A stretch of DNA of 64,000 nucleotides. Origin: a bacterium (GTDB lineage: Bacteria; UBP15; UBA6099). Numbering within the stretch: the first letter of the stretch is position 1; each line of letters opens with the position of its first letter. The DNA lies in the NCBI GenBank assembly GCA_029564595.1, contig JAKQPS010000001.1, positions 1 through 64,000 of the forward strand, read 5' to 3'. This document shows, piece by piece, positions 1-64,000 of the stretch. A model generated the notes under the pieces. The model did no database searches. It saw nothing but the letters and a program-made list of their open reading frames with translations, and had not been told where the DNA came from. The position numbers and the translations under genes are program-made.

Positions 1-405
1 TGTGAGCGCACGTACACGCGCGCGCGCACGCATGATGCGTGCGTCAGGAACAGGCAAAGTCAAAGGCAAAAGACTAAAACCTACACCAAACCCCACTTTA
101 TAAACCCCCATTTTCTGTCCAACCAATGGGGGGAGGTTCCATATTTTAGAATAATCATAGAGGGAAAAGCTAACGGTCTGATGATAGAAGACGCAGATAC
201 TTTAGGTTTTTTTACCACGTATGGTGTGGTTGCGGAAAATGAGGAAGAAGCTTTGAAGTGCGTCAGACGATTTGAACCCAAAGAAGTCAGAGATACTTTA
301 AGAATTGAGAAGTGTGAAGTGTTAAAAGGAAGAGTTATTGATCCCAAAGGCGTGTATTATTGCAAGGACGGATATAATTTGTTTCCCCTTGAAGGCAGAG
401 TTTAA
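1..405 (+). CDS. Hypothetical protein, 5' end missing (window edge)
   Basis: I do not recognise this protein. The frame is open from base 1 to the TAA at 403-405. The only in-frame ATG is at 181 and would give 74 residues, but coding-like sequence continues upstream of it (a beta-strand-like stretch PYFRIIIEGKANGL just before that Met), so the real start probably lies upstream of the window or at a non-ATG codon. The visible part is acidic and basic in patches, with one region TYGVVAENEEEALKCV that reads like a small alpha/beta fold. It converges on the minus-strand gene ending at 428. The first 60 bases are a low-complexity CG/CA run, so translation of the extreme 5' part is uncertain. Confidence 0.45.
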   Translation, partial: CERTYTRARTHDACVRNRQSQRQKTKTYTKPHFINPHFLSNQWGEVPYFRIIIEGKANGLMIEDADTLGFFTTYGVVAENEEEALKCVRRFEPKEVRDTLRIEKCEVLKGRVIDPKGVYYCKDGYNLFPLEGRV

Positions 406-427
406 AAGGTCGGAAGCCGCAGAGGAA

Positions 428-778
428 TCAGAGGAAATTTATTTGGCAGTGACATTCGGAGACGTCGATGATATTCCGAATGCGGCGCTGTTGCGATTCG
501 TCCCTTACGCGTTCGAGGATGGAGTAAGGTTTGCCGTCTTCCGTTGTTCCGGCGTTGCGCTCGACGATTATCCCGGCCACCTGCGCGAATCTGCATCCGC
601 CGGAACCGCAGCACGAAGTGTCCACCACCGCGAATCCGAAAGCCACGAGCGCCGCGCCGAACTCCGTCTGTATCTCCGACTCTTTTTCGATGACGTATCT
701 GCCCGCGATGCTTGTGGTCTCGGAGCCTTCGTCGCTGTGGATGTATATGTAGGGCATGGCGGCGTTTTCCCCATTCAT
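428..778 (-). CDS. Small conserved protein with CCGxGGC cysteine motif, function unknown
   Basis: A 116-residue protein whose ATG at 776-778 overlaps the TGA of the upstream gene (775-777) in an ATGA junction, so the two are translationally coupled. The core is GFAVVDTSCCGSGGCRFAQV: a hydrophobic strand followed by CC-G-x-GG-C, then a second strand (AGIIVERN), and near the C terminus a CHC pair and QINFL. From memory this arrangement (VDxSCCGxGGCR followed by a short V/I-rich strand and a C-terminal Q-V/I-x-F) recurs in small uncharacterised proteins of sulfate and metal reducers. The clustered cysteines could bind a metal or Fe-S cluster, which is inference. The frame continues upstream to 1003, but that is only the shadow of the neighbouring gene. 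Confidence 0.7.
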   Translation of the reverse strand: MNGENAAMPYIYIHSDEGSETTSIAGRYVIEKESEIQTEFGAALVAFGFAVVDTSCCGSGGCRFAQVAGIIVERNAGTTEDGKPYSILERVRDESQQRRIRNIIDVSECHCQINFL

Positions 779-1782
779 AATAGTATCATGGTCAGAACTA
801 TCGACGCGAAGAAGAGCGGGAAAAAGACATGTCGCGCCGCTTTCGCCGGAAGGGCGGCAAGAAGCCGAGCGGCAAGAAGCGATGAGAGGGCGAAACCGAC
901 GGCGACGGCGGCGAACAGCGCCCACGGCGCGCCCTGCATGTCCGCCACATGCGGCCCGGCGGACGATATCCCGCCTTCCACAAAGAACAGTTTGGCCGCG
1001 CACAGAGGGACGAACGCGAACGGAATTCCCACCGCCATGCCTGTCTCGTCCTCGTTAAGCACGAGCATATAGACGAAGAACAGGAGGGCGACGATGGCCT
1101 GAATCCATACGACTTCAACATAGCCCGCCCAAAAACCGACAGCCGGTCCCGCGGCCGCGCTCCACATCCAATGCCTCCGCGCCGGGGTCCAGCCTCCCAG
1201 CCATCTGGCCGCGCCGAACAGCGCCACCGCTCCCACTATGAACCACACCGGAGCCGCACTGCTGAAGAATCCCGAAAACAACTCGTAAAACAGAGATCCC
1301 GCGCCTCTCGCCCATGACGCCGCCGCCATCCCCGCAAGCCCTAGTCCGGGGACGATTAGCGCGGGCTCATATCTGAACCAGCCCCTCTTTAGCCCGTCTC
1401 TGGCCGACGCCGCGGCCATCAGCCCAGCCGCCGCCAATATCATCGCCTCCGGACTTAAGAAACCGCCCATAACGGCGGAAGGGAAATCGGCGGCCTGCGC
1501 CGCGCCGACCCCGAACCTCTCCGCCGCGCGCTCAGGCAGCGCGACGAGCGCGGGATTGCCTGTGAACCCGGCGAGCAGTCCGGCTGCGGCGGCTAACGCG
1601 AAAACGGCGAACATCCGCTCGTCTCCCGCCCCGCCAGCGAGAACGAACGCCGCCCCCCCCGCCGCCGCGATTATCGCCGCGTGCAGTATCAGCGCCCGCG
1701 ACGCTCCCGCATCGAAAGCCTCTCTGGGCGTCCATCCTCCGCCAGCCTTTTTCTTCTTGCCCTTTTTCTTCTTCGCCGCCAT
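775..1782 (-). CDS. Polytopic membrane protein, function unknown
   Basis: A 335-residue protein with a lysine-rich N terminus (MAAKKKKGKKKKAGGG) followed by about nine hydrophobic segments rich in Ala, Gly and Phe, ending in a hydrophobic tail (IVLTMILL). Charged loops are short, so it is an inner-membrane protein with a cytoplasmic basic N terminus by the positive-inside rule. I see no transporter signature or catalytic motif. It is the first gene of a two-gene unit with the CCGxGGC protein (4-base overlap). A role for the pair at the membrane is plausible but not shown by sequence. Confidence 0.65.
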   Translation of the reverse strand: MAAKKKKGKKKKAGGGWTPREAFDAGASRALILHAAIIAAAGGAAFVLAGGAGDERMFAVFALAAAAGLLAGFTGNPALVALPERAAERFGVGAAQAADFPSAVMGGFLSPEAMILAAAGLMAAASARDGLKRGWFRYEPALIVPGLGLAGMAAASWARGAGSLFYELFSGFFSSAAPVWFIVGAVALFGAARWLGGWTPARRHWMWSAAAGPAVGFWAGYVEVVWIQAIVALLFFVYMLVLNEDETGMAVGIPFAFVPLCAAKLFFVEGGISSAGPHVADMQGAPWALFAAVAVGFALSSLLAARLLAALPAKAARHVFFPLFFASIVLTMILL

Positions 1783-1895
1783 CTCTCCCGCCTCTTTTCC
1801 ATCAGATATAGTATCAGCGCGCGACCGCTTTTCTTTCCCTAGAAAACTCGCTTGCGCGCTTAATGAGTGTTTTCAGAGATTATTTTATTTGTGTG

Positions 1896-1990
1896 CGGGG
1901 AAACCATTTTCTGCAAAAACAGGTTTTCCCGCGCTCCTTCCGAAAAAACTCCCGGTCGCCGGTTTTGTTGAACTTCGTTCATCATAAAAC
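1896..1990 (-). repeat. Dispersed two-hairpin repeat, copy 1 (inverted)
   Basis: Reads in reverse as the elements at 4418-4520 and 27813-27915. The shared parts are a GGGGAAACC/GGTTTCCCC-type hairpin around a TTTTGCAAA core, a spacer ending GGAAGGGGCGC, and an ACGAAGTTC block beside AAAATCGGC. This copy is the most diverged of the three. Confidence 0.75.
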
Positions 1991-2069
1991 AGGAAAAACG
2001 GGGAGCGCGCATCCCAGCGACGCCTGTGCCCGATTTTTGCCTATATTCAAAAAGTTTAGGAATAGGGGT

Positions 2070-2106
2070 TTGGGGAAAGAACCCTTTTCAAAGGGTTTTT
2101 CCCCAA
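2070..2106. repeat. Long hairpin near the 3' end of a membrane protein gene
   Basis: Arms of about 14-15 bp (TTGGGGAAAGAACCC and GGGTTTTTCCCCAA) differ by one bulged base and enclose a TTTTCAAA loop. It is likely a terminator or REP-like element for the minus-strand gene ending at 2138. Confidence 0.5.
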
Positions 2107-2137
2107 TCGCAGAAGACGAAAACCTTCGTTGTCGGTT

Positions 2138-2731
2138 TTAGGTTTGCTTCTTCTGGTTTTTCGTATTAAATTCTGCGTTTGCTTTGATTCTTATCGCCGT
2201 CAGATAAAACAGAATCGGGGCTGCTGCCCACACAAACTGTATGAGCGTCGTTATGTTGTGTCCGTTGAAAAGAAACAACACGGGGTTCCACGGATATTCG
2301 ATGTAAGACCAGCCGTCGTTCATCGTGCTGGAGAGTTCGACGAGCAGGGCAGACGCTTGGCCCCAGAGCAAGAGTACCGCCAACTCCCGGAACCTGAAAC
2401 TCTGGAAATGCGGCCCGCGGCACAAAACCATGACCAGCCGCGCGCCTATCACGAACAGCAACCCGTCCCACAGCGAATGACATATCAGGAACACGACATA
2501 ATGCGCGGGCAGCGGATTGTGCCAGATAATTATCGGCAACGCGGTGGCTTCTCCGCTCAATATAAATATCGGCGCTTCCCAAAGCGTTCCGAGAAACGCG
2601 CCCAGCCAGAAAACCCGCCACATGAAACTGTCTATCCGCCCGCTCCTGAGCATCAGAAACAAAACAACCGGAGACAAATAACCCGCCAGCAGATCGAGAT
2701 AGTAATAATACTCTTTAAAAAGTTCCATCAT
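2138..2731 (-). CDS. Polytopic membrane protein, function unknown
   Basis: About 197 residues when started at the MMELFKEYYYYLDLL methionine pair. A longer start at 2770 adds 13 charged residues without a ribosome site, so I prefer 2731. Six or so hydrophobic helices are visible, with polar residues inside them: an IIWHNPLPAHY loop, an HSLWDG motif and an ELSSTMNDGWSYIEYPWNP loop rich in Trp, His and Asn. The C terminus is basic and polar (KNQKKQT). It has the look of a small integral-membrane family with conserved Trp/His residues rather than a transporter, but I cannot name one. It is isolated between repeats and an unrelated plus-strand gene. Confidence 0.65.
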   Translation of the reverse strand: MMELFKEYYYYLDLLAGYLSPVVLFLMLRSGRIDSFMWRVFWLGAFLGTLWEAPIFILSGEATALPIIIWHNPLPAHYVVFLICHSLWDGLLFVIGARLVMVLCRGPHFQSFRFRELAVLLLWGQASALLVELSSTMNDGWSYIEYPWNPVLFLFNGHNITTLIQFVWAAAPILFYLTAIRIKANAEFNTKNQKKQT

Positions 2732-3040
2732 CACACGCCGCTCTCTGATTTCCGATCCCCGGCACGTCATTCATTGTCAAACATTCTACAACTTCTATGC
2801 GCTTCTTCAATTCTAACTGTCTTTTCTTGCCAAAGCTTTCTCCCCATCATGTATCTTCCGTCTTCTACGCTCGGCAATTTAATCACATACATTTTGTTAA
2901 TGGAAACGATGAAGAAACACAGCGTGATTTCTGCGGTTTTTGCGCCTGATATCTTTTTTACTTGAGCGCGCTTTTTCGCCGCGCGCAGTTCCAATCAGCC
3001 GGGGCGTCTTGAAATAAATATAATATGAATAAATAATAAA
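2732..3040. other. Divergent intergenic region, AT-rich
   Basis: About 310 bases between the minus-strand membrane protein and the plus-strand TPR protein. A TATAAT hexamer at 3019-3024 lies 17-22 bases before the TPR gene, without a convincing -35. A 75-codon minus-strand frame (2767-2994) has no ribosome site and is not called. Confidence 0.4.
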
Positions 3041-4318
3041 ATGATGAGAACGCGCAGAATACAATATGCGGCGGTTGCGGCTCTGGCGGCGTTGGCGGTT
3101 GCGTTTTCGCCGGTCGCCGCGCGCGCGGGGTTCGACATCGATGCCGCGATAAAGAGTTCCGCTGAGTTTTCCGACGCGGGCGACCACAAGCGGGCGTTCG
3201 ACGCGCTCGACAAGGCGAGGTTGTACGCCGAGGAATCGGACATTCCGAAATTGCACGCCGCAAGGGGCAGGGCGCACGGGCGCGCGGGCGACTATTTCAA
3301 CGCGATAATGGAATACGGAAAAGCTGCCCGGAACAACGGCGGCGACTCCTGCATGTTCGCCGAGAGGGCGCGGTTCTTCGAGTCTATCGGGGAGTTCGGG
3401 CAGGCGTGGGCGGACGCCTCGCTGGCGGCGTCGCGCGGGTGCGAGTCTTCCGCGGCGCTGTCATTGCAGGGAAGAATGCGCATGATAAGGGGCGATTATG
3501 TCCGCGCGATTAGCCCGCTCGTGGAGTCCATCGAGCTTGGCCCGGAGCTTCCTGACACTCTGGCGGACATCTCGACTGCGTATCTGGCGGCGGGGCATCC
3601 GAAGGTCGCGGCCCAGTACGCGCGCGCCGCGTCCGACCTCAGGCCGGACGAACCTCATCTCATTTCACTTCTCGCGGACGCGCTTTCGATGTCGGGCGCT
3701 TACGAGGAATCCATCGCCGCTTACAGGCGCGCGCTCGAACTCGATCCCAAGAAGGACGTAACCGTGAACAACTACGGGTTTACTCTTTTCGCCGCCGGCA
3801 GAACGGAAGAGGCCGCGCAGGTCATCGACTCGCTCAACGACCGCGCGGCGAATGCCTACGCGCTCTGCAACGCCGTCGAAATCAGGCTGCGCCAAGAGAA
3901 ACACGCGGAGGCTTACGGCTACGGACAGGCCTGCCTCGAACAGATGGACAAACAGCGCGGCCTCGCGCACTACGAACGTTATTACATCAGGGCGGTCGCC
4001 GAGGCGATGCGGGCCATCGAGACAGACAGGGAGGAACTGCACCCGCTCACCCAACTCGACCTAGCAGACCAGAGAGAGGTCAAGGGCGACCTCGCGGGCG
4101 CTCTTTCGCATTGTCTGGTGGCCTCGATGCTCGAACCGTCGGACCCGGACATCCTTCTGCGGGCCGGAAAACTGTACGCCGCGCTGGGCGACACGGGCAG
4201 GGCCGGCTCGATGCTCGAAACCGCCGCGCGATTGGCTTCTCCCGGCTCTCAAACCGCACGCGACGCCCGCCGCGCCCTGTTCAACCAGTCCTTGCGCGCT
4301 CTTCCCCGCTCCCGCTAG
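3041..4318 (+). CDS. Exported TPR-repeat protein
   Basis: A 425-residue protein with a signal peptide (MMRTRRIQ followed by an Ala/Val core and an AARA-G type cleavage site near residue 30). The rest is a run of helix pairs typical of tetratricopeptide repeats, for example SGAYEESIAAYRRALELDPKK near residues 220-245, and further TPR-like units at 35-200 and 340-410. The protein is probably periplasmic and acts as a scaffold or adaptor, as such TPR proteins do. I see no enzymatic domain. It is a single gene: the next gene is convergent. The start is one of two adjacent ATGs (3041, 3044). Confidence 0.75.
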   Translation: MMRTRRIQYAAVAALAALAVAFSPVAARAGFDIDAAIKSSAEFSDAGDHKRAFDALDKARLYAEESDIPKLHAARGRAHGRAGDYFNAIMEYGKAARNNGGDSCMFAERARFFESIGEFGQAWADASLAASRGCESSAALSLQGRMRMIRGDYVRAISPLVESIELGPELPDTLADISTAYLAAGHPKVAAQYARAASDLRPDEPHLISLLADALSMSGAYEESIAAYRRALELDPKKDVTVNNYGFTLFAAGRTEEAAQVIDSLNDRAANAYALCNAVEIRLRQEKHAEAYGYGQACLEQMDKQRGLAHYERYYIRAVAEAMRAIETDREELHPLTQLDLADQREVKGDLAGALSHCLVASMLEPSDPDILLRAGKLYAALGDTGRAGSMLETAARLASPGSQTARDARRALFNQSLRALPRSR

Positions 4319-4544
4319 CGCTCCGGCTATGTAAGCTCAATCAACCATTGTGCCTCTTTCTTATTGCAATCCCAAGCGAAATCCAGCGCGCGTATCTTTA
4401 TTTACATAAATGAACATGAGCCGATTTTAAATTTAACGAAGTTCAACAAAATCGGCGTCCAAGAGTTTTTTGGGAAGGGGCGCGGGGAAACCTATTTTTT
4501 GCAAAAAAATGGTTTCCCCGCATAGAACAACTTCCTCGGCATTT
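4319..4544. other. Convergent intergenic region filled by a dispersed repeat
   Basis: Lies between the TPR gene and the minus-strand radical SAM gene. Its right half is the dispersed repeat at 4418-4520. No gene is visible. Confidence 0.6.
4418..4520 (+). repeat. Dispersed two-hairpin repeat, copy 2
   Basis: Starts GAGCCGATTTT, with a first hairpin GCCGATTTT/AAAATCGGC enclosing an ACGAAGTTC loop, then AAGAGTTTTTT, GGAAGGGGCGC, and a second hairpin GGGGAAACC/GGTTTCCCC. It is nearly identical to 27813-27915. It sits between convergent genes. Confidence 0.85.
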
Positions 4545-5951
4545 TTATCCGTTAATGAATATGCGGTTGAAAGCCATGCGGGCGAAGGCGAGCAGGTTTT
4601 TGGGTTGAGGGTGGCGCAGGATGATTTTTGCCGCGCGGAACGGATTCAAATAGAAGCGCATCAAGCCGAGGTGGATGATGCGGCGGAACTTCGAGTCCGG
4701 GATATCGCTGAGGTTGAACGCGCGGTCTTCGTATCGCATGTCGCCGGGCGCGCGTGCGGCGCGGGCGCGCGTCTCTTCGTCGAGCATCTCATACAGCCGC
4801 GTTCCCTCAAACGGAGTGACGGTTAGAAAATGCGCGATGTTCACAGGCGATTTCGCCACGAACCTGATCGTGGACTTTAGTTCTGACTCCGTCTCAGTCG
4901 GGAACCCAACCATGCAGTACGCGTTCGAGAAGATGCCGAGGCTGTCGGCTTTTCGGATGGCTGCGGCGAGCTTATCCAGATTCAGATTCTTGTGAATCTT
5001 TTTTTGAAGCCGGGGCGAAGCCGTCTCGACCGCAAAGCTGATGAAAGTCGTTCCCGCCTCGCGCATGATTTCCAGAAGTTCGTCGTCCAGAAGGTCGCCC
5101 CGAAGCCCGTTCGGGAACGCCATTGAGATTTTCGGGCCGTCGTCTATAAGGCCCCGGCAGATGTTTATCACGCGGCTCCTTCTCAAGTTGAAGACGTCGT
5201 CCAGAATGTCGAAATCGGAGAACCCGTGAAGGCTGTGAGCGGCGCGGATTTCGGCGAGCACGTTATGCGCGCTGCGGGGCCTGAACTTGTGGCCGAAGAT
5301 GTTGTGGCAGTAGGCGCATTCGAAGGGGCATGCGCGGGAGGTGAACAGGCTCATGTGGTTTCTGCGGCCCATGACGCTGAAACTGCACCGCCGCCGGTAC
5401 GCTTCGAGGTTGATTTTGTTCCACGCCGGGAACGGCAGGGCGTCAGGGTCGTCCAAGACGTCGCGCGGGACGTCCGGGACGGGCCGCTGCGGAGTGGCCA
5501 CCGCCGGGATGCCTTCGGGCCGCTCTCCTCGCATCCTCGCTCTGACGATATTGAGGAAAGGCTTTTCGCCTTCGCCGAGAACGGCGGCGTCAAACAGGCC
5601 GGAGTCGAGTACTCGGCCTGAGAAACAGGTGGCGTGAGGGCCTCCAGCAACGATTAGCGCGCCGGGGACTGCCGCGCGCGCCGCGCGCGCCGCCTCCGCC
5701 ATTTCTTCCCAGTGCACCGTCAGCGCGCTCAGGCCCACTATGTCCGCGCCGCGCTCCGCCGCTATCCGCCCGATGTCTCCCGGCCTCGCGTCTGACACCT
5801 TCATATCCAGCGCGTCCACGCTCGTTCCGGGGATTTCGCGCTCGACGTACGCCGCCAGCGACATCAGTCCGAGCGGGTGAGACCTGAATGGATACCGGTT
5901 TGAGTCCGGTCCCGCCTGCGCTATGAGAATCTTAAGTCCGTCGCGTGTCAT
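4545..5951 (-). CDS. B12-binding-domain radical SAM protein
   Basis: 468 residues. The N-terminal half (about 10-145) is a cobalamin-binding-like Rossmann domain: LILIAQAGPD, then a SLAAYVER helix, ADIVGLSAL and a VAGGPHAT loop. The radical SAM core follows with the 4Fe-4S motif C-x3-C-x2-C in SRACPFECAYCHNIFG (about residues 206-217), then the usual DDVFNL and FAVETASPR strands. The family uses SAM and often cobalamin for methylations or rearrangements in lipid, hopanoid or natural-product pathways. The substrate cannot be told here. The C-terminal 90 residues are basic and may bind membrane (FRAAKIILRHP). It faces away from the phasin-like gene. Confidence 0.85.
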   Translation of the reverse strand: MTRDGLKILIAQAGPDSNRYPFRSHPLGLMSLAAYVEREIPGTSVDALDMKVSDARPGDIGRIAAERGADIVGLSALTVHWEEMAEAARAARAAVPGALIVAGGPHATCFSGRVLDSGLFDAAVLGEGEKPFLNIVRARMRGERPEGIPAVATPQRPVPDVPRDVLDDPDALPFPAWNKINLEAYRRRCSFSVMGRRNHMSLFTSRACPFECAYCHNIFGHKFRPRSAHNVLAEIRAAHSLHGFSDFDILDDVFNLRRSRVINICRGLIDDGPKISMAFPNGLRGDLLDDELLEIMREAGTTFISFAVETASPRLQKKIHKNLNLDKLAAAIRKADSLGIFSNAYCMVGFPTETESELKSTIRFVAKSPVNIAHFLTVTPFEGTRLYEMLDEETRARAARAPGDMRYEDRAFNLSDIPDSKFRRIIHLGLMRFYLNPFRAAKIILRHPQPKNLLAFARMAFNRIFING

Positions 5952-6086
5952 CGCGTTATTCTAATCCCGCGCGGACTATCGAACAAGGACGCGCGCGCAA
6001 GAAAGAGCGAGCCATTATGGCTCTTTCGCGAATCGACACCAAATAACCGCGCGCGAAAAATTGGATTGACGCATCGCTGGAGGCTA

Positions 6087-6115
6087 TTGCTTTGGGGGCG
6101 GCTTTGTCTTATACT
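6087..6115 (+). promoter_or_regulatory. Sigma-70-type promoter of the phasin-like gene
   Basis: A -35 TTGCTT (6087-6092) and a -10 TATACT (6110-6115) are separated by 17 bases. The expected start is near 6122, about 30 bases before the ATG at 6154. Confidence 0.6.
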
Positions 6116-6153
6116 ATTCAACCGTTGGACGGCTGAGAGGAGCTTCCGCGAGG

Positions 6154-6528
6154 ATGGCGGCTGAAGCGAAAAGAGTCTTGTTCATGGGTCTAGGTCTTTT
6201 TGACTTTGTCCGCGACAAGCTCGAAGAGATCGCAGAAGAGCTTGCCGAGCGGGGCGAAGAGCGAAGCGAGGACATCCGGGAATTCATCGACGATCTGGTG
6301 GAAACCCTGCCGTTTTTGAAGAAAGAGCCGGACGACGCCGCGCTGGGCGCGGAGCCTGAAGAGGAACCCGAAGAGAACGGGCTTCAGTCGCTCGCCGCAG
6401 AAGTGGACGCCGCGGGGATGGTCGCCGGGCTGCTCGAAAGGCTGGGCCTTGCGACGCCGGAAGACCTTCGCGGCATCAGGGACAGGCTCGACAGGCTCGA
6501 ACGGGCGATTGACAATCTTAACGAATGA
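6154..6528 (+). CDS. Phasin-superfamily coiled-coil protein
   Basis: 124 residues, strongly charged. An amphipathic helix FDFVRDKLEEIAEELAERGE is followed by an acidic Glu/Pro linker (about 75-90). A C-terminal helix TPEDLRGIRDRLDRLERAID has the leucine-zipper-like pattern (T-x-E-D-L-x3-x2-L-x2-L) seen at the C terminus of phasin-like proteins of polyhydroxyalkanoate granules and related small coiled-coil proteins. No PHA synthase gene is in the window, so a granule role is not supported by context. An alternative start is the Met at 6184 (MGLGLFDF). A good promoter precedes it at 6087-6115. Confidence 0.65.
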   Translation: MAAEAKRVLFMGLGLFDFVRDKLEEIAEELAERGEERSEDIREFIDDLVETLPFLKKEPDDAALGAEPEEEPEENGLQSLAAEVDAAGMVAGLLERLGLATPEDLRGIRDRLDRLERAIDNLNE

Positions 6529-6582
6529 ACCGGCGCGGAGAGCATCCCGCCCGGCGATGTATATTGAAACCGGAATGAAACA

Positions 6583-6657
6583 CGGGGAGTGGCGTAGCCC
6601 GGTTAACGCGCACGTCTGGGGGGCGTGAGAGCGCGGGTTCAAATCCCGCCTCCCCGA
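6583..6657 (+). tRNA. tRNA-Pro (anticodon GGG)
   Basis: A 75-base cloverleaf: acceptor CGGGGAG/CTCCCCG with discriminator A, D-arm GCGT/ACGC, anticodon arm CACGT/GCGTG with loop CTGGGGG (anticodon GGG), T-arm GCGGG/CCCGC with loop TTCAAAT. The 3' CCA is not encoded. It lies on the same strand between the phasin-like gene and the FAD protein gene. Confidence 0.95.
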
Positions 6658-6731
6658 TTCTGTAACAACATGGACGGAGCGCGGCGGCGAAAAAAGCCGT
6701 CTCGTTTCCAATTGAAAGGACTTTCAAGGCA

Positions 6732-8090
6732 ATGCCGGCAGGCGGAACATACGACGTGATAATCGTGGGCGCGGGGCCGGCGGGACTTTTCGCCGCCCTC
6801 GAACTCGTCGAACACAACGGCCTGAAAATCCTTCTCATCGAAAAAGGGCGCGACCTGCCTCAACGCGACCACCGCGACCCTTCCCAGATTCTCTGCGGAT
6901 GGGGCGGCGCCGGAGCCTATAGCGACGGCAAACTCAACCTTTCCACACACGTGGGCGGGCAACTCCTCAACTACATCCCAGAACCCGCCCTCATCGAGCT
7001 TATCGACGAGGTGGACGGCACATACCTGCGCTTCGGCGCGTCGTCCACAATCTACGGCGACGAGACGGACGCGGTGTCCGAGATTCGCAGGAAATCCGCG
7101 CTCGCCGGGCTTTCCCTTGCCGTATCCCGCATCCGCCACATCGGCACGGAGGTCTGTTTCGATGTCCTCTCGGCCATCCGGGGCGAGCTTCTTGACGCCA
7201 TCGATTTCAAGCCGGACACGATGGTGGCGCGGATATTGGTGGAGGACGGGCGCGCGACGGGCGTCGAGACGGCGGACGGCGCGCTCATCAGGGCGAAATA
7301 CGTCATCGTCGCTCCCGGCAGGGAAGGGGCCGAATGGCTTGCCTCCGAGGTCGTCCGCCTCGGCCTGCCCCGCGAGAACAACCCCGTCGATATCGGCGTG
7401 CGCGTCGAGACCAGTTCCGCAGTCATGCAGTCTCTCACAGATGTCCTATACGAATCCAAATTCTTCTACAACACGAAAAAATTCGACGACATGATACGCA
7501 CGTTCTGCATGTGCCCGAACGGCGAGGTCGCCCTCGAAAAATATCGGGAAGTCGTCACCGTCAACGGCCACAGCTATTCGGGCCGCAAGACAGACAACAC
7601 CAACTTCGCCGTGCTGGTCAGCACCAACTTCACCCGGCCGTTCAACGAGCCGATAGCCTACGGCAAACACGTCGCCAGCCTCGCCAACCTTCTGGGAGAA
7701 GGCGTTATCGTGCAGAGGCTCGGAGACCTCAGGAACGGCAGGCGGTCCACCCAGCGCAGGATCGAAAAAGGCGCGGTGCGCCCAACTCTCAAACAGGCCA
7801 CCCCCGGCGACCTCAGCTTCGTGTTGCCGTACCGCCACCTTCAGGGCATACTCGAAATGCTCGAAGCCCTCGACCAGATAGCCCCCGGCGTCAACGCGAA
7901 ATCCACCCTCCTGTACGGCGTGGAGGTCAAGTTCTATTCCTCCCGCGTCGAGTTGGACGAAAACCTCCAGACGCCCATCGAGAACCTGTACGCCATCGGC
8001 GACGGAGCCGGGATAACGCGCGGGCTGGTGCAGGCGTCAGTGTCCGGAATCGCGGCGGCCCGCTCCGTGTTGAGAAAGGCCGGCTCCTGA
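6732..8090 (+). CDS. FAD-dependent oxidoreductase, COG2509 type
   Basis: 452 residues. An N-terminal dinucleotide-binding motif (VIIVGAGPAGLFAAL, about 5-20) is followed by an acidic strand end (LLIEKGRD). The CGWGGAGAYSDGKLN segment (about 57-71) is the family hallmark. A C-terminal FAD-contact motif (LYAIGDGAGITRG, about 420-433) closes the fold. Members of this family are single-protein NAD(P)/FAD dehydrogenases, often adjacent to general metabolic genes and of undefined substrate. The SurE gene starts one base after its stop codon, so the two are probably one operon. Start ATG 6732 follows a purine-rich AAAGGA about 15 bases upstream. Confidence 0.8.
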   Translation: MPAGGTYDVIIVGAGPAGLFAALELVEHNGLKILLIEKGRDLPQRDHRDPSQILCGWGGAGAYSDGKLNLSTHVGGQLLNYIPEPALIELIDEVDGTYLRFGASSTIYGDETDAVSEIRRKSALAGLSLAVSRIRHIGTEVCFDVLSAIRGELLDAIDFKPDTMVARILVEDGRATGVETADGALIRAKYVIVAPGREGAEWLASEVVRLGLPRENNPVDIGVRVETSSAVMQSLTDVLYESKFFYNTKKFDDMIRTFCMCPNGEVALEKYREVVTVNGHSYSGRKTDNTNFAVLVSTNFTRPFNEPIAYGKHVASLANLLGEGVIVQRLGDLRNGRRSTQRRIEKGAVRPTLKQATPGDLSFVLPYRHLQGILEMLEALDQIAPGVNAKSTLLYGVEVKFYSSRVELDENLQTPIENLYAIGDGAGITRGLVQASVSGIAAARSVLRKAGS

Positions 8091-8091
8091 C

Positions 8092-8859
8092 ATGAAGGTG
8101 GTGTTGACAAACGACGACGGATACGCCGCTCCGGGCATTCAGGCTCTGGCTGACGAATTCGCGTCGCGCGGAGACAAAGTGGCCATCGTCGCGCCGGAGC
8201 GCCAGCGCTCTGCCGCCAGCCACGCCGTCACCCTACATAAACCTCTGCGCGTCAAGCGCGTCCCCGAACTGGAAAAGGAAAATGTCGAGGTATATCACAC
8301 CAGCGGAACCCCGTCCGACAGCGCGATGATGGGCCTGCTGGAAATCATGCCGGACGCCGACATACTCGTTTCCGGAATCAACAACGGGCCGAACCTCGGC
8401 GAAGACGTGCTGTACTCCGGCACAGTGGCGGGGGCGATGGAAGGCGCGCTCATCGGCGTCCGCTCCATTTCCGTCTCTATGGCCGAATACGATATCGACG
8501 GGTACGCGCTCGCCGCCAAGTTCGCCGTCGGGCTGGCGCACAGGCTCGCCGCCTCCAGCCTACCCAAAAGAACCGTCCTGAACGTCAACGTTCCTTATGC
8601 GGATGTCGCGGACTACAAAGGCTTCCGCGTCGTCAGGCTCGGAACCCGCAAATACGAGGACGTGCTGCAGAAACGCTCCGACCCGCGCGGTCAGACATAC
8701 TTCTGGATAACAGGCCGCCTCACCCGCGCCGAAGCAGAAGGAGACACCGACAACGCCGCCGTATCCGAAGGGTTTATCTCCGTCACCCCTCTGCTCCTCG
8801 ACTTCACCCACTACGCCATGCTCGACCAATGCTCCTTCCCCGACCCCATGAAAGATTGA
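8092..8859 (+). CDS. surE: 5'/3'-nucleotidase SurE
   Basis: 255 residues, the usual length. It starts MKVVLTNDDGYAAPGI with the NDDG metal-binding motif (residues 7-10), has the RQRSAASHAVTLHKPL segment with the metal-ligand Ser, and the SGINNGPNLGEDVLYSGTV segment with the metal-ligand Asn and the catalytic region. SurE hydrolyses nucleoside monophosphates and short polyphosphates in a divalent-metal-dependent way and is linked to stationary-phase survival. It overlaps no other gene and is coupled to the upstream FAD protein gene (one-base gap). Confidence 0.93.
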   Translation: MKVVLTNDDGYAAPGIQALADEFASRGDKVAIVAPERQRSAASHAVTLHKPLRVKRVPELEKENVEVYHTSGTPSDSAMMGLLEIMPDADILVSGINNGPNLGEDVLYSGTVAGAMEGALIGVRSISVSMAEYDIDGYALAAKFAVGLAHRLAASSLPKRTVLNVNVPYADVADYKGFRVVRLGTRKYEDVLQKRSDPRGQTYFWITGRLTRAEAEGDTDNAAVSEGFISVTPLLLDFTHYAMLDQCSFPDPMKD

Positions 8860-8862
8860 ACC

Positions 8863-9375
8863 CTAGTTTTTCCGTAAGTTTTTATCATTCTGTCTCGGTG
8901 CAATATATTTACGCTTTCTTTTGATGACATGACCGCACAGATAATACCCAAATAATAATATGGCGAAATCACATAATTGAAAAATAATAAACATATAAAA
9001 GTCTTTTAAGCGAACATCTTGATTTGGCAATGAGTGATTAATATATTTAAACAAACCTAGCAGGGTTGCAAAAACAAAGTAGATGAGCAAAGTCAGAAAT
9101 GGTTTAACGAAACTATATTTGCGTATTAAGTATCCAATAATAACCGCATTAATATAAATGACGCGGAACATAAAGGCTGGATGATAAGGATTAGTGTTAA
9201 ATGCCATAGACACTACATATTGAGTGGCTAATACTATAAATATTGTTAAATAATTCAAAGATATCGATAATAAGATCATCGCAGAGACAAGGAGGATGGT
9301 TTTTATTGTGTTCAGGAACATTGTTGTCAGGACGAGACTGTCGGCACATATTTGCTTATTCGCGGTTCTTGTCAT
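8863..9375 (-). CDS. AT-rich small membrane protein, function unknown
   Basis: Up to 170 residues, with about five transmembrane helices rich in Ile, Leu, Phe and Tyr, and a basic C-terminal tail (HVIKRKRKYIAPRQ). The start may be the Met at codon 19 (MFLNTIKTILL) rather than the first ATG. Its base composition is clearly more AT-rich than the genes to its left, and it is followed upstream by a 660-base repeat-filled gap, so it looks like recently acquired or fast-evolving DNA. It ends 3 bases from the convergent SurE gene. I recognise no family. Confidence 0.55.
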   Translation of the reverse strand: MTRTANKQICADSLVLTTMFLNTIKTILLVSAMILLSISLNYLTIFIVLATQYVVSMAFNTNPYHPAFMFRVIYINAVIIGYLIRKYSFVKPFLTLLIYFVFATLLGLFKYINHSLPNQDVRLKDFYMFIIFQLCDFAILLFGYYLCGHVIKRKRKYIAPRQNDKNLRKN

Positions 9376-9632
9376 TCTTGTTGCCCTTTACGTCTCTTAA
9401 ACTCTTTCAACATCGGCATAATCTGACAATAGTTTCGGCCTGACCACAAGTTTACCATGATATTGCCCGAAAACTTCGTCAATCACTAGCTCAGCGGTTA
9501 TGTTGCCATTATGATCTAAAGAAGGCGATTTGGCAACGGAGCTTAATAAGATTCTTTGCTATGGAGAACGGAGATGGCATCTGCACAGTGGCGAATTGAC
9601 GACGCCCATATTCATTATTTTTAGAAAATGGT

Positions 9633-9955
9633 TTCCCGCTTTCGCGGGAATGACGGCGGAAAAAAAGGAATGACGGCGGAAAAGAAAGTGAAATGACGGC
9701 GGGTTGGGTTGAAAATGGTTTCCCGCTTTCGCGGGAATGACGGCAAAAAAAGGGGAAAGGAATGACGTAAAAAGGAAAAAGGAGTGACGGCAAAAAGAAA
9801 TATGGAGTCACGGCAAAAAAAAAGGGAGTGACGGCAATGAATTATTTAGAACGACGGAAAAACAATAGGAAATGACGCAAGAAAGAAAATGAGGAATGAC
9901 GGCAACGGCACAAGTCAGTATGTGCCTAAACATAAAACAAGCAGTGACGGCCTGC
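9633..9955. repeat. Degenerate GAATGACGGC repeat block with two REP-like hairpins
   Basis: Two copies of AAAATGGTTTCCCGCTTTCG followed by CGGGAATGACGGC (9625 and 9712) are surrounded by about ten shorter units of the form GGAATGACGGC plus an A-rich spacer of 5-20 bases. The same hairpin recurs at 39037-39054. Such TTCCCGC-TTTC-GCGGGAA elements are known dispersed repeats in many bacterial genomes. Confidence 0.75.
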
Positions 9956-10024
9956 GATATATGTGAAAAACACAAGAGAAAAGTTGATATAGAAATAAGT
10001 ATTGTTTCAATGCTGGAAATGGTG

Positions 10025-10033
10025 TGATATAAT
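10025..10033 (+). promoter_or_regulatory. Extended -10 promoter of the response regulator
   Basis: TGATATAAT: a perfect TATAAT (10028-10033) with the TGN extension. No good -35 is seen, which is common for extended -10 promoters. Transcription would start near 10040, just after the ATG at 10036, so the ATG at 10063 is the better start of the gene. Confidence 0.6.
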
Positions 10034-10062
10034 ACATGAAACTTTTTGCAGACGGGCGAGCG

Positions 10063-11421
10063 ATGGCTGAAAAAATTCTTATAGTAGATGACAAACAATC
10101 AATTGTTGAGATTCTGGAGACGGCTCTTTCGGACGCGGGGTATGTTACGGACACTGCGATGTCGGGCGAGGAAGCTCTCAGCAAGCTGTCGGGCAACGGC
10201 TATGATCTGGCTCTGTGCGACGTTCGCCTGCCGGATATAGATGGGATGATGATTCTGGAGAAGGCGATGGCGGGGCCGAATCCGCCGTCGTTCGTGATGA
10301 TGACGGCTTACGGCTCTATCCAGAACGCCATCGAGAGCATGAAACTGGGCGCGGACGACTATGTGACCAAGCCGTTCAACTTGGACGAAATCCGGCAGGT
10401 TGTGAAGAAGAGCTTGGAGCGGGTCCGGCTGAAACGGGAAAACGTCAGCCTGAAGGAACAGCTCGGCAGGCGGTATGATTTTCCGGGCATCATCGGCAAG
10501 AGCAAACAGATGATGGAAGTTCTTGAGAAGGTGCGCCGTGTGGCTCCTTCGACGGCGACGGTGTTGATTACGGGGGATTCGGGCGTGGGCAAGGAACTGG
10601 TGGCGAGGGCGATTCACCAGAACAGTCCGAGGGCGTCGCAGAAGTTCGTGGCGCTCAACTGCGCGGCGATTCCCGAAAACCTGCTGGAAAGCGAGCTTTT
10701 CGGTCACGCGAAGGGGGCGTTCACGGGGGCGTTCGCCGAAAGGAAAGGGATGTTCGAGGAGGCGAACGGGGGCACTCTGCTGCTGGACGAGATTGCGGAA
10801 CTGCATCCGTCGCTTCAGGCGAAACTGCTGAGGACGCTGGACGACAATTTCATCCGGAGGGTGGGCGGCAACGCGAACATCCCTGTGGATGTGAGGTTGA
10901 TATGTTCGACTAACAGGAATCTGGCCGAGGACGTGGAGAAGAAGATTTTCAGGCTTGACCTGTATCATAGGATAAAAGTAGTGGAGATACACATAGCTCC
11001 GCTGAGGGACAGGAAGGAAGATATAATGCCGCTGGCGGAGCATTTTCTGTGCGAGTTGTGCGAGGAGCACGGGCTGCGGGCGGCGGGTTTTTCGCAGGAC
11101 GCGGTGAAGGCGATGCTGGCGCATCCGTGGGTGGGGAACGTCAGGGAGCTTGCGAACGCGATAGAGCAGGCGGCGCTGATGACGGAGGGGGACGAGATAA
11201 CGGCCGAGCGGCTGTCGTTCCTGAACGAGGAGAGATGCTCGGCGCTGAGCGCGCAGATTGCGGAAGGCGAGACCCTCAAGACGGCGATGGGAAAGATAGA
11301 GAAGGAAATCATAGCGCGCGCGCTGGAGCATACAGGCGGCAACCGCAAGGACACCGCAAAGAAGCTGGGTCTGAGCGAGCGGGCGCTTTACTACAAACTT
11401 GATGAATACGGGTTGAAGTAG
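10063..11421 (+). CDS. NtrC-family sigma-54 response regulator
   Basis: 452 residues from the ATG at 10063. The receiver domain (1-120) has the acidic pair D9-D10, phospho-acceptor D53 (CDVRLPD), the MMTAYG strand and the conserved Lys in VTKPF. The AAA+ sigma-54 activator domain (about 140-370) has Walker A GDSGVGKE, the ESELFGHAKGAFTGA loop that contacts sigma-54, Walker B GGTLLLDEI and the R-finger region. The C terminus is a Fis-type helix-turn-helix (GGNRKDTAKKLGLSERALYYKL). It activates sigma-54 promoters when phosphorylated. No histidine kinase is next to it, so it is an orphan in this window. The downstream lipoprotein gene begins 30 bases after its stop. Confidence 0.93.
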   Translation: MAEKILIVDDKQSIVEILETALSDAGYVTDTAMSGEEALSKLSGNGYDLALCDVRLPDIDGMMILEKAMAGPNPPSFVMMTAYGSIQNAIESMKLGADDYVTKPFNLDEIRQVVKKSLERVRLKRENVSLKEQLGRRYDFPGIIGKSKQMMEVLEKVRRVAPSTATVLITGDSGVGKELVARAIHQNSPRASQKFVALNCAAIPENLLESELFGHAKGAFTGAFAERKGMFEEANGGTLLLDEIAELHPSLQAKLLRTLDDNFIRRVGGNANIPVDVRLICSTNRNLAEDVEKKIFRLDLYHRIKVVEIHIAPLRDRKEDIMPLAEHFLCELCEEHGLRAAGFSQDAVKAMLAHPWVGNVRELANAIEQAALMTEGDEITAERLSFLNEERCSALSAQIAEGETLKTAMGKIEKEIIARALEHTGGNRKDTAKKLGLSERALYYKLDEYGLK

Positions 11422-11451
11422 AGGCGCGGGACGGCCGCGCCGGGAGGTCGC

Positions 11452-12651
11452 ATGAACAAATCGAAAATTGCCGCGCTGGTTGTCGTTCTCGCGCTCGCGC
11501 CGCTCGTTCTGTCGTCTTGCGGGGACAGGCTGGTGAAGGGTAACAACAAGGCGTGGATGGCCCTTTTCAACACGCCGCTGTCCACTCAGGACGAGCCGTG
11601 GAAGCTGGTCGAGGGGATACGGGCGTTCGGCCCCCGGTTCTCTGTTCCGGATTCGATAACAGCCGAAAGAGAACAGGCGATAGCGCTTGTGGCGGGCGGG
11701 ATCGCGAAAGGGCTGAAAGTTGAAAAAGACCCGATGGGGGCATACTTCGCGGCGGCGGACGGGTTCCCCGCGCCCGAAGATCACAGGGACCAGTTCATAG
11801 CGCGCCTGACGGGCGCCCCGACGGACCTCACGTTTTCTTTCATCACCAAGGTCGGAGAGCCGGTCCAGCTCGACTTGTTCGTGCGCCGCGCGATGACGTA
11901 CATCGACCCTTACTCGATGTCAGCTTCGGACGAGCTTGTGACCGGACAGTACGGAAACGAACTGGGATGGACGCTCGCCGCGTTCTCTCACTCGAACCTT
12001 CACAAAACCATTTGGCGCAACTACAAGAACCGGGACATGGGGATGGAAACGCTGTTGAGCGTGGCGATATCGAGGCCGGTCAACTGGGGTTCATACGAGG
12101 GGCTTATAGAGCAGGCGGGGATTGCGACGGCGCTCAGGACATATATGGTCAACATGCTTGACGAGGAGAAATCGCTGAGCGATGCGGAGCGCAAAAAGGA
12201 CGAATCCAAGAAGCGCGGCCCGGCTCCGGATATGCGCGGACTTGAACTTAAGGGTACATGGGACGGCGCGCGCAAACATGTCAACGGCGTGCTAGAAACC
12301 ATGCGGCAGAACCAGAACCCGGACGGAACATTCTCGGCGACATGGCATTCGGGCAAGCAACGGGCGGACAACGAGATGGACGCCGTGCTGTACACCGCGC
12401 TGGCGCTGGATTTCATGGGTTGGGCGATGTACGACGACGAACTGAGGGACGAGATGCCGAGGAAAGCGGCGAAGGCTCTTATCAAGTCGGTGGAGAAGCT
12501 TACCCCGGAGATACTGTCGGAAAACTATTTTGCGGCGGCGAGCGCCGGCCGCGCGCTCAGGCAGTACAACGACAGGCTGATAGCGTTGGGCGGGAAAGCC
12601 GCCAGATACAACCCTGAAGCGTCGCCGGACGATTCGGCGTGCTGCGATTGA
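11452..12651 (+). CDS. Lipoprotein with possible alpha-toroid repeats
   Basis: 399 residues. A signal peptide ends in a lipobox (VLSSCGD, Cys near residue 22), so the protein is lipid-anchored. Near residues 285-310 the motif NQNPDGTFS, followed by Trp/His and a long helical stretch, resembles the QNPDGSF repeat of prenyltransferase/terpene-cyclase alpha-toroid folds, but only one clear copy is seen, so this is tentative. A KKDESKKRGP linker precedes it. The gene has a strong GGAGGT ribosome site and follows the NtrC-type regulator by 30 bases, suggesting co-transcription. Confidence 0.6.
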   Translation: MNKSKIAALVVVLALAPLVLSSCGDRLVKGNNKAWMALFNTPLSTQDEPWKLVEGIRAFGPRFSVPDSITAEREQAIALVAGGIAKGLKVEKDPMGAYFAAADGFPAPEDHRDQFIARLTGAPTDLTFSFITKVGEPVQLDLFVRRAMTYIDPYSMSASDELVTGQYGNELGWTLAAFSHSNLHKTIWRNYKNRDMGMETLLSVAISRPVNWGSYEGLIEQAGIATALRTYMVNMLDEEKSLSDAERKKDESKKRGPAPDMRGLELKGTWDGARKHVNGVLETMRQNQNPDGTFSATWHSGKQRADNEMDAVLYTALALDFMGWAMYDDELRDEMPRKAAKALIKSVEKLTPEILSENYFAAASAGRALRQYNDRLIALGGKAARYNPEASPDDSACCD

Positions 12652-12664
12652 GCGCTAATCCGCC

Positions 12665-12690
12665 GGGTGGCGCTCACAAACAAGTTTGTG
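12665..12690 (+). repeat. GGTxGCGCT-palindrome repeat, left copy
   Basis: GGTGGCGCT followed by CACAAACAAGTTTGTG, a near-perfect palindrome. The right copy at 13205-13231 has CACAAACATGTTTGTG, a perfect palindrome. Confidence 0.7.
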
Positions 12691-12802
12691 CCGGTGTTCA
12701 TTCTTCAGCAATGAATGAAGGTTGAATAAAAAAAGGATTAAATCATGCTGATCAAAATAATGTATCCAGACGCTAGCGCTTTTGAATAGAGGAGGCATTA
12801 AT

Positions 12803-13076
12803 TTTGGAGTGCGGCGATTAATCGCCGCTTTAAACGCGAGCGGCGCGAACAAGCCGGGGAATTAATTCCTCGGCAAAAAACATAGTGATTGTGAATATGA
12901 AGACGGAGGCATAAGCTACAAGTGTTCGGAGTGGCGAAAAGAGGGTACAGGCATCGCAAAGACGCGCGCTGCCAGTCCCCATCGGCGGCGGCGGGAATCG
13001 GCGTTCCCGCCCTACACAGGGAGCCGGGAATGAATTCCCGTAAAGGCAAAGCGGCGATGAATCGCCGCACTCCAAA
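12803..13076. repeat. Palindrome-rich element with 29-bp terminal inverted repeats
   Basis: Left end TTTGGAGTGCGGCGATTAAT... (12803-12831) and right end (13048-13076) are inverted copies with one mismatch, and each is itself a palindrome around GCGGCGAT-ATCGCCGC. Inside are further palindromes: GCCGGGGAATT-AATTCCTCGGC (12853-12874), GGCGGGAA-TTCCCGCC (about 12989-13011) and CGGGAATGAATTCCCG (13025-13040). TTAA occurs just outside both ends. It has no coding capacity: MITE-like or a REP cluster. Confidence 0.7.
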
Positions 13077-13204
13077 TTAACGCATTGTTTTTTGGCTTGT
13101 CTTTAGGCAAATGCAGGAACTCGTTGTGGGGTGTAATTCAGTACTACACTGTCGGACAACAAAAGGACGGAAGAAAAACAGTTCAACACAAATTAGTAAA
13201 ACAA

Positions 13205-13231
13205 CGGGTAGCGCTCACAAACATGTTTGTG
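13205..13231 (+). repeat. GGTxGCGCT-palindrome repeat, right copy
   Basis: GGTAGCGCT plus CACAAACATGTTTGTG, a perfect 16-base palindrome. It pairs with the left copy at 12665-12690 in direct orientation. Confidence 0.7.
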
Positions 13232-13338
13232 CGTGAAAAACAGCACACTGATATGGGAAACGGCCCGTCTCCCGTCGGCAAAACGGGCAACCAAATAATT
13301 CGATATACGGCGACGAAAACGCCTGAGAGAGCGGCTGG

Positions 13339-14202
13339 ATGATAAAAATTGACGGCGATAAATGCAAGCGGGACAGCCTGTGCCTCAAGGCGTGCTGCGA
13401 GAACCACGTGTTCGTTCAGGACGCGCCCGGAGAGGTTCCGAGGGCGGAGAATCAGGGCGATTGTTCGTTGTGCGGCCACTGCGTGGCGGTGTGTCCGGGC
13501 GACGCGATTACTCATTCCGGAATGAACATGTCGGAGTTCAAGCCGGTGGACCTTTCCGCGTTCCCGACTCCTGAAGCGGCGGAGAATTTTTTGTTCTCGA
13601 TGCGCTCGGTGCGGCAGTATAAGAAGAAGGCCGTGCCGAAGGAAGACATCGACAGGCTGCTGGCGGCGGGGTCGAAGGCGGCGAGCGAGCACAACTCTCA
13701 GGACAGAAGGTTCTTCGTGTTGACGGACGCCGCGAAGATACACGAACTGTCGGGCAAGCTGACGGCGCATTACGGGATGCTGGCGAAAACGCTGAGGCCT
13801 CCGGTCATGAGCGCGATAGGCGTCTTTGCGCCCGGAATGAGGGACTACCTCGAAGGGTCGCTCCCCGATATGAAGCGGAAGGCCGTGGAGTTCGGGCCGG
13901 AAACGGACCCAATATTTCACAGCGCGCCGTGCCTCATTGTGATAACCTCGAAAAAAGCCAACATGCTGGGAAAAGACACGGCTCTGACGGCGCAGGAAAC
14001 GATAAGGGTTCTTGCGCACGCGATGGGGCTGGGCACATGCGTGAGCGGGTACGCCATCGGCGCGCCGTCCATAGTGTCGAAGGACTTGAAAATTCCGAGG
14101 GAACAAAAAATCCAGACAGTGTTCACGCTGGGATACCCGGCGCTCAAATACAGAAAAACCGTGGACAGAAGGCCGCCGCAGATGGACCGGGCGGAGAACT
14201 GA
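13339..14202 (+). CDS. Ferredoxin-nitroreductase fusion protein
   Basis: 287 residues. The N-terminal 60 residues resemble a two-[4Fe-4S] ferredoxin: CKRDSLCLKACCENHVF and CSLCGHCVAVCPGDAI. The second motif is canonical C-x2-C-x2-C-x3-C-P. The first is C-x5-C-x3-C, so that cluster may be atypical. From about residue 90 the nitroreductase fold begins (RSVRQYKKKAVPKEDIDRLL, with the FMN-contacting SxRx(Y/F)), then the AGSKAASEHNSQD segment, and near 225-250 the MGLGTCVSGY motif. Ferredoxin-linked nitroreductases pass electrons from reduced ferredoxin to flavin, probably on small quinones or nitro compounds, which fits anaerobic metabolism. The substrate is unknown. Next downstream is the YfhO-like gene, 54 bases away. 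Confidence 0.85.
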   Translation: MIKIDGDKCKRDSLCLKACCENHVFVQDAPGEVPRAENQGDCSLCGHCVAVCPGDAITHSGMNMSEFKPVDLSAFPTPEAAENFLFSMRSVRQYKKKAVPKEDIDRLLAAGSKAASEHNSQDRRFFVLTDAAKIHELSGKLTAHYGMLAKTLRPPVMSAIGVFAPGMRDYLEGSLPDMKRKAVEFGPETDPIFHSAPCLIVITSKKANMLGKDTALTAQETIRVLAHAMGLGTCVSGYAIGAPSIVSKDLKIPREQKIQTVFTLGYPALKYRKTVDRRPPQMDRAEN

Positions 14203-14256
14203 CGCGGGGCCGCTCTCGCGGCATATTTACGAATTCGCGGCAATGAGGTTGCTTTC

Positions 14257-16650
14257 GTGACGGCGCAAAAAACGCGGGGTCCGGTTTTACTGTTTTTCCT
14301 TGTGATCTCGCTATGGTTTTTCCGGGGCGTGGCGTTTCGGGGCGAGAACTTCGTCGCTGCGGACGCCTTGGCCCGGCATGCGCCGTGGAGCGCGCCCGGA
14401 GGGGATGGCGCTCGCGCAAAAGTCGGCAATCCTGAACTTGAGGAATCCGCCACAGCGTTCTTCCCAGCGCATCTTCACGCGGCAAGGTGGATAGGCGAAG
14501 GGACGGTTCCGATGTGGAACCCGCACGCGATGTGCGGCGCGCCGTTCGCGACATCCGGAGAAGGCGGGATGTTCTATCCGCTGAACGCGCCGTTCTATCT
14601 GGCGGGCAAGGCGATAGAGGCGGTGAACTGGGGGGCGGTGGCGCATGTCGCGCTCGGAGGGCTGTTCGCGTTTTGCATGGGGCGCGCGCTGGGGATGGGG
14701 TTCCGGGCCGCCGCAGTGACGGGCGTCGTTTTCATGTTCAACGGGTGGCTGGCATCGAGGATGATGTCGCCGCATCTTTTGCGGGCCGGGGTGTGGCTGC
14801 CGCTGATGGTGTGCCTTTACGAGTTATCTCTCAAGAGGAAGAGAGCGGCGTTCGCCGTGTTGAGCGGAGTCGCCGGGGCGATGCCGTTTCTGGCGGCCAG
14901 TCCGCAGGTTGGCATGATGTCTCAACTGTTCGTCGCGTTGTACGCCGCGTTTAGATTTTTCACTTCGCCCGCGAAAAGCAAGGGTCTCGCGGCGGCGGCG
15001 TGGGTCGTGTCCGTGGTCGTGGCGGCGGGGATAGCTTCGGTTCAGACCATGCCGTCGGCGGACGCGATAATGAGGGCGGCGTCGCAGCCGGGAGCGCTGG
15101 CGGACGTGGTGATGTCTCCGTTTGACATAAAGCACCTAGCGATGGTGTTCGCGCCGGATGTGTTCGGCAACCCGGCGGCGGGCGGCTACCGCGGGGAAAT
15201 GGATTACATGACGATGTGCGCGTACGCGGGCGCGTTGCCTCTGATACTTGCCGCCGTTGCGGTTTTCCGGGGTTCGGGGCGGATAAGGTGGTATTTTGCG
15301 GGGGCCGCCGTCGTATCGGCGATTGTGGCTCTCGGTTCGCCAATCAGCATCATCGCGCTTATTATCCCGTGGCGGCACATGCCGCAGCCCCGCGAGGCGC
15401 TGTTCATATTCTCGTTCTGCGTTTCCGCTATGGCGGGTTTCGGATGGGCGGCTGCGGAGAAGGACGGAACATTCAAGGAGAGGGTGTCGGCGCTCGCGTT
15501 GCCAGTCATCGTGTGCGCGGCGGCGCTTGCGGCGTTTTTAGGCGCGGCTGCATTCGCTCCCGCAGGGGACGGAGCGGAGAGGGCGGGCGCGTTGGCGATA
15601 GCGTCAGGCGCGGCGAGGTGGGTAGCGTTCGCGGCGGCGGGCGCGGCTGTTCTGACAGCCGGTTTCTTCCGCGCGCCTTTCAGATGGATTCTCGCTGTGG
15701 CAATCATAATTTTGGACATAGGTCTTTGGGCGTCGTCGCTGAACCCGACGACCAAGCCGAGGGAGTTGTTTCCGCCGACAGCGGTGACGGACCTTCTTCA
15801 GGCGGACCGAAGCCTTTTCCGGATACACGGCGTCGGCGATCCGGATGTGTTCAAGCCGGACGCTGCGTCGGTTTACGGCCTGTTCGACATCAGGGGCAGG
15901 CTCGATGCGTCCACCGGGCGGTACGCGAAAATATTGGACGCGATATCGGAAGATTTTCGCGGAGCGGCTGACGCAACAGCGCCCGTTCCGATGGATGTGA
16001 TGCGATTTCGCGCTCCGATACTCAACCTGATGAATGTGAAGTACGCGATGTCCGAGGAATGGCCCGCCGACTACGACGACCCGCAGTTCAGGAGGATGAT
16101 AGCGAGGGACGCGCGGTTGACTATAAATGAAAGCGCGCTGCCTCGGTTTTTTATGGTGGACGATTGGCGCGCGCTGGACGGCCCTGATGAGGTGTTTGAA
16201 GCCATGATGTCAAGGGACTTCGACCCCGGCGCGGCAGTCCTTCTGGACTCGCGGGAATTCAGCGGCGGCGCGCTCCCGGCGCCATCGCCGCCTGCGGCGG
16301 CTCCCGACCGCATCGGAAGGGTTCCATTGCTGATAAAATACTTTTATTACAGCCCAGATTTAGTGTCGTTCATGGCGGTGGCGGGCAAGGCGGGGATGCT
16401 GGTCGCGTCAGAGGCGAACGCGCCCGGTTGGAAGGTCGCCGTCAACGGGCGTCCGGCCTCGATATACACCGCCAATTACGTGTTCCGCGCCGTTCCTCTG
16501 GAGGCGGGCGAAAACCATATCGTGTTCACATACAAGCCCGCGTCGGTTGCCATTGGGAGCGCCGTTTCGACCGCCGCGGCAGCCGCTTCTTTATTGGCTT
16601 TAATTGCTTTGCCGATGTTGCGTCCTGAACCCCGAACCAGAAAAAAATGA
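14257..16650 (+). CDS. YfhO-family polytopic membrane protein
   Basis: 797 residues from a GTG start. An N-terminal transmembrane helix is followed by FRGENFVAADAL and a large loop with the WNPHAMCGAPFATSGEG motif, then about ten membrane helices to residue 490. The remaining C-terminal part is a soluble periplasmic domain with a final helix (ALIALPML). This matches the architecture of YfhO-like proteins, which resemble GT-C glycosyltransferases and act in cell-envelope glycosylation in some bacteria. The donor and target are unknown here. Confidence 0.75.
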   Translation: MTAQKTRGPVLLFFLVISLWFFRGVAFRGENFVAADALARHAPWSAPGGDGARAKVGNPELEESATAFFPAHLHAARWIGEGTVPMWNPHAMCGAPFATSGEGGMFYPLNAPFYLAGKAIEAVNWGAVAHVALGGLFAFCMGRALGMGFRAAAVTGVVFMFNGWLASRMMSPHLLRAGVWLPLMVCLYELSLKRKRAAFAVLSGVAGAMPFLAASPQVGMMSQLFVALYAAFRFFTSPAKSKGLAAAAWVVSVVVAAGIASVQTMPSADAIMRAASQPGALADVVMSPFDIKHLAMVFAPDVFGNPAAGGYRGEMDYMTMCAYAGALPLILAAVAVFRGSGRIRWYFAGAAVVSAIVALGSPISIIALIIPWRHMPQPREALFIFSFCVSAMAGFGWAAAEKDGTFKERVSALALPVIVCAAALAAFLGAAAFAPAGDGAERAGALAIASGAARWVAFAAAGAAVLTAGFFRAPFRWILAVAIIILDIGLWASSLNPTTKPRELFPPTAVTDLLQADRSLFRIHGVGDPDVFKPDAASVYGLFDIRGRLDASTGRYAKILDAISEDFRGAADATAPVPMDVMRFRAPILNLMNVKYAMSEEWPADYDDPQFRRMIARDARLTINESALPRFFMVDDWRALDGPDEVFEAMMSRDFDPGAAVLLDSREFSGGALPAPSPPAAAPDRIGRVPLLIKYFYYSPDLVSFMAVAGKAGMLVASEANAPGWKVAVNGRPASIYTANYVFRAVPLEAGENHIVFTYKPASVAIGSAVSTAAAAASLLALIALPMLRPEPRTRKK

Positions 16651-16861
16651 TAGAAAAATATGGCAGCAAAAGAAGCCGGTTTTCCGTCGCGGAGTGGAGA
16701 ATCAGAGAAGGAAATGCGATTATGCGGTTATTTTTTATTTGAATAACAAATAGAAAATATTCGATATTCATAGAATGACAAAAATCACCTGAAATATATA
16801 CAAAGAATACAAATGTGATATATTTTATGCGCAGTTGAATATTCGTTTATGGAATGATGGA

Positions 16862-18817
16862 ATGATGATGACGCGAATCCCCAAGAATTGCGTATGTTTG
16901 TTTGTGGCTGTGGGGTTGTTCTATTTTTCGACCGCGCGCGCCCAAATTTATGTTGAATCGGGAAGTTCCTCCGCAATAATCGTTGACAACACGGAGATAA
17001 TACTGGATGTCGCGCCCGCGACGCGTGGTGGAGAGTTGTTCGTGCCGTTGACGGACGATCTGGCGACGGCGCTTGGGGCGGAGTTCGAATACTACGATGA
17101 CGGCGGGCGCGCGGCAGCAAAAGTGACGATGCCGGGAGCGTCGCTGTCGTTCACGGAGGGCGCGGCCGTTTATTCGTCGGGCAGTGTAGAAAGGGCGCTG
17201 CGGGGCGCGCCGTTCATGCTCGGCCCGTGGCTTGCTGTCCCGGCCGTGGTCCTCTTTCAAGAAATCGGATACGACGCCGAGTTCGCCGACGGCAACAAGT
17301 TCGTTTCCAAGAAGTCCCGGTCGGCTTTTGTAGAGCAGATTCCGGAACAGTTGTTTTTGCCGGAAGCTGAACCGACGAAAATCGAACAGCCTGAGAAAGC
17401 GGCGGTGGAGCCGGAAGCGGCTCCCGCGAGAAAGCCCGCTCCCTTTCAATACACTTACGAAAATTCATTTGAATACAAAAACAACAAGATATCAGGAGAC
17501 GCCGCCAAGAGCAGCATACAGCCAGAATCAGACGGGTACAACAAGTTCAATCTGAGGGCGGTCGGGGAGTTGGCGAACGGATATGAAATCTCCGCCGCGC
17601 TGAGAACATCGAGCACGACCAACAGAGATTTCCGGCAGGGCGAGGTGACCAATTTTACCTTGGACGCATCGCGAGGCAACACGCTTCTGAAGTTTTACGA
17701 TTTGAATCCGAAGATATCCCGGTTCGTGATGAGAAACTATCAGATGCAGGGATTTCAATATGGGAGGACGAGCGGCGGGATAACGACCTCAGTCATGATA
17801 GGAAGGACGCCCAAGAGGCTTTACGAGTCGTTGTACACCCGGAATGTGATTGCCGCGAGGGTGGAGAAACGAGCCGGGGCCGCGTGGAGATATTCGGCGA
17901 CGCACGCTAGGATAGACGATGTCAGATATCCTGAAATAACTGACCGGCACGAGAACAGCGTGACGACATTCACGGTTGGATACGACACCAAGCCGTTCAA
18001 TGTGAGCGTCGAGCGGGCGATGAGCGCCGACAGGGTTTTTCATGGAGAAAGCAGAAGGGCGGACGCGACGAGGATAGACGTGAAGCGGATGGCGCGGAAC
18101 CTGATGTTTATAGGGAACTACGAGCAGATCGGCAACGAGTTTGTGTCGGAAACGGCGTTTTTCACCCCGGGCCGAAGGGAGTTTTCGGCGTTCGTAAGCG
18201 CGCGTCTGAATCCGAGGACGACCGCCACCACCGGCGGCAAGAGTGTTTTGTATTTGGGAGAAAACACTGAAACGATTCCTTTTCAGATATCATCGCAGCC
18301 GTTCGCGGCGCGCAAGAAAATGAAGCTCGCGATGAACTTGAGCAACGAGAAGGCGAGGAACGCGACCGGTTCCAAGCTGACGGAGTCGCGACAGTTCTCC
18401 GTGTCCGACTGGTTCGGCGGAACAAAACTCGCGTTGAATTTCGACAGGCGCGTTCAGAAGAGCTATCAGGGCGAACTGAACTTCAGGACGAACTTCAAGG
18501 CGCAGGCGACATCGAAGCTGACGGACAGGCTGACCGGAACATTTCAATTCAGACAGGAGAAGAGGAATCCGAACCAGACGCCTATAAGCCGGTTCTACAG
18601 GGCGCGTTTCGAGTATGAACTGAAAGAGTGGAACGACGTGGGGCTGACTTTCGAGAGATATTACAACGGAACTGAATACGACCGCAACTGCGTGGAGGCG
18701 GATTACAGGTTGTTGGACAACATCAACGACAGCGAGATAGCGATCACATACGGGTTCCACAACTATGCGGCGCACAACGAAAACAGAGTGAGCTTGAAAT
18801 ACAGCTACGTAAGATAG
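16862..18817 (+). CDS. Outer-membrane beta-barrel with copper-amine-oxidase-N-like domain
   Basis: About 651 residues when started at the MMMTRIPKNC methionines. A longer start at 16835 exists, but the hydrophobic signal sequence (VCLFVAVGLFYF, cleaved near ARA-Q) fits the later start. Residues 25-150 read as a copper-amine-oxidase-N-like module: a beta-strand pair IIVDNTEIILD, then LFVPLTDDLATALGAEFEYYD, with a second subunit-like repeat near 120-140. A Pro/Glu/Ala linker (about 165-195) leads into a long barrel of alternating polar/aromatic strands. The last strand ends in YSYVR. It is one base upstream of the FecR/Ig gene and likely anchors the surface locus to the outer membrane. Confidence 0.7.
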   Translation: MMMTRIPKNCVCLFVAVGLFYFSTARAQIYVESGSSSAIIVDNTEIILDVAPATRGGELFVPLTDDLATALGAEFEYYDDGGRAAAKVTMPGASLSFTEGAAVYSSGSVERALRGAPFMLGPWLAVPAVVLFQEIGYDAEFADGNKFVSKKSRSAFVEQIPEQLFLPEAEPTKIEQPEKAAVEPEAAPARKPAPFQYTYENSFEYKNNKISGDAAKSSIQPESDGYNKFNLRAVGELANGYEISAALRTSSTTNRDFRQGEVTNFTLDASRGNTLLKFYDLNPKISRFVMRNYQMQGFQYGRTSGGITTSVMIGRTPKRLYESLYTRNVIAARVEKRAGAAWRYSATHARIDDVRYPEITDRHENSVTTFTVGYDTKPFNVSVERAMSADRVFHGESRRADATRIDVKRMARNLMFIGNYEQIGNEFVSETAFFTPGRREFSAFVSARLNPRTTATTGGKSVLYLGENTETIPFQISSQPFAARKKMKLAMNLSNEKARNATGSKLTESRQFSVSDWFGGTKLALNFDRRVQKSYQGELNFRTNFKAQATSKLTDRLTGTFQFRQEKRNPNQTPISRFYRARFEYELKEWNDVGLTFERYYNGTEYDRNCVEADYRLLDNINDSEIAITYGFHNYAAHNENRVSLKYSYVR

Positions 18818-18818
18818 G

Positions 18819-21122
18819 ATGGGAGATTTGCGAGTGAGAGCTAACAGAGTCGTCGGTAAGAAGCGGGAATGGAGAGCGCGAGAGGCAGCGTTTATTGCGG
18901 CGATCATTTTATTGACTGTCGCGACGGCGGCGTCCCGCGCGGCGGTCGCGGCTGACGCATTGGCGATGTTGGAAAAGGTCGAAGGAAAAACGCTGATACG
19001 GCATGAAGGGGAATCCATCTGGCGCGCGGCCGCTGAAGGAGAATCTATACAACCGGGCGACTCGGTGAAAACATTGTCTAATGCGACCGCTCTTGCGGTT
19101 TTTGCGAAAGGCGGAGCAGTCGATATCCTGCCGATGACGGAAGTCGTGTTCGACCTAGTGGAAAAGAACGGGCTGACATCAATCGCGATGAGTCTGGAAG
19201 CCGGGCGCGCGTTGTTGCGGGCCGAAGACGAAGAAGGAGCGGCGCAATTTGTAATCAAAGCCGGAAACGCGGCGTTCCGGGCAAGAAACGCGTCCGTGTT
19301 CGTTGAAGTAAAGGAAGACGGAGGGTGCGTGGATGTGCTGAGCGGGGACGCTTATTTGACATCCACGCTCGACTCGGCAATCAAATTTCCGCTTGTTCAC
19401 GGGCAAAGGGCGATAGGTTTCTACGCGGACGACTCGATGGAGATGTTCGAAGCGAACATTGCGGATTTCGAGATGTTGACGCATTCCTGCATGCCTGAGC
19501 GCAAGCAGGATGAGGCGCGACAAACCGCTCAAACGGAAGGCGGCTCATCTTCGGGGGCAGAAGAAAGACCTGAGATTTCGTCGTTAGCCCCGATACAGGC
19601 CGCCTCATACCCCGAAGACGATGCCAACGCGGACGGAGAAGAGCCGGCAGAAGAAGAGTATGAGATATCTGTTTCCACCACTGTCACTATGCAGTTCGCG
19701 GTGTCGGAAGCAAAAACGGAAGCGAAGTCGGAAGCGGCGGCGGCTCCCACCGCGCTCGAAACTGTTGCCGAGGAGCAGCCTGTGTGCGCCACACTGCCGC
19801 GGATAATAAGGGTATCCGCAAATGAAACGAGCATACTTCCGGGTTCTAGGCCGTCGCTGGATTTCTATGAATGCGGCCCGATGCAAGTAATGTTTATCGG
19901 CACCGCCGAAGACGGATGCGGTCCGATCGAAAAAGTGATGATAAAGATTGAAGACGAAGACGAAGAGACATATCAGGCGGACGGAAAAAAGAGTTGGTCA
20001 TACACGGCGGCGGTGGAAAAGGCGGGGACATGGCCGATTAAAATCTGGGCGGTGGACGAGACGGGCGCTGTTTCGGCTGGATTTGAATTCCGGATGGAAA
20101 TGGAGAAAAACGTCGAGCCGCCTAACGTGTCGTTGCAGACAATAGCGAATAGGCAGGCCCCGTCATTCGGCGGCCGCATGAAACTGAATAAATCTCGTCT
20201 GACGAACGGAAGAATGAGTATTGAGGGAACGGCAGATTCACCCCGTTGCGATATTTCAAGAGTGGACGTGAGCGTGAACGACGGAACGGCGTGGAACAGG
20301 GCGAACGGAGGAGGGGTCTGGTCTTATTCCTTCGTTCCGAGGGACGGGACGTATGAGATAGTTGCCAGAGCGGCGGACGATGACGGGCAGGAGTCCGCCG
20401 TGACCGCGACCGTCGAAGTGCAATACATAGACAAGACGGACGAGGAATTACTGAGGATCGACTTCGACGCTCTCATGGCGGCGTACAGGGATAAGAACGC
20501 CGGAGGTTTCATCGACGGCGTTTCAAGCAGGTACTCTTCTCCGGTGAATACGATTGAGGACCTTTCGCGCCTCGATTATTCGCTGAACACCAAATTCATG
20601 GAACAGTCGACGGTGTATATCCGGTATCTAGTGGTTTCGACGACAGTGAGCGGGAACACTGGGCGTGTGATGTTCAACTGGGACACGGACAGAAGGACGG
20701 CTGGTTATACGCATACCGGCACATTCGTGTTCGACTTGGACGACGAAGGGTGGAGGCTTCTGACAGTGTCCGACGCGGACACGTTTCTGAGGCACACCGA
20801 CGAGGCGGCGTATATATCAGTCCGCGCGTCTGAAGCTCAGCTAAAGGCGAACAGGGCGGACACCGCGACGATATATCTGGAAGTCCGCGACTCGGCATAC
20901 AACCCGGTAAAAGACGGAACGATGATAACTTTGCTCGCGAGTTCGGGAGAAGTTGACGCGGTGGCGACAACATCGGAAGGGCTGGCTGAGGCGACATATA
21001 CGACAGGTTCATCTGCTGGAACCGCAGTGATAACGGCAAGGCGGGGAAGCGCCGCCGGAACAGCGTCTATCGTGATAGTCGAAGAGTCGCCCCCCGGACC
21101 GCCGGAAGAACCGGGCGGATGA
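18819..21122 (+). CDS. FecR-domain and Ig-like envelope protein
   Basis: 767 residues. A transmembrane or signal segment (IAAIILLTVATAAS, about 28-45) is followed by a FecR domain (about 55-210: EGKTLIRHEGESIW, QPGDSVKTLSNATA, then VHGQRAIGFY). Next is an acidic low-complexity stretch with many Glu/Ala (about 215-320), two Ig-like domains (about 330-440 and 450-545), an NTF2-like segment (about 550-660) and a C-terminal Big/invasin-like domain (SVRASEAQLKANRADTATIYLE). FecR domains usually transmit or bind at the envelope, and the Ig domains suggest a surface or periplasmic stalk. It starts one base after the barrel gene's stop codon, so the two are co-translated. Confidence 0.7.
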   Translation: MGDLRVRANRVVGKKREWRAREAAFIAAIILLTVATAASRAAVAADALAMLEKVEGKTLIRHEGESIWRAAAEGESIQPGDSVKTLSNATALAVFAKGGAVDILPMTEVVFDLVEKNGLTSIAMSLEAGRALLRAEDEEGAAQFVIKAGNAAFRARNASVFVEVKEDGGCVDVLSGDAYLTSTLDSAIKFPLVHGQRAIGFYADDSMEMFEANIADFEMLTHSCMPERKQDEARQTAQTEGGSSSGAEERPEISSLAPIQAASYPEDDANADGEEPAEEEYEISVSTTVTMQFAVSEAKTEAKSEAAAAPTALETVAEEQPVCATLPRIIRVSANETSILPGSRPSLDFYECGPMQVMFIGTAEDGCGPIEKVMIKIEDEDEETYQADGKKSWSYTAAVEKAGTWPIKIWAVDETGAVSAGFEFRMEMEKNVEPPNVSLQTIANRQAPSFGGRMKLNKSRLTNGRMSIEGTADSPRCDISRVDVSVNDGTAWNRANGGGVWSYSFVPRDGTYEIVARAADDDGQESAVTATVEVQYIDKTDEELLRIDFDALMAAYRDKNAGGFIDGVSSRYSSPVNTIEDLSRLDYSLNTKFMEQSTVYIRYLVVSTTVSGNTGRVMFNWDTDRRTAGYTHTGTFVFDLDDEGWRLLTVSDADTFLRHTDEAAYISVRASEAQLKANRADTATIYLEVRDSAYNPVKDGTMITLLASSGEVDAVATTSEGLAEATYTTGSSAGTAVITARRGSAAGTASIVIVEESPPGPPEEPGG

Positions 21123-21182
21123 GGCGTTTGCGCGCGGCGCGCGTAGATTGAGGAACAGGCTAATTTTGGAAGGAGTCAGGTT

Positions 21183-24100
21183 ATGAAAAAAATTTCTATT
21201 GTTGTTTTCGCGGTTTTATGCGCGTCGGCAGTGGCGCTGGCGGCCGTTCCGCAGTTGATAGACTATCAGGGCTACCTGATGGAGAGCGGCGCGGCTGTGA
21301 ACGGCACGAAGAGCATAACGTTCAAACTGTACGACGCGGCGTCGGGCGGCTCGCAACTGTGTTCGACAGGAGCGCAGACGGTGACTGTCACGAAGGGCGT
21401 ATTCTCGCACTCAATCGGCTCGACCGGCTGCGACCTTTCGACCATCAACTGGGACAATCCGGTGTATCTGGAACTGACGGTCGAGGGAACGACACTGGCG
21501 CCCAGAGAGAGAATCGCGGGCGCGGCGTATTCGGTGCAGACGAAGGCGTTGAATGTGATTTTCGCGCCGTCTGGCAATTTGTCCGCGACCAACGCCCAGA
21601 GCGCGATAGAGGAACTCGACGCGGAGAAACTAGCTAAAACAGGCGGAACAATCACAGGCTCGCTATCGCTCACGGGAGATGTGACGTCGGCCGGGACGGT
21701 AACAGCGGCCACTTTCGAAGGAGACGGCTCGGCGCTCACCAACATCAGCGCGGGAACTCACAACCACGACTCGGCGTATGTGAACGCTGGCGGGGACGCG
21801 ATGACGGGGCAGCTTACATCGACGGTGACAACCGGAACGGCTCCGTTCGTTGTGGCTTCGACTACGAAGGTGACGAACTTGAACGCGGACGCGCTTGACG
21901 GGCTGGACTCTACGGCGTTTATGGCGGCTTCTGCGGACAACTGGGTGAACGCCACCGGCGACGCGATGACAGGCGCTCTGACGATGTCAGCAAGTTCAGT
22001 CGGGAGTGTGTTCTCCTCGACCAATTCAGGCGCGGGCAAATCGGGGTCTTTTATATCCACCAACGGCACGAGTGGAGATTCGACTTTGTATGTGGAAAGA
22101 AATTCGACGACATACAGCCAGAACATTGAATCATGGAACAAAGGCGAAGGGTATGCGTTTGTAGGCTACAGCGATGCGACGGCAGGAGGAGGGGCAGGTT
22201 ACTTTCAGACAAATGCTGGCTCGGTTGGGCATGGAATAATGATAAAAATGAACGGAAACGGCGACGGGTTGCACTTCAAGCATGAGGTGGCCGGAACGCC
22301 GGTGATGACTTACGCGCACGGAATGGGCGCGACGACGACACTTATCGACGAGAATGGAGCATGGGCCGGAGCTACTAACAGTGTTCTTAAATCCGGCGAT
22401 GCGATGACGGGCTCTCTGAACATGGGGGGCAATAACATATCCAACGCGGGAACAGTGACGGCCGCCGCGTTTGACGGCGACGGCTCGGCGCTGACGAATA
22501 TCGCGGCGGGAACGCACAACCATGACGCGTCGTATGTGAACGTGGGCGGGGACGCGATGACAGGGCAGCTCACATCGAGCGTGGCGGACGGAACGGCTCC
22601 GTTCGTTGTGGCTTCGACTACGAAAGTGACGAATCTGAACGCGGACGCATTGGACGGGCTTGATTCAACGGCGTTCATGGCGGCGACAGCAGACAACTGG
22701 GTTGACGCGGGCGGAGACGCGATGACGGGCGCTCTGAACATGGGAACGAACGACATCACGAATGCGGGAACAGTGACGGCCGCCGCGTTTGACGGCGACG
22801 GCTCGGCGCTGACGAACATCAGCGCGGGAACGCACAACCACGACGCGTCGTATGTAAACGTCGGCGGCGATACGATGACTGGACAACTCACATCGAGCGT
22901 GGCGGACGGAACGGCTCCGTTCGTTGTGGCCTCGACGACGAAAGTGACGAACCTGAATGCGGACGCGCTTGACGGGCTGGACTCGACGGATTTCATGTCG
23001 GCGACCGCAGACAACTGGGTAGACGCGGGTGGCGACGCGATGACGGGCGCGCTTACGATGAACAACGTCGTGATAAATATGAGCGGCGCGAACGCTGACA
23101 TAACATTCGACAACGCGGGGGGCGCATTGACGCTGGCAGGCGGCGCAATTACCGACAGCGCGGGCAGCGTGAATATCAACGACGATGTTGATATCAACGG
23201 CGTTATCCAGTCGAGTTTGCCGATAAACAATGTTGTGTTCCAACACGCGGCGCCGGGAAGGATGGCTCTGAACGCCGCCAACAGCGCTGAATCGGTCATA
23301 TCATGGTCGCCGACGGGGCTTAACCTCGCATGGAACGTGTGGGAAGACGGGGTGTCTTGGCAGAACGGAAACGGAGCCGCGCCATCCGCCAACTTGCGCA
23401 TCAGCAATGGAGCGCTTGGAACGGACAGGGCGTTGGAGTTTATGTCTGCTCTTGCCGGAACTCCCGAATTTTATTCCAGAATGGCGATAACTTACGCCGG
23501 CAAAGTGGGATTCGGCACGGCGACGCCGAGCTACAATCTTCACTTGAAAACAGGCGACGAATCTTCTGTCATAGCTGTTGATAGCGGAAGCGGTTCGGCC
23601 CAGCTTTCTGAACTGATGTTTTCCGATAGAGGAACGCCTAAATGGAGCATCTTGAAAGACACGGCAAACGGATTTGACATAACCGAGGAATCGGTGGCGA
23701 TGGGCAGGCTGCACATATTACCGGGCGGCAACGTGGGCATAGGCACGACCAGTCCTGCGAACAAACTGGATGTTGAAGGCTCGATGGCGGTTGGCGCGAC
23801 ATATTCCGGCACGAGCGCAGCCCCGGCGAACGGACTGATTGTCGAGGGCAATGTAGGCGTCGGCACTGACGCCCCAGACGAAAAACTCCATGTTCAAAGC
23901 GGAGCTACTACAAGGATTCATGTTGAATCGACCACCGCCTCCCCTGCCAGCCTGTGGCTTGAGACGCCTGCTTCATCCTATATGTGGTGGGCAAGATCTG
24001 CGAGTGATGGAATATCCCTGAAGAACCAAAATACATCGGCTCAGCTGATGACAATCGACAACGTCGGCAACGTTGGAATCGGAACGCAAACCCCGGCACA

Positions 24101-24959
24101 CAAACTCCACGTCGACAACATCGACGCAAGCGGCAACGGCGCGTACTTTACCACAAGCAACACGGGCAATAATACCGGCCAGACGGTTTACGCTCTCAAC
24201 GCCGGCGGCGGCTCTTCCCGCGCCGGGCGCTTCGAAAACAACAACGCCGCAAACACGGCCTGCTCACTCTGGGCAAACAATACCGGAGGCGGCGAAGCCT
24301 TATGCGGAGAAATCAACAACGCTGCCAATTCCAGTACCGCGATTAAAATTGCCACTAACGGCGACGGCATGGCCGCAACATTCTCATTGACTAAAGTCGA
24401 CAATGCTAATAACGCTGTTCGCGTGACCCACGCCGGCGTCGGTTCAGGCGACTCTGCCGGCATCAGGGTAACGACAACCAATACCGCTCATGGCATTGAC
24501 TCTCGCACAACAGGCACGGCAGGCAGGCCCGGGAAGTTCATTATCGAAAACGCCGCAAACAATAACGATGTTCTTTTTATTTCAACCGTTGGCACAGGCC
24601 GCCTCATTGACACCAACAAGGGCGCATACCTCTCCAACACGGGCATTTGGACCGACGGTTCTTCGCGCAAGTACAAAAAGGATATCACGCCTCTCACTCA
24701 GGATGAGGACCGCAAAATGCTCGACGTGGTGAAAGGCATCGAGGTTGTGAGGTACCGCTACAAAGATGAAAGTCCGGACCGGAAAATGACCATCGGCGTC
24801 ATCGCTGAGAACGCGCCGGACGAGATGACGGACGAAACCAAGGAAGGCGTGCAGCCGGTCAAAGCGTTAGGCATGCTCATCGCCGCAATGCAGGCTCAAC
24901 AGGAACTCATTGAAGAACTCCGCAGGGAGATCGACGCTTTTAAGAATGACGCGAGATGA
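21183..24959 (+). CDS. Large fibre-like surface protein with C-terminal S74 self-cleaving chaperone
   Basis: 1258 residues with a signal peptide (MKKISIVVFAVLCASAVALAA). Residues 22-130 hold a beta-sandwich domain often found at the start of such proteins (LIDYQGYLMESG ... PRERIAGAAYSVQ). Three near-identical units of about 100 residues follow (GTVTAAxFDGDGSALTNI, NHDxxYVNxGGD, DALDGLDSTAFMA), then a mixed region. The C terminus is a peptidase_S74 intramolecular chaperone domain: DGSSRKYKKDITPL places the catalytic pair at S1160 and K1165, with cleavage expected before S1160. In tailspikes and fibres this domain trimerises the stalk and then cuts itself off. A coiled coil closes the chain. 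Confidence 0.85.
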   Translation: MKKISIVVFAVLCASAVALAAVPQLIDYQGYLMESGAAVNGTKSITFKLYDAASGGSQLCSTGAQTVTVTKGVFSHSIGSTGCDLSTINWDNPVYLELTVEGTTLAPRERIAGAAYSVQTKALNVIFAPSGNLSATNAQSAIEELDAEKLAKTGGTITGSLSLTGDVTSAGTVTAATFEGDGSALTNISAGTHNHDSAYVNAGGDAMTGQLTSTVTTGTAPFVVASTTKVTNLNADALDGLDSTAFMAASADNWVNATGDAMTGALTMSASSVGSVFSSTNSGAGKSGSFISTNGTSGDSTLYVERNSTTYSQNIESWNKGEGYAFVGYSDATAGGGAGYFQTNAGSVGHGIMIKMNGNGDGLHFKHEVAGTPVMTYAHGMGATTTLIDENGAWAGATNSVLKSGDAMTGSLNMGGNNISNAGTVTAAAFDGDGSALTNIAAGTHNHDASYVNVGGDAMTGQLTSSVADGTAPFVVASTTKVTNLNADALDGLDSTAFMAATADNWVDAGGDAMTGALNMGTNDITNAGTVTAAAFDGDGSALTNISAGTHNHDASYVNVGGDTMTGQLTSSVADGTAPFVVASTTKVTNLNADALDGLDSTDFMSATADNWVDAGGDAMTGALTMNNVVINMSGANADITFDNAGGALTLAGGAITDSAGSVNINDDVDINGVIQSSLPINNVVFQHAAPGRMALNAANSAESVISWSPTGLNLAWNVWEDGVSWQNGNGAAPSANLRISNGALGTDRALEFMSALAGTPEFYSRMAITYAGKVGFGTATPSYNLHLKTGDESSVIAVDSGSGSAQLSELMFSDRGTPKWSILKDTANGFDITEESVAMGRLHILPGGNVGIGTTSPANKLDVEGSMAVGATYSGTSAAPANGLIVEGNVGVGTDAPDEKLHVQSGATTRIHVESTTASPASLWLETPASSYMWWARSASDGISLKNQNTSAQLMTIDNVGNVGIGTQTPAHKLHVDNIDASGNGAYFTTSNTGNNTGQTVYALNAGGGSSRAGRFENNNAANTACSLWANNTGGGEALCGEINNAANSSTAIKIATNGDGMAATFSLTKVDNANNAVRVTHAGVGSGDSAGIRVTTTNTAHGIDSRTTGTAGRPGKFIIENAANNNDVLFISTVGTGRLIDTNKGAYLSNTGIWTDGSSRKYKKDITPLTQDEDRKMLDVVKGIEVVRYRYKDESPDRKMTIGVIAENAPDEMTDETKEGVQPVKALGMLIAAMQAQQELIEELRREIDAFKNDAR

Positions 24960-25105
24960 CAGACACATTAAAACTATGGAAAACGCGCCTTGCGGTTTTC
25001 ACAGGGACGGGTTTTTCCGAGAATGCGAGCGTGAACGAACCTATAGCGATTGTACGGTTACAAATGTCTTATCGCCATATGGCCTTATTGTTCAGGGAGC
25101 GATGG

Positions 25106-27202
25106 ATGAAACTCAGGATATTGAGCGCATTGATTGCGATTATAGCGGCGGCGCTGTGCGCGCCCGCGCACGCCGGAACGAATAAAACCGGCGGGGACTA
25201 TCAGGCGTTGCAGGACGCGGTCAACGTCAGCGGCGGAGGATCATCCGGCGGGAATTTTGCGTTGATTTCTTCCGTCGGCCAGCGCTCCAGCAACAGGCTG
25301 GCTACCGGCGGCGCTTTCTCCTGCGTCAGCGGATTGCTCGGCTCGGTCGACACAGACGTCCCGGCCGTCTCAATTACAGGCCCGACGGCGAACCAATCCT
25401 TAAACGGCTCCGTGGCCCTCGTCGGAACAGCGTTCGACAGCAACGATGTTCAGTGGACGCTCTACATCGGCCCCGGCGACGCCCCGACCGTTTGGACTCA
25501 GGTCGCGTCCGGCTCCGGAAACCGAGCTGTTTCTTATACATTCGGCGCGTGGGACTCCTCGCGCTACGCGGGCCGCTACACGTATAAACTCGTCGCTATC
25601 GACTCGCGTGGCAACGCTGCTCAGGCGACCGTCACTTTCAGTGTGGATTACACTCTGTCGATTTCCGGCTCCATCCCTGCCATGCAGTGGGTTTTCATAG
25701 GCTTGCCCGCGGCGCCGGCGAATCCTGACCCGATTTCAATTTTCGGAAACGGCGAATACAAGGTGTTCCGTTGGAACCCCGAAGCCGCCCCGGACCCGCA
25801 CACTGACAGATACAGATATCCGGCGGAGATAGAGCCGGGCCACGGGTTCTGGATAAAGTCTTACGACGGCCCGATGAGCTACACGTACGAAGCGTCGCGC
25901 ACTCCCACCAGCGAACTGTACTCGCTTCCCGTCAAGCCGGGATGGAACCAGATAAGCTCGCCATATGATTTCCCGTTTAACTGGGGAGGAGTTCAGGTGC
26001 GGAAGGACGGGACGGTTCACGATCTTTCCGCCGCCGCCGGAATGGGACTGATACACTTGACGTTTTACACCTACGACCAAGGGAGCGGCGCGTGGGTTCC
26101 CGGCGGAGCCGGCTCGACCATCGCCCCTCAGACCGGTTGCTACGTCCGCGCGTACGACGACGTGGAGCTGATGTTCGACCAGAGCGCGCGAGCGCTGTCC
26201 CGCATCGTCAGGCCCGTCGAGGAATTGCGCGTCGAAATATCCGCCGCAGTCGGCGACCGCCGCGACTCCAACAACTATTTCGGCATGGCAAACGCCGCAT
26301 CCGCGGAATACGACGCTCTCGACGCCGAGAAGCCGCCCCGCGCCATGAGGGACATTGAGGACGGCAAGCACATCTCTCTGTATTTCCCCAAATCGAGTTG
26401 GGCGAAGAATCCGGGCGACTACTCCGCAGACTTCAGGCCGACCGTCGCAAGGGCGGGGCAGTCGGAGTCTTGGGATTTCGTCGTCGAAACGAACGAAACA
26501 GGACAAAGCGTGGAACTCGCGTGGGATTGCGACGCGTTGCCGATTGACAAATATACATTCGCCTTGGTTGACCTCGCGACAGGGGCGAGAGTCAACATGG
26601 CTGAACAGTGCGTATACGCCTACGTCGCGGCGGGGGCGGGGTCGTCGACCGCCAGATTCAGGATAGAGATCGTAAGGCTCGGCGCGGCGTCGGCTTCCAA
26701 AACCTGTTCGCTAAAAGCCGGATGGAATCTTATCAGCGTGCCGCTGGAGCCGGATGTGACCGGCGCGCTGGTTCAACTCGGAGACAAGCTGCCTCTCGTG
26801 GATATTTATCAGTATTACGACGGCGCGTTCTATACTGGCGCGGAAGTGGACATACAGGCCGGACTGGGCTACTGGGCGCACGTCGCGGCTGACACCGAGT
26901 TGGAGTTCTTCGGTCTGTCTGTGCCAGAAGGTCAATCCGTCGCTACGCCGCTCGCCCCCGGATGGAACCTTATCGGCAATCCTTTCGAGGCTCCGGTTCC
27001 GTGGGACGACTCGGTGGTTTTCAAGTGCGGGGGGGCGGATTACACTCTGTCGGCGGCGGAAGCGGCGGGATATGTGAGACCGGGCCTTTTCGAGTACGAC
27101 GGTCAGGGGTACATCCCGGCGGTCGAGTTGAAGCCGTGGAAAGGATACTTCGTCAACGCGACGCGCGCGTGCGAAGTGGTTCTGGGCAATGGCGGCGAAT
27201 AA
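25106..27202 (+). CDS. Exported Ig-like and repeat-domain surface protein
   Basis: About 698 residues from the ATG that begins a textbook signal peptide (MKLRILSALIAIIAAALCAPAHA). An upstream ATG at 24956 that overlaps the previous stop would add 50 non-signal residues. Residues 30-80 contain VSGGGSSGGNFALISSVGQR; an Ig-like domain follows (about 85-185, TGPTANQSLNGSVALVGTAF). The rest has repeated modules of the WNxIS/WNLIG type: GWNQISSPYDFP, AGWNLISVPLEPD, APGWNLIGNPFE. This module recurs in secreted proteins of envelope-rich bacteria. The gene overlaps the next by 14 bases. Confidence 0.65.
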   Translation: MKLRILSALIAIIAAALCAPAHAGTNKTGGDYQALQDAVNVSGGGSSGGNFALISSVGQRSSNRLATGGAFSCVSGLLGSVDTDVPAVSITGPTANQSLNGSVALVGTAFDSNDVQWTLYIGPGDAPTVWTQVASGSGNRAVSYTFGAWDSSRYAGRYTYKLVAIDSRGNAAQATVTFSVDYTLSISGSIPAMQWVFIGLPAAPANPDPISIFGNGEYKVFRWNPEAAPDPHTDRYRYPAEIEPGHGFWIKSYDGPMSYTYEASRTPTSELYSLPVKPGWNQISSPYDFPFNWGGVQVRKDGTVHDLSAAAGMGLIHLTFYTYDQGSGAWVPGGAGSTIAPQTGCYVRAYDDVELMFDQSARALSRIVRPVEELRVEISAAVGDRRDSNNYFGMANAASAEYDALDAEKPPRAMRDIEDGKHISLYFPKSSWAKNPGDYSADFRPTVARAGQSESWDFVVETNETGQSVELAWDCDALPIDKYTFALVDLATGARVNMAEQCVYAYVAAGAGSSTARFRIEIVRLGAASASKTCSLKAGWNLISVPLEPDVTGALVQLGDKLPLVDIYQYYDGAFYTGAEVDIQAGLGYWAHVAADTELEFFGLSVPEGQSVATPLAPGWNLIGNPFEAPVPWDDSVVFKCGGADYTLSAAEAAGYVRPGLFEYDGQGYIPAVELKPWKGYFVNATRACEVVLGNGGE

Positions 27203-27668
27203 GGGGCTCGCGGCTCTGGCGGTTCTCGTCGTGTCCGTCTTTATCGCCGGATGCGGAGGCGGGGGAGGCGGAGGCGGAGCGGCCGCGCCCGTTGCGGTTC
27301 CATCCCTGTCTTTTGTCAATCCGCAAAACGGGGCCTCGATCTCAGACATAGATTTCAGAAGCGAAAATTTTCAGATAACTGCCGCGTTCTCAGGCTCCGG
27401 CCCGGCGAACGCTTCCACTCTCGTCGTCACTTTAAAGATGGACTCCGACGCCGCGCAGAACATCGCGCAATACTTTTCTATATCGGGCAATGAGATCTCA
27501 AGCTCAGATATATACGAGTTTAACAGGAGCCTTTTTGATTTGCCCTCAAACGACATTGTTAGGACGATGCGCCTGACCGCTTCCGTCAAAGACGCGGCAG
27601 GAAGAACGGCGACCTCGCAAATCGAGTTCGAAGTATATCCCGACGCGGGCCTCCCGCCTCCGGGTTGA
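27189..27668 (+). CDS. Small Ig-like lipoprotein
   Basis: 159 residues. The signal peptide ends with a lipobox (VFIAGCGGG, Cys near residue 22) and a Gly run (GGGGGGGG) forming a flexible linker. The body is a single Ig-like beta-sandwich (PQNGASISDIDFRSENFQI ... LTASVKDAAGRTATSQIEF). The start overlaps the previous gene by 14 bases. It is the last gene of the exported-protein locus and probably a lipid-anchored accessory of it. The family is too generic for a function. Confidence 0.6.
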   Translation: MAANKGLAALAVLVVSVFIAGCGGGGGGGGAAAPVAVPSLSFVNPQNGASISDIDFRSENFQITAAFSGSGPANASTLVVTLKMDSDAAQNIAQYFSISGNEISSSDIYEFNRSLFDLPSNDIVRTMRLTASVKDAAGRTATSQIEFEVYPDAGLPPPG

Positions 27669-27738
27669 GGCGTTTAACAAACTGCACAATAGCTCCATGA
27701 CGCTCACAGATTAAATTCTGTTGGTTTTACTCATCGCA

Positions 27739-27761
27739 CACCCGCAACATGGTTGCGGGTG
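27739..27761. repeat. Perfect palindrome CACCCGCAAC/GTTGCGGGTG
   Basis: Ten-base arms around ATG. It is another REP-like element class. Confidence 0.6.
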
Positions 27762-27812
27762 CCACCCGGAACAATAGGCAATATCAAATAATGTTTGGCG
27801 CAACAATGAAAA

Positions 27813-27915
27813 GAGCCGATTTTGAAAAGAACGAAGTTCGTCAAAATCGGCGCATAAGAGTTTTTTTGGAAGGGGCGCGGGGAAACCTATTTTTTGCAAA
27901 AAAATGGTTTCCCCG
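27813..27915 (+). repeat. Dispersed two-hairpin repeat, copy 3
   Basis: The best-conserved match to copy 2 (4418-4520): GAGCCGATTTT, ACGAAGTTCG, AAAATCGGCG, AAGAGTTTTTTTGGAAGGGG, then the GGGGAAACC/GGTTTCCCC hairpin with a TTTTTTGCAAAAAAA centre. Confidence 0.85.
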
Positions 27916-27963
27916 AAAAACATTTCCCGTTCTAATCCGCTATCCCATTGCAACTTAAACTGG

Positions 27964-28719
27964 TCAGATGCGCGGAGGGGTATCGGGGATGACGTCGCCG
28001 GGAGCCTTCGGCAGGTAGTCGGGTTTGACTCTGAACTGAGCGGCGAAAAGATCGTCCGAAGCGGTAGGCCTCTGCGTTTCCAACTGTTTAAGCATCGACC
28101 TGACGAACTCGCGTTTAGAGTCGTCCTCGTGAGGACATCCGGCTTCCAAACTTGCGATGTTTTGCTCATCGGCGAACTTCTTCACCGTGTGGTCTCTTAT
28201 GTAGTACAGGGGACGGATAAAATGGTATTCGCCTTTGAAAAGTTCTTGCACGGGAAGCATGGCGGCCACCTCTCGGTTGTAAAACAAGTTGAGAAGGAAC
28301 GATTCGACGGCGTCGTCTCTATGGTGGGCGAGGATGATTTTGCGGCAGCCCAGTGACTGAGCGGTTTCCAGAAGAGCCTTGCGCCGCTTGCGGGAGCACA
28401 GGAAACAGGGCCGTTTTTTCTGCCCGGTCGATTCGGCGAAGATGTCGGTTTTTACAATGTGGATGTCGAGGCCGGAACGGGAGAACCATTCTCTGATCGG
28501 CTCCGAGTCGTGTCCCGGCGTCCCAATGTCGATGTGAGCGTATTCTACATGGAAGTCTTTGGTCATACGCACGAACGGCCCCCGAAGCAGGCGGGACATC
28601 GCGAGGCTGTCGCGCCCGCCGGATACCGCCATGAGAACGCGGTCGCCGGGGGATATCATGTTGAAATCGACCGCGGCTTTTTCCATCCATTTGCGAAGGT
28701 GTTGTTCGAGAGGTGTCAT
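27964..28719 (-). CDS. ttcA: TtcA-like tRNA 2-thiolation PP-loop ATPase
   Basis: 251 residues. PP-loop motif SGGRDS at residues 33-38, a C-F-L-C pair at 105-108 within CFLCSRKRR, the AHHRDDAVES motif (131-140) and a further Cys at 195 (EAGCPHED). This set is that of TtcA, which thiolates cytidine 32 of certain tRNAs with an Fe-S cluster held by these cysteines. Its minus-strand neighbour 28754-29032 is a zinc-ribbon protein transcribed first, 34 bases away, so they may be co-transcribed. The gene ends near the dispersed repeat. Confidence 0.85.
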   Translation of the reverse strand: MTPLEQHLRKWMEKAAVDFNMISPGDRVLMAVSGGRDSLAMSRLLRGPFVRMTKDFHVEYAHIDIGTPGHDSEPIREWFSRSGLDIHIVKTDIFAESTGQKKRPCFLCSRKRRKALLETAQSLGCRKIILAHHRDDAVESFLLNLFYNREVAAMLPVQELFKGEYHFIRPLYYIRDHTVKKFADEQNIASLEAGCPHEDDSKREFVRSMLKQLETQRPTASDDLFAAQFRVKPDYLPKAPGDVIPDTPPRI

Positions 28720-28753
28720 AAGATGCCGCCGGTTGAAACGGGGAGAGGGGTTT

Positions 28754-29032
28754 TCACGCGCCGGGTTTAGAGCGTTTTTTCCGGATGGGCCTGAAAGTGA
28801 ATTTCGGCGCGCCGCAGGATGTGCAGAAGTCCGGGCATTTCTCGTCCGGGTAGATGGAGCTTTCGGCCAGAATCTCGCAGAGCCGGCATTCCCAGCTCGT
28901 CACGGCGCGAATGTCCGCCCCGCATTTGCCGCAGAAGCTGTGGCCTTCCTCTCCTTCGTGGCGGCAGTCCTTCCGCTTCTCCAGCATCGGGATAAGCTCT
29001 TGTTTTATGAATTCGATAATTTCCCGCATCAT
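28754..29032 (-). CDS. Zinc-ribbon protein
   Basis: 92 residues. Two cysteine blocks: a first with CRHEGEEGHSFCGKCGAD, then WECRLCEIL, and a last with KCPDFCTSCGAP. The CxxC pairs (CGKC, CRLC, CTSC) are typical zinc ribbons. The N terminus is a helix (IIEFIKQELIPMLEK) and the tail is basic (RPIRKKRSKP), so nucleic-acid or protein binding is plausible. It is directly upstream of ttcA on the same strand, and thiolation enzymes of the related TtuA/Ncs6 group carry zinc ribbons as domains. A partnership is inference only. Confidence 0.65.
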   Translation of the reverse strand: MMREIIEFIKQELIPMLEKRKDCRHEGEEGHSFCGKCGADIRAVTSWECRLCEILAESSIYPDEKCPDFCTSCGAPKFTFRPIRKKRSKPGA

Positions 29033-29183
29033 GGGATGATTATAGACTCGCGCCGCTTCCCGCGCAACAATGCGCAGGCGCGCGCCGTTTGCCTCTCTTC
29101 GCGGAATATTGTTGATGAAAGAGCGCCCGTGAAGGTATTATTCATGGATGAACGCGCGCAAGCGCGGAGGAGACGCGGACCGC

Positions 29184-30098
29184 ATGGCAAAAAAGGAAAC
29201 CGAGACAAATGGAGCGGATTCGCGCGCGGCGGGCCGGATCGTGGACGCTCACGTCCATATCATCCCTCCCGAACGAATGGCCGGGCTGATGCGGTGGATT
29301 CACCGCGCTTTCCCCGGCCACCCTGTCCCCGCAGATATAGACGGCGAAGGGACTCTCGCGGACATCGAGGCGGGGGGCGCTTGCAGGTTTTTCAACATGG
29401 CATATCCTCTCACGCTGGACGAGACGGACGCGCTGAACCATTTCAATTTCGAGCTGACCCGCAAACTGCCGCAAGCCGTCGGCTGGGGTTCGCTCCACCC
29501 GGAGAACCCGGACCGCGCCGGGATAACGCGTAGATGCCTGTCAGAACAAGGTTTCATCGGGATGAAGTTCCACCCTTTCGTTCAGAAGTTTTCGATATTC
29601 GACCAGAGGATGACGCCGGTGTATGAGACGCTCAGCGAGATGAAGCGCCCGCTGATTATCCACACCGGTTTCGACGAGTTTTACCGAACGTCGATGCCCG
29701 CGCGCGATGTAAGTCGGCTGATATCCTCTTATCCTGACATGCCGGTGGTCATCTCCCACATGCTTTTTCCCGACATCGGCGGAGCGTTCGACATAATGGA
29801 AGAGTTCCCGTCCGCGCTGGGCGATTTGACCAATGTGCCGGGGGCGTTGCGGCTCCTCGCGCTTTCTAAAGGCCTAGCGTTTCACGAGACGCCGGAAATG
29901 GCCGCTCTCGAAAAGAGAATCCCGGCGTTCGCCGATAGGTTGCTGTTCGGCTCCGACCATCCGGCGGGCATGGGCGGGTACGGCGAGATATACGGCGATT
30001 TCTTCAATATCCGGATGGCGGAGCGGGACAGGGAATCGATACTTCGCGGCAACGCGGAGGCCATTGTGGAGCGCTATCTTCCCGGCAGATGGGACTGA
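29184..30098 (+). CDS. Amidohydrolase-family (TIM-barrel) metallohydrolase
   Basis: About 304 residues from ATG 29184, which has a GGAGGAG site 11 bases upstream. The longer start at 29148 adds 12 basic residues. Metal-site motifs of the amidohydrolase-2 group are visible: DAHVHII, MKFHPFVQKF, PLIIHTGFDEF and LLFGSDHP. It is an exchange or decarboxylase-type metallohydrolase with unknown substrate. It is first of four same-strand genes ending at 33115, with 30-50-base gaps, together with a GH2 glycosidase, a membrane protein and a metallo-beta-lactamase-fold protein. Confidence 0.75.
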   Translation: MAKKETETNGADSRAAGRIVDAHVHIIPPERMAGLMRWIHRAFPGHPVPADIDGEGTLADIEAGGACRFFNMAYPLTLDETDALNHFNFELTRKLPQAVGWGSLHPENPDRAGITRRCLSEQGFIGMKFHPFVQKFSIFDQRMTPVYETLSEMKRPLIIHTGFDEFYRTSMPARDVSRLISSYPDMPVVISHMLFPDIGGAFDIMEEFPSALGDLTNVPGALRLLALSKGLAFHETPEMAALEKRIPAFADRLLFGSDHPAGMGGYGEIYGDFFNIRMAERDRESILRGNAEAIVERYLPGRWD

Positions 30099-30139
30099 AC
30101 GGAAGCGGCGGATAAATTAAGGACGGAGAACAATTCGCT

Positions 30140-31945
30140 ATGAAGATATCAATCGGAGGAATGTGGCGCGGCAGGCCTGACCCTTCGCGCATAGGCGAGA
30201 AAGAGGGCTGGTTCGCCGAGGAGAACAGCGGCGCGGGTGCGCCCGGATGGAGCGCCGCGAAAGTCCCCTCCTGCTGGAACTGCGACCCCAAGTTAGAGCG
30301 GTACGAAGGGACATTCTGGTACGCGACGGACTTTTCAGCGCCCGAAGACAGGCCCGCGCGCGAGACCGAAATTTACATCCGTTTCCTTGCCGCCAACTAT
30401 CTATGCCGCGTGTGGCTCAACGGCGCGCCGCTCGGCGAGCACGAAGGCGGTTTCCTCCCGTTCGAGTTCAAGGCTACGCCGGACTGTTTCGGCAGAGTCA
30501 ACCGCCTCGTCGCGATGGTGGAGAACTTCCGTTCTCCCCGCAGGATACCCGGCGAGGTTTTCGACTGGTTCAACTATGGCGGAATAGTCAGGGATGTCGA
30601 GATTCACACTCGGTCCCCCCGCCGGTTCGACGCCGTCAGGATAACCACCGAACTGAGCGCAGGTGGAGGGGCGGTCGCGAGGGTCGAATACTCCCGCAAA
30701 TTCGCGTTCCCTTTCGATTGGCGGTTGACGGACGCAGACGGCGCGGTCGTCGCTTCAGGCTCGGTGGAAAGCGCGTCGCCCGGCGGCAGCATCCGCATCA
30801 GCGTCGAAAACGCCAGACTGTGGAGTCCGGACGACCCGCACCTGCACAACCTTGAGTTTGCGCCCCGCGAAGGCTCGGAAGCCGACCCGTTCTCGACCCG
30901 CGTTGGAATCCGCGAGATAAAAGCTGACGACGCGAAGCTATTGCTTAACGGCAAACAGATAAAACTGCGCGGCGTCAGCCTCCACGAAGAGCAGGTCCCG
31001 CACGGGAGGTCGATGCCTCCGGAGCGGCGGCGCAGGGACGTCAGGGATATAAAGGCTCTGGGTTTCAACGCGCTGAGGACGGCTCACTACACGCACGACG
31101 AGGCTCTGCTCGACGCGGCGGACGAGGAGGGCCTTCTGGTTTTCGAGGAAATCCCCGTATATTGGGATTTGGATTACGCGAGCGAAAAACTGCGCGGGAC
31201 AGCCGCCAAAATGACCAGAGACATGATATCGCGCGACTTCAATCATCCCTGCGTCATCCTGTGGTCGGTCGGAAACGAAGTCCCGGTCGAGAACCCCCGC
31301 TGCGACAGCTTGATGAGAGAGTTGATGGAGCTCGCGCGCGCCCTCGACCCGACGCGGCTCGCCTCCTACGTCTCCTGCCGGTTCATCTCGGACACCACCC
31401 GGCGCGCGTCCGACGTCTGCTGCGTCAACTGTTACGTCGGTTGGTACTACGGGGAAAAGAAGTCGCTCGCGCCCCTCATGGAAATGACCCGGACGACCGC
31501 CCCTGACAAACCGTGGATCGTCACCGAGTTCGGCGCCTGCGCCAAGTTAGGATTCCGCAACGCCGCAAACGTCAAATTCTCTGAAGAGTTCCAGCGCGAT
31601 TTCCTTTCGCACTATATCTCCGTTCTCAACGGCATGGACTGGATTTCGGGTTGGTTTATCTGGATTTACAGGGATTTCAGGAGTCCCATCCGGCTTAATC
31701 AGTATCAGAAGGGGTTCAACCGCAAAGGCATAGTCAGCGAAGTGAACGAAATGAAGATATCGGCGGAAGAAATGTCGAAAATAATCAACGCGGAGAAAAG
31801 ATCGAGGCCGCTTTCCGGGGTGGGATGGAAGGCCGGGCTGTGCGTCGTGCTCGAAAAGGCCGCGTTCGGGATTGCGATGCCGTTCATTTCTAAATCTCAG
31901 CGGGATCAGTACAATAAATATTACAGGCGGGACGCGGAACTGTAG
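30140..31945 (+). CDS. Glycoside hydrolase family 2 protein
   Basis: 601 residues, with the GH2 order: sugar-binding-like jelly roll (about 1-155, EIYIRFLAANYLCRVWLNG ... EHEGGFLPFEF), a middle Ig-like domain (about 160-260) and a TIM barrel (from about 262). The acid/base is in WSVGNEVP (E380) and the nucleophile in IVTEFGA (E463), 83 residues apart, as in other GH2 enzymes. Short of the large LacZ type, it is nearer the beta-glucuronidase/mannosidase-like small members. There is no signal peptide, so it is cytoplasmic, and the substrate cannot be told. It has a hydrophobic C-terminal tail (LCVVLEKAAFGIAMPF). Confidence 0.82.
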   Translation: MKISIGGMWRGRPDPSRIGEKEGWFAEENSGAGAPGWSAAKVPSCWNCDPKLERYEGTFWYATDFSAPEDRPARETEIYIRFLAANYLCRVWLNGAPLGEHEGGFLPFEFKATPDCFGRVNRLVAMVENFRSPRRIPGEVFDWFNYGGIVRDVEIHTRSPRRFDAVRITTELSAGGGAVARVEYSRKFAFPFDWRLTDADGAVVASGSVESASPGGSIRISVENARLWSPDDPHLHNLEFAPREGSEADPFSTRVGIREIKADDAKLLLNGKQIKLRGVSLHEEQVPHGRSMPPERRRRDVRDIKALGFNALRTAHYTHDEALLDAADEEGLLVFEEIPVYWDLDYASEKLRGTAAKMTRDMISRDFNHPCVILWSVGNEVPVENPRCDSLMRELMELARALDPTRLASYVSCRFISDTTRRASDVCCVNCYVGWYYGEKKSLAPLMEMTRTTAPDKPWIVTEFGACAKLGFRNAANVKFSEEFQRDFLSHYISVLNGMDWISGWFIWIYRDFRSPIRLNQYQKGFNRKGIVSEVNEMKISAEEMSKIINAEKRSRPLSGVGWKAGLCVVLEKAAFGIAMPFISKSQRDQYNKYYRRDAEL

Positions 31946-31993
31946 TTTTTTTGCCGACGCAGGTTAGCGGCTCGCCGCCGGGAGGCGTCTGCC

Positions 31994-32374
31994 ATGAAAT
32001 GGAGAACCATTGCGGGGCTTTACGCTATCGCCGTTTCAATTTTTATGTTCTGGATTTGGATGTATTTCGCGATAACGAACAATGTCCCGTTCTTCGAGGA
32101 GCGGCCGCTGGAGATGTCGCTTCACATAGCGGCGGAGATGATGACGTGCATGGCGCTGCTGGCGGGCGGCATAGGGTTGCTGAAAAGCATATCATGGGGC
32201 CGGAGCGTTTATTTCCTCGGCATGGGCATGCTCGCGTACGCGCTGGTGAACAGTCCGGGGATGTACGTCGAGAGCGGAATGACTCTTATGGCCGCCGTTT
32301 TCCCGCCTTCGTTTCTCGTTGCGGTCGTTTTTATTGTCGTTCCGTTGATAAAAATGGCAAAAGACGACTTCTGA
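31994..32374 (+). CDS. Small four-helix membrane protein
   Basis: 126 residues with four predicted transmembrane helices (about 8-28, 45-65, 70-90 and 98-118), a Met-rich segment (LHIAAEMMTCMALLAG) and a basic end (IKMAKDDF). Preceded by GGGAGG at a good ribosome-site distance. Third gene of the 29184-33115 unit. I do not recognise a family. Confidence 0.55.
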   Translation: MKWRTIAGLYAIAVSIFMFWIWMYFAITNNVPFFEERPLEMSLHIAAEMMTCMALLAGGIGLLKSISWGRSVYFLGMGMLAYALVNSPGMYVESGMTLMAAVFPPSFLVAVVFIVVPLIKMAKDDF

Positions 32375-32404
32375 CGCGGACGAACCGGATGCGGGAGCGG
32401 ACTA

Positions 32405-33115
32405 ATGGAAATAATTCCGATTAAATATGGAAACCTGATGGGGTCGCCGGACATGAAGGCGGCTTTGTTCGCGGCGGGAACATCCACCCCGGAAGCGGAC
32501 GCCGTGTGGGACGACCTCGCGGAGATAAAAATCCGCATGGGCCAGAACGGGGCTTCAACATCCCTGCTGATAAAAGAGAGCGGACACCCCTTGTTTCCGG
32601 CGGTGGTTGACCTGTCGTTCATCTGCGCCGACCCGGAAATGAGAGGCGAAAAATCCGTCGCCGCCGCGCTCGCCGCCCTCGATTCTAATGGCGTCTCCCC
32701 CGGCGAACTGAAGAGCCTTTTCGTGACCCATCCCCACGCAGACCACTTCGACCCGCGACTGACAGCGATGTTGCCGAACGCGCGCGTCTTTGCTCATCCC
32801 GCTTCGCGCATCCCCGGAGCCGAACCTCTCGACATGTCGTCGCTGCCCGCGTGGATGACCTGTCTGAACACGCCGGGGCACGGAACGCCGCATTGCAGCT
32901 ACATATTCGACGCGGCGCAGTGGGACCTCGCCATCGCCGCCGCCGGAGACCTCGTCATGAGCCATGCCCACTACCTGAGCATGGACAAGCCCCTTGCGTA
33001 CGCGGACCCTGAAGCCGGGCGCGCCAGCGTCCGCGCGCTCCTCGACGCCCTTTCCGCCCGCAACCTCAAATACCGCATGGTCATCCCCGGCCACGACATG
33101 CCTTTCTTCGTCTGA
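32405..33115 (+). CDS. Metallo-beta-lactamase-fold hydrolase
   Basis: 236 residues. The metal motif is FVTHPHADHFD (about 102-112: H-x-H-x-D-H), followed by TPGHGTPHCSY, with further metal ligands plausible in AGDLVMSHAHYL and the C-terminal PGHDMPFF. The fold hydrolyses thioesters, lactones, phosphodiesters or similar bonds. It is the last gene of the four-gene unit, where a sugar or aromatic catabolism role would fit all members, though not proven. Confidence 0.78.
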   Translation: MEIIPIKYGNLMGSPDMKAALFAAGTSTPEADAVWDDLAEIKIRMGQNGASTSLLIKESGHPLFPAVVDLSFICADPEMRGEKSVAAALAALDSNGVSPGELKSLFVTHPHADHFDPRLTAMLPNARVFAHPASRIPGAEPLDMSSLPAWMTCLNTPGHGTPHCSYIFDAAQWDLAIAAAGDLVMSHAHYLSMDKPLAYADPEAGRASVRALLDALSARNLKYRMVIPGHDMPFFV

Positions 33116-33251
33116 CGCCCCAAGCGGACATTGTTCTTCATCCGCCAACGTCGTTGGATATTTTGTAACAAACAAAGAAATATTCCGTATGTGTTTTATA
33201 ATAACGGTCATGATATAGTAAATAACTATAATTCAGAAAAGGAGGTGTCGC
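33116..33251. promoter_or_regulatory. Leader of the selenoprotein peroxiredoxin gene
   Basis: TATAAT hexamers at 33197-33202 and 33227-33232, and a perfect palindrome TATAGT-AAATA-ACTATA at 33214-33230 just before the AAAGGAGGT ribosome site. The palindrome overlaps the second TATAAT and could be an operator. No clear -35 pairs with either hexamer. Confidence 0.4.
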
Positions 33252-33968
33252 ATGGCGGGAAAACCGACGAAATGTGTTGAACCGGCAGGAGGGCCTGTTG
33301 TCGCGGAGCGAAGCTCTGAAAAGCCGATTACAACACAAGAAAAGGAGGCGAAAACCATGACGGCGAGAGTGGGAGGTCCGGCTCCCGATTTCGAGGCGGG
33401 AGCGTACTTCAACGGGCAGTTCCAGAACATCAAGCTATCAGACTACAAAGGGAAATGGGTGGCGCTTTGTTTTTATCCGGGCGACTTCACCTTCGTTTGA
33501 CCGACTGAATTGAGCGCGGTCGCGCTCAAATACAATGATTTGAAGAAACTCGGCGTGAATGTTCTCGCGATGAGCGCGGACAGCAGGTTCTCGCACAAAG
33601 TATGGCACGAGGAAGAGCTTTCAAAGATGGTTAAGGGCGGGATGCCGTTCCCTATGTTGTCTGACGCTGGCGGCAGAATAGGAAGCGTCTATGGAGTCTA
33701 TGACGATGCAAGCGGCGTCAATATCCGAGGCCGTTTTCTCATCGATCCGGATGGAATCATTCAAGCCGTCGAGATTATGACTCCTCCGGTGGGAAGGAAT
33801 TTCTCCGAACTGATAAGGCAGGCACAGGCGTTTCAGCTTGTAAGGAAAACCAAAGGGCAGGAAGTTACTCCCGCAGGCTGGAGACCCGGAAAGAAAACGC
33901 TGAAACCCGGCCCGGACCTCGTCGGAAAAGTATGGACGAAATGGAAACCCGAAGAAGCTTTCGAGTAA
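33252..33968 (+). CDS. prxU: Selenocysteine-containing peroxiredoxin (in-frame UGA at 33498-33500)
   Basis: Full product 238 residues with Sec at codon 83. Without recoding it would appear as two broken pieces, split by TGA at 33498-33500. The UGA lies in GDFTFV-U-PTEL, exactly where AhpC/TSA peroxiredoxins have the peroxidatic Cys (TFVCPTE), and the frame continues with [11 protein letters not shown] and VGGRF-like substrate motifs. A SECIS-like hairpin follows (33510-33529). The C-terminal resolving Cys of 2-Cys enzymes is replaced by Thr (EVTPAGWRP), as I recall for Geobacter-type Sec peroxiredoxins, whose N terminus (AERSSEKP) it also shares. Start: ATG 33252 with AAAGGAGGT. A second ATG at 33357 also has an AAAGGAGG and would place Sec at 48. 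It needs selA, selB, selC and selD elsewhere. Confidence 0.92.
33510..33529 (+). promoter_or_regulatory. Bacterial SECIS-like hairpin
   Basis: TTGAGCGC-GGTC-GCGCTCAA, eight base pairs around a GGUC tetraloop (or nine pairs closed by G-C), starting 9 bases after the UGA. The apical loop is 18-21 bases from the UGA and begins with G, as in the bacterial SECIS model (loop 16-37 bases downstream, a G in the first two loop positions). Confidence 0.8.
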
Positions 33969-33991
33969 TTGTCGAAAGCGAAAACGGAAAT

Positions 33992-34020
33992 AAAAAACCG
34001 GCTCAATGCCGGTTTTTTTT
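33992..34020 (+). terminator. Rho-independent terminator after the peroxiredoxin gene
   Basis: CCGGC-TCAAT-GCCGG stem flanked by an A-run before and TTTTTTTT after, ending 52 bases past the stop codon. Confidence 0.85.
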
Positions 34021-34243
34021 ATCCCGAATCCTTCATTAGGATTCGGGTTAAAACGAAACTAACCCTTTCATACCTGAATTCAGACTTGCAACCCCCCGGT
34101 TTGCTGGATTGTTTACATCGACTTTTCAACAGATAAATTGTCAGTATCAGAATAGTGTGGATTCATCCCGGCTTCATCATATTTATGACAATGCTGACGA
34201 TTGAAAACCTGTTCCAGACAAGCTTCGAAACGTCCATGCACTA

Positions 34244-34262
34244 TCCCTATCAATGATAGAGC
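34244..34262. promoter_or_regulatory. TetR-operator-like palindrome
   Basis: TCCCTATCAATGATAGAGC, with the palindromic core CTATCA-A-TGATAG (34247-34259). It matches the Tn10 tetO2 sequence (TCCCTATCAGTGATAGAGA) at 17 of 19 positions by my comparison from memory. No tetR gene is in the window. It lies 55-40 bases before the -10 box of the ATPase operon. Confidence 0.4.
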
Positions 34263-34278
34263 GTTGTTATTTATAAAA

Positions 34279-34315
34279 CGCACTAAAAATAAGTGCGCAT
34301 TATATAATAGTGCGC
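34279..34315 (+). promoter_or_regulatory. Promoter with three AGTGCG half-sites
   Basis: CGCACT (34279-34284) and AGTGCGC (34292-34298) form an inverted repeat; a second AGTGCGC lies at 34309-34315. A perfect -10 TATAAT (34303-34308) sits between the two direct copies, so a protein bound to these sites would cover the promoter. The ATG is at 34376. Confidence 0.5.
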
Positions 34316-34375
34316 TATGCTTGACGATATGGCATTCTCCGTTTAAACTATGATTAATCTTTAGGGGGTGGTCTC

Positions 34376-35587
34376 ATGGACATAATTACTGGAAATGCGG
34401 TTGTAGGAGAAAACTATTTATCGACAAGGAAATTTCTGGTCGATGATCTACGTGATTATTTGCTCAAAGGAAAGTCTGTCCTTATCGATTCTCCGCGAAG
34501 ATTTGGCAAAACCAGTGTGATTAAAGAGCTTGCTTTCCAAGAAGAATCTCAAAACAACATAAAGGTTCTATTTTTAGATATTGAATCAGAAAAGACGGTT
34601 GTTGCTTTCTGCAAAGCTTTTTTTAGAAAAGCATTGAGTCTTTTCCCAACCAAAGAAAGGAATGAGCGCCTTAAAACATTTTTTGGCGACACTTGGAATA
34701 TGATCGCCGGCCGTGTGAAAAAAATAGGGGGTCATGAGTTTGAACTAGAATTGAGCGAAAAGACTAGGGATTATGATTTTGAAAAATGGAAAGAAGTTAT
34801 AAACGCGCTATTGTCAGGACGGCCAACCGGCGGAGAAAAAGTTGTTTTCGCGTTTGACGAGTTCCCGGATTTAATTCTCAGTCTGAAAGAAAACGCGGAT
34901 AGCGCGGCGGACTTCACAAGGGAAGCCGACAGCCTGCTTGCGTGGCTGCGTTCGCTGCGTCAAGAAAGCGGGCAGCACACCTTTGTCTTCTGTGGTTCTA
35001 TCAATCTTAATTACACACTTGACGCTATCAGCGCGCGTCACCGGATCAACGACCTTGAAAGGCTAGTCGTTCCCGTTATGGACAAAGGCGAAACAGAGAA
35101 ATTGCTCGCGACTCTTTTTTCATCGATCGACATAAACGTGGAGCCTGCCGCCATGGAATTTCTTTCGGGGATTTGTATGGGAGGGCCTCCTTATTACGGC
35201 CAAATAGTAGCAAAAGAATTTAAAAGCGGAAGAGTGAAAAGTATTGACGTGGAAACAGCGATGGGTTTAGTAGACAATATGATATGCGGTGAAAACCACG
35301 ACCTCCGCCATCTCAGGACTCGGATGAACAAGCTTTTTTCCTCTTCTGAGCTTATGGTGGCCAAACTCATACTTAAGGCATTATGCGGCGCTGAAGCTAT
35401 GCCCGAAAAAAGAATTTATGACGAATACATCAGTGGCAAATGCGACTATGAGCTGTTTGCCGCCATACTCGGCAGGCTGACACACGAGGGATATGTCATG
35501 CGCGAACCCGAAGCGGGAGGCGGAATCAGGTTCGTTTCGCCGCTTTTTAAAAAGTGGTGGGCGAGCAAGGAGGAGTCGCGACAATGA
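34376..35587 (+). CDS. P-loop ATPase with C-terminal winged-helix-like domain
   Basis: 403 residues. Walker A DSPRRFGKTS (38-47), Walker B VVFAFDEFPDL (156-166) and a sensor-1-like FVFCGSIN (203-210) fit the archaeal-ATPase group of AAA/STAND-related P-loop proteins. Residues 325-400 read as a winged-helix domain (SELMVAKLILKAL ... LFAAILGRLTHEGYVMRE). This type often acts as a regulated NTPase in signalling or conflict systems. It is the first gene of a two-gene unit: the next ATG overlaps its stop (ATGA). Composition is more AT-rich than flanking genes, suggesting acquisition. The promoter shows palindromes (34244-34315). Confidence 0.75.
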   Translation: MDIITGNAVVGENYLSTRKFLVDDLRDYLLKGKSVLIDSPRRFGKTSVIKELAFQEESQNNIKVLFLDIESEKTVVAFCKAFFRKALSLFPTKERNERLKTFFGDTWNMIAGRVKKIGGHEFELELSEKTRDYDFEKWKEVINALLSGRPTGGEKVVFAFDEFPDLILSLKENADSAADFTREADSLLAWLRSLRQESGQHTFVFCGSINLNYTLDAISARHRINDLERLVVPVMDKGETEKLLATLFSSIDINVEPAAMEFLSGICMGGPPYYGQIVAKEFKSGRVKSIDVETAMGLVDNMICGENHDLRHLRTRMNKLFSSSELMVAKLILKALCGAEAMPEKRIYDEYISGKCDYELFAAILGRLTHEGYVMREPEAGGGIRFVSPLFKKWWASKEESRQ

Positions 35588-38500
35588 ACAACAAATACAA
35601 TCCACGGCTGTCGAGCCATGAAGAATTAAAAAACTCCTTCGTCGGCAGAGATGAGATTTTTAAAGATCTGCTTGACGATATAAGGCTGTTCGAGGGCAAG
35701 TCTGTCAAACAGCATTGGATGTTCTATGGGCCGAGGGGAATAGGGAAATCTCACCTTCTTACGCTTGCTTATCATGAAGTCAGAGAAGACAAGGAGCTAA
35801 GTAAAATCTGGATTCCCGCGCTTCTTCCAGAGGAAATAAGGCTGGTTTCCGATCTTTCCAGTTTTTTGGAGAAAGTCCTGCGGGAGATCATAAAAGAACT
35901 TGAGGCGTCGGCGGACGGCAAGGAGTCGGCGTTGAAACTGGAAGAGGCCGTGAAGACAGTCAAGGGAAGTCTTAAGGGCAAAGAAAAAAGCTCTGATAGG
36001 GCGCGGAGTTATTTCGCCATCATAGACGAAATCTTTAGTGACGGCAGGAAGCGAATTCTGCTGCTTGCGGAGAACATGCAAGGAATTATCGGACGAAGGA
36101 TGAGCGTTGACGAGCAGAAGCATTTAAGGTCGTTTTTGCAGACGAGCGACGCGCTCATGCTTGTTGGAACAGCAACAACCGTCTTTAAGGAACTCACGGA
36201 TCACAGCCTGCCGTTTTACAATTTTTTCAGACTTGAACGGCTTGAGGAGCTTTCCCAGTCGGACATGAAAAAACTGGTGTTTAATGCGATAGATAGACAT
36301 GGGCGAATGGAGGAAAAAGACAAGGCGGCGCTGGCGCCGAAGCTTAACGCCGCGCACGCGCTTACCGGTGGCAACCCGAGAATGGCCGCATTCATGGCCG
36401 ACATCGTCTGTTGCGAGAACGTTGAGCCTATGCTGGATTTCATGATGAAGCTCATCGACGAAATCACTCCTTATTACGACGCAGTGTTTAAGGATGTGCC
36501 GGAGCATCAGAGGAACATTTTAGACGTCCTAGCCGAATATGAACCCGCTCAATCACCTGCGGATATAGCATCAAAGCTGGAAACCGGAAGCGAGGTGATA
36601 AGGAACTATCTCATCCCTCTAAAAGACAACGGATATGTTCGCCTCGCCTTCTCCGACGGCAGATCGAACTATTACTGTTTGAATGAATATCTCTACAGGA
36701 TATTTCGTCAAACCAGAGGGGGGCATCCGAGGGACAGAGACCGCTGGGTCATCGAGTGGCTGTTTCTGCTTTATTCATTTGATGAAATTTCTGCTATGAG
36801 AGACAACGTTTCACAAGGCGTTGTGCGCGTCAGAGACACGAATGTCATGAAGAAACTTCTCTCCGAAGCGGTGGAATACCGTAAAGCAAATCCTGTTGAT
36901 TGCGACAATATTGAAATGATTAAACGCATGGCGGCGGGGACTTCTGACAAAGCGGAAAAGACAGAGCCGACAATGACTCTTGTAATAGAACATATTAAGA
37001 AAAAGGAATTTGAACAAGCGTTGGAAGAGATGCTAATAATGGAACAAGAAGATGAAAACCATACAAATAATGCCATGTTCAACTATGTGCGGGCTACTTG
37101 TTTATTTTGTCTTGGGCGTCATCAAGAAGCGATCGAATCATTTGAGTTAGCTGCCGGGCAAGACTCGGATGCGCATAGAATATTTAGCGGCTGGGGGAGC
37201 AATCTTATAGCTTTAAACAGATATGAAGAAGCGATAGAGAAGTTTGAGATTGCCGCGAGGATTAACCCTGAGGATCATTCAATATATTCCGGTTGGGGGC
37301 ACAGTCTTGTGGCTTTAAAAAAGTATAAAGAGGCCGCTGAAAAGTTTGAGACTGCCGCGCGTTTGAACTCTGATGATTATATGACATACTCAGGCTGGGG
37401 GCACAGCCTAAAGGTTTTAAATATGAATGAAGAAGCAATTGAGAAGTTTGAGATTGCCGCGCGGTTGAATCCCGGTGATTATCTTTCATACTCCGGCTGG
37501 GGGCACAGCCTTGCGGCTTTAAACAGACATGAAGAAGCTATTGAGAAGTTTGAGACTACTGCGCGCCTGAATCCCGATGATTATATGACATATTCCAGTT
37601 GGGGACGTAGCCTAATGGCTTTAAACAGACATGAAGAAGCCTCTGACAAGTTTGAGATTGCCGCGCGTATTAATCCTAAAGATTTTTTAATATACACTGG
37701 CTGGGGACGCAGCCTAATGGCTTTAAACAGGAATATAGAAGCCATGGAGAAGTTTGAGACCGCTGCGCGCCTGAATCCCGATGAATATTTAATATATCTT
37801 GTCTGGGGTAATAGTCTTGCGGCCTTAATTAAGCATAAAGAAGCCATGGAGAAGTTTGAGACCGCTGCGCGCCTGAATTCCGATGAATATTTGATATATC
37901 TTGTCTGGGGTAATAGTCTTGCGGCCTTAATAAGGCATGAAGAAGCTGTAGAGAAATTTGAGAATGCTGCGCGTTTAAACTCCGATGATTATATGACATA
38001 TTCCGGCTGGGGGCACAGCCTTGCAGCTTTAAACAGGCATGAAGAAGCTATTGAGAAGTTTGAGACTACTGCGCGCCTGAATCCCGATGATTATATGACA
38101 TACTCCAGTTGGGGACGTAGCCTAATGGCCTTAAACAGGCATGAAGAAGCAGCAGGAAAGTTTGAGATTGCCGAGAAATTAAACTCTGATTTCAATAACT
38201 TTACTGACCTAGCGTTATGTCAAATACAGATGGAGAGGTATGACGAAGCAACCCTTTCTTTAATCAGGGCATACAATTTGGAAACGCGCATAACAATATC
38301 CGGGATGCTGGAAGAAACGGCCGCGAAGCTGAATCCCGAAGAATATATCAGGATGTTTTATTCGAAGGTAGAGGGAGAGAGGTTCACGGATGAGGAGTTG
38401 TGCGCGCTTCTTGCGGCGACGGACAGGTTTGAGGCCGCAACGGACTGCTTAGCTAATCTTCGGGAAAAGTATCTGGTGAAGAAGGAGAACAATAAAAAGG

Positions 38501-38919
38501 ATTTAACGCTGTTGACAGGGTTGTTGAAAATGCAACTCTTCACCAAGCTTGCACGAGGCAAAGGGGCGGAGGCTTTGCGCGTCGTCGATTTGATTGTTGC
38601 GGCTCTGAAATATTACGGTGAAAATAATAAAGATGATAAAAATGAGAAAGAAGAAGAGATCCGCTTAATCACGTTTCGAGTCATTCTGCTTCATGCGGCG
38701 GGAAAATCTACGGAGAAAGATTCGGTTAATGTCATAGCGAGGTTCAAGGAAGCGCGAAATGATGGGTTGCCGTGGTCTGAAAGCCTTGAGATTGTGTTCA
38801 AGTGCATTACCGAGCCGAAAACATTAGAAGCAAAAAAAGCAATGGCGGACAAGGCGATAAGAGCGATTGTGAAAATCATCCGAAAACAAGCGAAAGAACT
38901 AGAATTCGCTGAAATATAG
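35584..38919 (+). CDS. Large P-loop ATPase with tandem TPR array
   Basis: 1111 residues from the ATG overlapping the upstream stop (ATGA), with an AAGGAGGAG site. The N-terminal ATPase (about 15-330) has Walker A GPRGIGKS (49-56). The expected Walker B reads RILLLAEN (157-164), so the first acidic position is Ala and an Asn follows the Glu; hydrolysis may be weak. LMLVGTAT (191-198) is the sensor-like strand and GGNPRMAAFM a sensor-2-like motif. A winged helix follows (about 315-385, ILDVLAEYEPAQSPADIASKL). Residues 497-870 are 11 or so 34-residue TPRs of the pattern YSGWGxSLxALNRxEEAIEKFExAARLNPDD. The C terminus is helical. The architecture resembles STAND NTPases, where TPRs sense a ligand. 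Function unknown. Confidence 0.78.
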   Translation: MNNKYNPRLSSHEELKNSFVGRDEIFKDLLDDIRLFEGKSVKQHWMFYGPRGIGKSHLLTLAYHEVREDKELSKIWIPALLPEEIRLVSDLSSFLEKVLREIIKELEASADGKESALKLEEAVKTVKGSLKGKEKSSDRARSYFAIIDEIFSDGRKRILLLAENMQGIIGRRMSVDEQKHLRSFLQTSDALMLVGTATTVFKELTDHSLPFYNFFRLERLEELSQSDMKKLVFNAIDRHGRMEEKDKAALAPKLNAAHALTGGNPRMAAFMADIVCCENVEPMLDFMMKLIDEITPYYDAVFKDVPEHQRNILDVLAEYEPAQSPADIASKLETGSEVIRNYLIPLKDNGYVRLAFSDGRSNYYCLNEYLYRIFRQTRGGHPRDRDRWVIEWLFLLYSFDEISAMRDNVSQGVVRVRDTNVMKKLLSEAVEYRKANPVDCDNIEMIKRMAAGTSDKAEKTEPTMTLVIEHIKKKEFEQALEEMLIMEQEDENHTNNAMFNYVRATCLFCLGRHQEAIESFELAAGQDSDAHRIFSGWGSNLIALNRYEEAIEKFEIAARINPEDHSIYSGWGHSLVALKKYKEAAEKFETAARLNSDDYMTYSGWGHSLKVLNMNEEAIEKFEIAARLNPGDYLSYSGWGHSLAALNRHEEAIEKFETTARLNPDDYMTYSSWGRSLMALNRHEEASDKFEIAARINPKDFLIYTGWGRSLMALNRNIEAMEKFETAARLNPDEYLIYLVWGNSLAALIKHKEAMEKFETAARLNSDEYLIYLVWGNSLAALIRHEEAVEKFENAARLNSDDYMTYSGWGHSLAALNRHEEAIEKFETTARLNPDDYMTYSSWGRSLMALNRHEEAAGKFEIAEKLNSDFNNFTDLALCQIQMERYDEATLSLIRAYNLETRITISGMLEETAAKLNPEEYIRMFYSKVEGERFTDEELCALLAATDRFEAATDCLANLREKYLVKKENNKKDLTLLTGLLKMQLFTKLARGKGAEALRVVDLIVAALKYYGENNKDDKNEKEEEIRLITFRVILLHAAGKSTEKDSVNVIARFKEARNDGLPWSESLEIVFKCITEPKTLEAKKAMADKAIRAIVKIIRKQAKELEFAEI
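37075..38195 (+). repeat. Tandem 102-bp repeats coding for TPRs
   Basis: Eleven units of 34 codons, several nearly identical at the base level. Units 5-6 and units 10-11 are almost the same pair (SGWGHSLAALNRHEEAIEK, then SSWGRSLMALNRHEEA), pointing to a recent two-unit duplication. Units 7-9 share a different variant (YLVWGNSLAAL). Confidence 0.85.
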
Positions 38920-39179
38920 AATACTGGTTACAATAATATTTTTATGAATGGTCGCCATAGGTGTTAAGAGAAAACTGCATTGTTGTGAGATTGATACAAG
39001 TAAACTTATATATTATTGCGGGTACGGGAAAATGGGTTCCCGCTTTCGCGGGAATGACAACAAAATAATAAAGGAATGTCGGTGATTCTTTATAACCACA
39101 AAGACACAGAGGCACAAAGAAATTAAAACGAAATTGCCAAGAAGAATGAAGGGCGAGATGCTGTGAGAAGAGTTCGGGG
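38920..39179. other. Intergenic region with REP-like and simple dispersed repeats
   Basis: Contains the TTCCCGC-TTTC-GCGGGAA hairpin at 39037-39054 and, at 39094-39124, the sequence ACCACAAAGACACAGAGGCA, which continues ACAAAGAAATT and resembles a widely dispersed bacterial repeat. No gene is visible. It marks the right border of the AT-rich ATPase island. Confidence 0.65.
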
Positions 39180-40277
39180 TTAAGGCAGCCAAACGGGGGG
39201 TGAAGCTGCAGCGGAGGCTCCGACTATGGCGGGGAAGGTCGGGACGCTTTCGTCGGATAGTTTTACCCAGATGTTTCCCAGATATGTGAAGACGAAAGAA
39301 TCGTCGTCCCGGCCCCATGCTAGGGAATCAAACTGTATGGTCGCGCCTGCGGGCGATTTGAAAGCGTTTTTCGATGTTTCCCCGGAAGCGACATCCGCGA
39401 CGTAAAACAAACCGTCGGCGGAACGCTCGTCGTAAACGAGAATTTTTTTGCCGGTGGGTGAAAAGCTGAATGCCGCGCCCCGCATCGCCGCGAAAGACGG
39501 CGTTCCTCCGTTTTCATCCGATGGCTTCAACGGAATGAAAACGCTTGAGACTTCGCCGCCGGAAGGGGCGGCGCGGTCGAAGCACAGCCGGGGAGAGCCG
39601 TCTCCCGGCGGGCATTTTTTGAGAGCCACCCAAAGCGAACCGTCTGCGGGATTCCACGCGGCGGAATGAAAGTCGGAGGTCAGCCGGGGAGCGAAAGACG
39701 AACCGTCGGAAGTAATGACAATCAGCAACTTGCGTTCCAAGTTCGAGAGCGAGATTAGGACTATGGCGGCGGCGGACGCGTCGGGCGACAGCGCCGGGCG
39801 GGCGAGAGCGTCCGGCGTTGAGTAAACCGCCCTCGGTTTTTCCTGCGAAAAATTGTAGATAGAGAGTTTAGAGACAGTCGCGCCGCGGTCAATGAAGGCC
39901 AGAGCGCCGCCGGAATGCGCGGCGGACGGCTGAGCGCCCGGAAAGAGCGCGGAGACTCCGGTCTCGGCTGGCCTAGAACGAGACAGAGTCCGGCCCGCCG
40001 CTTCGAACACAATCTCTCCTTTGATGTTTTTCCGCAAATCGAACAGCGTCGAGGCGCTGAACCCTGTTTCGTCGGAATGAATGTCGTCCATCCCCGCTAG
40101 CATTTCGACTAGTTCCTCGGAAGGAAGCGGCAGGGGGGACAGAGACCATTCTGCGGCGGGGAGAGAAAGGAGCGCGGGGCGGTCAGCGTCTTCAACCGCG
40201 GATGCGCGAAAAGCCGCAACGCCGATTATAGCCGCAAGCGAGAGCGCGATGATGAGTTTTCCGGATGCGATAGCCAC
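39180..40277 (-). CDS. Exported beta-propeller-like protein
   Basis: 365 residues with a signal peptide (LIIALSLAAIIGVAAFRASA). The body has repeated strand patterns of TolB/WD40-like propellers: GGALAFIDRGATVSKLSIYN, LARPALSPDASAAAIVLI, FSFSPTGKKILVYDE, FDSLAWGRDDDSFVFTYLGN. It is probably periplasmic. It is the second gene of a two-gene minus-strand unit with 40303-41628 (25-base gap). The role is unknown. Confidence 0.65.
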   Translation of the reverse strand: MAIASGKLIIALSLAAIIGVAAFRASAVEDADRPALLSLPAAEWSLSPLPLPSEELVEMLAGMDDIHSDETGFSASTLFDLRKNIKGEIVFEAAGRTLSRSRPAETGVSALFPGAQPSAAHSGGALAFIDRGATVSKLSIYNFSQEKPRAVYSTPDALARPALSPDASAAAIVLISLSNLERKLLIVITSDGSSFAPRLTSDFHSAAWNPADGSLWVALKKCPPGDGSPRLCFDRAAPSGGEVSSVFIPLKPSDENGGTPSFAAMRGAAFSFSPTGKKILVYDERSADGLFYVADVASGETSKNAFKSPAGATIQFDSLAWGRDDDSFVFTYLGNIWVKLSDESVPTFPAIVGASAAASPPVWLP

Positions 40278-40302
40278 GCGCGCCTCCGGGGCCGAGACCC
40301 CG

Positions 40303-41628
40303 TCAGAACATTGTCACTGTGTTTGCGATCATCTTGTATTCGGGGAATATCCTTGCGAAATCCGGTTCGAGACTGTTGAACGAAATGATGTACTCGATGC
40401 CGTTGGAAATGACGATAATCATGTATTGTTTGGAGACGAGTTTGGAAGGTTGGGCGTCGGGGCCGGAGCCGCCGGGCGCGGCCGTTTTGATGATATTTGC
40501 ATATTCGTGCGTCGAGATAATTTCCTGCGCCGGAAGCCCCTGATGCGCGATGGCTTTGCGGCTGACGATGTTGTATCCCGCAGACATGAGCATCTGGACG
40601 CTGTTTTCGATGTGTGCCTCGACGGACATCGAGGCGGACGAAGCGGAGAGAGAGCGGCACACGATGTTAAGCCCGGAGCCTGAGCCGGGGTCGGGCGGCG
40701 ATTTTTCTATGGCAAGGTGGAGCGAGTTTTGAGACTTGCGGACGGAGTACCGCCACGACGCGTCCGGCTTGCGCGCGGAAAACCGCCAGTGGTAGTCGAT
40801 ATAAAGGTTTTCGTCCGCTTCCGCCGCCGCCGGAGGAGCCAGAGGATTGCCGCCGCCGCCGGGCTGGTACGCGGGTTGCGGCAACGCCCGGTCGATGTAC
40901 AGCAGCCTGTGCAACTCGCGGAACTTCTCGTTCGACACGACGGATTTCACATCGCCCTTCTCATACGCCGACAAGATATCCTTGACCCCGTCGAAACCGG
41001 GGCCGAGTTCGACGGACTTTCGGAAGTGCCTCAACGCCATTTTCTCGAACCGTTCGGCGCCCTCTTCAGAGACGCCCTTCATGTTGTTCCTCAGCCGGTC
41101 GTATCCCACGCCGATTAGGAAAGAGATGTCCGCCATCGCGGAGCCTGAAAGGCCCTCCGCTTTTTCCGCGCCCCGGATTGCCGAGTTGAAATAGTAATCC
41201 ACCCTCTCTACGCAGTCGAAACTGAAACCGGAGGGATTGGTGGCGTAGGAAAGCTGTAGGGCGGCGGACACCGGGCAGACATCGATGTAGCTGTACGCTA
41301 TCGCCACGAGGAAAAGAACTCGGTCTTTCGCGTTGGGAACCGTTTTGACGACCATTTCGAGGTTGGCGAACGCGCGGTGCGCCCGCGCGATGGTCTCCAT
41401 GTTTCCGTCAGCCGTTCCTTTGAGAGCTATTCCGTTCACATATTCGATTTCGCGCGCGACGTCCTCCGAGCGGGGAACCTGCGCCCCGGCGGAAGCGGCG
41501 AAAACGACTGCCAGAGCCAAGAACGCGCAGAGCGTCCGCGCGCCCGCCGCAAAGCGGCGCGCCTCCCGCGCGGGAGCGCCTTTCAAGCATGTCCGACAAC
41601 CGCGTTTCAGCATTTCTTTTTCCCGCAT
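40303..41628 (-). CDS. Exported helical-repeat protein
   Basis: 441 residues, with a signal segment (LCAFLALAVVFAASAGAQ) after a longer basic N terminus; the first Met may be too early. The middle has paired helices (TPR-like: IARAHRAFANLEMVVKTV, RFEKMALRHFRKSVELGP) and then a Pro/Gly linker near residues 255-275. The C-terminal part is a beta-rich domain (YHWRFSARKPDASWRYSV ... MIIVISNGIEYIISF). I do not recognise a family. First gene of the unit with the propeller-like protein. Confidence 0.6.
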   Translation of the reverse strand: MREKEMLKRGCRTCLKGAPAREARRFAAGARTLCAFLALAVVFAASAGAQVPRSEDVAREIEYVNGIALKGTADGNMETIARAHRAFANLEMVVKTVPNAKDRVLFLVAIAYSYIDVCPVSAALQLSYATNPSGFSFDCVERVDYYFNSAIRGAEKAEGLSGSAMADISFLIGVGYDRLRNNMKGVSEEGAERFEKMALRHFRKSVELGPGFDGVKDILSAYEKGDVKSVVSNEKFRELHRLLYIDRALPQPAYQPGGGGNPLAPPAAAEADENLYIDYHWRFSARKPDASWRYSVRKSQNSLHLAIEKSPPDPGSGSGLNIVCRSLSASSASMSVEAHIENSVQMLMSAGYNIVSRKAIAHQGLPAQEIISTHEYANIIKTAAPGGSGPDAQPSKLVSKQYMIIVISNGIEYIISFNSLEPDFARIFPEYKMIANTVTMF

Positions 41629-41881
41629 AAATCGAGATTCATTCTAAATTAAACAAAAATATTTTACAATTGCCGAGTAAACCGCCCGCTCGCCATGAAA
41701 GACACTCCGCAATAGCAAACAGGCTCAGGGCTATTGCCCGGATTAACCCCGGCAGGCGCGGAGAGCTTCGGCTCCCGGCGTCGCGGCATCCAGACAACCC
41801 CGGATTCCAACGGCGGATTCGGGTGATTGTCGAGGAGGAGCGACCCGGCGGGGCTTCCGGCGAACATGACAACACGCCGCG
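41629..41881. other. Intergenic region, no feature recognised
   Basis: A GC-rich stretch between two minus-strand genes, with a few palindromic GGATTC/GAATCC-like words but no gene, tRNA or clear terminator. Confidence 0.4.
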
Positions 41882-44800
41882 TTATTCTTCGGTTTGCCGG
41901 TCTCCGAGGTTGCCGTATCTGTGATAGTTGTTGCTGACGCTCTGTTCGCGCATATGCCAGACAAGCTCGATGCGGCCGTCCATCATGACTGGCGTCCGGG
42001 CGACGCACAAACCGGTCTCCGCCGCCGCCGAAAGTATTAGAATGGGGGCGCGGTCCGGCGCCGCGTATCTTATCCGGTCTATCGAGCGGTCGAAAATCAT
42101 TCTGGCCGCGTCTCCGTCGCTATGTTCGCAGAAAGTGATTCTCCCTCCCAGCGTTGAAGCGAGGTCGGCCGCTATCGACGCCGTCTCCGGGTCCATTCCT
42201 TCGGGCTTGCTGACTATGACCGAGCAACCGGCGATCCTTGCCGCGCATATCCGCGCGGCTATGTCGAAATTCGAATCATCCGGATGCAGCCGTATCATCA
42301 TTTTCTCGACAGGCAGGTATCTCCTGAAATTGTCCTGTCCGCGCAATTTGAAATGGTCATGAGTCTGGTAGAACTCCTCTATCGCCGCCAAGTGGCAGCT
42401 TCTGGCGGACGCGAGTATCTTCTCCGCCTCCCACATTGGGATCCTGTTAAGTTTCCCCATTTCGAGGACGGCGGCGACGTACTTTTCGAGTTGAGGATCG
42501 GCAAGGTATTCGCTTCCGTCCGGCAGATCGGTCTCCTTGAAATCCATGAACAGAGCCGCGTAGTTCGGGCCGCCCGCTTTCACCCCCGGGCCGAACGCGG
42601 ATTTGCCCATGCCGCCGAACGGCTGCCTCAGCACGACCGCCCCCGTGGTTCCCCGGTTGATGTACAGATTCCCGGCGGCCACATGCTCTTTCCAGTATTC
42701 GCACTCCCTCTCGTCGAGGCTTTCTATCCCGGACGTCAGGCCGTATCCCGTCATGTGAATCAGGGACACCGCTTCGGCGAGGTTTTCGGCTTTCATCACC
42801 GAGAGAACAGGGCCGAACAGCTCTGTCATATGAGAGTGCGCGCCGGGAGCGACGTTCCACTTCACTCCGGGCGACCACAGGCAAGGATTGCCGTCCGCCG
42901 GTCTCGGCTCGACCGCCCATTCCTCGCCCGGCTCAAGAGACGCGAGCGCCTTTTTCAAGTCGCCCGAAGGCGGTCTTATCATCGGTCCGACTTTTGTTTC
43001 CAGCCGCCACGCCGGCCCGACCTTGAGGCTCTTCACCGCGTCCTCCAACTGCCGCCTGAACAACTCGTCATCGAACACTTCCTCTTCAAGTATCAGCAGC
43101 GACGTGGCCGAACACTTCTGGCCGCTGTGCCCGAACGCCGACTGGATCACGTTCTTTATCGCCTGATCCCGGTCGGACATCGCCGTCACTATCGTCGCGT
43201 TTTTTCCGCCCGTTTCCGCGTACAGAGTCATGTCCGGTTTCGCCTTGAGCATCCTGAAAGCGGTGTCCGTTCCGCCGGTTAGTATCACGGCGTCCACATC
43301 CGGGTGAGAGGCGAGTTTCGCCCCCGCCGAGTTCCCTGAGCATGGCAAAAACTGCAAAGCGTTTTTGGACACGCCCGCCCGCCAGAAGCATTTGCACATC
43401 TCATACGCAGTCAGAGCCGTGTCCGACGCCGGTTTCAGTATCACGGTGTTGCCCGTCGCCAGCCCGGCGGCTACGCCTCCGCACGGTATCGCTATCGGGA
43501 AGTTCCACGGCGACACAACCGCGACGACTCCCTTTCCTGAACATTTCAGATTCTTTCTAGCCTCGAACATCTCCGCCGAGCGCGAGTAGTACTCGGCGAA
43601 ATCCACAGCCTCGGACACTTCGGGGTCGGATTCCGGAAGAATTTTGCCGCTTTCGGCTAGCGCGGCTCCCATAAGATCGGCCCGGGCCTTTCTAAGCTCC
43701 ATCGCCGCTTTCGCCAGAATCCGGCTTCTCTCTTCCACCGGCAGCGCGCGCCAGCCGTCCGGGTCGCCCTTCGCGGCCCGAACCGCCGCCTCCACATCCT
43801 CCCGCGTTCCCATCCTGAACCGCGCCACGACCACTCCCGGCCTCGACGGGTCCGTCGACTCGGCGATCTCGCGCCCATCGTATATCTCTTCTCCCGCGAC
43901 AACCAGCGGCAACTCGAACGCCTTGTCTCCGCACAGCGGTTGCCACTTGGCTACTATTCCCTCCGCCCACTTCTGGTTGGCCGGAAGCGAGAAATCGGTG
44001 TCCGGCTCGTTGACGAAACCGCCCGCGAGCCGCGCCCGCGCCGCTTCTTCATCGACTTCCTTGTTCCTGTCTTGTTTCCTTCGCGGCTCCGCGCTCGCCG
44101 TGTCCGCCATCCGCCATGAATCATAGAAATCCTTTTCCAGCTTGCGCCATTTCTCGTCGCCGACTTTGAGGTCGAATGAATGGCTAAGGAAGTTGCCCGG
44201 TCCCGTGTTTTCGTCCAGCCGCCGCGTAAGATATCCTATGGCGGATATGAAATCCTCCCTGCGCGTAGCCGGAGCGTATAGAAGAATCCTCTCGGTGACT
44301 TCGCTGATAGCGCGGCATATATGGTCCGCCATGCCTTCGAGCATCTCAAGCTGGACGCGCTCCATAGCGCCCCGATCAGACGCCAGAACGATGCCCAATG
44401 CGAGGTCGAAGAGGTTGTGCGACGCCACTCCGAGCCTGACTGACTCCCTGTTTTCTTCCTTCAGCCCTTCCAGCAGCATCCGCTTGAAATTCGCGTCCGA
44501 TTCGATCTTCAATTCATACTGCGGCACGGCCCAGTCTTTAATGCTCGATTCAGTTTTTTCAACTTCGAGGTTGGCTCCTTTGACGATGCGGATCGTGATG
44601 GGGCGTCCGCCCGCCGCTACCCGCTTGCGCGCCCATTCGTTCAACCTCAACTGCGTAAGGTAAGAATCCGGGATGTACGCCTGCAACACTATTCCGGCGG
44701 ACACATCCTTCATGCTCGGCCTGTCCAGCGTTCGCATGAAAGCCTCCGACGTCAGAAACATGTCCCGGTATTCCTCCATGTCGAGATAGACGAACTTCGG

Positions 44801-45556
44801 GACGCGCTCCCCGTCGTGGCGCTCGAACTCATGCCGCGCCGCCTCCAGATACAATTTCTCCAGCCTGTCGCAGAGCGTTCCTATCGTGTGTTCCGCAGAC
44901 ACCGGCGATATCTGCGAGTATATGGTTGATATCTTTATCGACACCACTTCCACTTCCGGGTTCGCAAGCGCCTTGAGATATTGCTCGTAGCGTCGCGCCG
45001 CCTCCGCCTCGCCCAGCACCGCCTCGCCGAGAAAGTTCACGTTCATCCTCAGATTCTGCGAATGCCGCCTCTCAAGATGCCTCTTTAGCGGCTCCGGCTC
45101 CGCCGCCAGTATCATATTGTCGCTCGTGCTTCTCATCTTCATCTTCACTATCGGAACCGACAACTCCGGTAGAAAATTCCCGAACGTCCTGAATATCTCC
45201 AACAGAGAGCGGTCAAGCTTTCCCATGAATCCGGGGATATCCCGCGTTTTCAGCAGATGCACTATCTGATTTGCCACTCTGCGGGGATTGCTAGACCTGA
45301 AACTCTGGTCGGTGAGTTTCATTATCATCGCCTTGTCCGCGGGAGAGCGGGTCAACTGCGCGAGCGAGTCCTGCTTACGGCGCTCCTCCGGCGTTTCAAG
45401 CTCTATAGCCCGGTTCAGCAGCCGCGCCGCCAGATATGCCGCTTTCTGCGCCTCGACAGACGCGTCCGACGCGGCGTCCGCCTTGAAGTCATTGAATAAC
45501 TTATCAAGAATTTTCTTCGTGTTTTTTTTCGGATGATCCGCCTTGTCCATGTTCAT
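41882..45556 (-). CDS. putA: Bifunctional proline dehydrogenase / glutamate-semialdehyde dehydrogenase
   Basis: 1224 residues from ATG 45556, which follows a GGGGGA ribosome site; a TTG two codons earlier is also possible. The proline dehydrogenase barrel (about 30-470) shows RIVKGANLEVEK and RRLDENTGPGNF, which contact FAD and substrate. The P5C dehydrogenase domain (about 560-1010) shows SPWNFPIAIPCGGVAAGL, ETGGKNATIV (general-base Glu) and the catalytic Cys in SGQKCSATS (near 815). No N-terminal ribbon-helix-helix DNA-binding domain is seen, so it is not the autoregulatory type. It oxidises proline to glutamate and feeds electrons to quinone. It stands alone on its strand. Confidence 0.93.
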   Translation of the reverse strand: MNMDKADHPKKNTKKILDKLFNDFKADAASDASVEAQKAAYLAARLLNRAIELETPEERRKQDSLAQLTRSPADKAMIMKLTDQSFRSSNPRRVANQIVHLLKTRDIPGFMGKLDRSLLEIFRTFGNFLPELSVPIVKMKMRSTSDNMILAAEPEPLKRHLERRHSQNLRMNVNFLGEAVLGEAEAARRYEQYLKALANPEVEVVSIKISTIYSQISPVSAEHTIGTLCDRLEKLYLEAARHEFERHDGERVPKFVYLDMEEYRDMFLTSEAFMRTLDRPSMKDVSAGIVLQAYIPDSYLTQLRLNEWARKRVAAGGRPITIRIVKGANLEVEKTESSIKDWAVPQYELKIESDANFKRMLLEGLKEENRESVRLGVASHNLFDLALGIVLASDRGAMERVQLEMLEGMADHICRAISEVTERILLYAPATRREDFISAIGYLTRRLDENTGPGNFLSHSFDLKVGDEKWRKLEKDFYDSWRMADTASAEPRRKQDRNKEVDEEAARARLAGGFVNEPDTDFSLPANQKWAEGIVAKWQPLCGDKAFELPLVVAGEEIYDGREIAESTDPSRPGVVVARFRMGTREDVEAAVRAAKGDPDGWRALPVEERSRILAKAAMELRKARADLMGAALAESGKILPESDPEVSEAVDFAEYYSRSAEMFEARKNLKCSGKGVVAVVSPWNFPIAIPCGGVAAGLATGNTVILKPASDTALTAYEMCKCFWRAGVSKNALQFLPCSGNSAGAKLASHPDVDAVILTGGTDTAFRMLKAKPDMTLYAETGGKNATIVTAMSDRDQAIKNVIQSAFGHSGQKCSATSLLILEEEVFDDELFRRQLEDAVKSLKVGPAWRLETKVGPMIRPPSGDLKKALASLEPGEEWAVEPRPADGNPCLWSPGVKWNVAPGAHSHMTELFGPVLSVMKAENLAEAVSLIHMTGYGLTSGIESLDERECEYWKEHVAAGNLYINRGTTGAVVLRQPFGGMGKSAFGPGVKAGGPNYAALFMDFKETDLPDGSEYLADPQLEKYVAAVLEMGKLNRIPMWEAEKILASARSCHLAAIEEFYQTHDHFKLRGQDNFRRYLPVEKMMIRLHPDDSNFDIAARICAARIAGCSVIVSKPEGMDPETASIAADLASTLGGRITFCEHSDGDAARMIFDRSIDRIRYAAPDRAPILILSAAAETGLCVARTPVMMDGRIELVWHMREQSVSNNYHRYGNLGDRQTEE

Positions 45557-45701
45557 TTGCAATCCCCCAAGATGAGTTTGACCTCAGCGCGTTAATATTT
45601 TATCACGAATGCGAGAAAAAACCGACTTGGAAACCGCGCCCCTGCGGAACAATAAACAGAGCAAGAGAGGGGCGCGCGGAAACAACATGCGAGCGCGGCG
45701 C

Positions 45702-46193
45702 TCAGATTCTTTTCTGAAACAGAGCTATGTCGAAATCTTCGCCGAACTTGCGTCCCGCGTTGCGTATGCGGCCCGCTTCTTCAAAACCGTTTCTTTCATG
45801 GAAGCGAATGCTCGGTTCATTCTTGGAAGAAACGCTTGCCACCAAGTTGTCGACGCCGACGTTTTTCGCTTCTCCGGACAACTTTTCGAGAAGCGCTTTT
45901 CCAATTCCTTTGCGGGTGTGTTCCGGGTCAAGGAAATATGTCAGCTCAGCGGTTCTCTTAAGTGCGTCTCCGGGATGAAATTTCTTGAGCAACGCGAAGC
46001 CGAGAGATCGGTTGTTTTCGTCCTCCGCACAGTACGCGCAAATGATGTCCGGTCCGTTCAGCAGAAGATTGAAGCGCTCTTCAGGCCACATCGTGGATGA
46101 ATAAGCGGCAAAGCTGTTTTCAACGTAATGCGAAAATATTCTGATTACATCGGCTTTGTGTTTCATTTCCAGTTTCACGATGTTGATATCCAT
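45702..46193 (-). CDS. GNAT-family N-acetyltransferase
   Basis: 163 residues. The acetyl-CoA binding loop is EHTRKGIGKALLEKL (R/Q-x2-G-x-G/A). The fold order ends in RFHERNGFEEAGRIRNAG, typical of GNATs of the phosphinothricin-acetyltransferase type. The substrate is unknown. It is preceded by a 180-base gap and lies between putA and the Fic gene, all on the minus strand. Confidence 0.85.
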   Translation of the reverse strand: MDINIVKLEMKHKADVIRIFSHYVENSFAAYSSTMWPEERFNLLLNGPDIICAYCAEDENNRSLGFALLKKFHPGDALKRTAELTYFLDPEHTRKGIGKALLEKLSGEAKNVGVDNLVASVSSKNEPSIRFHERNGFEEAGRIRNAGRKFGEDFDIALFQKRI

Positions 46194-46376
46194 CTGTCGC
46201 CTCCGTCATGCCGGTTAATTTTATCAGACAGTCGCCTGATTTACTTCTCAGGCCGCAGGTTTTTTCTTGCAAAAGCATAGTGTTTTAGAATTTTCAAAGG
46301 ATTCCTGACAGGCATTCATATAGCATGGCATTTTCAGAATTTGCGTTTGAATAAGAAGCAGAAAAAAATCGGATGA

Positions 46377-47477
46377 TTAATCGTCTTGCAGGCCGCCGAT
46401 AAACCGCCGATAAACCGCCGATAAATCGTATCGCCGCGCTTTGTTGGATGAATCCGAGACAACTAGCCAACCCTGTTTCACCCACTGGGACAACAAATCT
46501 CTGGTCTGCCGTTCGCTCAAACCGAGGGCGGCGGCGACTTGGCGCGTCGCTATGGTCGGCGACTCTGAAAAAAGGCCGAGAGCTATGCGCGCTCTGCGAT
46601 CAAGATTGACGATATTTCCAGTGAAGCGAGCGCCATGCGGCTTCTCCTTGGTTTTTTTCATTACTTCCGCCGAAACATGCTGAAACACATCGGCCATCGC
46701 GTGTGTGAAATATTCCAGCCACGGCGTTATGTCGGCCCTGTCGCGCCCGTCATAGTAATTGTGTTTCGGGTGTGTTTGCAGCGCTTCGTAATAACCATTG
46801 AGGTCTTCGGCGTAAAATTCTTCAAGGCTGAAAAATTTTCCGAGGTCGTATGAGCCTCGGTACAGAATCCAAGTCGCAAACATTCGGGCGGCGCGCCCGT
46901 TTCCGTCATAAAATGGATGTATGGTCACGAATTGATAGTGTGACACTCCTGCGACGATAGGAACGGGAATATCCTCTTTTTCGGATTTTGCCAGCCATGC
47001 AAACAGCTCCTTCATAAGTCGCGCCACGTCTTTTGCTTCCGGAGGCAGATATATTATCGCGCCCGTTGCGGCGTCTCTTATGACATTCTGACCATCCCGA
47101 TATTCAGTGGCTTTGGCTTTAGGCCCTTTATGGATGACCGCATGAAGCTTTCTGACGCGTTCTTCAGTGATGTCGATTCCGGCTTCCGCCCATTCTTCCA
47201 CTTTTTGCAGCGAGTTGTAATAGTTTTTCACTTCAACGACATCGCGTTCTTTTCCCAATAATTTCTTTTCTCCATCTAAAACCGCCTTGGCTTCTTTCAG
47301 CGTCAATCGATTTCCCTCTATTCTGGTGGAGTGATGGGTTGAACGGACGCGCGCCCGCCTGCGCAATGATTCAGCGGTGGCCGGATGCAGTATAGCTCCG
47401 CCTACTGCTTCCCGCGCCGCTTCAATCGTCATTAAATCGCGGACTATCTTATTGGTAAACTTGTATTTATATGGCAT
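46377..47477 (-). CDS. Fic-domain protein with N-terminal inhibitory motif and HTH tail
   Basis: 366 residues. The Fic active site HPFYDGNGR (187-195) is complete. Residues 50-56 read STRIEGN, the (S/T)x3E(G/N) inhibitory motif, so this is a class II self-inhibited Fic protein. An NVIRD-like flap (131-135) lies before the core. The C-terminal 80 residues are helix-turn-helix-like (SPTIATRQVAAALGLSERQT). Such proteins AMPylate target proteins and often sit in toxin-like or regulatory contexts; here no antitoxin gene is adjacent. The gene is flanked by a perfect 25-bp direct repeat at 46402-46426 and 47539-47563. Confidence 0.9.
   Translation of the reverse strand: MPYKYKFTNKIVRDLMTIEAAREAVGGAILHPATAESLRRRARVRSTHHSTRIEGNRLTLKEAKAVLDGEKKLLGKERDVVEVKNYYNSLQKVEEWAEAGIDITEERVRKLHAVIHKGPKAKATEYRDGQNVIRDAATGAIIYLPPEAKDVARLMKELFAWLAKSEKEDIPVPIVAGVSHYQFVTIHPFYDGNGRAARMFATWILYRGSYDLGKFFSLEEFYAEDLNGYYEALQTHPKHNYYDGRDRADITPWLEYFTHAMADVFQHVSAEVMKKTKEKPHGARFTGNIVNLDRRARIALGLFSESPTIATRQVAAALGLSERQTRDLLSQWVKQGWLVVSDSSNKARRYDLSAVYRRFIGGLQDD
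46391..46426 (-). repeat. Tandem CCGCCGATAAA repeats inside the fic 3' end
   Basis: Three units of an 11-base word, with the last two giving the YRRFIGG codons at the C terminus. A 25-base part (46402-46426) is identical to 47539-47563 upstream of the gene. Confidence 0.75.
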
Positions 47478-47538
47478 TAAAAAACCTCTTGTGACATGGC
47501 CTATATATTATAAAACAAAAACAAAGAAATGTGAACAG

Positions 47539-47563
47539 ACCGCCGATAAACCGCCGATAAATC
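47539..47563 (-). repeat. Direct-repeat partner upstream of the Fic gene
   Basis: Two CCGCCGATAAA units, 62 bases before the ATG of the Fic gene. The 25 bases are identical to a stretch in the gene's last codons. It could be an operator, or one end of a duplicated attachment-like segment. Confidence 0.6.
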
Positions 47564-47619
47564 AAAAAAACGAAATTTCTTGATCTAGAATCGGTCAATA
47601 GGATTAGGGTTTGATGCGG

Positions 47620-48447
47620 TTATCCGCCGAAGGCTTGCCGCGCGCCGCTGACTAGGAGGGCGGACCCTGCGAAAACGAGAAGGGAGAACACGAAAACGCG
47701 GAACGCGCGTTCGGGCATGCGGCTGTGAAGCTTCTCTCCTATGAAAACGCCAATAAGAAGCATGGGGATGAGGGCGATTATGGCTTTCAGAGTGCTGGCG
47801 TCGTGGCGACCGGCGACGATGTGCGTGGTCATTATTATTCCGTTAAGAACGAGCCATAGCACGGAAAGAGTGGCGCGGAAGACGCCTTTGTCGGAGAGTT
47901 TTTTGCTTGAGTAATAAACAATCATGGGGCCGCCGGAGCCGTAGACGCCCTGAATGAATCCGCCGCCCATGAGCCAGATAGCGGATTTCAGGCGGGACAT
48001 AGGAGGCGGGGCCGCCGCTTTGTCAGCCCCGGTCGCCATGCGGGTCAACTCCCATGCCGAGAAACACAGCACGAAGACGCCGTAAGCAAGTTTCAGCCAC
48101 ACGCTGCTCGCTATGCTGAACACCAGAATGCCCACCGCCATGCCAACCATAGCAAAGGGGAGTATGCCGTACATCAGTTCGGCGGCGGGAACCATCTTTC
48201 GCTCTTTGACAACCCGCGCGATTCCGCCCATCAGCTCGAAGGTGTCCGTTTTTTTGTAATGCCGCGCGACGATGTACACGCTTATGGCGAGGTTGATAGG
48301 GACGAGCACTGTGACGAGCCACGGGATTTCAAAGAAGTTGGCGGCGATGGTGACGGCTATGATGATGCCGCCGAAGCCGGTGATGGCCTCGACGATGTTC
48401 GCCAAGAGGACGGCCAGAATGAGGATAATGAAATTCGCGTCCGGCAT
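47620..48447 (-). CDS. TauE/SafE-family membrane transporter
   Basis: 275 residues with about eight transmembrane helices. It starts with ILAVLLANIVEAITGFGGIIIAV (the conserved G-x-G-G-G-like first-half motif) and repeats in the second half with MGGGFIQGVYGSGGPMIVYY. These twin motifs are typical of the TauE/SafE sulfite/sulfonate exporter family. The true substrate is unclear. A 39-residue membrane peptide gene lies upstream on the same strand. Confidence 0.85.
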   Translation of the reverse strand: MPDANFIILILAVLLANIVEAITGFGGIIIAVTIAANFFEIPWLVTVLVPINLAISVYIVARHYKKTDTFELMGGIARVVKERKMVPAAELMYGILPFAMVGMAVGILVFSIASSVWLKLAYGVFVLCFSAWELTRMATGADKAAAPPPMSRLKSAIWLMGGGFIQGVYGSGGPMIVYYSSKKLSDKGVFRATLSVLWLVLNGIIMTTHIVAGRHDASTLKAIIALIPMLLIGVFIGEKLHSRMPERAFRVFVFSLLVFAGSALLVSGARQAFGG

Positions 48448-48610
48448 TTAGTAGAAGCAACCTTTCCAGCCCGATTTCGGTCCGCATCGGAAACGAATGC
48501 GGTTTTGCGCGAGCCGCGCGCGGCCCCGCGCCACGGGTGAATATTGTAATGCAAAAACGGTCGCGCAAGAATAGCGTCGGCGGATATAAATTGAGCGGCA
48601 GCGCCGAGGC

Positions 48611-48730
48611 TCACAGCCCGAAATGTTCCGGGCGGGCGAATGTGATGAACGCCGCCAGAAAAGCGAGCGCGGCGACGAGCGCCATCCTTATTATCGAAGC
48701 TTCCATTTCCGTTCTGTTTTCAGTTTCCAT
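48611..48730 (-). CDS. 39-residue membrane peptide
   Basis: METENRTEMEASIIRMALVA... then a hydrophobic helix (about 13-32) and PEHFGL before the stop. The start is supported by GGAGGCG 7 bases upstream. One transmembrane helix and an acidic N terminus suggest a small inner-membrane protein. It lies 163 bases upstream of the TauE-like gene on the same strand and could be co-transcribed. No known family is recognised. Confidence 0.55.
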   Translation of the reverse strand: METENRTEMEASIIRMALVAALAFLAAFITFARPEHFGL

Positions 48731-48813
48731 GACGCGCCTCCGTGTCTTTTTCCCGAATGATAGCGGCGGGGTGCGACAAAATAGGGGGGCGGGCGCGGAA
48801 CGAGGAAAATAAT

Positions 48814-48842
48814 TTTACATCGCGCGCGTATTCTTATATGAT
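48814..48842 (+). promoter_or_regulatory. Sigma-70-type promoter of the SCP2-tkt genes
   Basis: -35 TTTACA (48814-48819), 17-base spacer, -10 TATGAT (48837-48842). A start near 48849 gives a short leader before the ATG at 48911. Confidence 0.6.
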
Positions 48843-48910
48843 AGGGCGCGTGAAAAAACCGCGTCCGCGCGCCGCGCGGGCGGCGGCTCATCCGGAAGGA
48901 GCGGCGGCTG

Positions 48911-49348
48911 ATGGGAAAATCGAAATATTTTAAAGACAGGGAAGAGTTCGTCAAAGTGATGACCGCTTTGTGCGAAAGGCTCAAATGCGACCCCAAAGTG
49001 GGCGCGGACGTGGCGAAGGCCAATGTGATTGTCAGGTTCGAGTACAGCGACCCGGACGCGGCCGTCACCATAAACGGCAGAGACAAACCGGAGACGCCCG
49101 GCGACTTCATCAGCTACTGCTGGGACTCGAAGACGCCGGAACCGGATGTGGTGATGATCAACTCGGCGGACTTCAGCCACCGTTTCTGGCACGGCAAGGA
49201 AAACCCCATGCTGGCCATAGCGATGGGAAAGATGAAGACTAAGGGCGACGCCGCCAAAGCGCTCGCTCTGCTTCCGGCAATCAAACCGGCTTTCAAGATT
49301 TATCCTGAAGTGCTCAAGGAGTTGGGAAGGAAAGACCTCGTCCTGTGA
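48911..49348 (+). CDS. SCP2/sterol-carrier-domain-like protein
   Basis: 145 residues. The pattern ADVAKANVIVRFEYSDPDAAV, SYCWDS and then a VVMINSADFSHRFWHGKENP segment with AIAMGKMKTKGDAAKAL resembles single-domain SCP2/sterol-transfer-like proteins, which bind hydrophobic ligands or act as soluble accessory proteins. The ligand is unknown. Directly upstream of the transketolase genes (60-base gap). Confidence 0.6.
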   Translation: MGKSKYFKDREEFVKVMTALCERLKCDPKVGADVAKANVIVRFEYSDPDAAVTINGRDKPETPGDFISYCWDSKTPEPDVVMINSADFSHRFWHGKENPMLAIAMGKMKTKGDAAKALALLPAIKPAFKIYPEVLKELGRKDLVL

Positions 49349-49408
49349 CAGGCGCGGCGCGCCGTGAGCGGACGGTTTGCGAAGATTAAATAAAGGAGGG
49401 CGGCGGCA

Positions 49409-50263
49409 ATGATTCACAATTACACCAAACGCGAGGACCTTGTGAATTTCCTCAAAGGAAAATCAGTCGAGGTCCGCAAGGAAATCATCAAGCTTGTGGT
49501 CACAGCGGGCGGCGGCCACGTGGGCGGCGGGTTGTCCATGACGGAAATCCTTCTGGCCATGTACTACCACGTGCTGAACATCGACCCGAAGAACCCGAAA
49601 AAGGAAGACAGGGACAGGTTCATCCTCAGCAAAGGGCACGGCGGAGTGGGCATCTGCCCGGTTCTGGCCGATGTCGGCTACTATGATCACTGCATGATGG
49701 ACGACTTTAACCAGTATCTAAGCCCGTTCGGAATGCACCCGGACATGCACAAAGTTCCGGGAATAGACATGAGCACGGGGTCGCTGGGGCATGGGCTTCC
49801 TATCAGCGTGGGGCTGGCTCTCGGCGCTAGGCTCAAAAAAGCCTCGTGGCGCACCTACTGCCTGCTTGGCGATGGCGAGTGCAATGAAGGAACGGTGTGG
49901 GAAGCGGCGATGGCCGGCGCTCACTTCAAACTGGGCAACCTAACCGCGATACTCGACCGCAACCGCCTCATGCTCGACGGCCCGGTCAACGAAATAATGG
50001 AAATCGACCCGATAGAAGACAAATGGAAAGCTTTCGGATGGGACGTGCGGATTATCGACGGCCACGACTACAATCAGCTCATCGACACGTTCGAGTCGCT
50101 GCCGCCGATCAGCTCTCAGAAACCCGTCTGCGTCATCTGCAATACCACAAAGGGCAAAGGCGTCTCCTACATGGAGAACCAGACCAAATGGCACTACGGC
50201 GGCCTCGACGAAGCCACCGAGAAACAGGCTTGCGACGACATCGACAAAATCTGCCTGCCGTAA
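49409..50263 (+). CDS. tktA: Transketolase, N-terminal subunit
   Basis: 284 residues, half the length of a single-chain transketolase. TPP/metal motifs are visible: KGHGGVGICPVL, STGSLGHGLPISVGLALGARL and the GDGECNEGTVWEAA thiamine-binding motif with the later LDRN loop. It pairs with the next gene, which carries the pyrimidine-binding and C-terminal domains. It transfers two-carbon units between sugar phosphates in the non-oxidative pentose phosphate pathway. A strong GGAGG ribosome site precedes it. Confidence 0.92.
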   Translation: MIHNYTKREDLVNFLKGKSVEVRKEIIKLVVTAGGGHVGGGLSMTEILLAMYYHVLNIDPKNPKKEDRDRFILSKGHGGVGICPVLADVGYYDHCMMDDFNQYLSPFGMHPDMHKVPGIDMSTGSLGHGLPISVGLALGARLKKASWRTYCLLGDGECNEGTVWEAAMAGAHFKLGNLTAILDRNRLMLDGPVNEIMEIDPIEDKWKAFGWDVRIIDGHDYNQLIDTFESLPPISSQKPVCVICNTTKGKGVSYMENQTKWHYGGLDEATEKQACDDIDKICLP

Positions 50264-50296
50264 GCAGGCTTATTTCCGACAGGGAGGAATATCAAA

Positions 50297-51304
50297 ATGG
50301 CAGGCGGACTGGCTTACACGACAGACGATTTAAATGATCTCACACAGGCTCAGATATTCGGCAGAGTGCTGATGGACCTCGGCTCTCAGCATCCGGAGAT
50401 AGTGGCGCTCAGCGCCGATCTGGCCAAATCCACGAAAGTCGGCGATTTCTTCGCCAAGTTCCCGGAGCGCTCCTTCAACTTCGGCATAGCCGAACAGAAC
50501 ATGATCGGGGCGGCCGCCGGGCTGGCTCTGGCGGGCTTCAAACCCTACGCCGCAACTTTCGGCTGCTTCGCTTCTATGCGCGCGTGCGAACAGGTGCGCA
50601 CCGACCTTTGCTACCCCAAGCTGAATGTAAAAATCATCGGCACTCACGCCGGCCTCAGCATGGGCAACGGCGGCACGACTCACCACGCCACCGAAGACAT
50701 CGGCATATTCCGCACATTTGCGAACATGACCGTGATGGTTCCTGCGGACGGGCTCGAAACGGCGAAGGTCATCTCGGCTTCTATCGACCATGACGGCCCG
50801 ATGTACATCCGCGTTGGCCGCGGCTTCGAGCCTCCGGCTTACGAATCCCTCGACTATGACTTCACAATAGGCAAAGCTATCGAGATGCGGCCCGGAGCCG
50901 ACGCGACGGTTATCGCCTGCGGAATGTGCGTCCTACAGGCTATGGAAGCCGCCGAGGACTTCGCCGAAGACGACGGCCCGGACATCCGCGTTATCAACAT
51001 TCACACCGTAAAGCCCATAGACAAGGAAGCCATTATCAAGGCCGCCGAGGAAACCGGCGTCATCATCACCGCCGAAGAGCACAACATCATCGGCGGACTC
51101 GGCAGCGCGGTCGCGGAAATCCTCGCGGAAGCAGGTCTCGCAGGCTCGGTCAAGTTCAAACGGGTAGGCATACCGGACGTGTTCTCCGTCATCGGATACC
51201 CCGAAGACCTATATGCCCATTACAAGATAGACCAAGCGGGAATCTACGACAGCATCTGCGACTTGATGGGGCTTGAAAAGAAGGACCGCGACGACGAGCA
51301 TTGA
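50297..51304 (+). CDS. tktB: Transketolase, C-terminal subunit
   Basis: 335 residues. The segment ADLAKSTKVGDFFAKFPERS and IAEQNMIGAAAGLALAGFKP form the pyrimidine-binding domain, the PADGLETAKVI segment follows, and the C-terminal domain shows INIHTVKPID and a GGLGSAVAEILAEAG helix. Start is 33 bases after tktA; the two genes form one enzyme. A terminator follows (51334-51365). Confidence 0.92.
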   Translation: MAGGLAYTTDDLNDLTQAQIFGRVLMDLGSQHPEIVALSADLAKSTKVGDFFAKFPERSFNFGIAEQNMIGAAAGLALAGFKPYAATFGCFASMRACEQVRTDLCYPKLNVKIIGTHAGLSMGNGGTTHHATEDIGIFRTFANMTVMVPADGLETAKVISASIDHDGPMYIRVGRGFEPPAYESLDYDFTIGKAIEMRPGADATVIACGMCVLQAMEAAEDFAEDDGPDIRVINIHTVKPIDKEAIIKAAEETGVIITAEEHNIIGGLGSAVAEILAEAGLAGSVKFKRVGIPDVFSVIGYPEDLYAHYKIDQAGIYDSICDLMGLEKKDRDDEH

Positions 51305-51333
51305 TTCGTCAGCCTCGCGAAAATTGATGAAAT

Positions 51334-51365
51334 AAAAAAGCGGCCCGGACAGGGCCGCTTTTTTT
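51334..51365. terminator. Bidirectional rho-independent terminator
   Basis: AAAAAA-GCGGCCC-GGACA-GGGCCGC-TTTTTTT. A-run and T-run on both sides let it serve the plus-strand tktB and the minus-strand antiporter (stop at 51396). Confidence 0.9.
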
Positions 51366-51395
51366 GTTGACGCCGCCAGTTGTGTCGTAGCTTGT

Positions 51396-52907
51396 TTAGC
51401 CTCTGAAGAAGATGAACGTCACGATTGCGAAAATCGGGAACAAGATGCAGATGGACCATCCCATGTAGCCGAGGAAGGACGGCATGGGGACTTTATTTTC
51501 CTCGCAGATGGATTTGACCATGAAATTGGGGGCGTTGCCGATGTAGGACATAGCGCCGAAGAACACCGCGCCCATCGCTATGGCAAGAAGAATGTGCTGG
51601 GGCACGCAGCCGCCATACACCGCAACGCAGCCCGCTCCGCCCAGAGTTTTGCCGAGGGACAGGAATGTCAGATACGTCGGCGCGTTGTCGAGGAAGGCGG
51701 ACAGCACGCCCGTCATCCAGAAGTATTGCCACGCGTGAGACAGAGACAGCGCGCCCGTCATCCCTTTGTATTCAAGTATATTCAACGCGGGTATCATGCA
51801 AGCGAAAATAGCCGCAAAGAGAACAGCCACTTCTTTTACCGGGAACCACGAGAATCCGTTTTCCTCTCTGAGCGGCTTCGGCGTGACTTTCAGAGACAGG
51901 AACGCCATCAGCGACATCAGGACGACTTGGATGGCGTCTCTGATGAAACCGAGATGCCCCATGCTTCGGAGGACAGTTCCGTAGAAAATCACAGTTCCCA
52001 TGACTCCGAGGAGGAAAACAAAATTATAGGAGCCGAGGATGGCGAACTTCTGTTTCGGCTCGTTCGGGTCGTCCGCGGGAACTCCGCCGTCTTTCTTTAT
52101 CATCATGGAATCGACCAAGTAGAACAGGGCCAGAAGGATGCCGATTGCGAACGCCCAGCCGGGGAGCATGTGGATGAGAGTCCACTCGAAGGGCACTCCC
52201 TGCAGGAAACCGAGGAAGAGGGGAGGGTCTCCCAGCGGGGTTAGCGAGCCGCCGATGTTGCTGACCGTGAAAATAAAGAATATGAAAATATGCAGCTTGG
52301 TCTTTCTGTTTTTGTTTATCCGCAGCATCGGCCTGATGAGAACCATCGAAGCGCCGGCGGTTCCGATGAAACTGGCTATCACCGAGCCGATGAGCAGAAA
52401 CACCGTATTGGTCATAGGGGAGCTTTTGAAAGAGCCTCTGACCAATATGCCGCCCGATATGACGAATAGCGAACCGACCAGCGCGATGAACGAACAGTAT
52501 TCGACGAAAACATGGATCGTCTTTTCCTGAAGCGTTATGAACATCAAAATCGCCATCGGAAGGCCGAACAGCAGGCTCACCTTCGGGAAATTATGATGCC
52601 ACCAGTGGCCGTTTATGAGCGGGATTATTGCTATTGAAAGCAGGATGCCCGCGAACGGGATTATCCAGAAGATGGAAATATTAACCGGGCCGTGATGACC
52701 GCCGCCGTGGGCGTCGTCAGTTTCATGCCCGTACTCAGCATCGGGAGCGGACACGTAATCCGAATGACCCTCGGCTGCGGTTGCGGCGGCGATGAGTGAT
52801 ATGCCGGGCGCATCATGCCGCGTCGAGTCGGGCGCTTGAGAAAACATCGAAATAAGAAGCAGAACTGGAACAAGGACAGCGGTTTTGAACATGGTTCTAA
52901 CGATCAT
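51396..52907 (-). CDS. NhaD-type sodium/proton antiporter, paralogue 1
   Basis: 503 residues: an N-terminal signal-like helix, then a His-rich loop (HETDDAHGGGHHGP) at about residues 60-74, then about 11 transmembrane helices. Hallmarks of the ion-transporter/NhaD group are NTVFLLIGSVIASFIGTAGA, SNIGGSLTPLGDPPLFLG and the DNAPTYLTFLSLG/SYIGNAPNFM region. It exchanges Na+ for protons. It is nearly identical to its neighbour 53169-54692, so the pair is a recent tandem duplication. Promoter at 53050-53078 and a 135-base leader precede it. Confidence 0.88.
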   Translation of the reverse strand: MIVRTMFKTAVLVPVLLLISMFSQAPDSTRHDAPGISLIAAATAAEGHSDYVSAPDAEYGHETDDAHGGGHHGPVNISIFWIIPFAGILLSIAIIPLINGHWWHHNFPKVSLLFGLPMAILMFITLQEKTIHVFVEYCSFIALVGSLFVISGGILVRGSFKSSPMTNTVFLLIGSVIASFIGTAGASMVLIRPMLRINKNRKTKLHIFIFFIFTVSNIGGSLTPLGDPPLFLGFLQGVPFEWTLIHMLPGWAFAIGILLALFYLVDSMMIKKDGGVPADDPNEPKQKFAILGSYNFVFLLGVMGTVIFYGTVLRSMGHLGFIRDAIQVVLMSLMAFLSLKVTPKPLREENGFSWFPVKEVAVLFAAIFACMIPALNILEYKGMTGALSLSHAWQYFWMTGVLSAFLDNAPTYLTFLSLGKTLGGAGCVAVYGGCVPQHILLAIAMGAVFFGAMSYIGNAPNFMVKSICEENKVPMPSFLGYMGWSICILFPIFAIVTFIFFRG

Positions 52908-53049
52908 CGATAATCTCCTTTTCGTTCCGGCGTTGAATTCAGCGCAATACGGAACTAACCCCGGGCGGCTGGCGGCGACTGGTATTCTTCGCCGTCCGTC
53001 GTCGAGCGTTCAAATCAGTTAATTCTGATTATCGACTCAACCGGATGTT
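52908..53049 (-). promoter_or_regulatory. 5' leader of antiporter paralogue 1
   Basis: A leader of about 135 bases between the promoter at 53050-53078 and the start at 52907, long enough for a cis-acting RNA. It holds GC-rich inverted segments (for example GGACGGCGAAGAA and CAACGCCGGAAC parts). I cannot match it to a known riboswitch by eye; a sodium or proton sensor would fit the gene. Confidence 0.3.
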
Positions 53050-53078
53050 ATTATAGAAAAAAGAGACGCTACCGTCAA
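53050..53078 (-). promoter_or_regulatory. Strong sigma-70-type promoter of antiporter paralogue 1
   Basis: On the minus strand: -35 TTGACG (53078-53073), 17-base spacer, -10 TATAAT (53055-53050). Near-consensus. Confidence 0.75.
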
Positions 53079-53106
53079 TTATCAGGCTCGTCAGGCGCGC
53101 ACAACT

Positions 53107-53137
53107 AAAAAACCCCGCTTTTCAGGTCGGGGCTTTT
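53107..53137 (-). terminator. Terminator of antiporter paralogue 2
   Basis: CCCCG-containing stem (AAGCCCCG ... CGGGGTTTTTT on the minus strand) about 30 bases past the stop of the gene at 53169-54692. The T-run lies on the minus strand. Confidence 0.75.
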
Positions 53138-53168
53138 AGATATCCTTGATATACTGCGATTTCCGGCG

Positions 53169-54692
53169 TTATCCTCTAAAAAAGATGAACGTCACTATTG
53201 CGAAAATCGGGCCGAGTATCCCAATCGACCAAACCATGTAGCCGAGGAAGGAAGGCATAGGAACCTTGTTTTCCTCGCAGATGGATTTGACCATGAAGTT
53301 GGGGGCGTTGCCGATGTAGGACATTGCGCCGAAGAACACCGCGCCCATAGCAATGGCGAGAAGGATGTGCTGGGGCACGCAGCCGCCGTACACCGCCACG
53401 CATCCGGCCCCGCCGATAGTTTTGCCGAGCGACAGGAATGTCAGGTATGTCGGCGCGTTATCCAAGAAGGACGAAAGGCCGCCCGTCATCCAGAAATACT
53501 GCCACGCGTGAGTGAGCGTCAGCGCCCCGGTCTCGCCTTTGTATTCCAGAATATTCAGCGCGGGTATCATGCATGCGAAGATGGCCGCGAACAATATTGC
53601 AACCTCTTTCACCGGGAACCACGAGAATCCATTTTCCTCTCTCAACGGTTTGGGCGTCACTACCATTGAAAGCGTCGCCATCAGCCCCATAAGCCCCACT
53701 TGGATGGCGTCCCGGATGAATCCGAGGTGTTCCATGCTTCGAAGGACTGTCCCGTAGAAGACCACTGTTCCCATTACGCCAAGCAGGAAGATGAAGTTGT
53801 ATAAGCCGACAATAGCGAACTTCTGTTTCGGCTCGTTCGGGTCGTCAGCGGGAATTCCGCCGTCTTTCTTGACCATCATGGAGTCGATGGCATAGAAGAG
53901 GACCATCAGGATGCCGATGGCGAACGCCCATCCGGGCAGCATGTGGATGAGAGTCCACTCGAAGGGCACTCCCTGAAGGAATCCGAGGAACAGCGGCGGG
54001 TCTCCGAGCGGAGTGAGCGAGCCGCCTATGTTGCTGACCGCGAAAATGAAGAATATGAATATGTGCAGCTTTGTTTTCCTGTTTTTATTTATCCGCAACA
54101 TCGGCCTGATGAGCACCATAGAAGCTCCGGCTGTCCCGATGAAACTTGCGATCACCGAACCGATGATTAGAAACACCGTGTTTGTCATCGGGGAGCTTTT
54201 GAACGAGCCGCGAACCAGAATGCCGCCCGATATCACGAACAGCGAGCCGACCAGCGCGATGAACGAACAATACTCCACGAACGTGTGGATGGTTTTTGTT
54301 TGCAATACTATGAACATTGCAATTGCCATCGGGATGCCGAATACCATGCTAACTTTGGGGAAATTGTGATGCCACCAGTGGCCGTTTATGAGCGGGATTA
54401 TTGCTATTGAAAGCAGAATGCCCGCAAACGGAATAATCCAGAGTATGGACATGTTGATAGGACCGTGTCCGTGAGCGCCTTCTTCGTGCGCCTCTTCGCC
54501 CTCGTGTGCTGCTTCTGCGGCGTGTTCTCCGGCCGGAGCAGCTTCAGGGGCGTGTTCGGACGCGCTTGCCGTAATCGTCAGTAGATTCCCGACCGTTGCC
54601 TTCTCGGTTGGAACCGCAACATTAAATAGTATTGAGAAAAGAAATATAATAGGAATGATCGCAGCAGTTTTCAGCAGAATTCTGTTAGACAT
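53169..54692 (-). CDS. NhaD-type sodium/proton antiporter, paralogue 2
   Basis: 507 residues, the same fold and motifs as 51396-52907, with strong identity along the membrane part and divergence mainly in the first 70 residues. Its loop is more Ala/Glu/His-rich (EHAAEAAHEGEEAHEE, then HGHGP). Such His-rich loops may bind metal or sense pH. The ATG follows AAAGGTGG. The duplicated pair could give different kinetics or regulation. A leader of about 170 bases is suspected (54693-54862). Confidence 0.88.
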   Translation of the reverse strand: MSNRILLKTAAIIPIIFLFSILFNVAVPTEKATVGNLLTITASASEHAPEAAPAGEHAAEAAHEGEEAHEEGAHGHGPINMSILWIIPFAGILLSIAIIPLINGHWWHHNFPKVSMVFGIPMAIAMFIVLQTKTIHTFVEYCSFIALVGSLFVISGGILVRGSFKSSPMTNTVFLIIGSVIASFIGTAGASMVLIRPMLRINKNRKTKLHIFIFFIFAVSNIGGSLTPLGDPPLFLGFLQGVPFEWTLIHMLPGWAFAIGILMVLFYAIDSMMVKKDGGIPADDPNEPKQKFAIVGLYNFIFLLGVMGTVVFYGTVLRSMEHLGFIRDAIQVGLMGLMATLSMVVTPKPLREENGFSWFPVKEVAILFAAIFACMIPALNILEYKGETGALTLTHAWQYFWMTGGLSSFLDNAPTYLTFLSLGKTIGGAGCVAVYGGCVPQHILLAIAMGAVFFGAMSYIGNAPNFMVKSICEENKVPMPSFLGYMVWSIGILGPIFAIVTFIFFRG

Positions 54693-54946
54693 TTTTTTCC
54701 ACCTTTAATATTGAGAATTTTAACTTGCGAACCGCGCGTTTGAACCGCGGTTTTCCGCAACCCTTCTTGATCGCCGTCTGCGCAAACAGCGTCCCTCGTT
54801 TCCCTCCCTTCTATTTAATTCTTGATGAATAGTAGTAGTAACGCAGCCTCACCCGGAGAGGATTGTATAACAAAATTGTTTTATGCAAAAGTTTTTTTTA
54901 AATTGACTGAAGCCCTTTTCCATGTCCGGGCAGCGGCTTCGGTTTT
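54693..54946 (-). promoter_or_regulatory. Leader/promoter region of antiporter paralogue 2
   Basis: 254 bases upstream. A weak promoter-like pair (TTTGCA, 16-base spacer, TACAAT) lies near 54864-54891 on the minus strand. The leader begins CCTCTCCGGGTGAGGCTGCG, and has a hairpin GAACCGCGCG-GTTTGAACCG near 54736-54750 among other structure. No known riboswitch is recognised by eye. Confidence 0.3.
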
Positions 54947-56212
54947 CTATTTCAGCCGTTCGTAGTTGGATGAATTCTCGAATCCCTCGATTTTGAATAG
55001 AGGGTCGTCTGCGGTCATTTCTTTCAGTCGCCGCGTCGGGAGATGATTGTAGAACACGGGGTCGAGCAGTGAGTCGTCCGGAGGGCGGGTCAGAAACGGA
55101 GCCATGTCGTCGCGTCCTGCCAGCGCCGAATGGGTTTTCGTGCCCGGATACACTCTCACATGGCAGCTTGCCCCGACGGTGTCCGGCCTGTTCTTTCTAA
55201 AGAAATCAAGCGTTTTAACGGTTGATTCAACAGGTTCTCCGGGCAGCCCGGTCAGCAGGTCCACCGCCAGTTTGATGTCATTCTCCCTGCACAAACGGAT
55301 GAATCTCGTCACATCGTCGAAAGAATAAGCTGAATCAGGCGAATTCGGCGCCACGCTGTCAACACTCAGCGTGATGGCTATAACTCCCGACTTTTTCATC
55401 AGGGAAAACAGTCTTTCTGAAACCGGAGCCGGTTTCATGTACGCCACCCAAGAAATGTCAGGTTCGGCGGCGGCCAACTCGCCCGCGAATCTCTCTGAAA
55501 AATCCAGCTTCAAATTAAACTCGCAATCGCACAGGTGGAAGTCGCGGAAACCAAGTTCTCTGAGGCCCGTTATCTCCCGGACGACCGCTGCAGGCTCTCT
55601 GTGAATAACCTTTGTTCCAGCCTCAATGCAGTATTCGCAGCGTCCCGCGCAGCCGTACTGTGTGTTAAACCCGATGATTCCCCTGTTCGCGATATATCTC
55701 TGATAGTCGATTTTGAAGGGTCTATCCGGAACGAAAGCCGGGTCGATTCCCGTGCGAAAGCCGTCGATGATTTTTTCCGGGGTCGCGCCGGACTTCATAG
55801 CGTCCGCGAAATCAACTATCGCCTTTTCGGCGGGGCCGGAAATCCCGAAGTCCGCCCCAGTTTCTTTCAGGACAAGTTCGGGCATCGCAGAGAAGCCTGC
55901 TCCACCGAGGACTATTGCCGTTCCCTCGTTTCTCACAGCCTGAACAATCTCGGCTATGCCGGGTATGAAATACTCGTTGTTGTCGAATATCGCCGAATCC
56001 ACATTTCTTACTGTGACACCTGCAAAAAGAGGGCGGACGCGCCGCGCCGTTTCCGCCGCCGCACCCACAGGGTCGCTCACGAAACATAAATCGAGCATTT
56101 CAATGTTGTGTCCGGCGCGCTCCAGCGCGCTGCCCACGATTTCCAGCCCCAGCGGGATTACGGGCGGCTCCCGCCTAGTGTTCGGATTTATCAGAAGAAT
56201 TGTGTCCGTCAT
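54947..56212 (-). CDS. B12-binding-domain radical SAM protein
   Basis: About 421 residues from the ATG at 56212, with GGAGAG upstream; a start at 56266 adds 18 residues. The N-terminal Rossmann domain (about 5-150) has LINPNT, the VGSALERAGH and VLGGAGFSAMPELVL segments. The radical SAM motif is YGCAGRCEYCIEAG (C-x3-C-x2-C, near residues 195-202). The later segments (DFHLCDCEFNLK, DLLTGLPGEP) are typical of the fold. It resembles the 4545-5951 protein in layout but not in detail. Substrate unknown. It is divergent from the FadH-like gene. Confidence 0.85.
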   Translation of the reverse strand: MTDTILLINPNTRREPPVIPLGLEIVGSALERAGHNIEMLDLCFVSDPVGAAAETARRVRPLFAGVTVRNVDSAIFDNNEYFIPGIAEIVQAVRNEGTAIVLGGAGFSAMPELVLKETGADFGISGPAEKAIVDFADAMKSGATPEKIIDGFRTGIDPAFVPDRPFKIDYQRYIANRGIIGFNTQYGCAGRCEYCIEAGTKVIHREPAAVVREITGLRELGFRDFHLCDCEFNLKLDFSERFAGELAAAEPDISWVAYMKPAPVSERLFSLMKKSGVIAITLSVDSVAPNSPDSAYSFDDVTRFIRLCRENDIKLAVDLLTGLPGEPVESTVKTLDFFRKNRPDTVGASCHVRVYPGTKTHSALAGRDDMAPFLTRPPDDSLLDPVFYNHLPTRRLKEMTADDPLFKIEGFENSSNYERLK

Positions 56213-56327
56213 GTGGGAACTCTCCATCCGGCGGTGTTCGCGCCGCATTGGGTTGAGATTATACAATCATTCTCGGTTGCTTTCACCATGCCGACACGTC
56301 GTCGAACCGCCTGATTCTTCTTTGTCA

Positions 56328-56356
56328 TTGAACACGGGCGGCTCGTAGGTTATATT
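56328..56356 (+). promoter_or_regulatory. Sigma-70-type promoter of the FadH-like gene
   Basis: -35 TTGAAC (56328-56333), 17-base spacer, -10 TATATT (56351-56356). The ATG is at 56387 with AAGGAGA before it. Confidence 0.6.
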
Positions 56357-56386
56357 AATATGACTTTATTTTAAGGAGAACACACA

Positions 56387-58387
56387 ATGGATCCTCTGTT
56401 TGCGCCGATTAAGATTAACAAACTCGAAGTGAAAAACCGCATCGCGATGATGGCGATGCAGATGAACATGATATCGAACTACGAGGTTACAGACAGGATA
56501 TGCGAGTTTTACGCTGAGCGGGCGAGGGGAGGGGTCGGCGCGATATGCGTCGGATTCGTTTCAATAGACCGGGGCGGCAGCGCGCCGCTTAACATCGGCG
56601 GACACGACGATTCCTATATTCCCGGCCTGACGAAACTTGCCGACGCCATAAAGAGCAACGGCGCGCGCGCTATGGCACAGATCAACCACACCGGGCGCCA
56701 GACTTACCCGATGATGATTCCCAAAGATATGGAGCCGGTGGCCCCGTCTGCCGTGTACTGCAAGATGACAGGCGCGACTCCGCGCGAACTGACGGAAGAG
56801 GAAATACTAGACATCATCGACAAGTTCGCTAAGACAGCCGTCAGACTGAAAACCGCCGGGTTCGAGATTATCGAGATTCTAATGGGCACTGGATATCTGG
56901 TTTCCACCTTCCTGTCCCCGCTGACCAACAAGAGGACGGACAAATGGGGCGGCTCGGAAGAAAACCGGATGCGCTTCGGCCTCGAAGTCTTCAAGGCGGT
57001 CAGGAACGCGGTCGGAGCCGATTTCCCGGTCACAGTCAGAATCAACGGAAACGACCTGATGGAAGACGGGCTGGGGAGCGCGCCGCACATCGCGTTCGCC
57101 AAAGCCCTTGAAGCCGCAGGCGCGGACGCCATCTGCGTGAACGTCGGATGGCACGAGGCGAGGGTCCCTCAGATAACGATGGGCGTGCCCCGCGCAAACT
57201 ACGCGTATCAGGCCCGCAGAATAAAAGAAAACGTCAAAGTTCCGGTGATTGCCAGCCACAGGATTAACGACCCGCTGGAAGCCTCCGACCTGATAGAGCT
57301 TGGATACTGCGACATGGTGGGCATGGGCAGGCCGCTGATTGCCGATCCGCATCTGCCGAACAAGGCCATGCAGGGCAGGGACGAGGAGATTATCCATTGC
57401 GTCGCCTGCGGGCAGGGCTGCTTCGATCACGTTTTCCTTCTTCAGCCGGTAGAGTGCATGGTGAACCCGGACGCCGGATACGAGTATCTCGGCGAAAGAG
57501 GCTTGGCGGAAAAGAAGAAGAAAGTGGCGGTTGTGGGAGGCGGGCCGGCAGGCATGTCCGCCGCTTTGACCGCAAAGAGGCGCGGTCACGATGTCACTCT
57601 TTTTGAGCGCGCTCCCGTTCTCGGCGGCCAGCTATATCTGGCATCCGCCCCCGAAGGCAGAAGAGAGTTTGAGGAGATTATCAACGACTTCGACGCCCAG
57701 CTTGACATAGAAGACGTGAACGTCATTACAGACACAGAAGTGACGGCGAAGTATCTTAAGAAGGAGAAGTTCGACGCCGTGATACTAGCGACCGGCGCGG
57801 AACCGGCCACGATTCCTATTCCGGGAGCGGACAGGCCGAACGTTCTTCAGGCTTGGGACTACCTCTGCGGTATTGTCGGCGCAAGCGGCAAAGTGGTTGT
57901 GCTCGGCGGAGGCGCAGTGGGCGTCGAGTCCGCTCTGGTCCTCGCAGAAGAAGGCACGGTTCCGGCTGAAACCATCAAATTCCTGCTCATCCACAACGTG
58001 GAAACGCCCGAAGAACTGCGCCGGCTGGCCGTCCACGGCACGAACGACGTCACCATTGTCGAGATGCTTCCCCGCGTCGGCAAAGACATAGGCAAATCCA
58101 CTCGCTGGACAATGATGGAGGACCTCTCCCGATACGGCGTGAAAGTCCTAACCAAAGCCAAAGCCGTCGAGATTAACGACGAAGGCATTGTCATCGACGA
58201 CGCCGGAACTAAGAAAACACTGCCCGCCGATTTCGTGATTCTTGCCGTCGGCTCGAAATCCTATAACCCTCTCGAAGAACAGTTGAAGGACAGCGGAATC
58301 GAGATGGCTGTAGTCGGAGACGCAAAGAAGATAGGCCTTATCTTCGACGCCATACACGCCGGACACAAAGCAGCTCTCAAGCTGTGA
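56387..58387 (+). CDS. FadH-like flavoprotein (2,4-dienoyl-CoA reductase / NADH:flavin oxidoreductase family)
   Basis: 666 residues. The N-terminal old-yellow-enzyme TIM barrel (about 1-335) includes QINHTGRQ, GxGYLVSTFLSPLTNKRTDKWGGS and MVGMGRPLIADP. A 4Fe-4S site follows: C338-x2-C341-x3-C345-x11-C357, the spacing known for FadH. The C-terminal FAD/NAD(P) domains (about 380-666) begin at KVAVVGGGPAGMSAAL and include VVVLGGGAVGVESAL. The family reduces dienoyl-CoA or other activated alkenes with electrons from NAD(P)H, via FAD, Fe-S and FMN. The exact substrate is unknown. Confidence 0.9.
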   Translation: MDPLFAPIKINKLEVKNRIAMMAMQMNMISNYEVTDRICEFYAERARGGVGAICVGFVSIDRGGSAPLNIGGHDDSYIPGLTKLADAIKSNGARAMAQINHTGRQTYPMMIPKDMEPVAPSAVYCKMTGATPRELTEEEILDIIDKFAKTAVRLKTAGFEIIEILMGTGYLVSTFLSPLTNKRTDKWGGSEENRMRFGLEVFKAVRNAVGADFPVTVRINGNDLMEDGLGSAPHIAFAKALEAAGADAICVNVGWHEARVPQITMGVPRANYAYQARRIKENVKVPVIASHRINDPLEASDLIELGYCDMVGMGRPLIADPHLPNKAMQGRDEEIIHCVACGQGCFDHVFLLQPVECMVNPDAGYEYLGERGLAEKKKKVAVVGGGPAGMSAALTAKRRGHDVTLFERAPVLGGQLYLASAPEGRREFEEIINDFDAQLDIEDVNVITDTEVTAKYLKKEKFDAVILATGAEPATIPIPGADRPNVLQAWDYLCGIVGASGKVVVLGGGAVGVESALVLAEEGTVPAETIKFLLIHNVETPEELRRLAVHGTNDVTIVEMLPRVGKDIGKSTRWTMMEDLSRYGVKVLTKAKAVEINDEGIVIDDAGTKKTLPADFVILAVGSKSYNPLEEQLKDSGIEMAVVGDAKKIGLIFDAIHAGHKAALKL

Positions 58388-58417
58388 TTGTCTAGAGAAT
58401 ACGGCGGGATTTGTTTT

Positions 58418-60157
58418 TCAGGGAATAGACAGCTTGACTATTTCATTCTGAGACGAAGACGATACGAACACATAGTTGCTTGACACTGTCATGCCGTACG
58501 ACCCGCGCGGCACGCTGAAGGAGCCTAATGGCTCTCCCGACGCCGCGTCGAGATACAAAAGCTTGTTGCTGCCGCTGCATAGAACGAACACATACTTCCA
58601 GTCCTTGTCAGCCGCCAGTTCGGTGGGCTTCACGCAATATTGAAAACTTGACTGCGCCGCTACCGCTGTGTTGTTGGAGGCGAAACCGTCGGCATCCGCG
58701 TATATCTTCAGCACCGGCTGTGTCTGGCCGGCTTTAGACGTCGAACCTCCGCAGGTGACGTACAATGACTGGTCAGGAGCAGGGAGCGCGTCCCACGGAT
58801 TCTCGCACGTGTTCGTTATTCCCATCTGAGAAGCGGTTTTGCACTGTAGCGTCGACCTGTCGCAGAACGCTCTTATGTCGTTCACTCCGAAACTCGACTC
58901 GGTGACGCAGATTCCCAAGGAGCAGACGCTTGTGTCGCAACTGGAGTTGAGCGTGCATGCGCATCCGGTTTTTTGCGGGTCTGTCACACATGAGGAAGTT
59001 TTCCATGTGCAATCAACATGAAGGTCGCATGCCGATTTGTTTTTATCAACGCATGACGACGAGGACGCGATCCATGTGCATTTGTTGTTGCTTGCAGTGC
59101 AAACATTCGAACCGTTCGTGTTGTCGTAATTGCATTTGTTGTTATCGGCGTCCCAGATACAACCGTATGAAGCGCATGCGTCAGTCGTGGCGAGGCTCGA
59201 GCAGTCCTTGACGGTTTTCGTGTGACAATCAGTTCCCAGCGGAGGGTATTCCGTTGGACACCATGATTCGCTGACGCATCTTTCGTCGCAATATGGCAAT
59301 ATGGGCATTGTGCTGCAGAAGCCGCTGTTACAGTCGCTGCCTGTTGAGCACGGACATAAATTCTTATTGCCTTTTGCCCCCCCGCATATCCCGGTAGTTT
59401 GGCCGTTATAGTAGTATTTGCTGAAAGTTTCAGTTCGGGGGTCGTCCATATCGAAGGGATATATCCTGTTATTCGCGTTGTCCACGGCGTAGCCGATTCC
59501 GCGATCAGAGTCCAGCCTTATCCTGTATGGGCTTTTGCCTGAGAAAAGAGTCACGCGAGTGATGAGCGTTTCCGTGTTCGGGTCGACTGCCGTTACAAAA
59601 AAGTTCGAGCGCGCGGTCACATATAAAACATCATAAATTGGATCGTAAACTATGTCGCTAGCCTGCGAAGGGTCCGCCCCTTCGATCATCAGGCTGATTT
59701 CGTTGACGACTTTGAGTTGCGCGACGTCGATGACCGTCAGCCACGCGCCGTTTCTTCTGAGTTGCGACGGCAAGTATTTTGACGTCGAGCAATATCGGGT
59801 TTCAAGCTGATTGTCGTGCGTGACAAAAAGCTTGGTGCGGTTCGAGTTGAAAGCCAGCCTTCGAGGATCGCACATAACGGGGATGGAATTTGACACTCTC
59901 ATAGTGGCGATATCGACGACGTCCACCGTGCTTAACAGGTAGTTTGCCACATACAGACGGGTTTCATCCGCGTTGACAATCATTCCCCACGGAGCCTTGT
60001 ATTCGCCCAAGTCGGCGGACACATCGGGGCCGGGAGCCGATCCTCTGCCGCATGACGACGCGCAAAGGACGACAATTGTCAGCGCGGCGAAAATCGAGAA
60101 AGCCCGCATTGCGCCGGCAATGAGTTCTGCGGGAAATCTTTCGGAATAATTCCGCAT
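58418..60157 (-). CDS. Cys-rich beta-propeller lipoprotein, paralogue 1
   Basis: 579 residues. A signal helix ends with a lipobox (VVLCASSCG). A start at 60109 (MRAFSIF) is an alternative. The first half is a YVTN-type beta-propeller (APWGMIVNADETRLYVANY, LAFNSNRTKLFVTHDN). An insert of about 170 residues (265-435) is packed with cysteines in short knots: CPCSTGSDCNSGFC, KNKSACDLHVDCTW, CACTLNSSCDTSVCSLGIC. The propeller resumes after it. Extracellular Cys-rich modules with propellers suggest a disulfide-stabilised surface protein. It follows 60179-61642 by 21 bases: same operon as the barrel gene. Confidence 0.75.
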   Translation of the reverse strand: MRNYSERFPAELIAGAMRAFSIFAALTIVVLCASSCGRGSAPGPDVSADLGEYKAPWGMIVNADETRLYVANYLLSTVDVVDIATMRVSNSIPVMCDPRRLAFNSNRTKLFVTHDNQLETRYCSTSKYLPSQLRRNGAWLTVIDVAQLKVVNEISLMIEGADPSQASDIVYDPIYDVLYVTARSNFFVTAVDPNTETLITRVTLFSGKSPYRIRLDSDRGIGYAVDNANNRIYPFDMDDPRTETFSKYYYNGQTTGICGGAKGNKNLCPCSTGSDCNSGFCSTMPILPYCDERCVSESWCPTEYPPLGTDCHTKTVKDCSSLATTDACASYGCIWDADNNKCNYDNTNGSNVCTASNNKCTWIASSSSCVDKNKSACDLHVDCTWKTSSCVTDPQKTGCACTLNSSCDTSVCSLGICVTESSFGVNDIRAFCDRSTLQCKTASQMGITNTCENPWDALPAPDQSLYVTCGGSTSKAGQTQPVLKIYADADGFASNNTAVAAQSSFQYCVKPTELAADKDWKYVFVLCSGSNKLLYLDAASGEPLGSFSVPRGSYGMTVSSNYVFVSSSSQNEIVKLSIP

Positions 60158-60178
60158 CTGGCGGCCACCGTCCGGGTT

Positions 60179-61642
60179 TTATCTCAAGGGATGTCTGTGT
60201 ATGGCGCCTGAAGCGGCTGATGTCACAAACACGTATTTGTCCGAAGCGACTATATGCGTCGGGTTCGCAGGCACTGAGAAGCTACCGACCGGGCTTCCGC
60301 TGGCCGCGTCTATTATCATTGTCGTCGCGTTGCCAGAACAGAGCAGAAAGACATATTCCTCCGACGGGTCTTTCGCAAGCGCAGTCGGGCGCAGGCAGGA
60401 AAGGAAGCTTTGCTTTGTGGCGACCGCGGTGTTGCTCGACGCGATTCCGTCTTCGTCCAGAATAATCCTGAGGAGCGGTTGCAGGGTCGATGAGCCGGCC
60501 GAGGTTCCGTAGCAGGAGACATACATCGTGTCGTCCGACATCAGCAGCATGCCTCTGGGGTCTCTGCATGTGGGAGAGGTCATTCCCATCTGCGCGGGGG
60601 TGGAGCATATCCCTGTGTCTGTGTCGCAGTAGCCCCGGACGCTTGCGAGGCCGATAATTGAAGGGGTGACGCACACGTCGTTTTGGCACATCCCTGAAGA
60701 GCAATTGCTGTTCTGCGAGCAGGGGCAGCCAGATCTGTTGGCGGTCGAGCCTGAACAGGCCGCGGCGCATATCGGCAAGACGTAGCTCATGTCGCAGAAC
60801 CCGCTGTGGCAGTTGCCGTTGGCCGAGCAAGCGCAAGAGTTTTTATTCCCGGACGTCCCGGCGCAATAACCCTGCGTCTGTCCGTTGAACGCGTATGCCG
60901 AATGATTGTCTTCCCTGAAATCCACAGCATTGAAAACGTTGATTCTGTTGTTTGCCGGTTCGAGCATATATCCCACGCCCTTTTCCGGGTCGAATTCGAT
61001 TTTATACGCTTTATTCGAGGAACTCGAATAAACGGACATTCCGCCGAGGACTTCGTCGTTATCGGCGTCAATGGTGGTGACGACTCCCGTGGTGGTCTGA
61101 GACACGACATAGAATATGTTGTTCAGAGTGTCCAGCGTGATGTTGCGCGGATTGCTTATCTGCGTTGCTTCCGTCGAGACGTTTATTTCGTTGACGACTT
61201 TCATCTGCGCTATGTCTATAACGGACACATACGAACCGACGCGGCTGACCTCGGACGGGTCGTAAGACGAAACAGCGCACGCGTTGGATTCGAGCATGGT
61301 GTCGGTGTCGTGAGTGACGTAGAGTTTCGAGAAGTCTCTGTTAAAAGCGAGGTATCTGGGGCCGCATATAACGCGGATGCTTGCGACCGTCGCCATCGTT
61401 TCGGTATTGTAAACTTCCACGGTGTTATAGCCGTTGTTGGCTATGTAAAGCAGGGAGGCGTCCTCGTTGAGAGCCATTCCCCATGGAGCCCTGTTCGCGC
61501 CGACGATGTAATCGGCGTTTTCGACCTTGCCTTTGCCCGTTCCGCATGACGAGCAGGCTATAGCGCACAACGCAAGCAGAAGGCAGAACGGCGCGATTCC
61601 CGCCGCCCGGCATCCGGTTTTGAATCTCTGGATTATCCTCAT
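60179..61642 (-). CDS. Cys-rich beta-propeller lipoprotein, paralogue 2
   Basis: 487 residues, with a lipobox (IACSSCG) near residue 33. The propeller has the same start motif as its paralogue (APWGMALNEDASLLYIANNG, YLAFNRDFSKLYVTHD). A smaller Cys insert of about 70 residues (260-330) has CACSANGNCHSGFC, CPCSQNSNCSSGMC and CAAACSGS. It belongs to the operon 64000 to 58418: stop to start gap of 22 bases with the upstream barrel gene. The insert's different size in the two paralogues suggests fast domain-length evolution. Confidence 0.75.
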   Translation of the reverse strand: MRIIQRFKTGCRAAGIAPFCLLLALCAIACSSCGTGKGKVENADYIVGANRAPWGMALNEDASLLYIANNGYNTVEVYNTETMATVASIRVICGPRYLAFNRDFSKLYVTHDTDTMLESNACAVSSYDPSEVSRVGSYVSVIDIAQMKVVNEINVSTEATQISNPRNITLDTLNNIFYVVSQTTTGVVTTIDADNDEVLGGMSVYSSSSNKAYKIEFDPEKGVGYMLEPANNRINVFNAVDFREDNHSAYAFNGQTQGYCAGTSGNKNSCACSANGNCHSGFCDMSYVLPICAAACSGSTANRSGCPCSQNSNCSSGMCQNDVCVTPSIIGLASVRGYCDTDTGICSTPAQMGMTSPTCRDPRGMLLMSDDTMYVSCYGTSAGSSTLQPLLRIILDEDGIASSNTAVATKQSFLSCLRPTALAKDPSEEYVFLLCSGNATTMIIDAASGSPVGSFSVPANPTHIVASDKYVFVTSAASGAIHRHPLR

Positions 61643-61664
61643 CTTCTTGTTTGTTGCCCTTCAA

Positions 61665-64000
61665 TCAAAATTGTGTCGATATCTTCAACATGAGTTTCTG
61701 TTCGTCAATGACGGGATGCTTCGCGTAGGTGTATCCGGACTCGAATCCCTGATCCGACGCCGCATAATATTTATCTCTATACATGTCCCGGTCATAACTT
61801 TTTTCGAAATAGAAGAGAACGGTTGTCGAGCCGGTGAGTTTGTAATCCACCTTGTGGGACATCTTGTACGATTTGCCTGTCGGCACGAGGTCGTAAATGA
61901 TATCCGCAACGACTGGCAGCGAGGGAAACTCTACGCCGAGCATGAGGTCGGATATGTCAAATGAAGCCGTGTAGTTCGCCCTCTTGGACGTTTTCCATTC
62001 GATTTTGTAGCTCTGGGAAACCATCTTGAAATCGAGCTTAAGAAGGACGTCTCCCCTTTCCGGGAAAGCGTCATAACAAGTGTATTTGCCGTTGCCCATG
62101 ACTCTGTCTATCATCACGCCGTGGTCGTCGTTGATGTTGACGATATTGCCGTCCAAGCACGATTCCGGGAGCGCGGCTTTAACAGACGTCGAGCTGAAGT
62201 TGAAAATAATTTTGTCGGAAAGATAGTATTTAAAGCCGTTGTTCCAAACGCTCAGGCTCAGCATCTCGCGCCGCGTGTTCACCATGCCGATGAAGTTGGA
62301 GAGGACGGAGATGGAGGTTCCTTTGGAACTGTTGCTGCTCAGCCCGTAAGCGACCGCGCCGGGGTCGAAATACATAGGTTTGATTTCGCCGCCTGTCAAA
62401 TACATGGAATTGAACGAGTAGTTTTGATCCTGTATCTTGTCTATCGACACTCTGCCGAGATAAAGCTCCATGCTCTGGATGGATATCGGGAGGAAAGAAA
62501 GGCCGCTGAGGAGATCGCCGCCCGATGATTCTTTTTCGTCTTTGTCGAAATCGCTTCCACCGGCCGAGCCTAGGTCCAGTCCGGGGAGTCCGAAATATTT
62601 CGTCACGAATTCGGGGCCGAGGCGGGCGTAACCGAGGGGAAACACGCTGACCGGGCCTCTCGAAAAATCAAGAAGCACTAGGAACGCGTCGTCCTGTTCG
62701 TTCCTCTCCTTGGACGGAAACCATTTTCCGTATTTCAAGCTCATGTCGTTCGTGTCGACGATTTCAGAGCCTTCGGGCAGGCTGTCCTCGTCCATCCATG
62801 CCGGGAGGTATGTTCCGTCCTTCACCACTCCGTATGCCGGTTTGAAATATGTGCTGTGCGCGTACTCTGTCGTTACGGTCACGCCGAACTTGGTGGGATA
62901 TCTAATGAATACGCTGGTGACGCTGTTTTTTTCCGGGGGCAGGCAGAACAGGTCTTTGTACACTTCGTCGTTGGCTGCCTGATTGGAAAGAGATGGGTCG
63001 GGCCAGTTGTTCAGGTCTATCCATCTGCCCGGCTCGCAACCGGTTATGTAGTTGCCCATCTTGCCGTAGAAGTTAGTGTGTGGGTCGTCAAACATGAATA
63101 TTTTTTGGATGTTGCCCATCGACGCCGGCTCTCCGAACACGCTTCCCTGCATGTTGAACCCGTATAAGTATCTATCGTATATAGTGTCGTCTCCGTGTTT
63201 GTACGGAACTGCCGATCCCATAAAAAACGGGTAGTGTTGAGCCACTCGTCCGCCGAACATATTCAGGTTATAGTCGTTCAGCTTGAAGCTTGCGTTGAGG
63301 CCCTGAACCTGCCTTCCGAATATCGTCAGGGGCGAATACATCACCGAGTTGTCGCCGGCGCTCAGTGTTTCGAGCCTTGTGTTCTTCATCTTGGACGGGT
63401 CCTGCGGCTTGTTGATGTATTTCAACGAAACGTTTCTTATTGTCAGGGGCGTGTTGGAGCCTTCGATATAACCGAAGTAGCCTCTTCTTCCGCCGAGACT
63501 CGTATAGGCTTCAAACTCGGAAGAAAAAGTCATGTTCGCGTCCGCGTCGGGCTTGCTGTCCATCTTCAGTTTCAGCCTGTTATAAAGCTTGGTGATTCCA
63601 TAAGTCGGAGTGTCTACTTTTTCGTATTTCATTTTATCGGTGTTGCTGTCGTAATACGCCACTTGAGATTCGATGTAGTCCTGCGTGGGTTCCTGTGTTT
63701 TGAAATAAAAGTCGTCGACCCCGGTTATCTTGAACCGCTCGTCTTCGCGTTTGAGGGCGTTGATGGAGCGTTCGTTTTTAAGAGCTATTTTTTCGACGTC
63801 TTTCGTTTTCTTTTCAAGGTTCTTGTTCGTTTCCTTCATTTCCTTCTGGAAATCGTTGACAAGGTTTTCGATAGTGTCGATTTCTTTCTGAGAAAGTTCG
63901 ATTGATTTCTTGACCTCTTCGAGTTTTTCCTCCCATTGAGGTTCGGGAGGAGCGGGAGGTTCGGCTTGAGGTTCCGGCTCCGGTTCGGATGGGTTTGCCG
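61665..64000 (-). CDS. Outer-membrane beta-barrel-like protein with coiled coil, N terminus missing
   Basis: The frame is open through the right edge of the window, so the N terminus lies beyond it. The visible part is about 777 residues: a Pro/Glu-rich linker, a coiled coil (EEKLEEVKKSIELSQKEID ... KKTKDVEKIALKNERSI), then a long beta-rich segment with alternating aromatic strands (FNMQGSVFGEPA, FLVLLDFSRGPVSVFPLGY, YKIEWKTSKRANYTASFD) ending in KLMLKISTQF, the aromatic-terminal pattern of outer-membrane barrels. The coiled coil may cross the periplasm. It is first in the operon with the two propeller lipoproteins. I do not recognise a named family. Confidence 0.65.
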   Translation of the reverse strand, partial: ANPSEPEPEPQAEPPAPPEPQWEEKLEEVKKSIELSQKEIDTIENLVNDFQKEMKETNKNLEKKTKDVEKIALKNERSINALKREDERFKITGVDDFYFKTQEPTQDYIESQVAYYDSNTDKMKYEKVDTPTYGITKLYNRLKLKMDSKPDADANMTFSSEFEAYTSLGGRRGYFGYIEGSNTPLTIRNVSLKYINKPQDPSKMKNTRLETLSAGDNSVMYSPLTIFGRQVQGLNASFKLNDYNLNMFGGRVAQHYPFFMGSAVPYKHGDDTIYDRYLYGFNMQGSVFGEPASMGNIQKIFMFDDPHTNFYGKMGNYITGCEPGRWIDLNNWPDPSLSNQAANDEVYKDLFCLPPEKNSVTSVFIRYPTKFGVTVTTEYAHSTYFKPAYGVVKDGTYLPAWMDEDSLPEGSEIVDTNDMSLKYGKWFPSKERNEQDDAFLVLLDFSRGPVSVFPLGYARLGPEFVTKYFGLPGLDLGSAGGSDFDKDEKESSGGDLLSGLSFLPISIQSMELYLGRVSIDKIQDQNYSFNSMYLTGGEIKPMYFDPGAVAYGLSSNSSKGTSISVLSNFIGMVNTRREMLSLSVWNNGFKYYLSDKIIFNFSSTSVKAALPESCLDGNIVNINDDHGVMIDRVMGNGKYTCYDAFPERGDVLLKLDFKMVSQSYKIEWKTSKRANYTASFDISDLMLGVEFPSLPVVADIIYDLVPTGKSYKMSHKVDYKLTGSTTVLFYFEKSYDRDMYRDKYYAASDQGFESGYTYAKHPVIDEQKLMLKISTQF

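Follow-up and report, generated by a model that had tools for sequence, protein, structure and literature searches.

A PrxU-family selenocysteine peroxiredoxin gene with two conserved candidate translation starts in a poorly sampled bacterial lineage

Known selenocysteine peroxiredoxins and the gene at this locus

Selenocysteine (Sec) peroxiredoxins are known from several bacteria, and the closest described enzyme is PrxU of Eubacterium acidaminophilum (Sohling et al. 2001, as cited in PMC13188914). In two surveys, 12 bacterial Sec peroxiredoxins had been recognized in sequenced genomes by 2006 (PMC1794560), and 43 were recovered from the Sargasso Sea (PMC1088965). The surveyed enzymes are TxxU-motif peroxiredoxins in Sec-decoding bacteria, which is also the case here; unlike the present account, the available portions of the surveys mention neither an N-terminal cysteine motif nor two starts.

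We examined a window of 64,000 nucleotides, the whole stretch of DNA that was analysed. When TGA was read as Sec, positions 33252-33968 of the plus strand formed one peroxiredoxin frame of 238 amino acids, and the sole internal stop became U83 in TFV-U-PTE. The best curated match of the read-through protein was NCBIfam NF040737 (peroxi_PrxU), which aligned to residues 7-234 and scored 392.4 bits, 270 being the cut-off. Pfam AhpC-TSA covered residues 40-172 and therefore ran across the TGA, and 1-cysPrx_C covered residues 193-229. A preliminary description of this DNA had taken two same-frame pieces for one peroxiredoxin split only by the TGA at 33498-33500, at the peroxidatic cysteine, and the read-through and NF040737 match bore this out. 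It had also noted that Sec peroxiredoxins are known from other bacteria, and the locus is indeed a member of the published PrxU family. Its warning that gene calling would split the gene holds for a naive caller; NCBI, however, maintains a curated model of the PrxU selenoproteins, and a pipeline equipped with this model would not miss the gene. The kind of enzyme is already known, and what is less expected is the pair of conserved starts common to most of its relatives. The features of the locus are listed below.

33240-33246, plus strand: Shine-Dalgarno (SD) sequence of the outer start, AGGAGGT (anti-SD duplex -12.2 kcal/mol)
33252-33965, plus strand: prxU in its long form, which comprises 238 aa including Sec83; stop codon TAA at 33966-33968 (NF040737, Pfam and fold match)
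33252-33356, plus strand: N-terminal extension of 35 codons, in the long form only (found in 35 of 42 PrxU genes)
33273-33275, plus strand: Cys8 in KCVEPAGGP, 75 residues before Sec (N-terminal Cys in 35 of 35 extended homologs)
33343-33348, plus strand: SD sequence of the inner start, AGGAGG, within the coding sequence (-10.9 kcal/mol)
33357-33359, plus strand: inner start ATG (Met36) of a predicted 203-aa short form, 47 codons before Sec
33468-33470, plus strand: Cys73, ten residues N-terminal to Sec (conserved in 41 of 42 PrxU)
33498-33500, plus strand: UGA read as Sec83, the peroxidatic residue in PxxxTxxU (NF040737 match, TGA conservation)
33510-33529, plus strand: SECIS hairpin, stem 33510-33517 / 33522-33529, loop GGUC at 33518-33521 (folding, covariation)
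33867-33869, plus strand: Thr206 of EVTPAGW (33861-33881), in place of the C-terminal resolving Cys
33986-34024, plus strand: terminator-like hairpin AACCGGC-TCAAT-GCCGGTT followed by a T run, 3' of prxU (inverted repeat)

Compared with PrxU as represented by NF040737 and the E. acidaminophilum enzyme, the window protein has the same Sec in PxxxTxxU, the same UGA codon and the peroxiredoxin fold, with a score far above the cut-off. It is set apart by Thr in place of the C-terminal resolving Cys and, probably, by its two starts. The structure was modelled with AlphaFold2 from 31 sequences, giving a mean pLDDT of 80, with the core mostly above 90 and residues 1-39 low; with two sequences only, the pLDDT was 32. 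This model matched human Prx1, human Prx2 and Salmonella AhpC with E values near 1e-20 (best 1.2e-20), and the nearest solved structures by sequence were Prx1/Prx2. Structural alignment to human Prx1 (7lj1), Prx2 (1qmv) and Salmonella AhpC found the same fold and core at 39-48% identity. By fold and sequence the protein falls in the typical 2-Cys (AhpC/Prx1) class, although the C-terminal Cys that this class carries in E-V-C-P-A-x-W is Thr206 here (EVTPAGW). In contrast to Prx1 and AhpC, it carries Sec as the peroxidatic residue and lacks the C-terminal resolving Cys.

The locus is best read as a single-gene unit for this peroxiredoxin. In the upstream interval 33116-33251, a promoter scan and an inverted-repeat scan found neither a promoter consensus nor an inverted repeat. 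Downstream, a promoter/terminator scan placed the terminator-like hairpin at 33986-34024 on the opposite strand.

Decoding of the in-frame UGA

PrxU genes were collected through a search that read through stops over a spread of genomes, supplemented by one named MAG (n = 42 with the window gene). TGA was found at the Sec83 codon in all 42 genes, the other 41 of which came from many families. Among matches above the PrxU family cut-off, L031 alone had Cys at the peroxidatic codon. Viral contigs contained no PrxU detectable by protein query and none with the TGA version of the motif; viral-contig loci matching the Cys version were included for alignment depth only.

The host genome, an assembly of 4.4 Mb in 203 contigs that is 97% complete, was found to possess a tRNA-Sec with anticodon UCA, selB above its curated cut-off, selA and selD. 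The preliminary description had predicted this Sec machinery in the genome and had treated an absence of selB or tRNA-Sec as grounds for abandoning the reading; both are present. Across the wider set, selA scored above its cut-off in 33 of 37 PrxU genomes compared to 14 of 35 genomes without PrxU (Fisher exact test; p = 1.5e-5); this and the other significance figures are optimistic because of the kinship among the homologs. Counting against the association are four PrxU genomes without selA above the cut-off, namely G399 and G429, which are only 84-87% complete, and G294 and G406, which are 94-96% complete.

We then considered the hairpin that follows the TGA, which had been described as SECIS-like and as lying nine bases downstream. 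It was found to consist of TTGAGCGC-GGTC-GCGCTCAA, with an 8-bp stem starting 9 nt after the TGA and a loop starting 17 nt after the UGA. Bacterial SECIS elements, following the rule applied in bSECISearch, have a G early in the loop and an apical loop about 16-37 nt after the UGA. The window hairpin agrees with this rule in its GGUC loop and in the loop start at 17 nt. In the window gene the fold was -12.9 kcal/mol, with z = -2.5 relative to dinucleotide-shuffled sequences, of which 4 in 200 folded equally well, and P = 0.03 relative to synonymous recodings; taken alone this hairpin is only moderately unusual. Across 38 homologs, the covariation of the stem was 0.391, compared to 0.102 in shuffled alignments and at most 0.158 in slid pairings. 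It was noted that 82% of cells were paired, that 54 changes were two-sided and that the loop was GGUC or AGUU throughout the homologs. The hairpin is therefore present as had been described, with a stem that covaries among its relatives.

A pseudogene, or a sequencing error that turned a Cys codon (TGC/TGT) into TGA, would look identical in one genome, since either would leave a single stop in an intact frame. Against this stand the same-codon TGA in 42 of 42 PrxU genes, the Sec machinery in the host genome and the covarying hairpin after the TGA, and we reject this explanation as having practically no chance of being correct. The conservation of TGA in 41 other PrxU genes rules out, in particular, the sequencing error against which the preliminary description had cautioned. 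Comparative evidence demonstrates, at the level of sequence, Sec decoding at UGA 33498, and the locus is almost certainly a functional PrxU-family Sec peroxiredoxin decoded at this codon. In the proposed mechanism, Sec-tRNA(Sec) would read UGA 33498, aided by SelB on the hairpin just downstream. These results establish the gene model of a selenoprotein from a little-sampled bacterial lineage, for which they also confirm Sec decoding.

Additional features of the Sec system were recorded. The host selD (L018; G000 contig C79, 62480-63400) is a selenoprotein gene as well, with an in-frame TGA in the active site, AGCAG-U-AAKV. Its neighbor is selA, the tRNA-Sec lies about 12 kb off on the same contig, and selB is on another contig. 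In the six nearest genomes (G001-G006, ranging from the same genus to the same order), a search with a threshold of E 1e-50 found no PrxU, and selA exceeded its cut-off only in G001 and G004. Both PrxU and selA are patchy across the lineage of the host, and several of these six genomes are incomplete. As a point against the SECIS reading, the standard stem is reduced to its inner 4 bp in most genes of family f248, where a competing stem can form directly after the UGA. This was seen in L026, L061-L064 and L066-L069, mostly of f248, where a 4-bp standard stem occurs with a 7-bp alternative stem directly after the UGA.

Two start sites and the N-terminal extension

N-terminal proteoform pairs are known, for example the long and short forms of ClpB, and they are enriched among oligomer-forming proteins (PMC11005335). 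The window gene resembles the ClpB pair in having an outer and an inner start in one frame; it differs in encoding another protein and in that its pair is proposed only from conserved SD sites. We found two in-frame start codons, each with its own conserved ribosome binding site, as is characteristic of such pairs. A strong SD (duplex at or below -6.5 kcal/mol) was present at both the outer and the inner start in 30 of the 35 extended homologs. The inner duplex by itself reached this threshold in 33 of 35, and the inner start lay 46-49 codons before Sec. Against the pattern, an inner SD was lacking in L024 and L071, and an outer SD in L060, L061, L067 and L071. A second SD-bearing start was encountered in only 1 of 81 background open reading frames (0 of 24 in the window and 1 of 57 in the loci). 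It was also noted that the inner SD was stronger than in synonymous recodings (mean -8.5 versus -4.4 kcal/mol). Strong SD sites at both starts in 30 of 35 homologs, against 1 of 81 in the background, make two isoforms likely, and judging from this conservation the starts at 33252 and 33357 are probably both used. Translation from 33252 would yield a long form with the N-terminal Cys motif, while translation from 33357 would yield a short form without it.

The match to NF040737 extends over model positions 3-232 of 233 and thus covers the N-terminal extension. Because the curated model spans it, the extension itself is not new. Close gene pairs showed an excess of third-codon-position changes in the extension, indicating that it is translated and under coding selection, and a conserved motif, GC[AV]xPtGGP, was identified (KCVEPAGGP in the window protein). 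The seven PrxU genes without the extension have their start codon 47-52 codons before Sec, at the place of the inner start. In two of these, L074 and L065, a Cys immediately follows the initiator Met (MCLMVG and MCEVKVG, respectively). No mention of two PrxU starts or of the N-terminal Cys motif was found in the open-licence literature, and the conserved two-start layout, as a sequence-based prediction, appears to be new here.

Proteins of the Prx1/AhpC fold class form rings of ten, so the long and short forms may mix in one ring. A broader proposal would be that PrxU in many families uses its two conserved starts to build mixed long/short rings, in which the arm bearing the N-terminal Cys would either resolve or relay the selenenic acid and the ratio of the starts would set the redox behaviour. 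We regard this proposal as speculative and on balance improbable. The two-start layout with the N-terminal Cys would provide a simple route from one selenoprotein gene to two redox forms.

Cysteines for resolution of the selenenic acid, and neighbouring DNA

In the proposed reaction, Sec83 would take the peroxidatic role in a fold typical of Prx1/AhpC, and by analogy with the family, peroxide would oxidise the selenolate to a selenenic acid that a thiol then resolves. With Thr in place of the C-terminal resolving Cys, the resolving agent would be Cys73, Cys8 or, acting directly, an external thiol or redoxin. The gene poses the problem of resolution in a Sec peroxiredoxin that has lost the classical resolving Cys. 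The preliminary description had called the resolving cysteine absent, which is accurate for the C-terminal Cys (Thr206 in EVTPAGW) but overlooks Cys8 and Cys73, which remain and are conserved in relatives. These are the only cysteines left in the window PrxU, and either may act as the resolving Cys.

In 22 of the 42 PrxU, the C-terminal resolving Cys has given way to Thr, Ala or Met. Among the extended homologs it was lost in 20 of 35 and kept in 15, with at least three changes on the tree, and among the genes without the extension it was lost in 2 of 7 (L073, L074). A rule that confines loss of the C-terminal Cys to genes with the N-terminal Cys was considered and dropped. In the first 38 homologs, no extension-less loss was seen (Fisher exact test; p = 0.022), but the rule failed once two further families brought the set to n = 42, as L073 and L074 lack both cysteines (Fisher exact test; p = 0.23).

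Cys8 might be a relocated resolving Cys that replaces the C-terminal one and forms a selenenylsulfide with Sec83. Consistent with this, it is one of only two cysteines in the protein, 20 of the 35 extended homologs have lost the C-terminal Cys, and the N-terminal Cys is held at a near-fixed distance from Sec (-74 to -77 in 34 of 35 extended homologs and -83 in one). However, the 15 extended homologs that keep the C-terminal Cys, the 2 of 7 unextended genes that lost it and the p value of 0.23 argue against a replacement, and the extension was modelled at a pLDDT of 50-66, so no Cys8 contact is readable from the model. A resolving role for Cys8 is accordingly doubtful. Cys73, on strand beta-3, could instead be a resolving partner or a second redox centre. 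It is present in 41 of 42 PrxU, including 22 of the 22 without a C-terminal Cys, and also in L031. Yet it is kept as well where the C-terminal Cys is present, and in other peroxiredoxins its position is occupied by Phe or Val (8 of 10 Cys peroxiredoxins compared), which suggests that the Cys73 side chain may be buried. We therefore consider this role for Cys73 possible but unlikely.

The enzyme may also act as a one-Sec peroxidase with no internal resolving residue, in which an external thiol or redoxin directly reduces the selenenic acid. Thiols readily reduce selenenic acids, as is established for selenium peroxidases, and the C-terminal Cys has proved dispensable in 22 of 42 PrxU. On the other hand, two other cysteines are strongly conserved without an obvious other role. 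This reading is plausible while falling somewhat short of probable.

Several minor observations were made beside these results. The Cys relative above the PrxU cut-off, L031 (genome G019), likewise lacks the C-terminal resolving Cys (VAPAGW); apart from the peroxidatic Cys, it retains only the one ten residues before it. In the neighbouring DNA, an overlapping palindromic sequence, CGCACTAAAAATAAGTGCGCATTATATAATAGTGCG, is located at 34270-34314, upstream of an ATPase gene at 34376, and is possibly an operator or promoter region. Two overlapping genes occupy 34376-38919, one for an ATPase that matches ATPase_2 weakly, the other for an AAA-type ATPase with a fused, long array of TPR repeats that closely resemble one another.

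What the first reader, a model, noticed from the sequence alone, without database searches (positions are those of the whole stretch)
34376..38919. Two-gene ATPase system with a large TPR array, flanked by repeats and palindromic promoter sites
Overlapping genes (ATGA) encode a P-loop ATPase with a winged-helix tail and a second P-loop ATPase with a degenerate Walker B, a winged helix and about 11 near-identical TPR units. The pair is AT-richer than its surroundings and is bordered by repeat elements (34023-34047 and 39037-39054). The architecture fits STAND-like NTPases that sense foreign or damage signals, but no known effector domain (TIR, nuclease, protease) is visible in either protein. 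As such it is a candidate undescribed sensor or conflict pair.
Basis: inference. Interest (0 to 1): 0.7.

Follow-up and report, generated by a model that had tools for sequence, protein, structure and literature searches.

The report
Paired-ATPase candidate phage-defence module
Two overlapping genes encode related ATPases, one with an intact ATP-hydrolysis motif and one without it that carries a large repeat-protein arm; they travel together across at least five bacterial phyla and take turns with known anti-phage genes at one chromosomal site, so they are probably an undescribed phage-defence system, though how they would stop a phage is unknown.

Summary
The two ATPase genes are real. A (34376-35587, 403 aa) and B (35584-38919, 1111 aa) overlap by ATGA and lie in AT-rich DNA. 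They form a conserved unit: 47 A-type genes from the window's phylum, Nitrospirota, Planctomycetota, Pseudomonadota and Bacteroidota have B directly downstream, same strand (one more has a truncated B; two distant A-like genes have none). A and B trees mirror each other (r=0.86, best of 5000 permutations 0.21). The cores are homologous but asymmetric: A always keeps Walker-B Asp-Glu; B has Asn in place of Glu in all but 3 of about 45. B's C-terminus varies (none to 818 aa; TPRs here).

The distribution is patchy (1.5-4% of sampled genomes per phylum; 7/80 Psychrobacter). In Psychrobacter the pair always sits in one slot whose other occupants are R-M enzymes, AbiU, AbiJ, PARIS, OLD/TOPRIM, viperin, GmrSD and NACHT genes. 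In a ~93%-identical relative of the window genome, a TIR-like gene lies where the pair would be. Stand-alone B-TPR genes adjoin Pycsar systems on two plasmids.

Verdict: probable two-gene STAND/ORC-type defence module, not found in Pfam, NCBIfam, PADLOC 2.0 or the papers searched. Effector and trigger unknown; no experimental evidence. The repeats called borders are not borders.

The parts
34376..35587 (+). Gene A: 403-aa ATPase with C-terminal winged helix. Walker A PRRFGKTS, Walker B FAFDEFPD, GSI motif, C-terminal FVSPLFKKWW motif
   Evidence: best structural match 2qen (archaeal Walker ATPase), then ORC/Cdc6 and CED-4/NRC4
35584..38919 (+). Gene B: 1111-aa partner. ATPase core with Walker-B Glu replaced by Asn, winged helix, TPR superhelix, C-terminal helical domain
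35584..35587 (+). ATGA overlap of the A stop and B start (translational coupling inferred)
   Evidence: overlap or abutment seen in nearly all homologous pairs
37183..38202 (+). Ten in-register 34-aa (102-bp) TPR units, 57-97% DNA identity between units
34280..34313 (.). Two adjacent inverted repeats (GCACT-N7-AGTGC and a 1-mismatch copy) about 65-95 bp before gene A; possible operator, function not shown
33117..39072 (.). Accessory segment holding a peroxiredoxin gene and the A-B pair, absent from the sister genome G004, where a TIR-like gene lies instead

Best explanation
A and B form a two-gene, horizontally mobile anti-phage (conflict) module built from two homologous STAND/ORC-type ATPase-winged-helix subunits. 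Shown by sequence: the conserved pairing, the homologous cores, the intact Walker-B Asp-Glu in A against Asn in B, the variable C-terminal arm of B, the patchy distribution, and location in a slot shared with defence genes. Inferred: B is the nucleotide-binding but hydrolysis-poor sensor subunit, and its TPR or other helical arm recognises an infection cue. Binding relieves autoinhibition and B assembles with A, the hydrolysis-competent and more uniform subunit, into an NLR/ORC-like hetero-oligomer. Output then comes from A or the assembly (most likely winged-helix DNA engagement or ATP-driven remodelling that blocks phage replication or kills the cell), since no enzymatic effector domain is encoded. 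The output step is the least supported part.
For: Conserved unit: one search looked for A alone and returned 15 loci, all with B next to A. Profile searches gave hits in 10/294 Planctomycetota, 6/399 Pseudomonadota and 10/246 Nitrospirota genomes, with B downstream except at one contig edge and one weak hit. No third gene recurs outside Psychrobacter synteny. Mirror-tree r=0.865 against a permutation maximum of 0.21; 18 of 22 well-supported A splits are in the B tree. A and B cores are homologous (hhalign 98.5%, 328 columns). Active/degenerate asymmetry. Defence slot in Psychrobacter: flank gene in 79/80 genomes, pair in 7/80, alternatives include type IIG and type II R-M, AbiU, AbiJ, AriAB (1e-114), OLD/AriA, viperin (6e-92), GmrSD/NsnA, NACHT and RelA/SpoT. 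QatC/QatD lie upstream of the Moraxella pair. Solo B-TPR genes adjoin Pycsar (PycC 1e-184 and 2e-90, PycTM 1e-44). Sister-genome replacement by a TIR-like gene. Fold of A matches ORC/Cdc6 and CED-4/NRC4.
Against: No effector domain was found, and no experiment shows protection. The window's own neighbourhood holds no recognised defence gene, and most neighbours of the Nitrospirota and Planctomycetota pairs are not defence genes. The slot argument is guilt by association from one genus, without a matched control slot. A winged helix also fits transcriptional control or replication functions. Physical interaction of A and B is inferred only.
Confidence: 0.6

Rival explanations
1. Nucleotide-gated transcription regulator pair: B is a MalT/AfsR-like STAND sensor and A its partner, controlling host genes through winged helices.
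For: Winged helices in both; B profile weakly matches MarR/ArsR wHTH chains; palindromes upstream of A; AfsR-type NOD-TPR regulators exist (PMC10936776).
Against: No co-conserved target gene, patchy distribution and exchange with defence genes, strict two-ATPase pairing.
Confidence: 0.15
2. Mobile-element maintenance or integration ATPases (ORC/Cdc6-, TnsC- or IstB-like) that serve plasmids or islands.
For: A model resembles ORC/Cdc6; B profile matches VchTnsC at 8e-5 and ORC1/4 over the P-loop; several pairs are on plasmids.
Against: No recombinase, transposase or Rep gene recurs with the pair; many pairs are chromosomal; in Psychrobacter the pair is cargo without integration genes.
Confidence: 0.1
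3. Toxin-antitoxin-like or ATP-depleting pair: A is toxic when freed and B holds it in check.
For: Tight overlap and co-evolution; exchange with abortive-infection and toxin-antitoxin-like genes in the slot.
Against: Solo B genes without A exist; no toxin fold; both are large ATPases.
Confidence: 0.12

Closest known systems
STAND/NLR-like defence NTPases (Avs, bNACHT)
   Same: P-loop NTPase with winged helix and C-terminal repeat sensor; found with defence genes; Moraxella B passes the NACHT Pfam cut-off
   Different: Those carry an effector on the same protein or an enzymatic partner; here the partner is a second, homologous ATPase and no effector domain is seen
Archaeal ATPase_2 family (PF01637; PDB 2qen, 2fna) and ORC/Cdc6
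   Same: Best structural and profile matches of A
   Different: A and B score below the PF01637 cut-off; mobile two-gene operon with a hydrolysis-deficient TPR partner
VMAP/AP-ATPase ternary conflict systems (Kaur et al. 2020, PMC7159879)
   Same: STAND NTPases with TPR arms in variable conflict operons
   Different: No vWA, MoxR, protease or VMAP gene recurs here; the paired-ATPase layout was not found in term searches of that paper
MADS (Mad8 ATPase)
   Same: Very weak similarity of A to the mad8 model (E 0.04)
   Different: None of the other MADS genes form part of the unit

Membership tests
STAND NTPase | P-loop NTPase core with winged helix and GxP-type motif | tested here: met
   GGxP motif and winged helix conserved in both families; A model matches CED-4/NRC4 with TM about 0.58
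STAND NTPase | C-terminal superstructure-forming repeats as sensor | tested here: met
   TPR superhelix in window B and in Nitrospirota and Planctomycetota homologues; absent or unrecognised in several other B proteins
Avs / bNACHT defence protein | effector domain on the NTPase polypeptide | tested here: not met
   no nuclease, TIR or protease domain in A or B
Avs / bNACHT defence protein | demonstrated anti-phage activity | not testable with these tools
   needs phage assays
NACHT (PF05729) | passes Pfam gathering score | tested here: inconclusive
   Moraxella B 30.2 bits against 26.7; window B not listed (best 25 of 30 families shown)
ATPase_2 (PF01637) | passes Pfam gathering score | tested here: not met
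   A 19.9 and B 27.8 bits against cut-off 33.2
ORC/Cdc6 replication initiator | AAA+ core plus winged helix fold | tested here: met
   TM 0.40-0.53, rmsd 7-14 A, so fold-level only
ORC/Cdc6 replication initiator | origin binding or helicase loading | not testable with these tools
   none
TnsC/TniB transposition ATPase | linked transposase or TniQ gene | tested here: not met
   no recurrent neighbour
Any PADLOC 2.0.0 defence system | matches a system model over the ATPase regions | tested here: not met
   only weak P-loop and generic TPR matches

The most novel reading that the evidence does not exclude
A defence system with no separate effector enzyme, in which an ORC/NLR-like hetero-oligomer of an active and a hydrolysis-dead ATPase is itself the weapon, assembling on or remodelling phage DNA (or draining ATP) once B's exchangeable repeat arm binds a phage product.
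Probability: 0.22. Interest if true: 0.8.

Novelty: new variant of a known kind. Interest (0 to 1): 0.62.

Why it matters
STAND immunity is usually one protein that carries both sensor and effector. A widely spread pair of homologous ATPases with fixed catalytic asymmetry, an exchangeable sensor arm and no effector would either reveal a new output mechanism or link NLR-type sensing to ORC/TnsC-type DNA-bound ATPases. The Psychrobacter slot supplies many natural, testable versions in cultivable relatives.

Tried and rejected
Single-protein scans with A (genome and viral contigs) and B (viral contigs) found no relatives, and tblastn in phages found none. The 5-sequence alignment was too diverse for motif scanning, so a 3-sequence alignment was used. 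The mobile-element-border idea from the flanking repeats was rejected: 39037 is a 36-copy dispersed repeat. A third conserved operon gene was not found. Foldseek on whole B returned only TPR proteins among the listed hits, so B's ATPase was judged by profile instead. Rfam gave nothing above threshold in 33000-39500. Literature searches for a paired-ATPase defence system found no description; subscription journals and bioRxiv are not fully covered. The PADLOC copy is from 2023, so later-named systems could include it.

Full report
What is there. Gene A (34376-35587) and gene B (35584-38919) are intact ORFs on the + strand joined by an ATGA overlap in a segment of 41-48% GC, against about 52-61% on either side. 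A has Walker A PRRFGKTS and Walker B FAFDEFPD. B has Walker A GPRGIGKS and LLLAENM at Walker B, then a winged helix and a TPR array of ten in-register 34-aa units (57-97% DNA identity) within a predicted superhelix at residues about 497-866. Pfam places both only weakly (A: ATPase_2, 19.9 bits; B: AAA_16 and ATPase_2, below cut-off, plus strong TPR). NCBIfam and PADLOC name neither protein beyond generic TPR-type matches to B.

Conserved unit. tblastn in plasmids found A-B next to each other in three Moraxella osloensis plasmids, and A with a short B in a Segatella copri plasmid. A scan of 84,980 species genomes using A alone gave 15 loci (Nitrospirota at 42% identity, Albidovulum, Marinomonas, Planctomycetes, a gammaproteobacterium, Psychrobacter), and all 15 have B immediately downstream. 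Profile searches of 294 Planctomycetota, 399 Pseudomonadota and 246 Nitrospirota genomes found 10, 6 and 10 carriers. B follows A on the same strand, overlapping or abutting, in all but one weak hit (L037) and one contig-edge hit (L054). By my count 47 distinct A genes have B next to them, one (Methylomonas) has a truncated B remnant, and two distant A-like genes have none (L007, L037). All-against-all comparison of neighbours found no third recurring gene outside the Psychrobacter synteny. The A and B trees match (mirror r=0.865, permutation maximum 0.21; 18 of 22 strongly supported A splits are in the B tree). A and B evidently move and evolve as one unit.

Anatomy. The A and B cores are homologous over 328 columns (hhalign probability 98.5, E 1.5e-15), so the pair is an ancient duplication. 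A keeps Asp-Glu at Walker B in every sequence covering it. B has Asp/Glu-Asn, the catalytic Glu replaced by Asn, in all but three (L005 DE, L056 ED, L066 DS). A conserved GGxPR motif follows in B and a P-Y/H motif in A. The AF2 model of A (pLDDT 83, pTM 0.81) matches the archaeal Walker ATPase 2qen, ORC/Cdc6 and the STAND proteins CED-4 and NRC4. The A profile also matches 2fna by sequence (2.7e-6). B's profile weakly matches TnsC and ORC1/4 in the P-loop, and MarR-type winged helices. The C-terminus of B runs from nothing (L005) to 818 aa. It is TPR in the window, Nitrospirota, L015 and L057, and has no recognised family in Psychrobacter/Moraxella. A conserved core with an exchangeable arm is what a sensor should look like; that is inference.

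Defence linkage. (1) In Psychrobacter, 7 of 80 genomes carry the pair, always at one site next to a gene present in 79 of 80. I read 40 regions at this site. Between the nitronate monooxygenase gene and the 125/180-aa genes lies a variable slot. Apart from the pair it is empty or holds type IIG R-M with a specificity subunit, type II R-M, AbiU, AbiJ, an OLD/AriA-type TOPRIM ATPase, PARIS AriAB, viperin, GmrSD/NsnA, NACHT, RelA/SpoT, HNH, or unknown genes. By my count about 16 of 23 non-pair cargo loci have a defence-related hit, and at least 10 of those match a named PADLOC family. (2) Moraxella pNP7-2 has QatC and QatD genes upstream of the pair. (3) Stand-alone B-TPR genes in Sphingobium and Agrobacterium plasmids adjoin Pycsar genes (PycC 1.5e-90 and 1.8e-184, PycTM 1.3e-44, and an E1-E2 gene). 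(4) In the window's own lineage, genome G004 is about 93% identical on both sides but lacks 33117-39072 and has instead a 331-aa gene with a weak match to a TIR effector model (1.7e-7). Weaknesses: the slot comparison has no matched control, and most neighbours of Nitrospirota and Planctomycetota pairs are metabolic genes or unassigned.

Mechanism. Shown: pairing, homology, catalytic asymmetry, variable arm, mobility, association with defence genes. Inferred: B binds a cue through its arm and assembles with A, and A's hydrolysis drives or resets the complex. The output is unknown. Because no effector domain is present, I favour output by the assembly itself (DNA engagement through winged helices or ATP-driven remodelling), with low confidence. 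Rivals are a transcription regulator, element maintenance, or a toxin-antitoxin-like pair.

The 39037 repeat is one of 36 copies in the genome, and the 34023 hairpin is unrelated to it and unique in the window, so they do not delimit an element. The promoter palindromes are present, but single matches are not above chance. TPR units are similar, not near-identical.

Novelty. Not matched in Pfam, NCBIfam, PADLOC 2.0.0 or the literature held. The building blocks are known, and the paired, catalytically asymmetric layout without an effector appears undescribed within those limits; hence a new variant of a known kind.

Noticed in passing
window 33357-33968: AhpC/TSA peroxiredoxin with an in-frame TGA (33498-33500) exactly at the expected peroxidatic cysteine (DFTFV-U-PTE): candidate selenocysteine peroxiredoxin, in the same accessory segment as the pair and with no homologue at E<=1e-10 in the other six genomes of the phylum. 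SECIS element and selABC not checked.
   Followed up: partly
L082-L121 (Psychrobacter), between nitronate monooxygenase and 125/180-aa genes: A chromosomal defence hotspot with many alternative cargoes, including an unidentified 488-aa protein present in three genomes (L090, L112, L115) and other unknown ORFs that are candidate defence genes.
   Followed up: partly
L008:1043-4144 and L009:6959-10195: Stand-alone B-type ATPase-TPR genes without A lie next to Pycsar cyclase genes on two alphaproteobacterial plasmids; possibly an accessory Pycsar component.
   Followed up: partly
L129:13950-14945: 331-aa protein with a weak C-terminal match to a TIR effector model at the site where the window genome has the pair; possible alternative conflict gene.
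   Followed up: partly
L011:7122-14001: In a Moraxella plasmid the pair is followed by a 1248-aa protein with no Pfam match and a very large NPHP3_N-type NTPase; possible extended operon.
   Followed up: no
G000 genome-wide; window 9633, 9720, 39037: Dispersed 22-nt palindromic repeat TTCCCGCTTTCGCGGGAATGAC, 36 copies (up to 1 mismatch) in 4.4 Mb, often in small clusters.
   Followed up: partly
L026 and L012: Decayed copies: the Psychrobacter WY6 pair is broken by several interruptions, and Moraxella KSH gene A is interrupted by an IS5 element with B intact.
   Followed up: no
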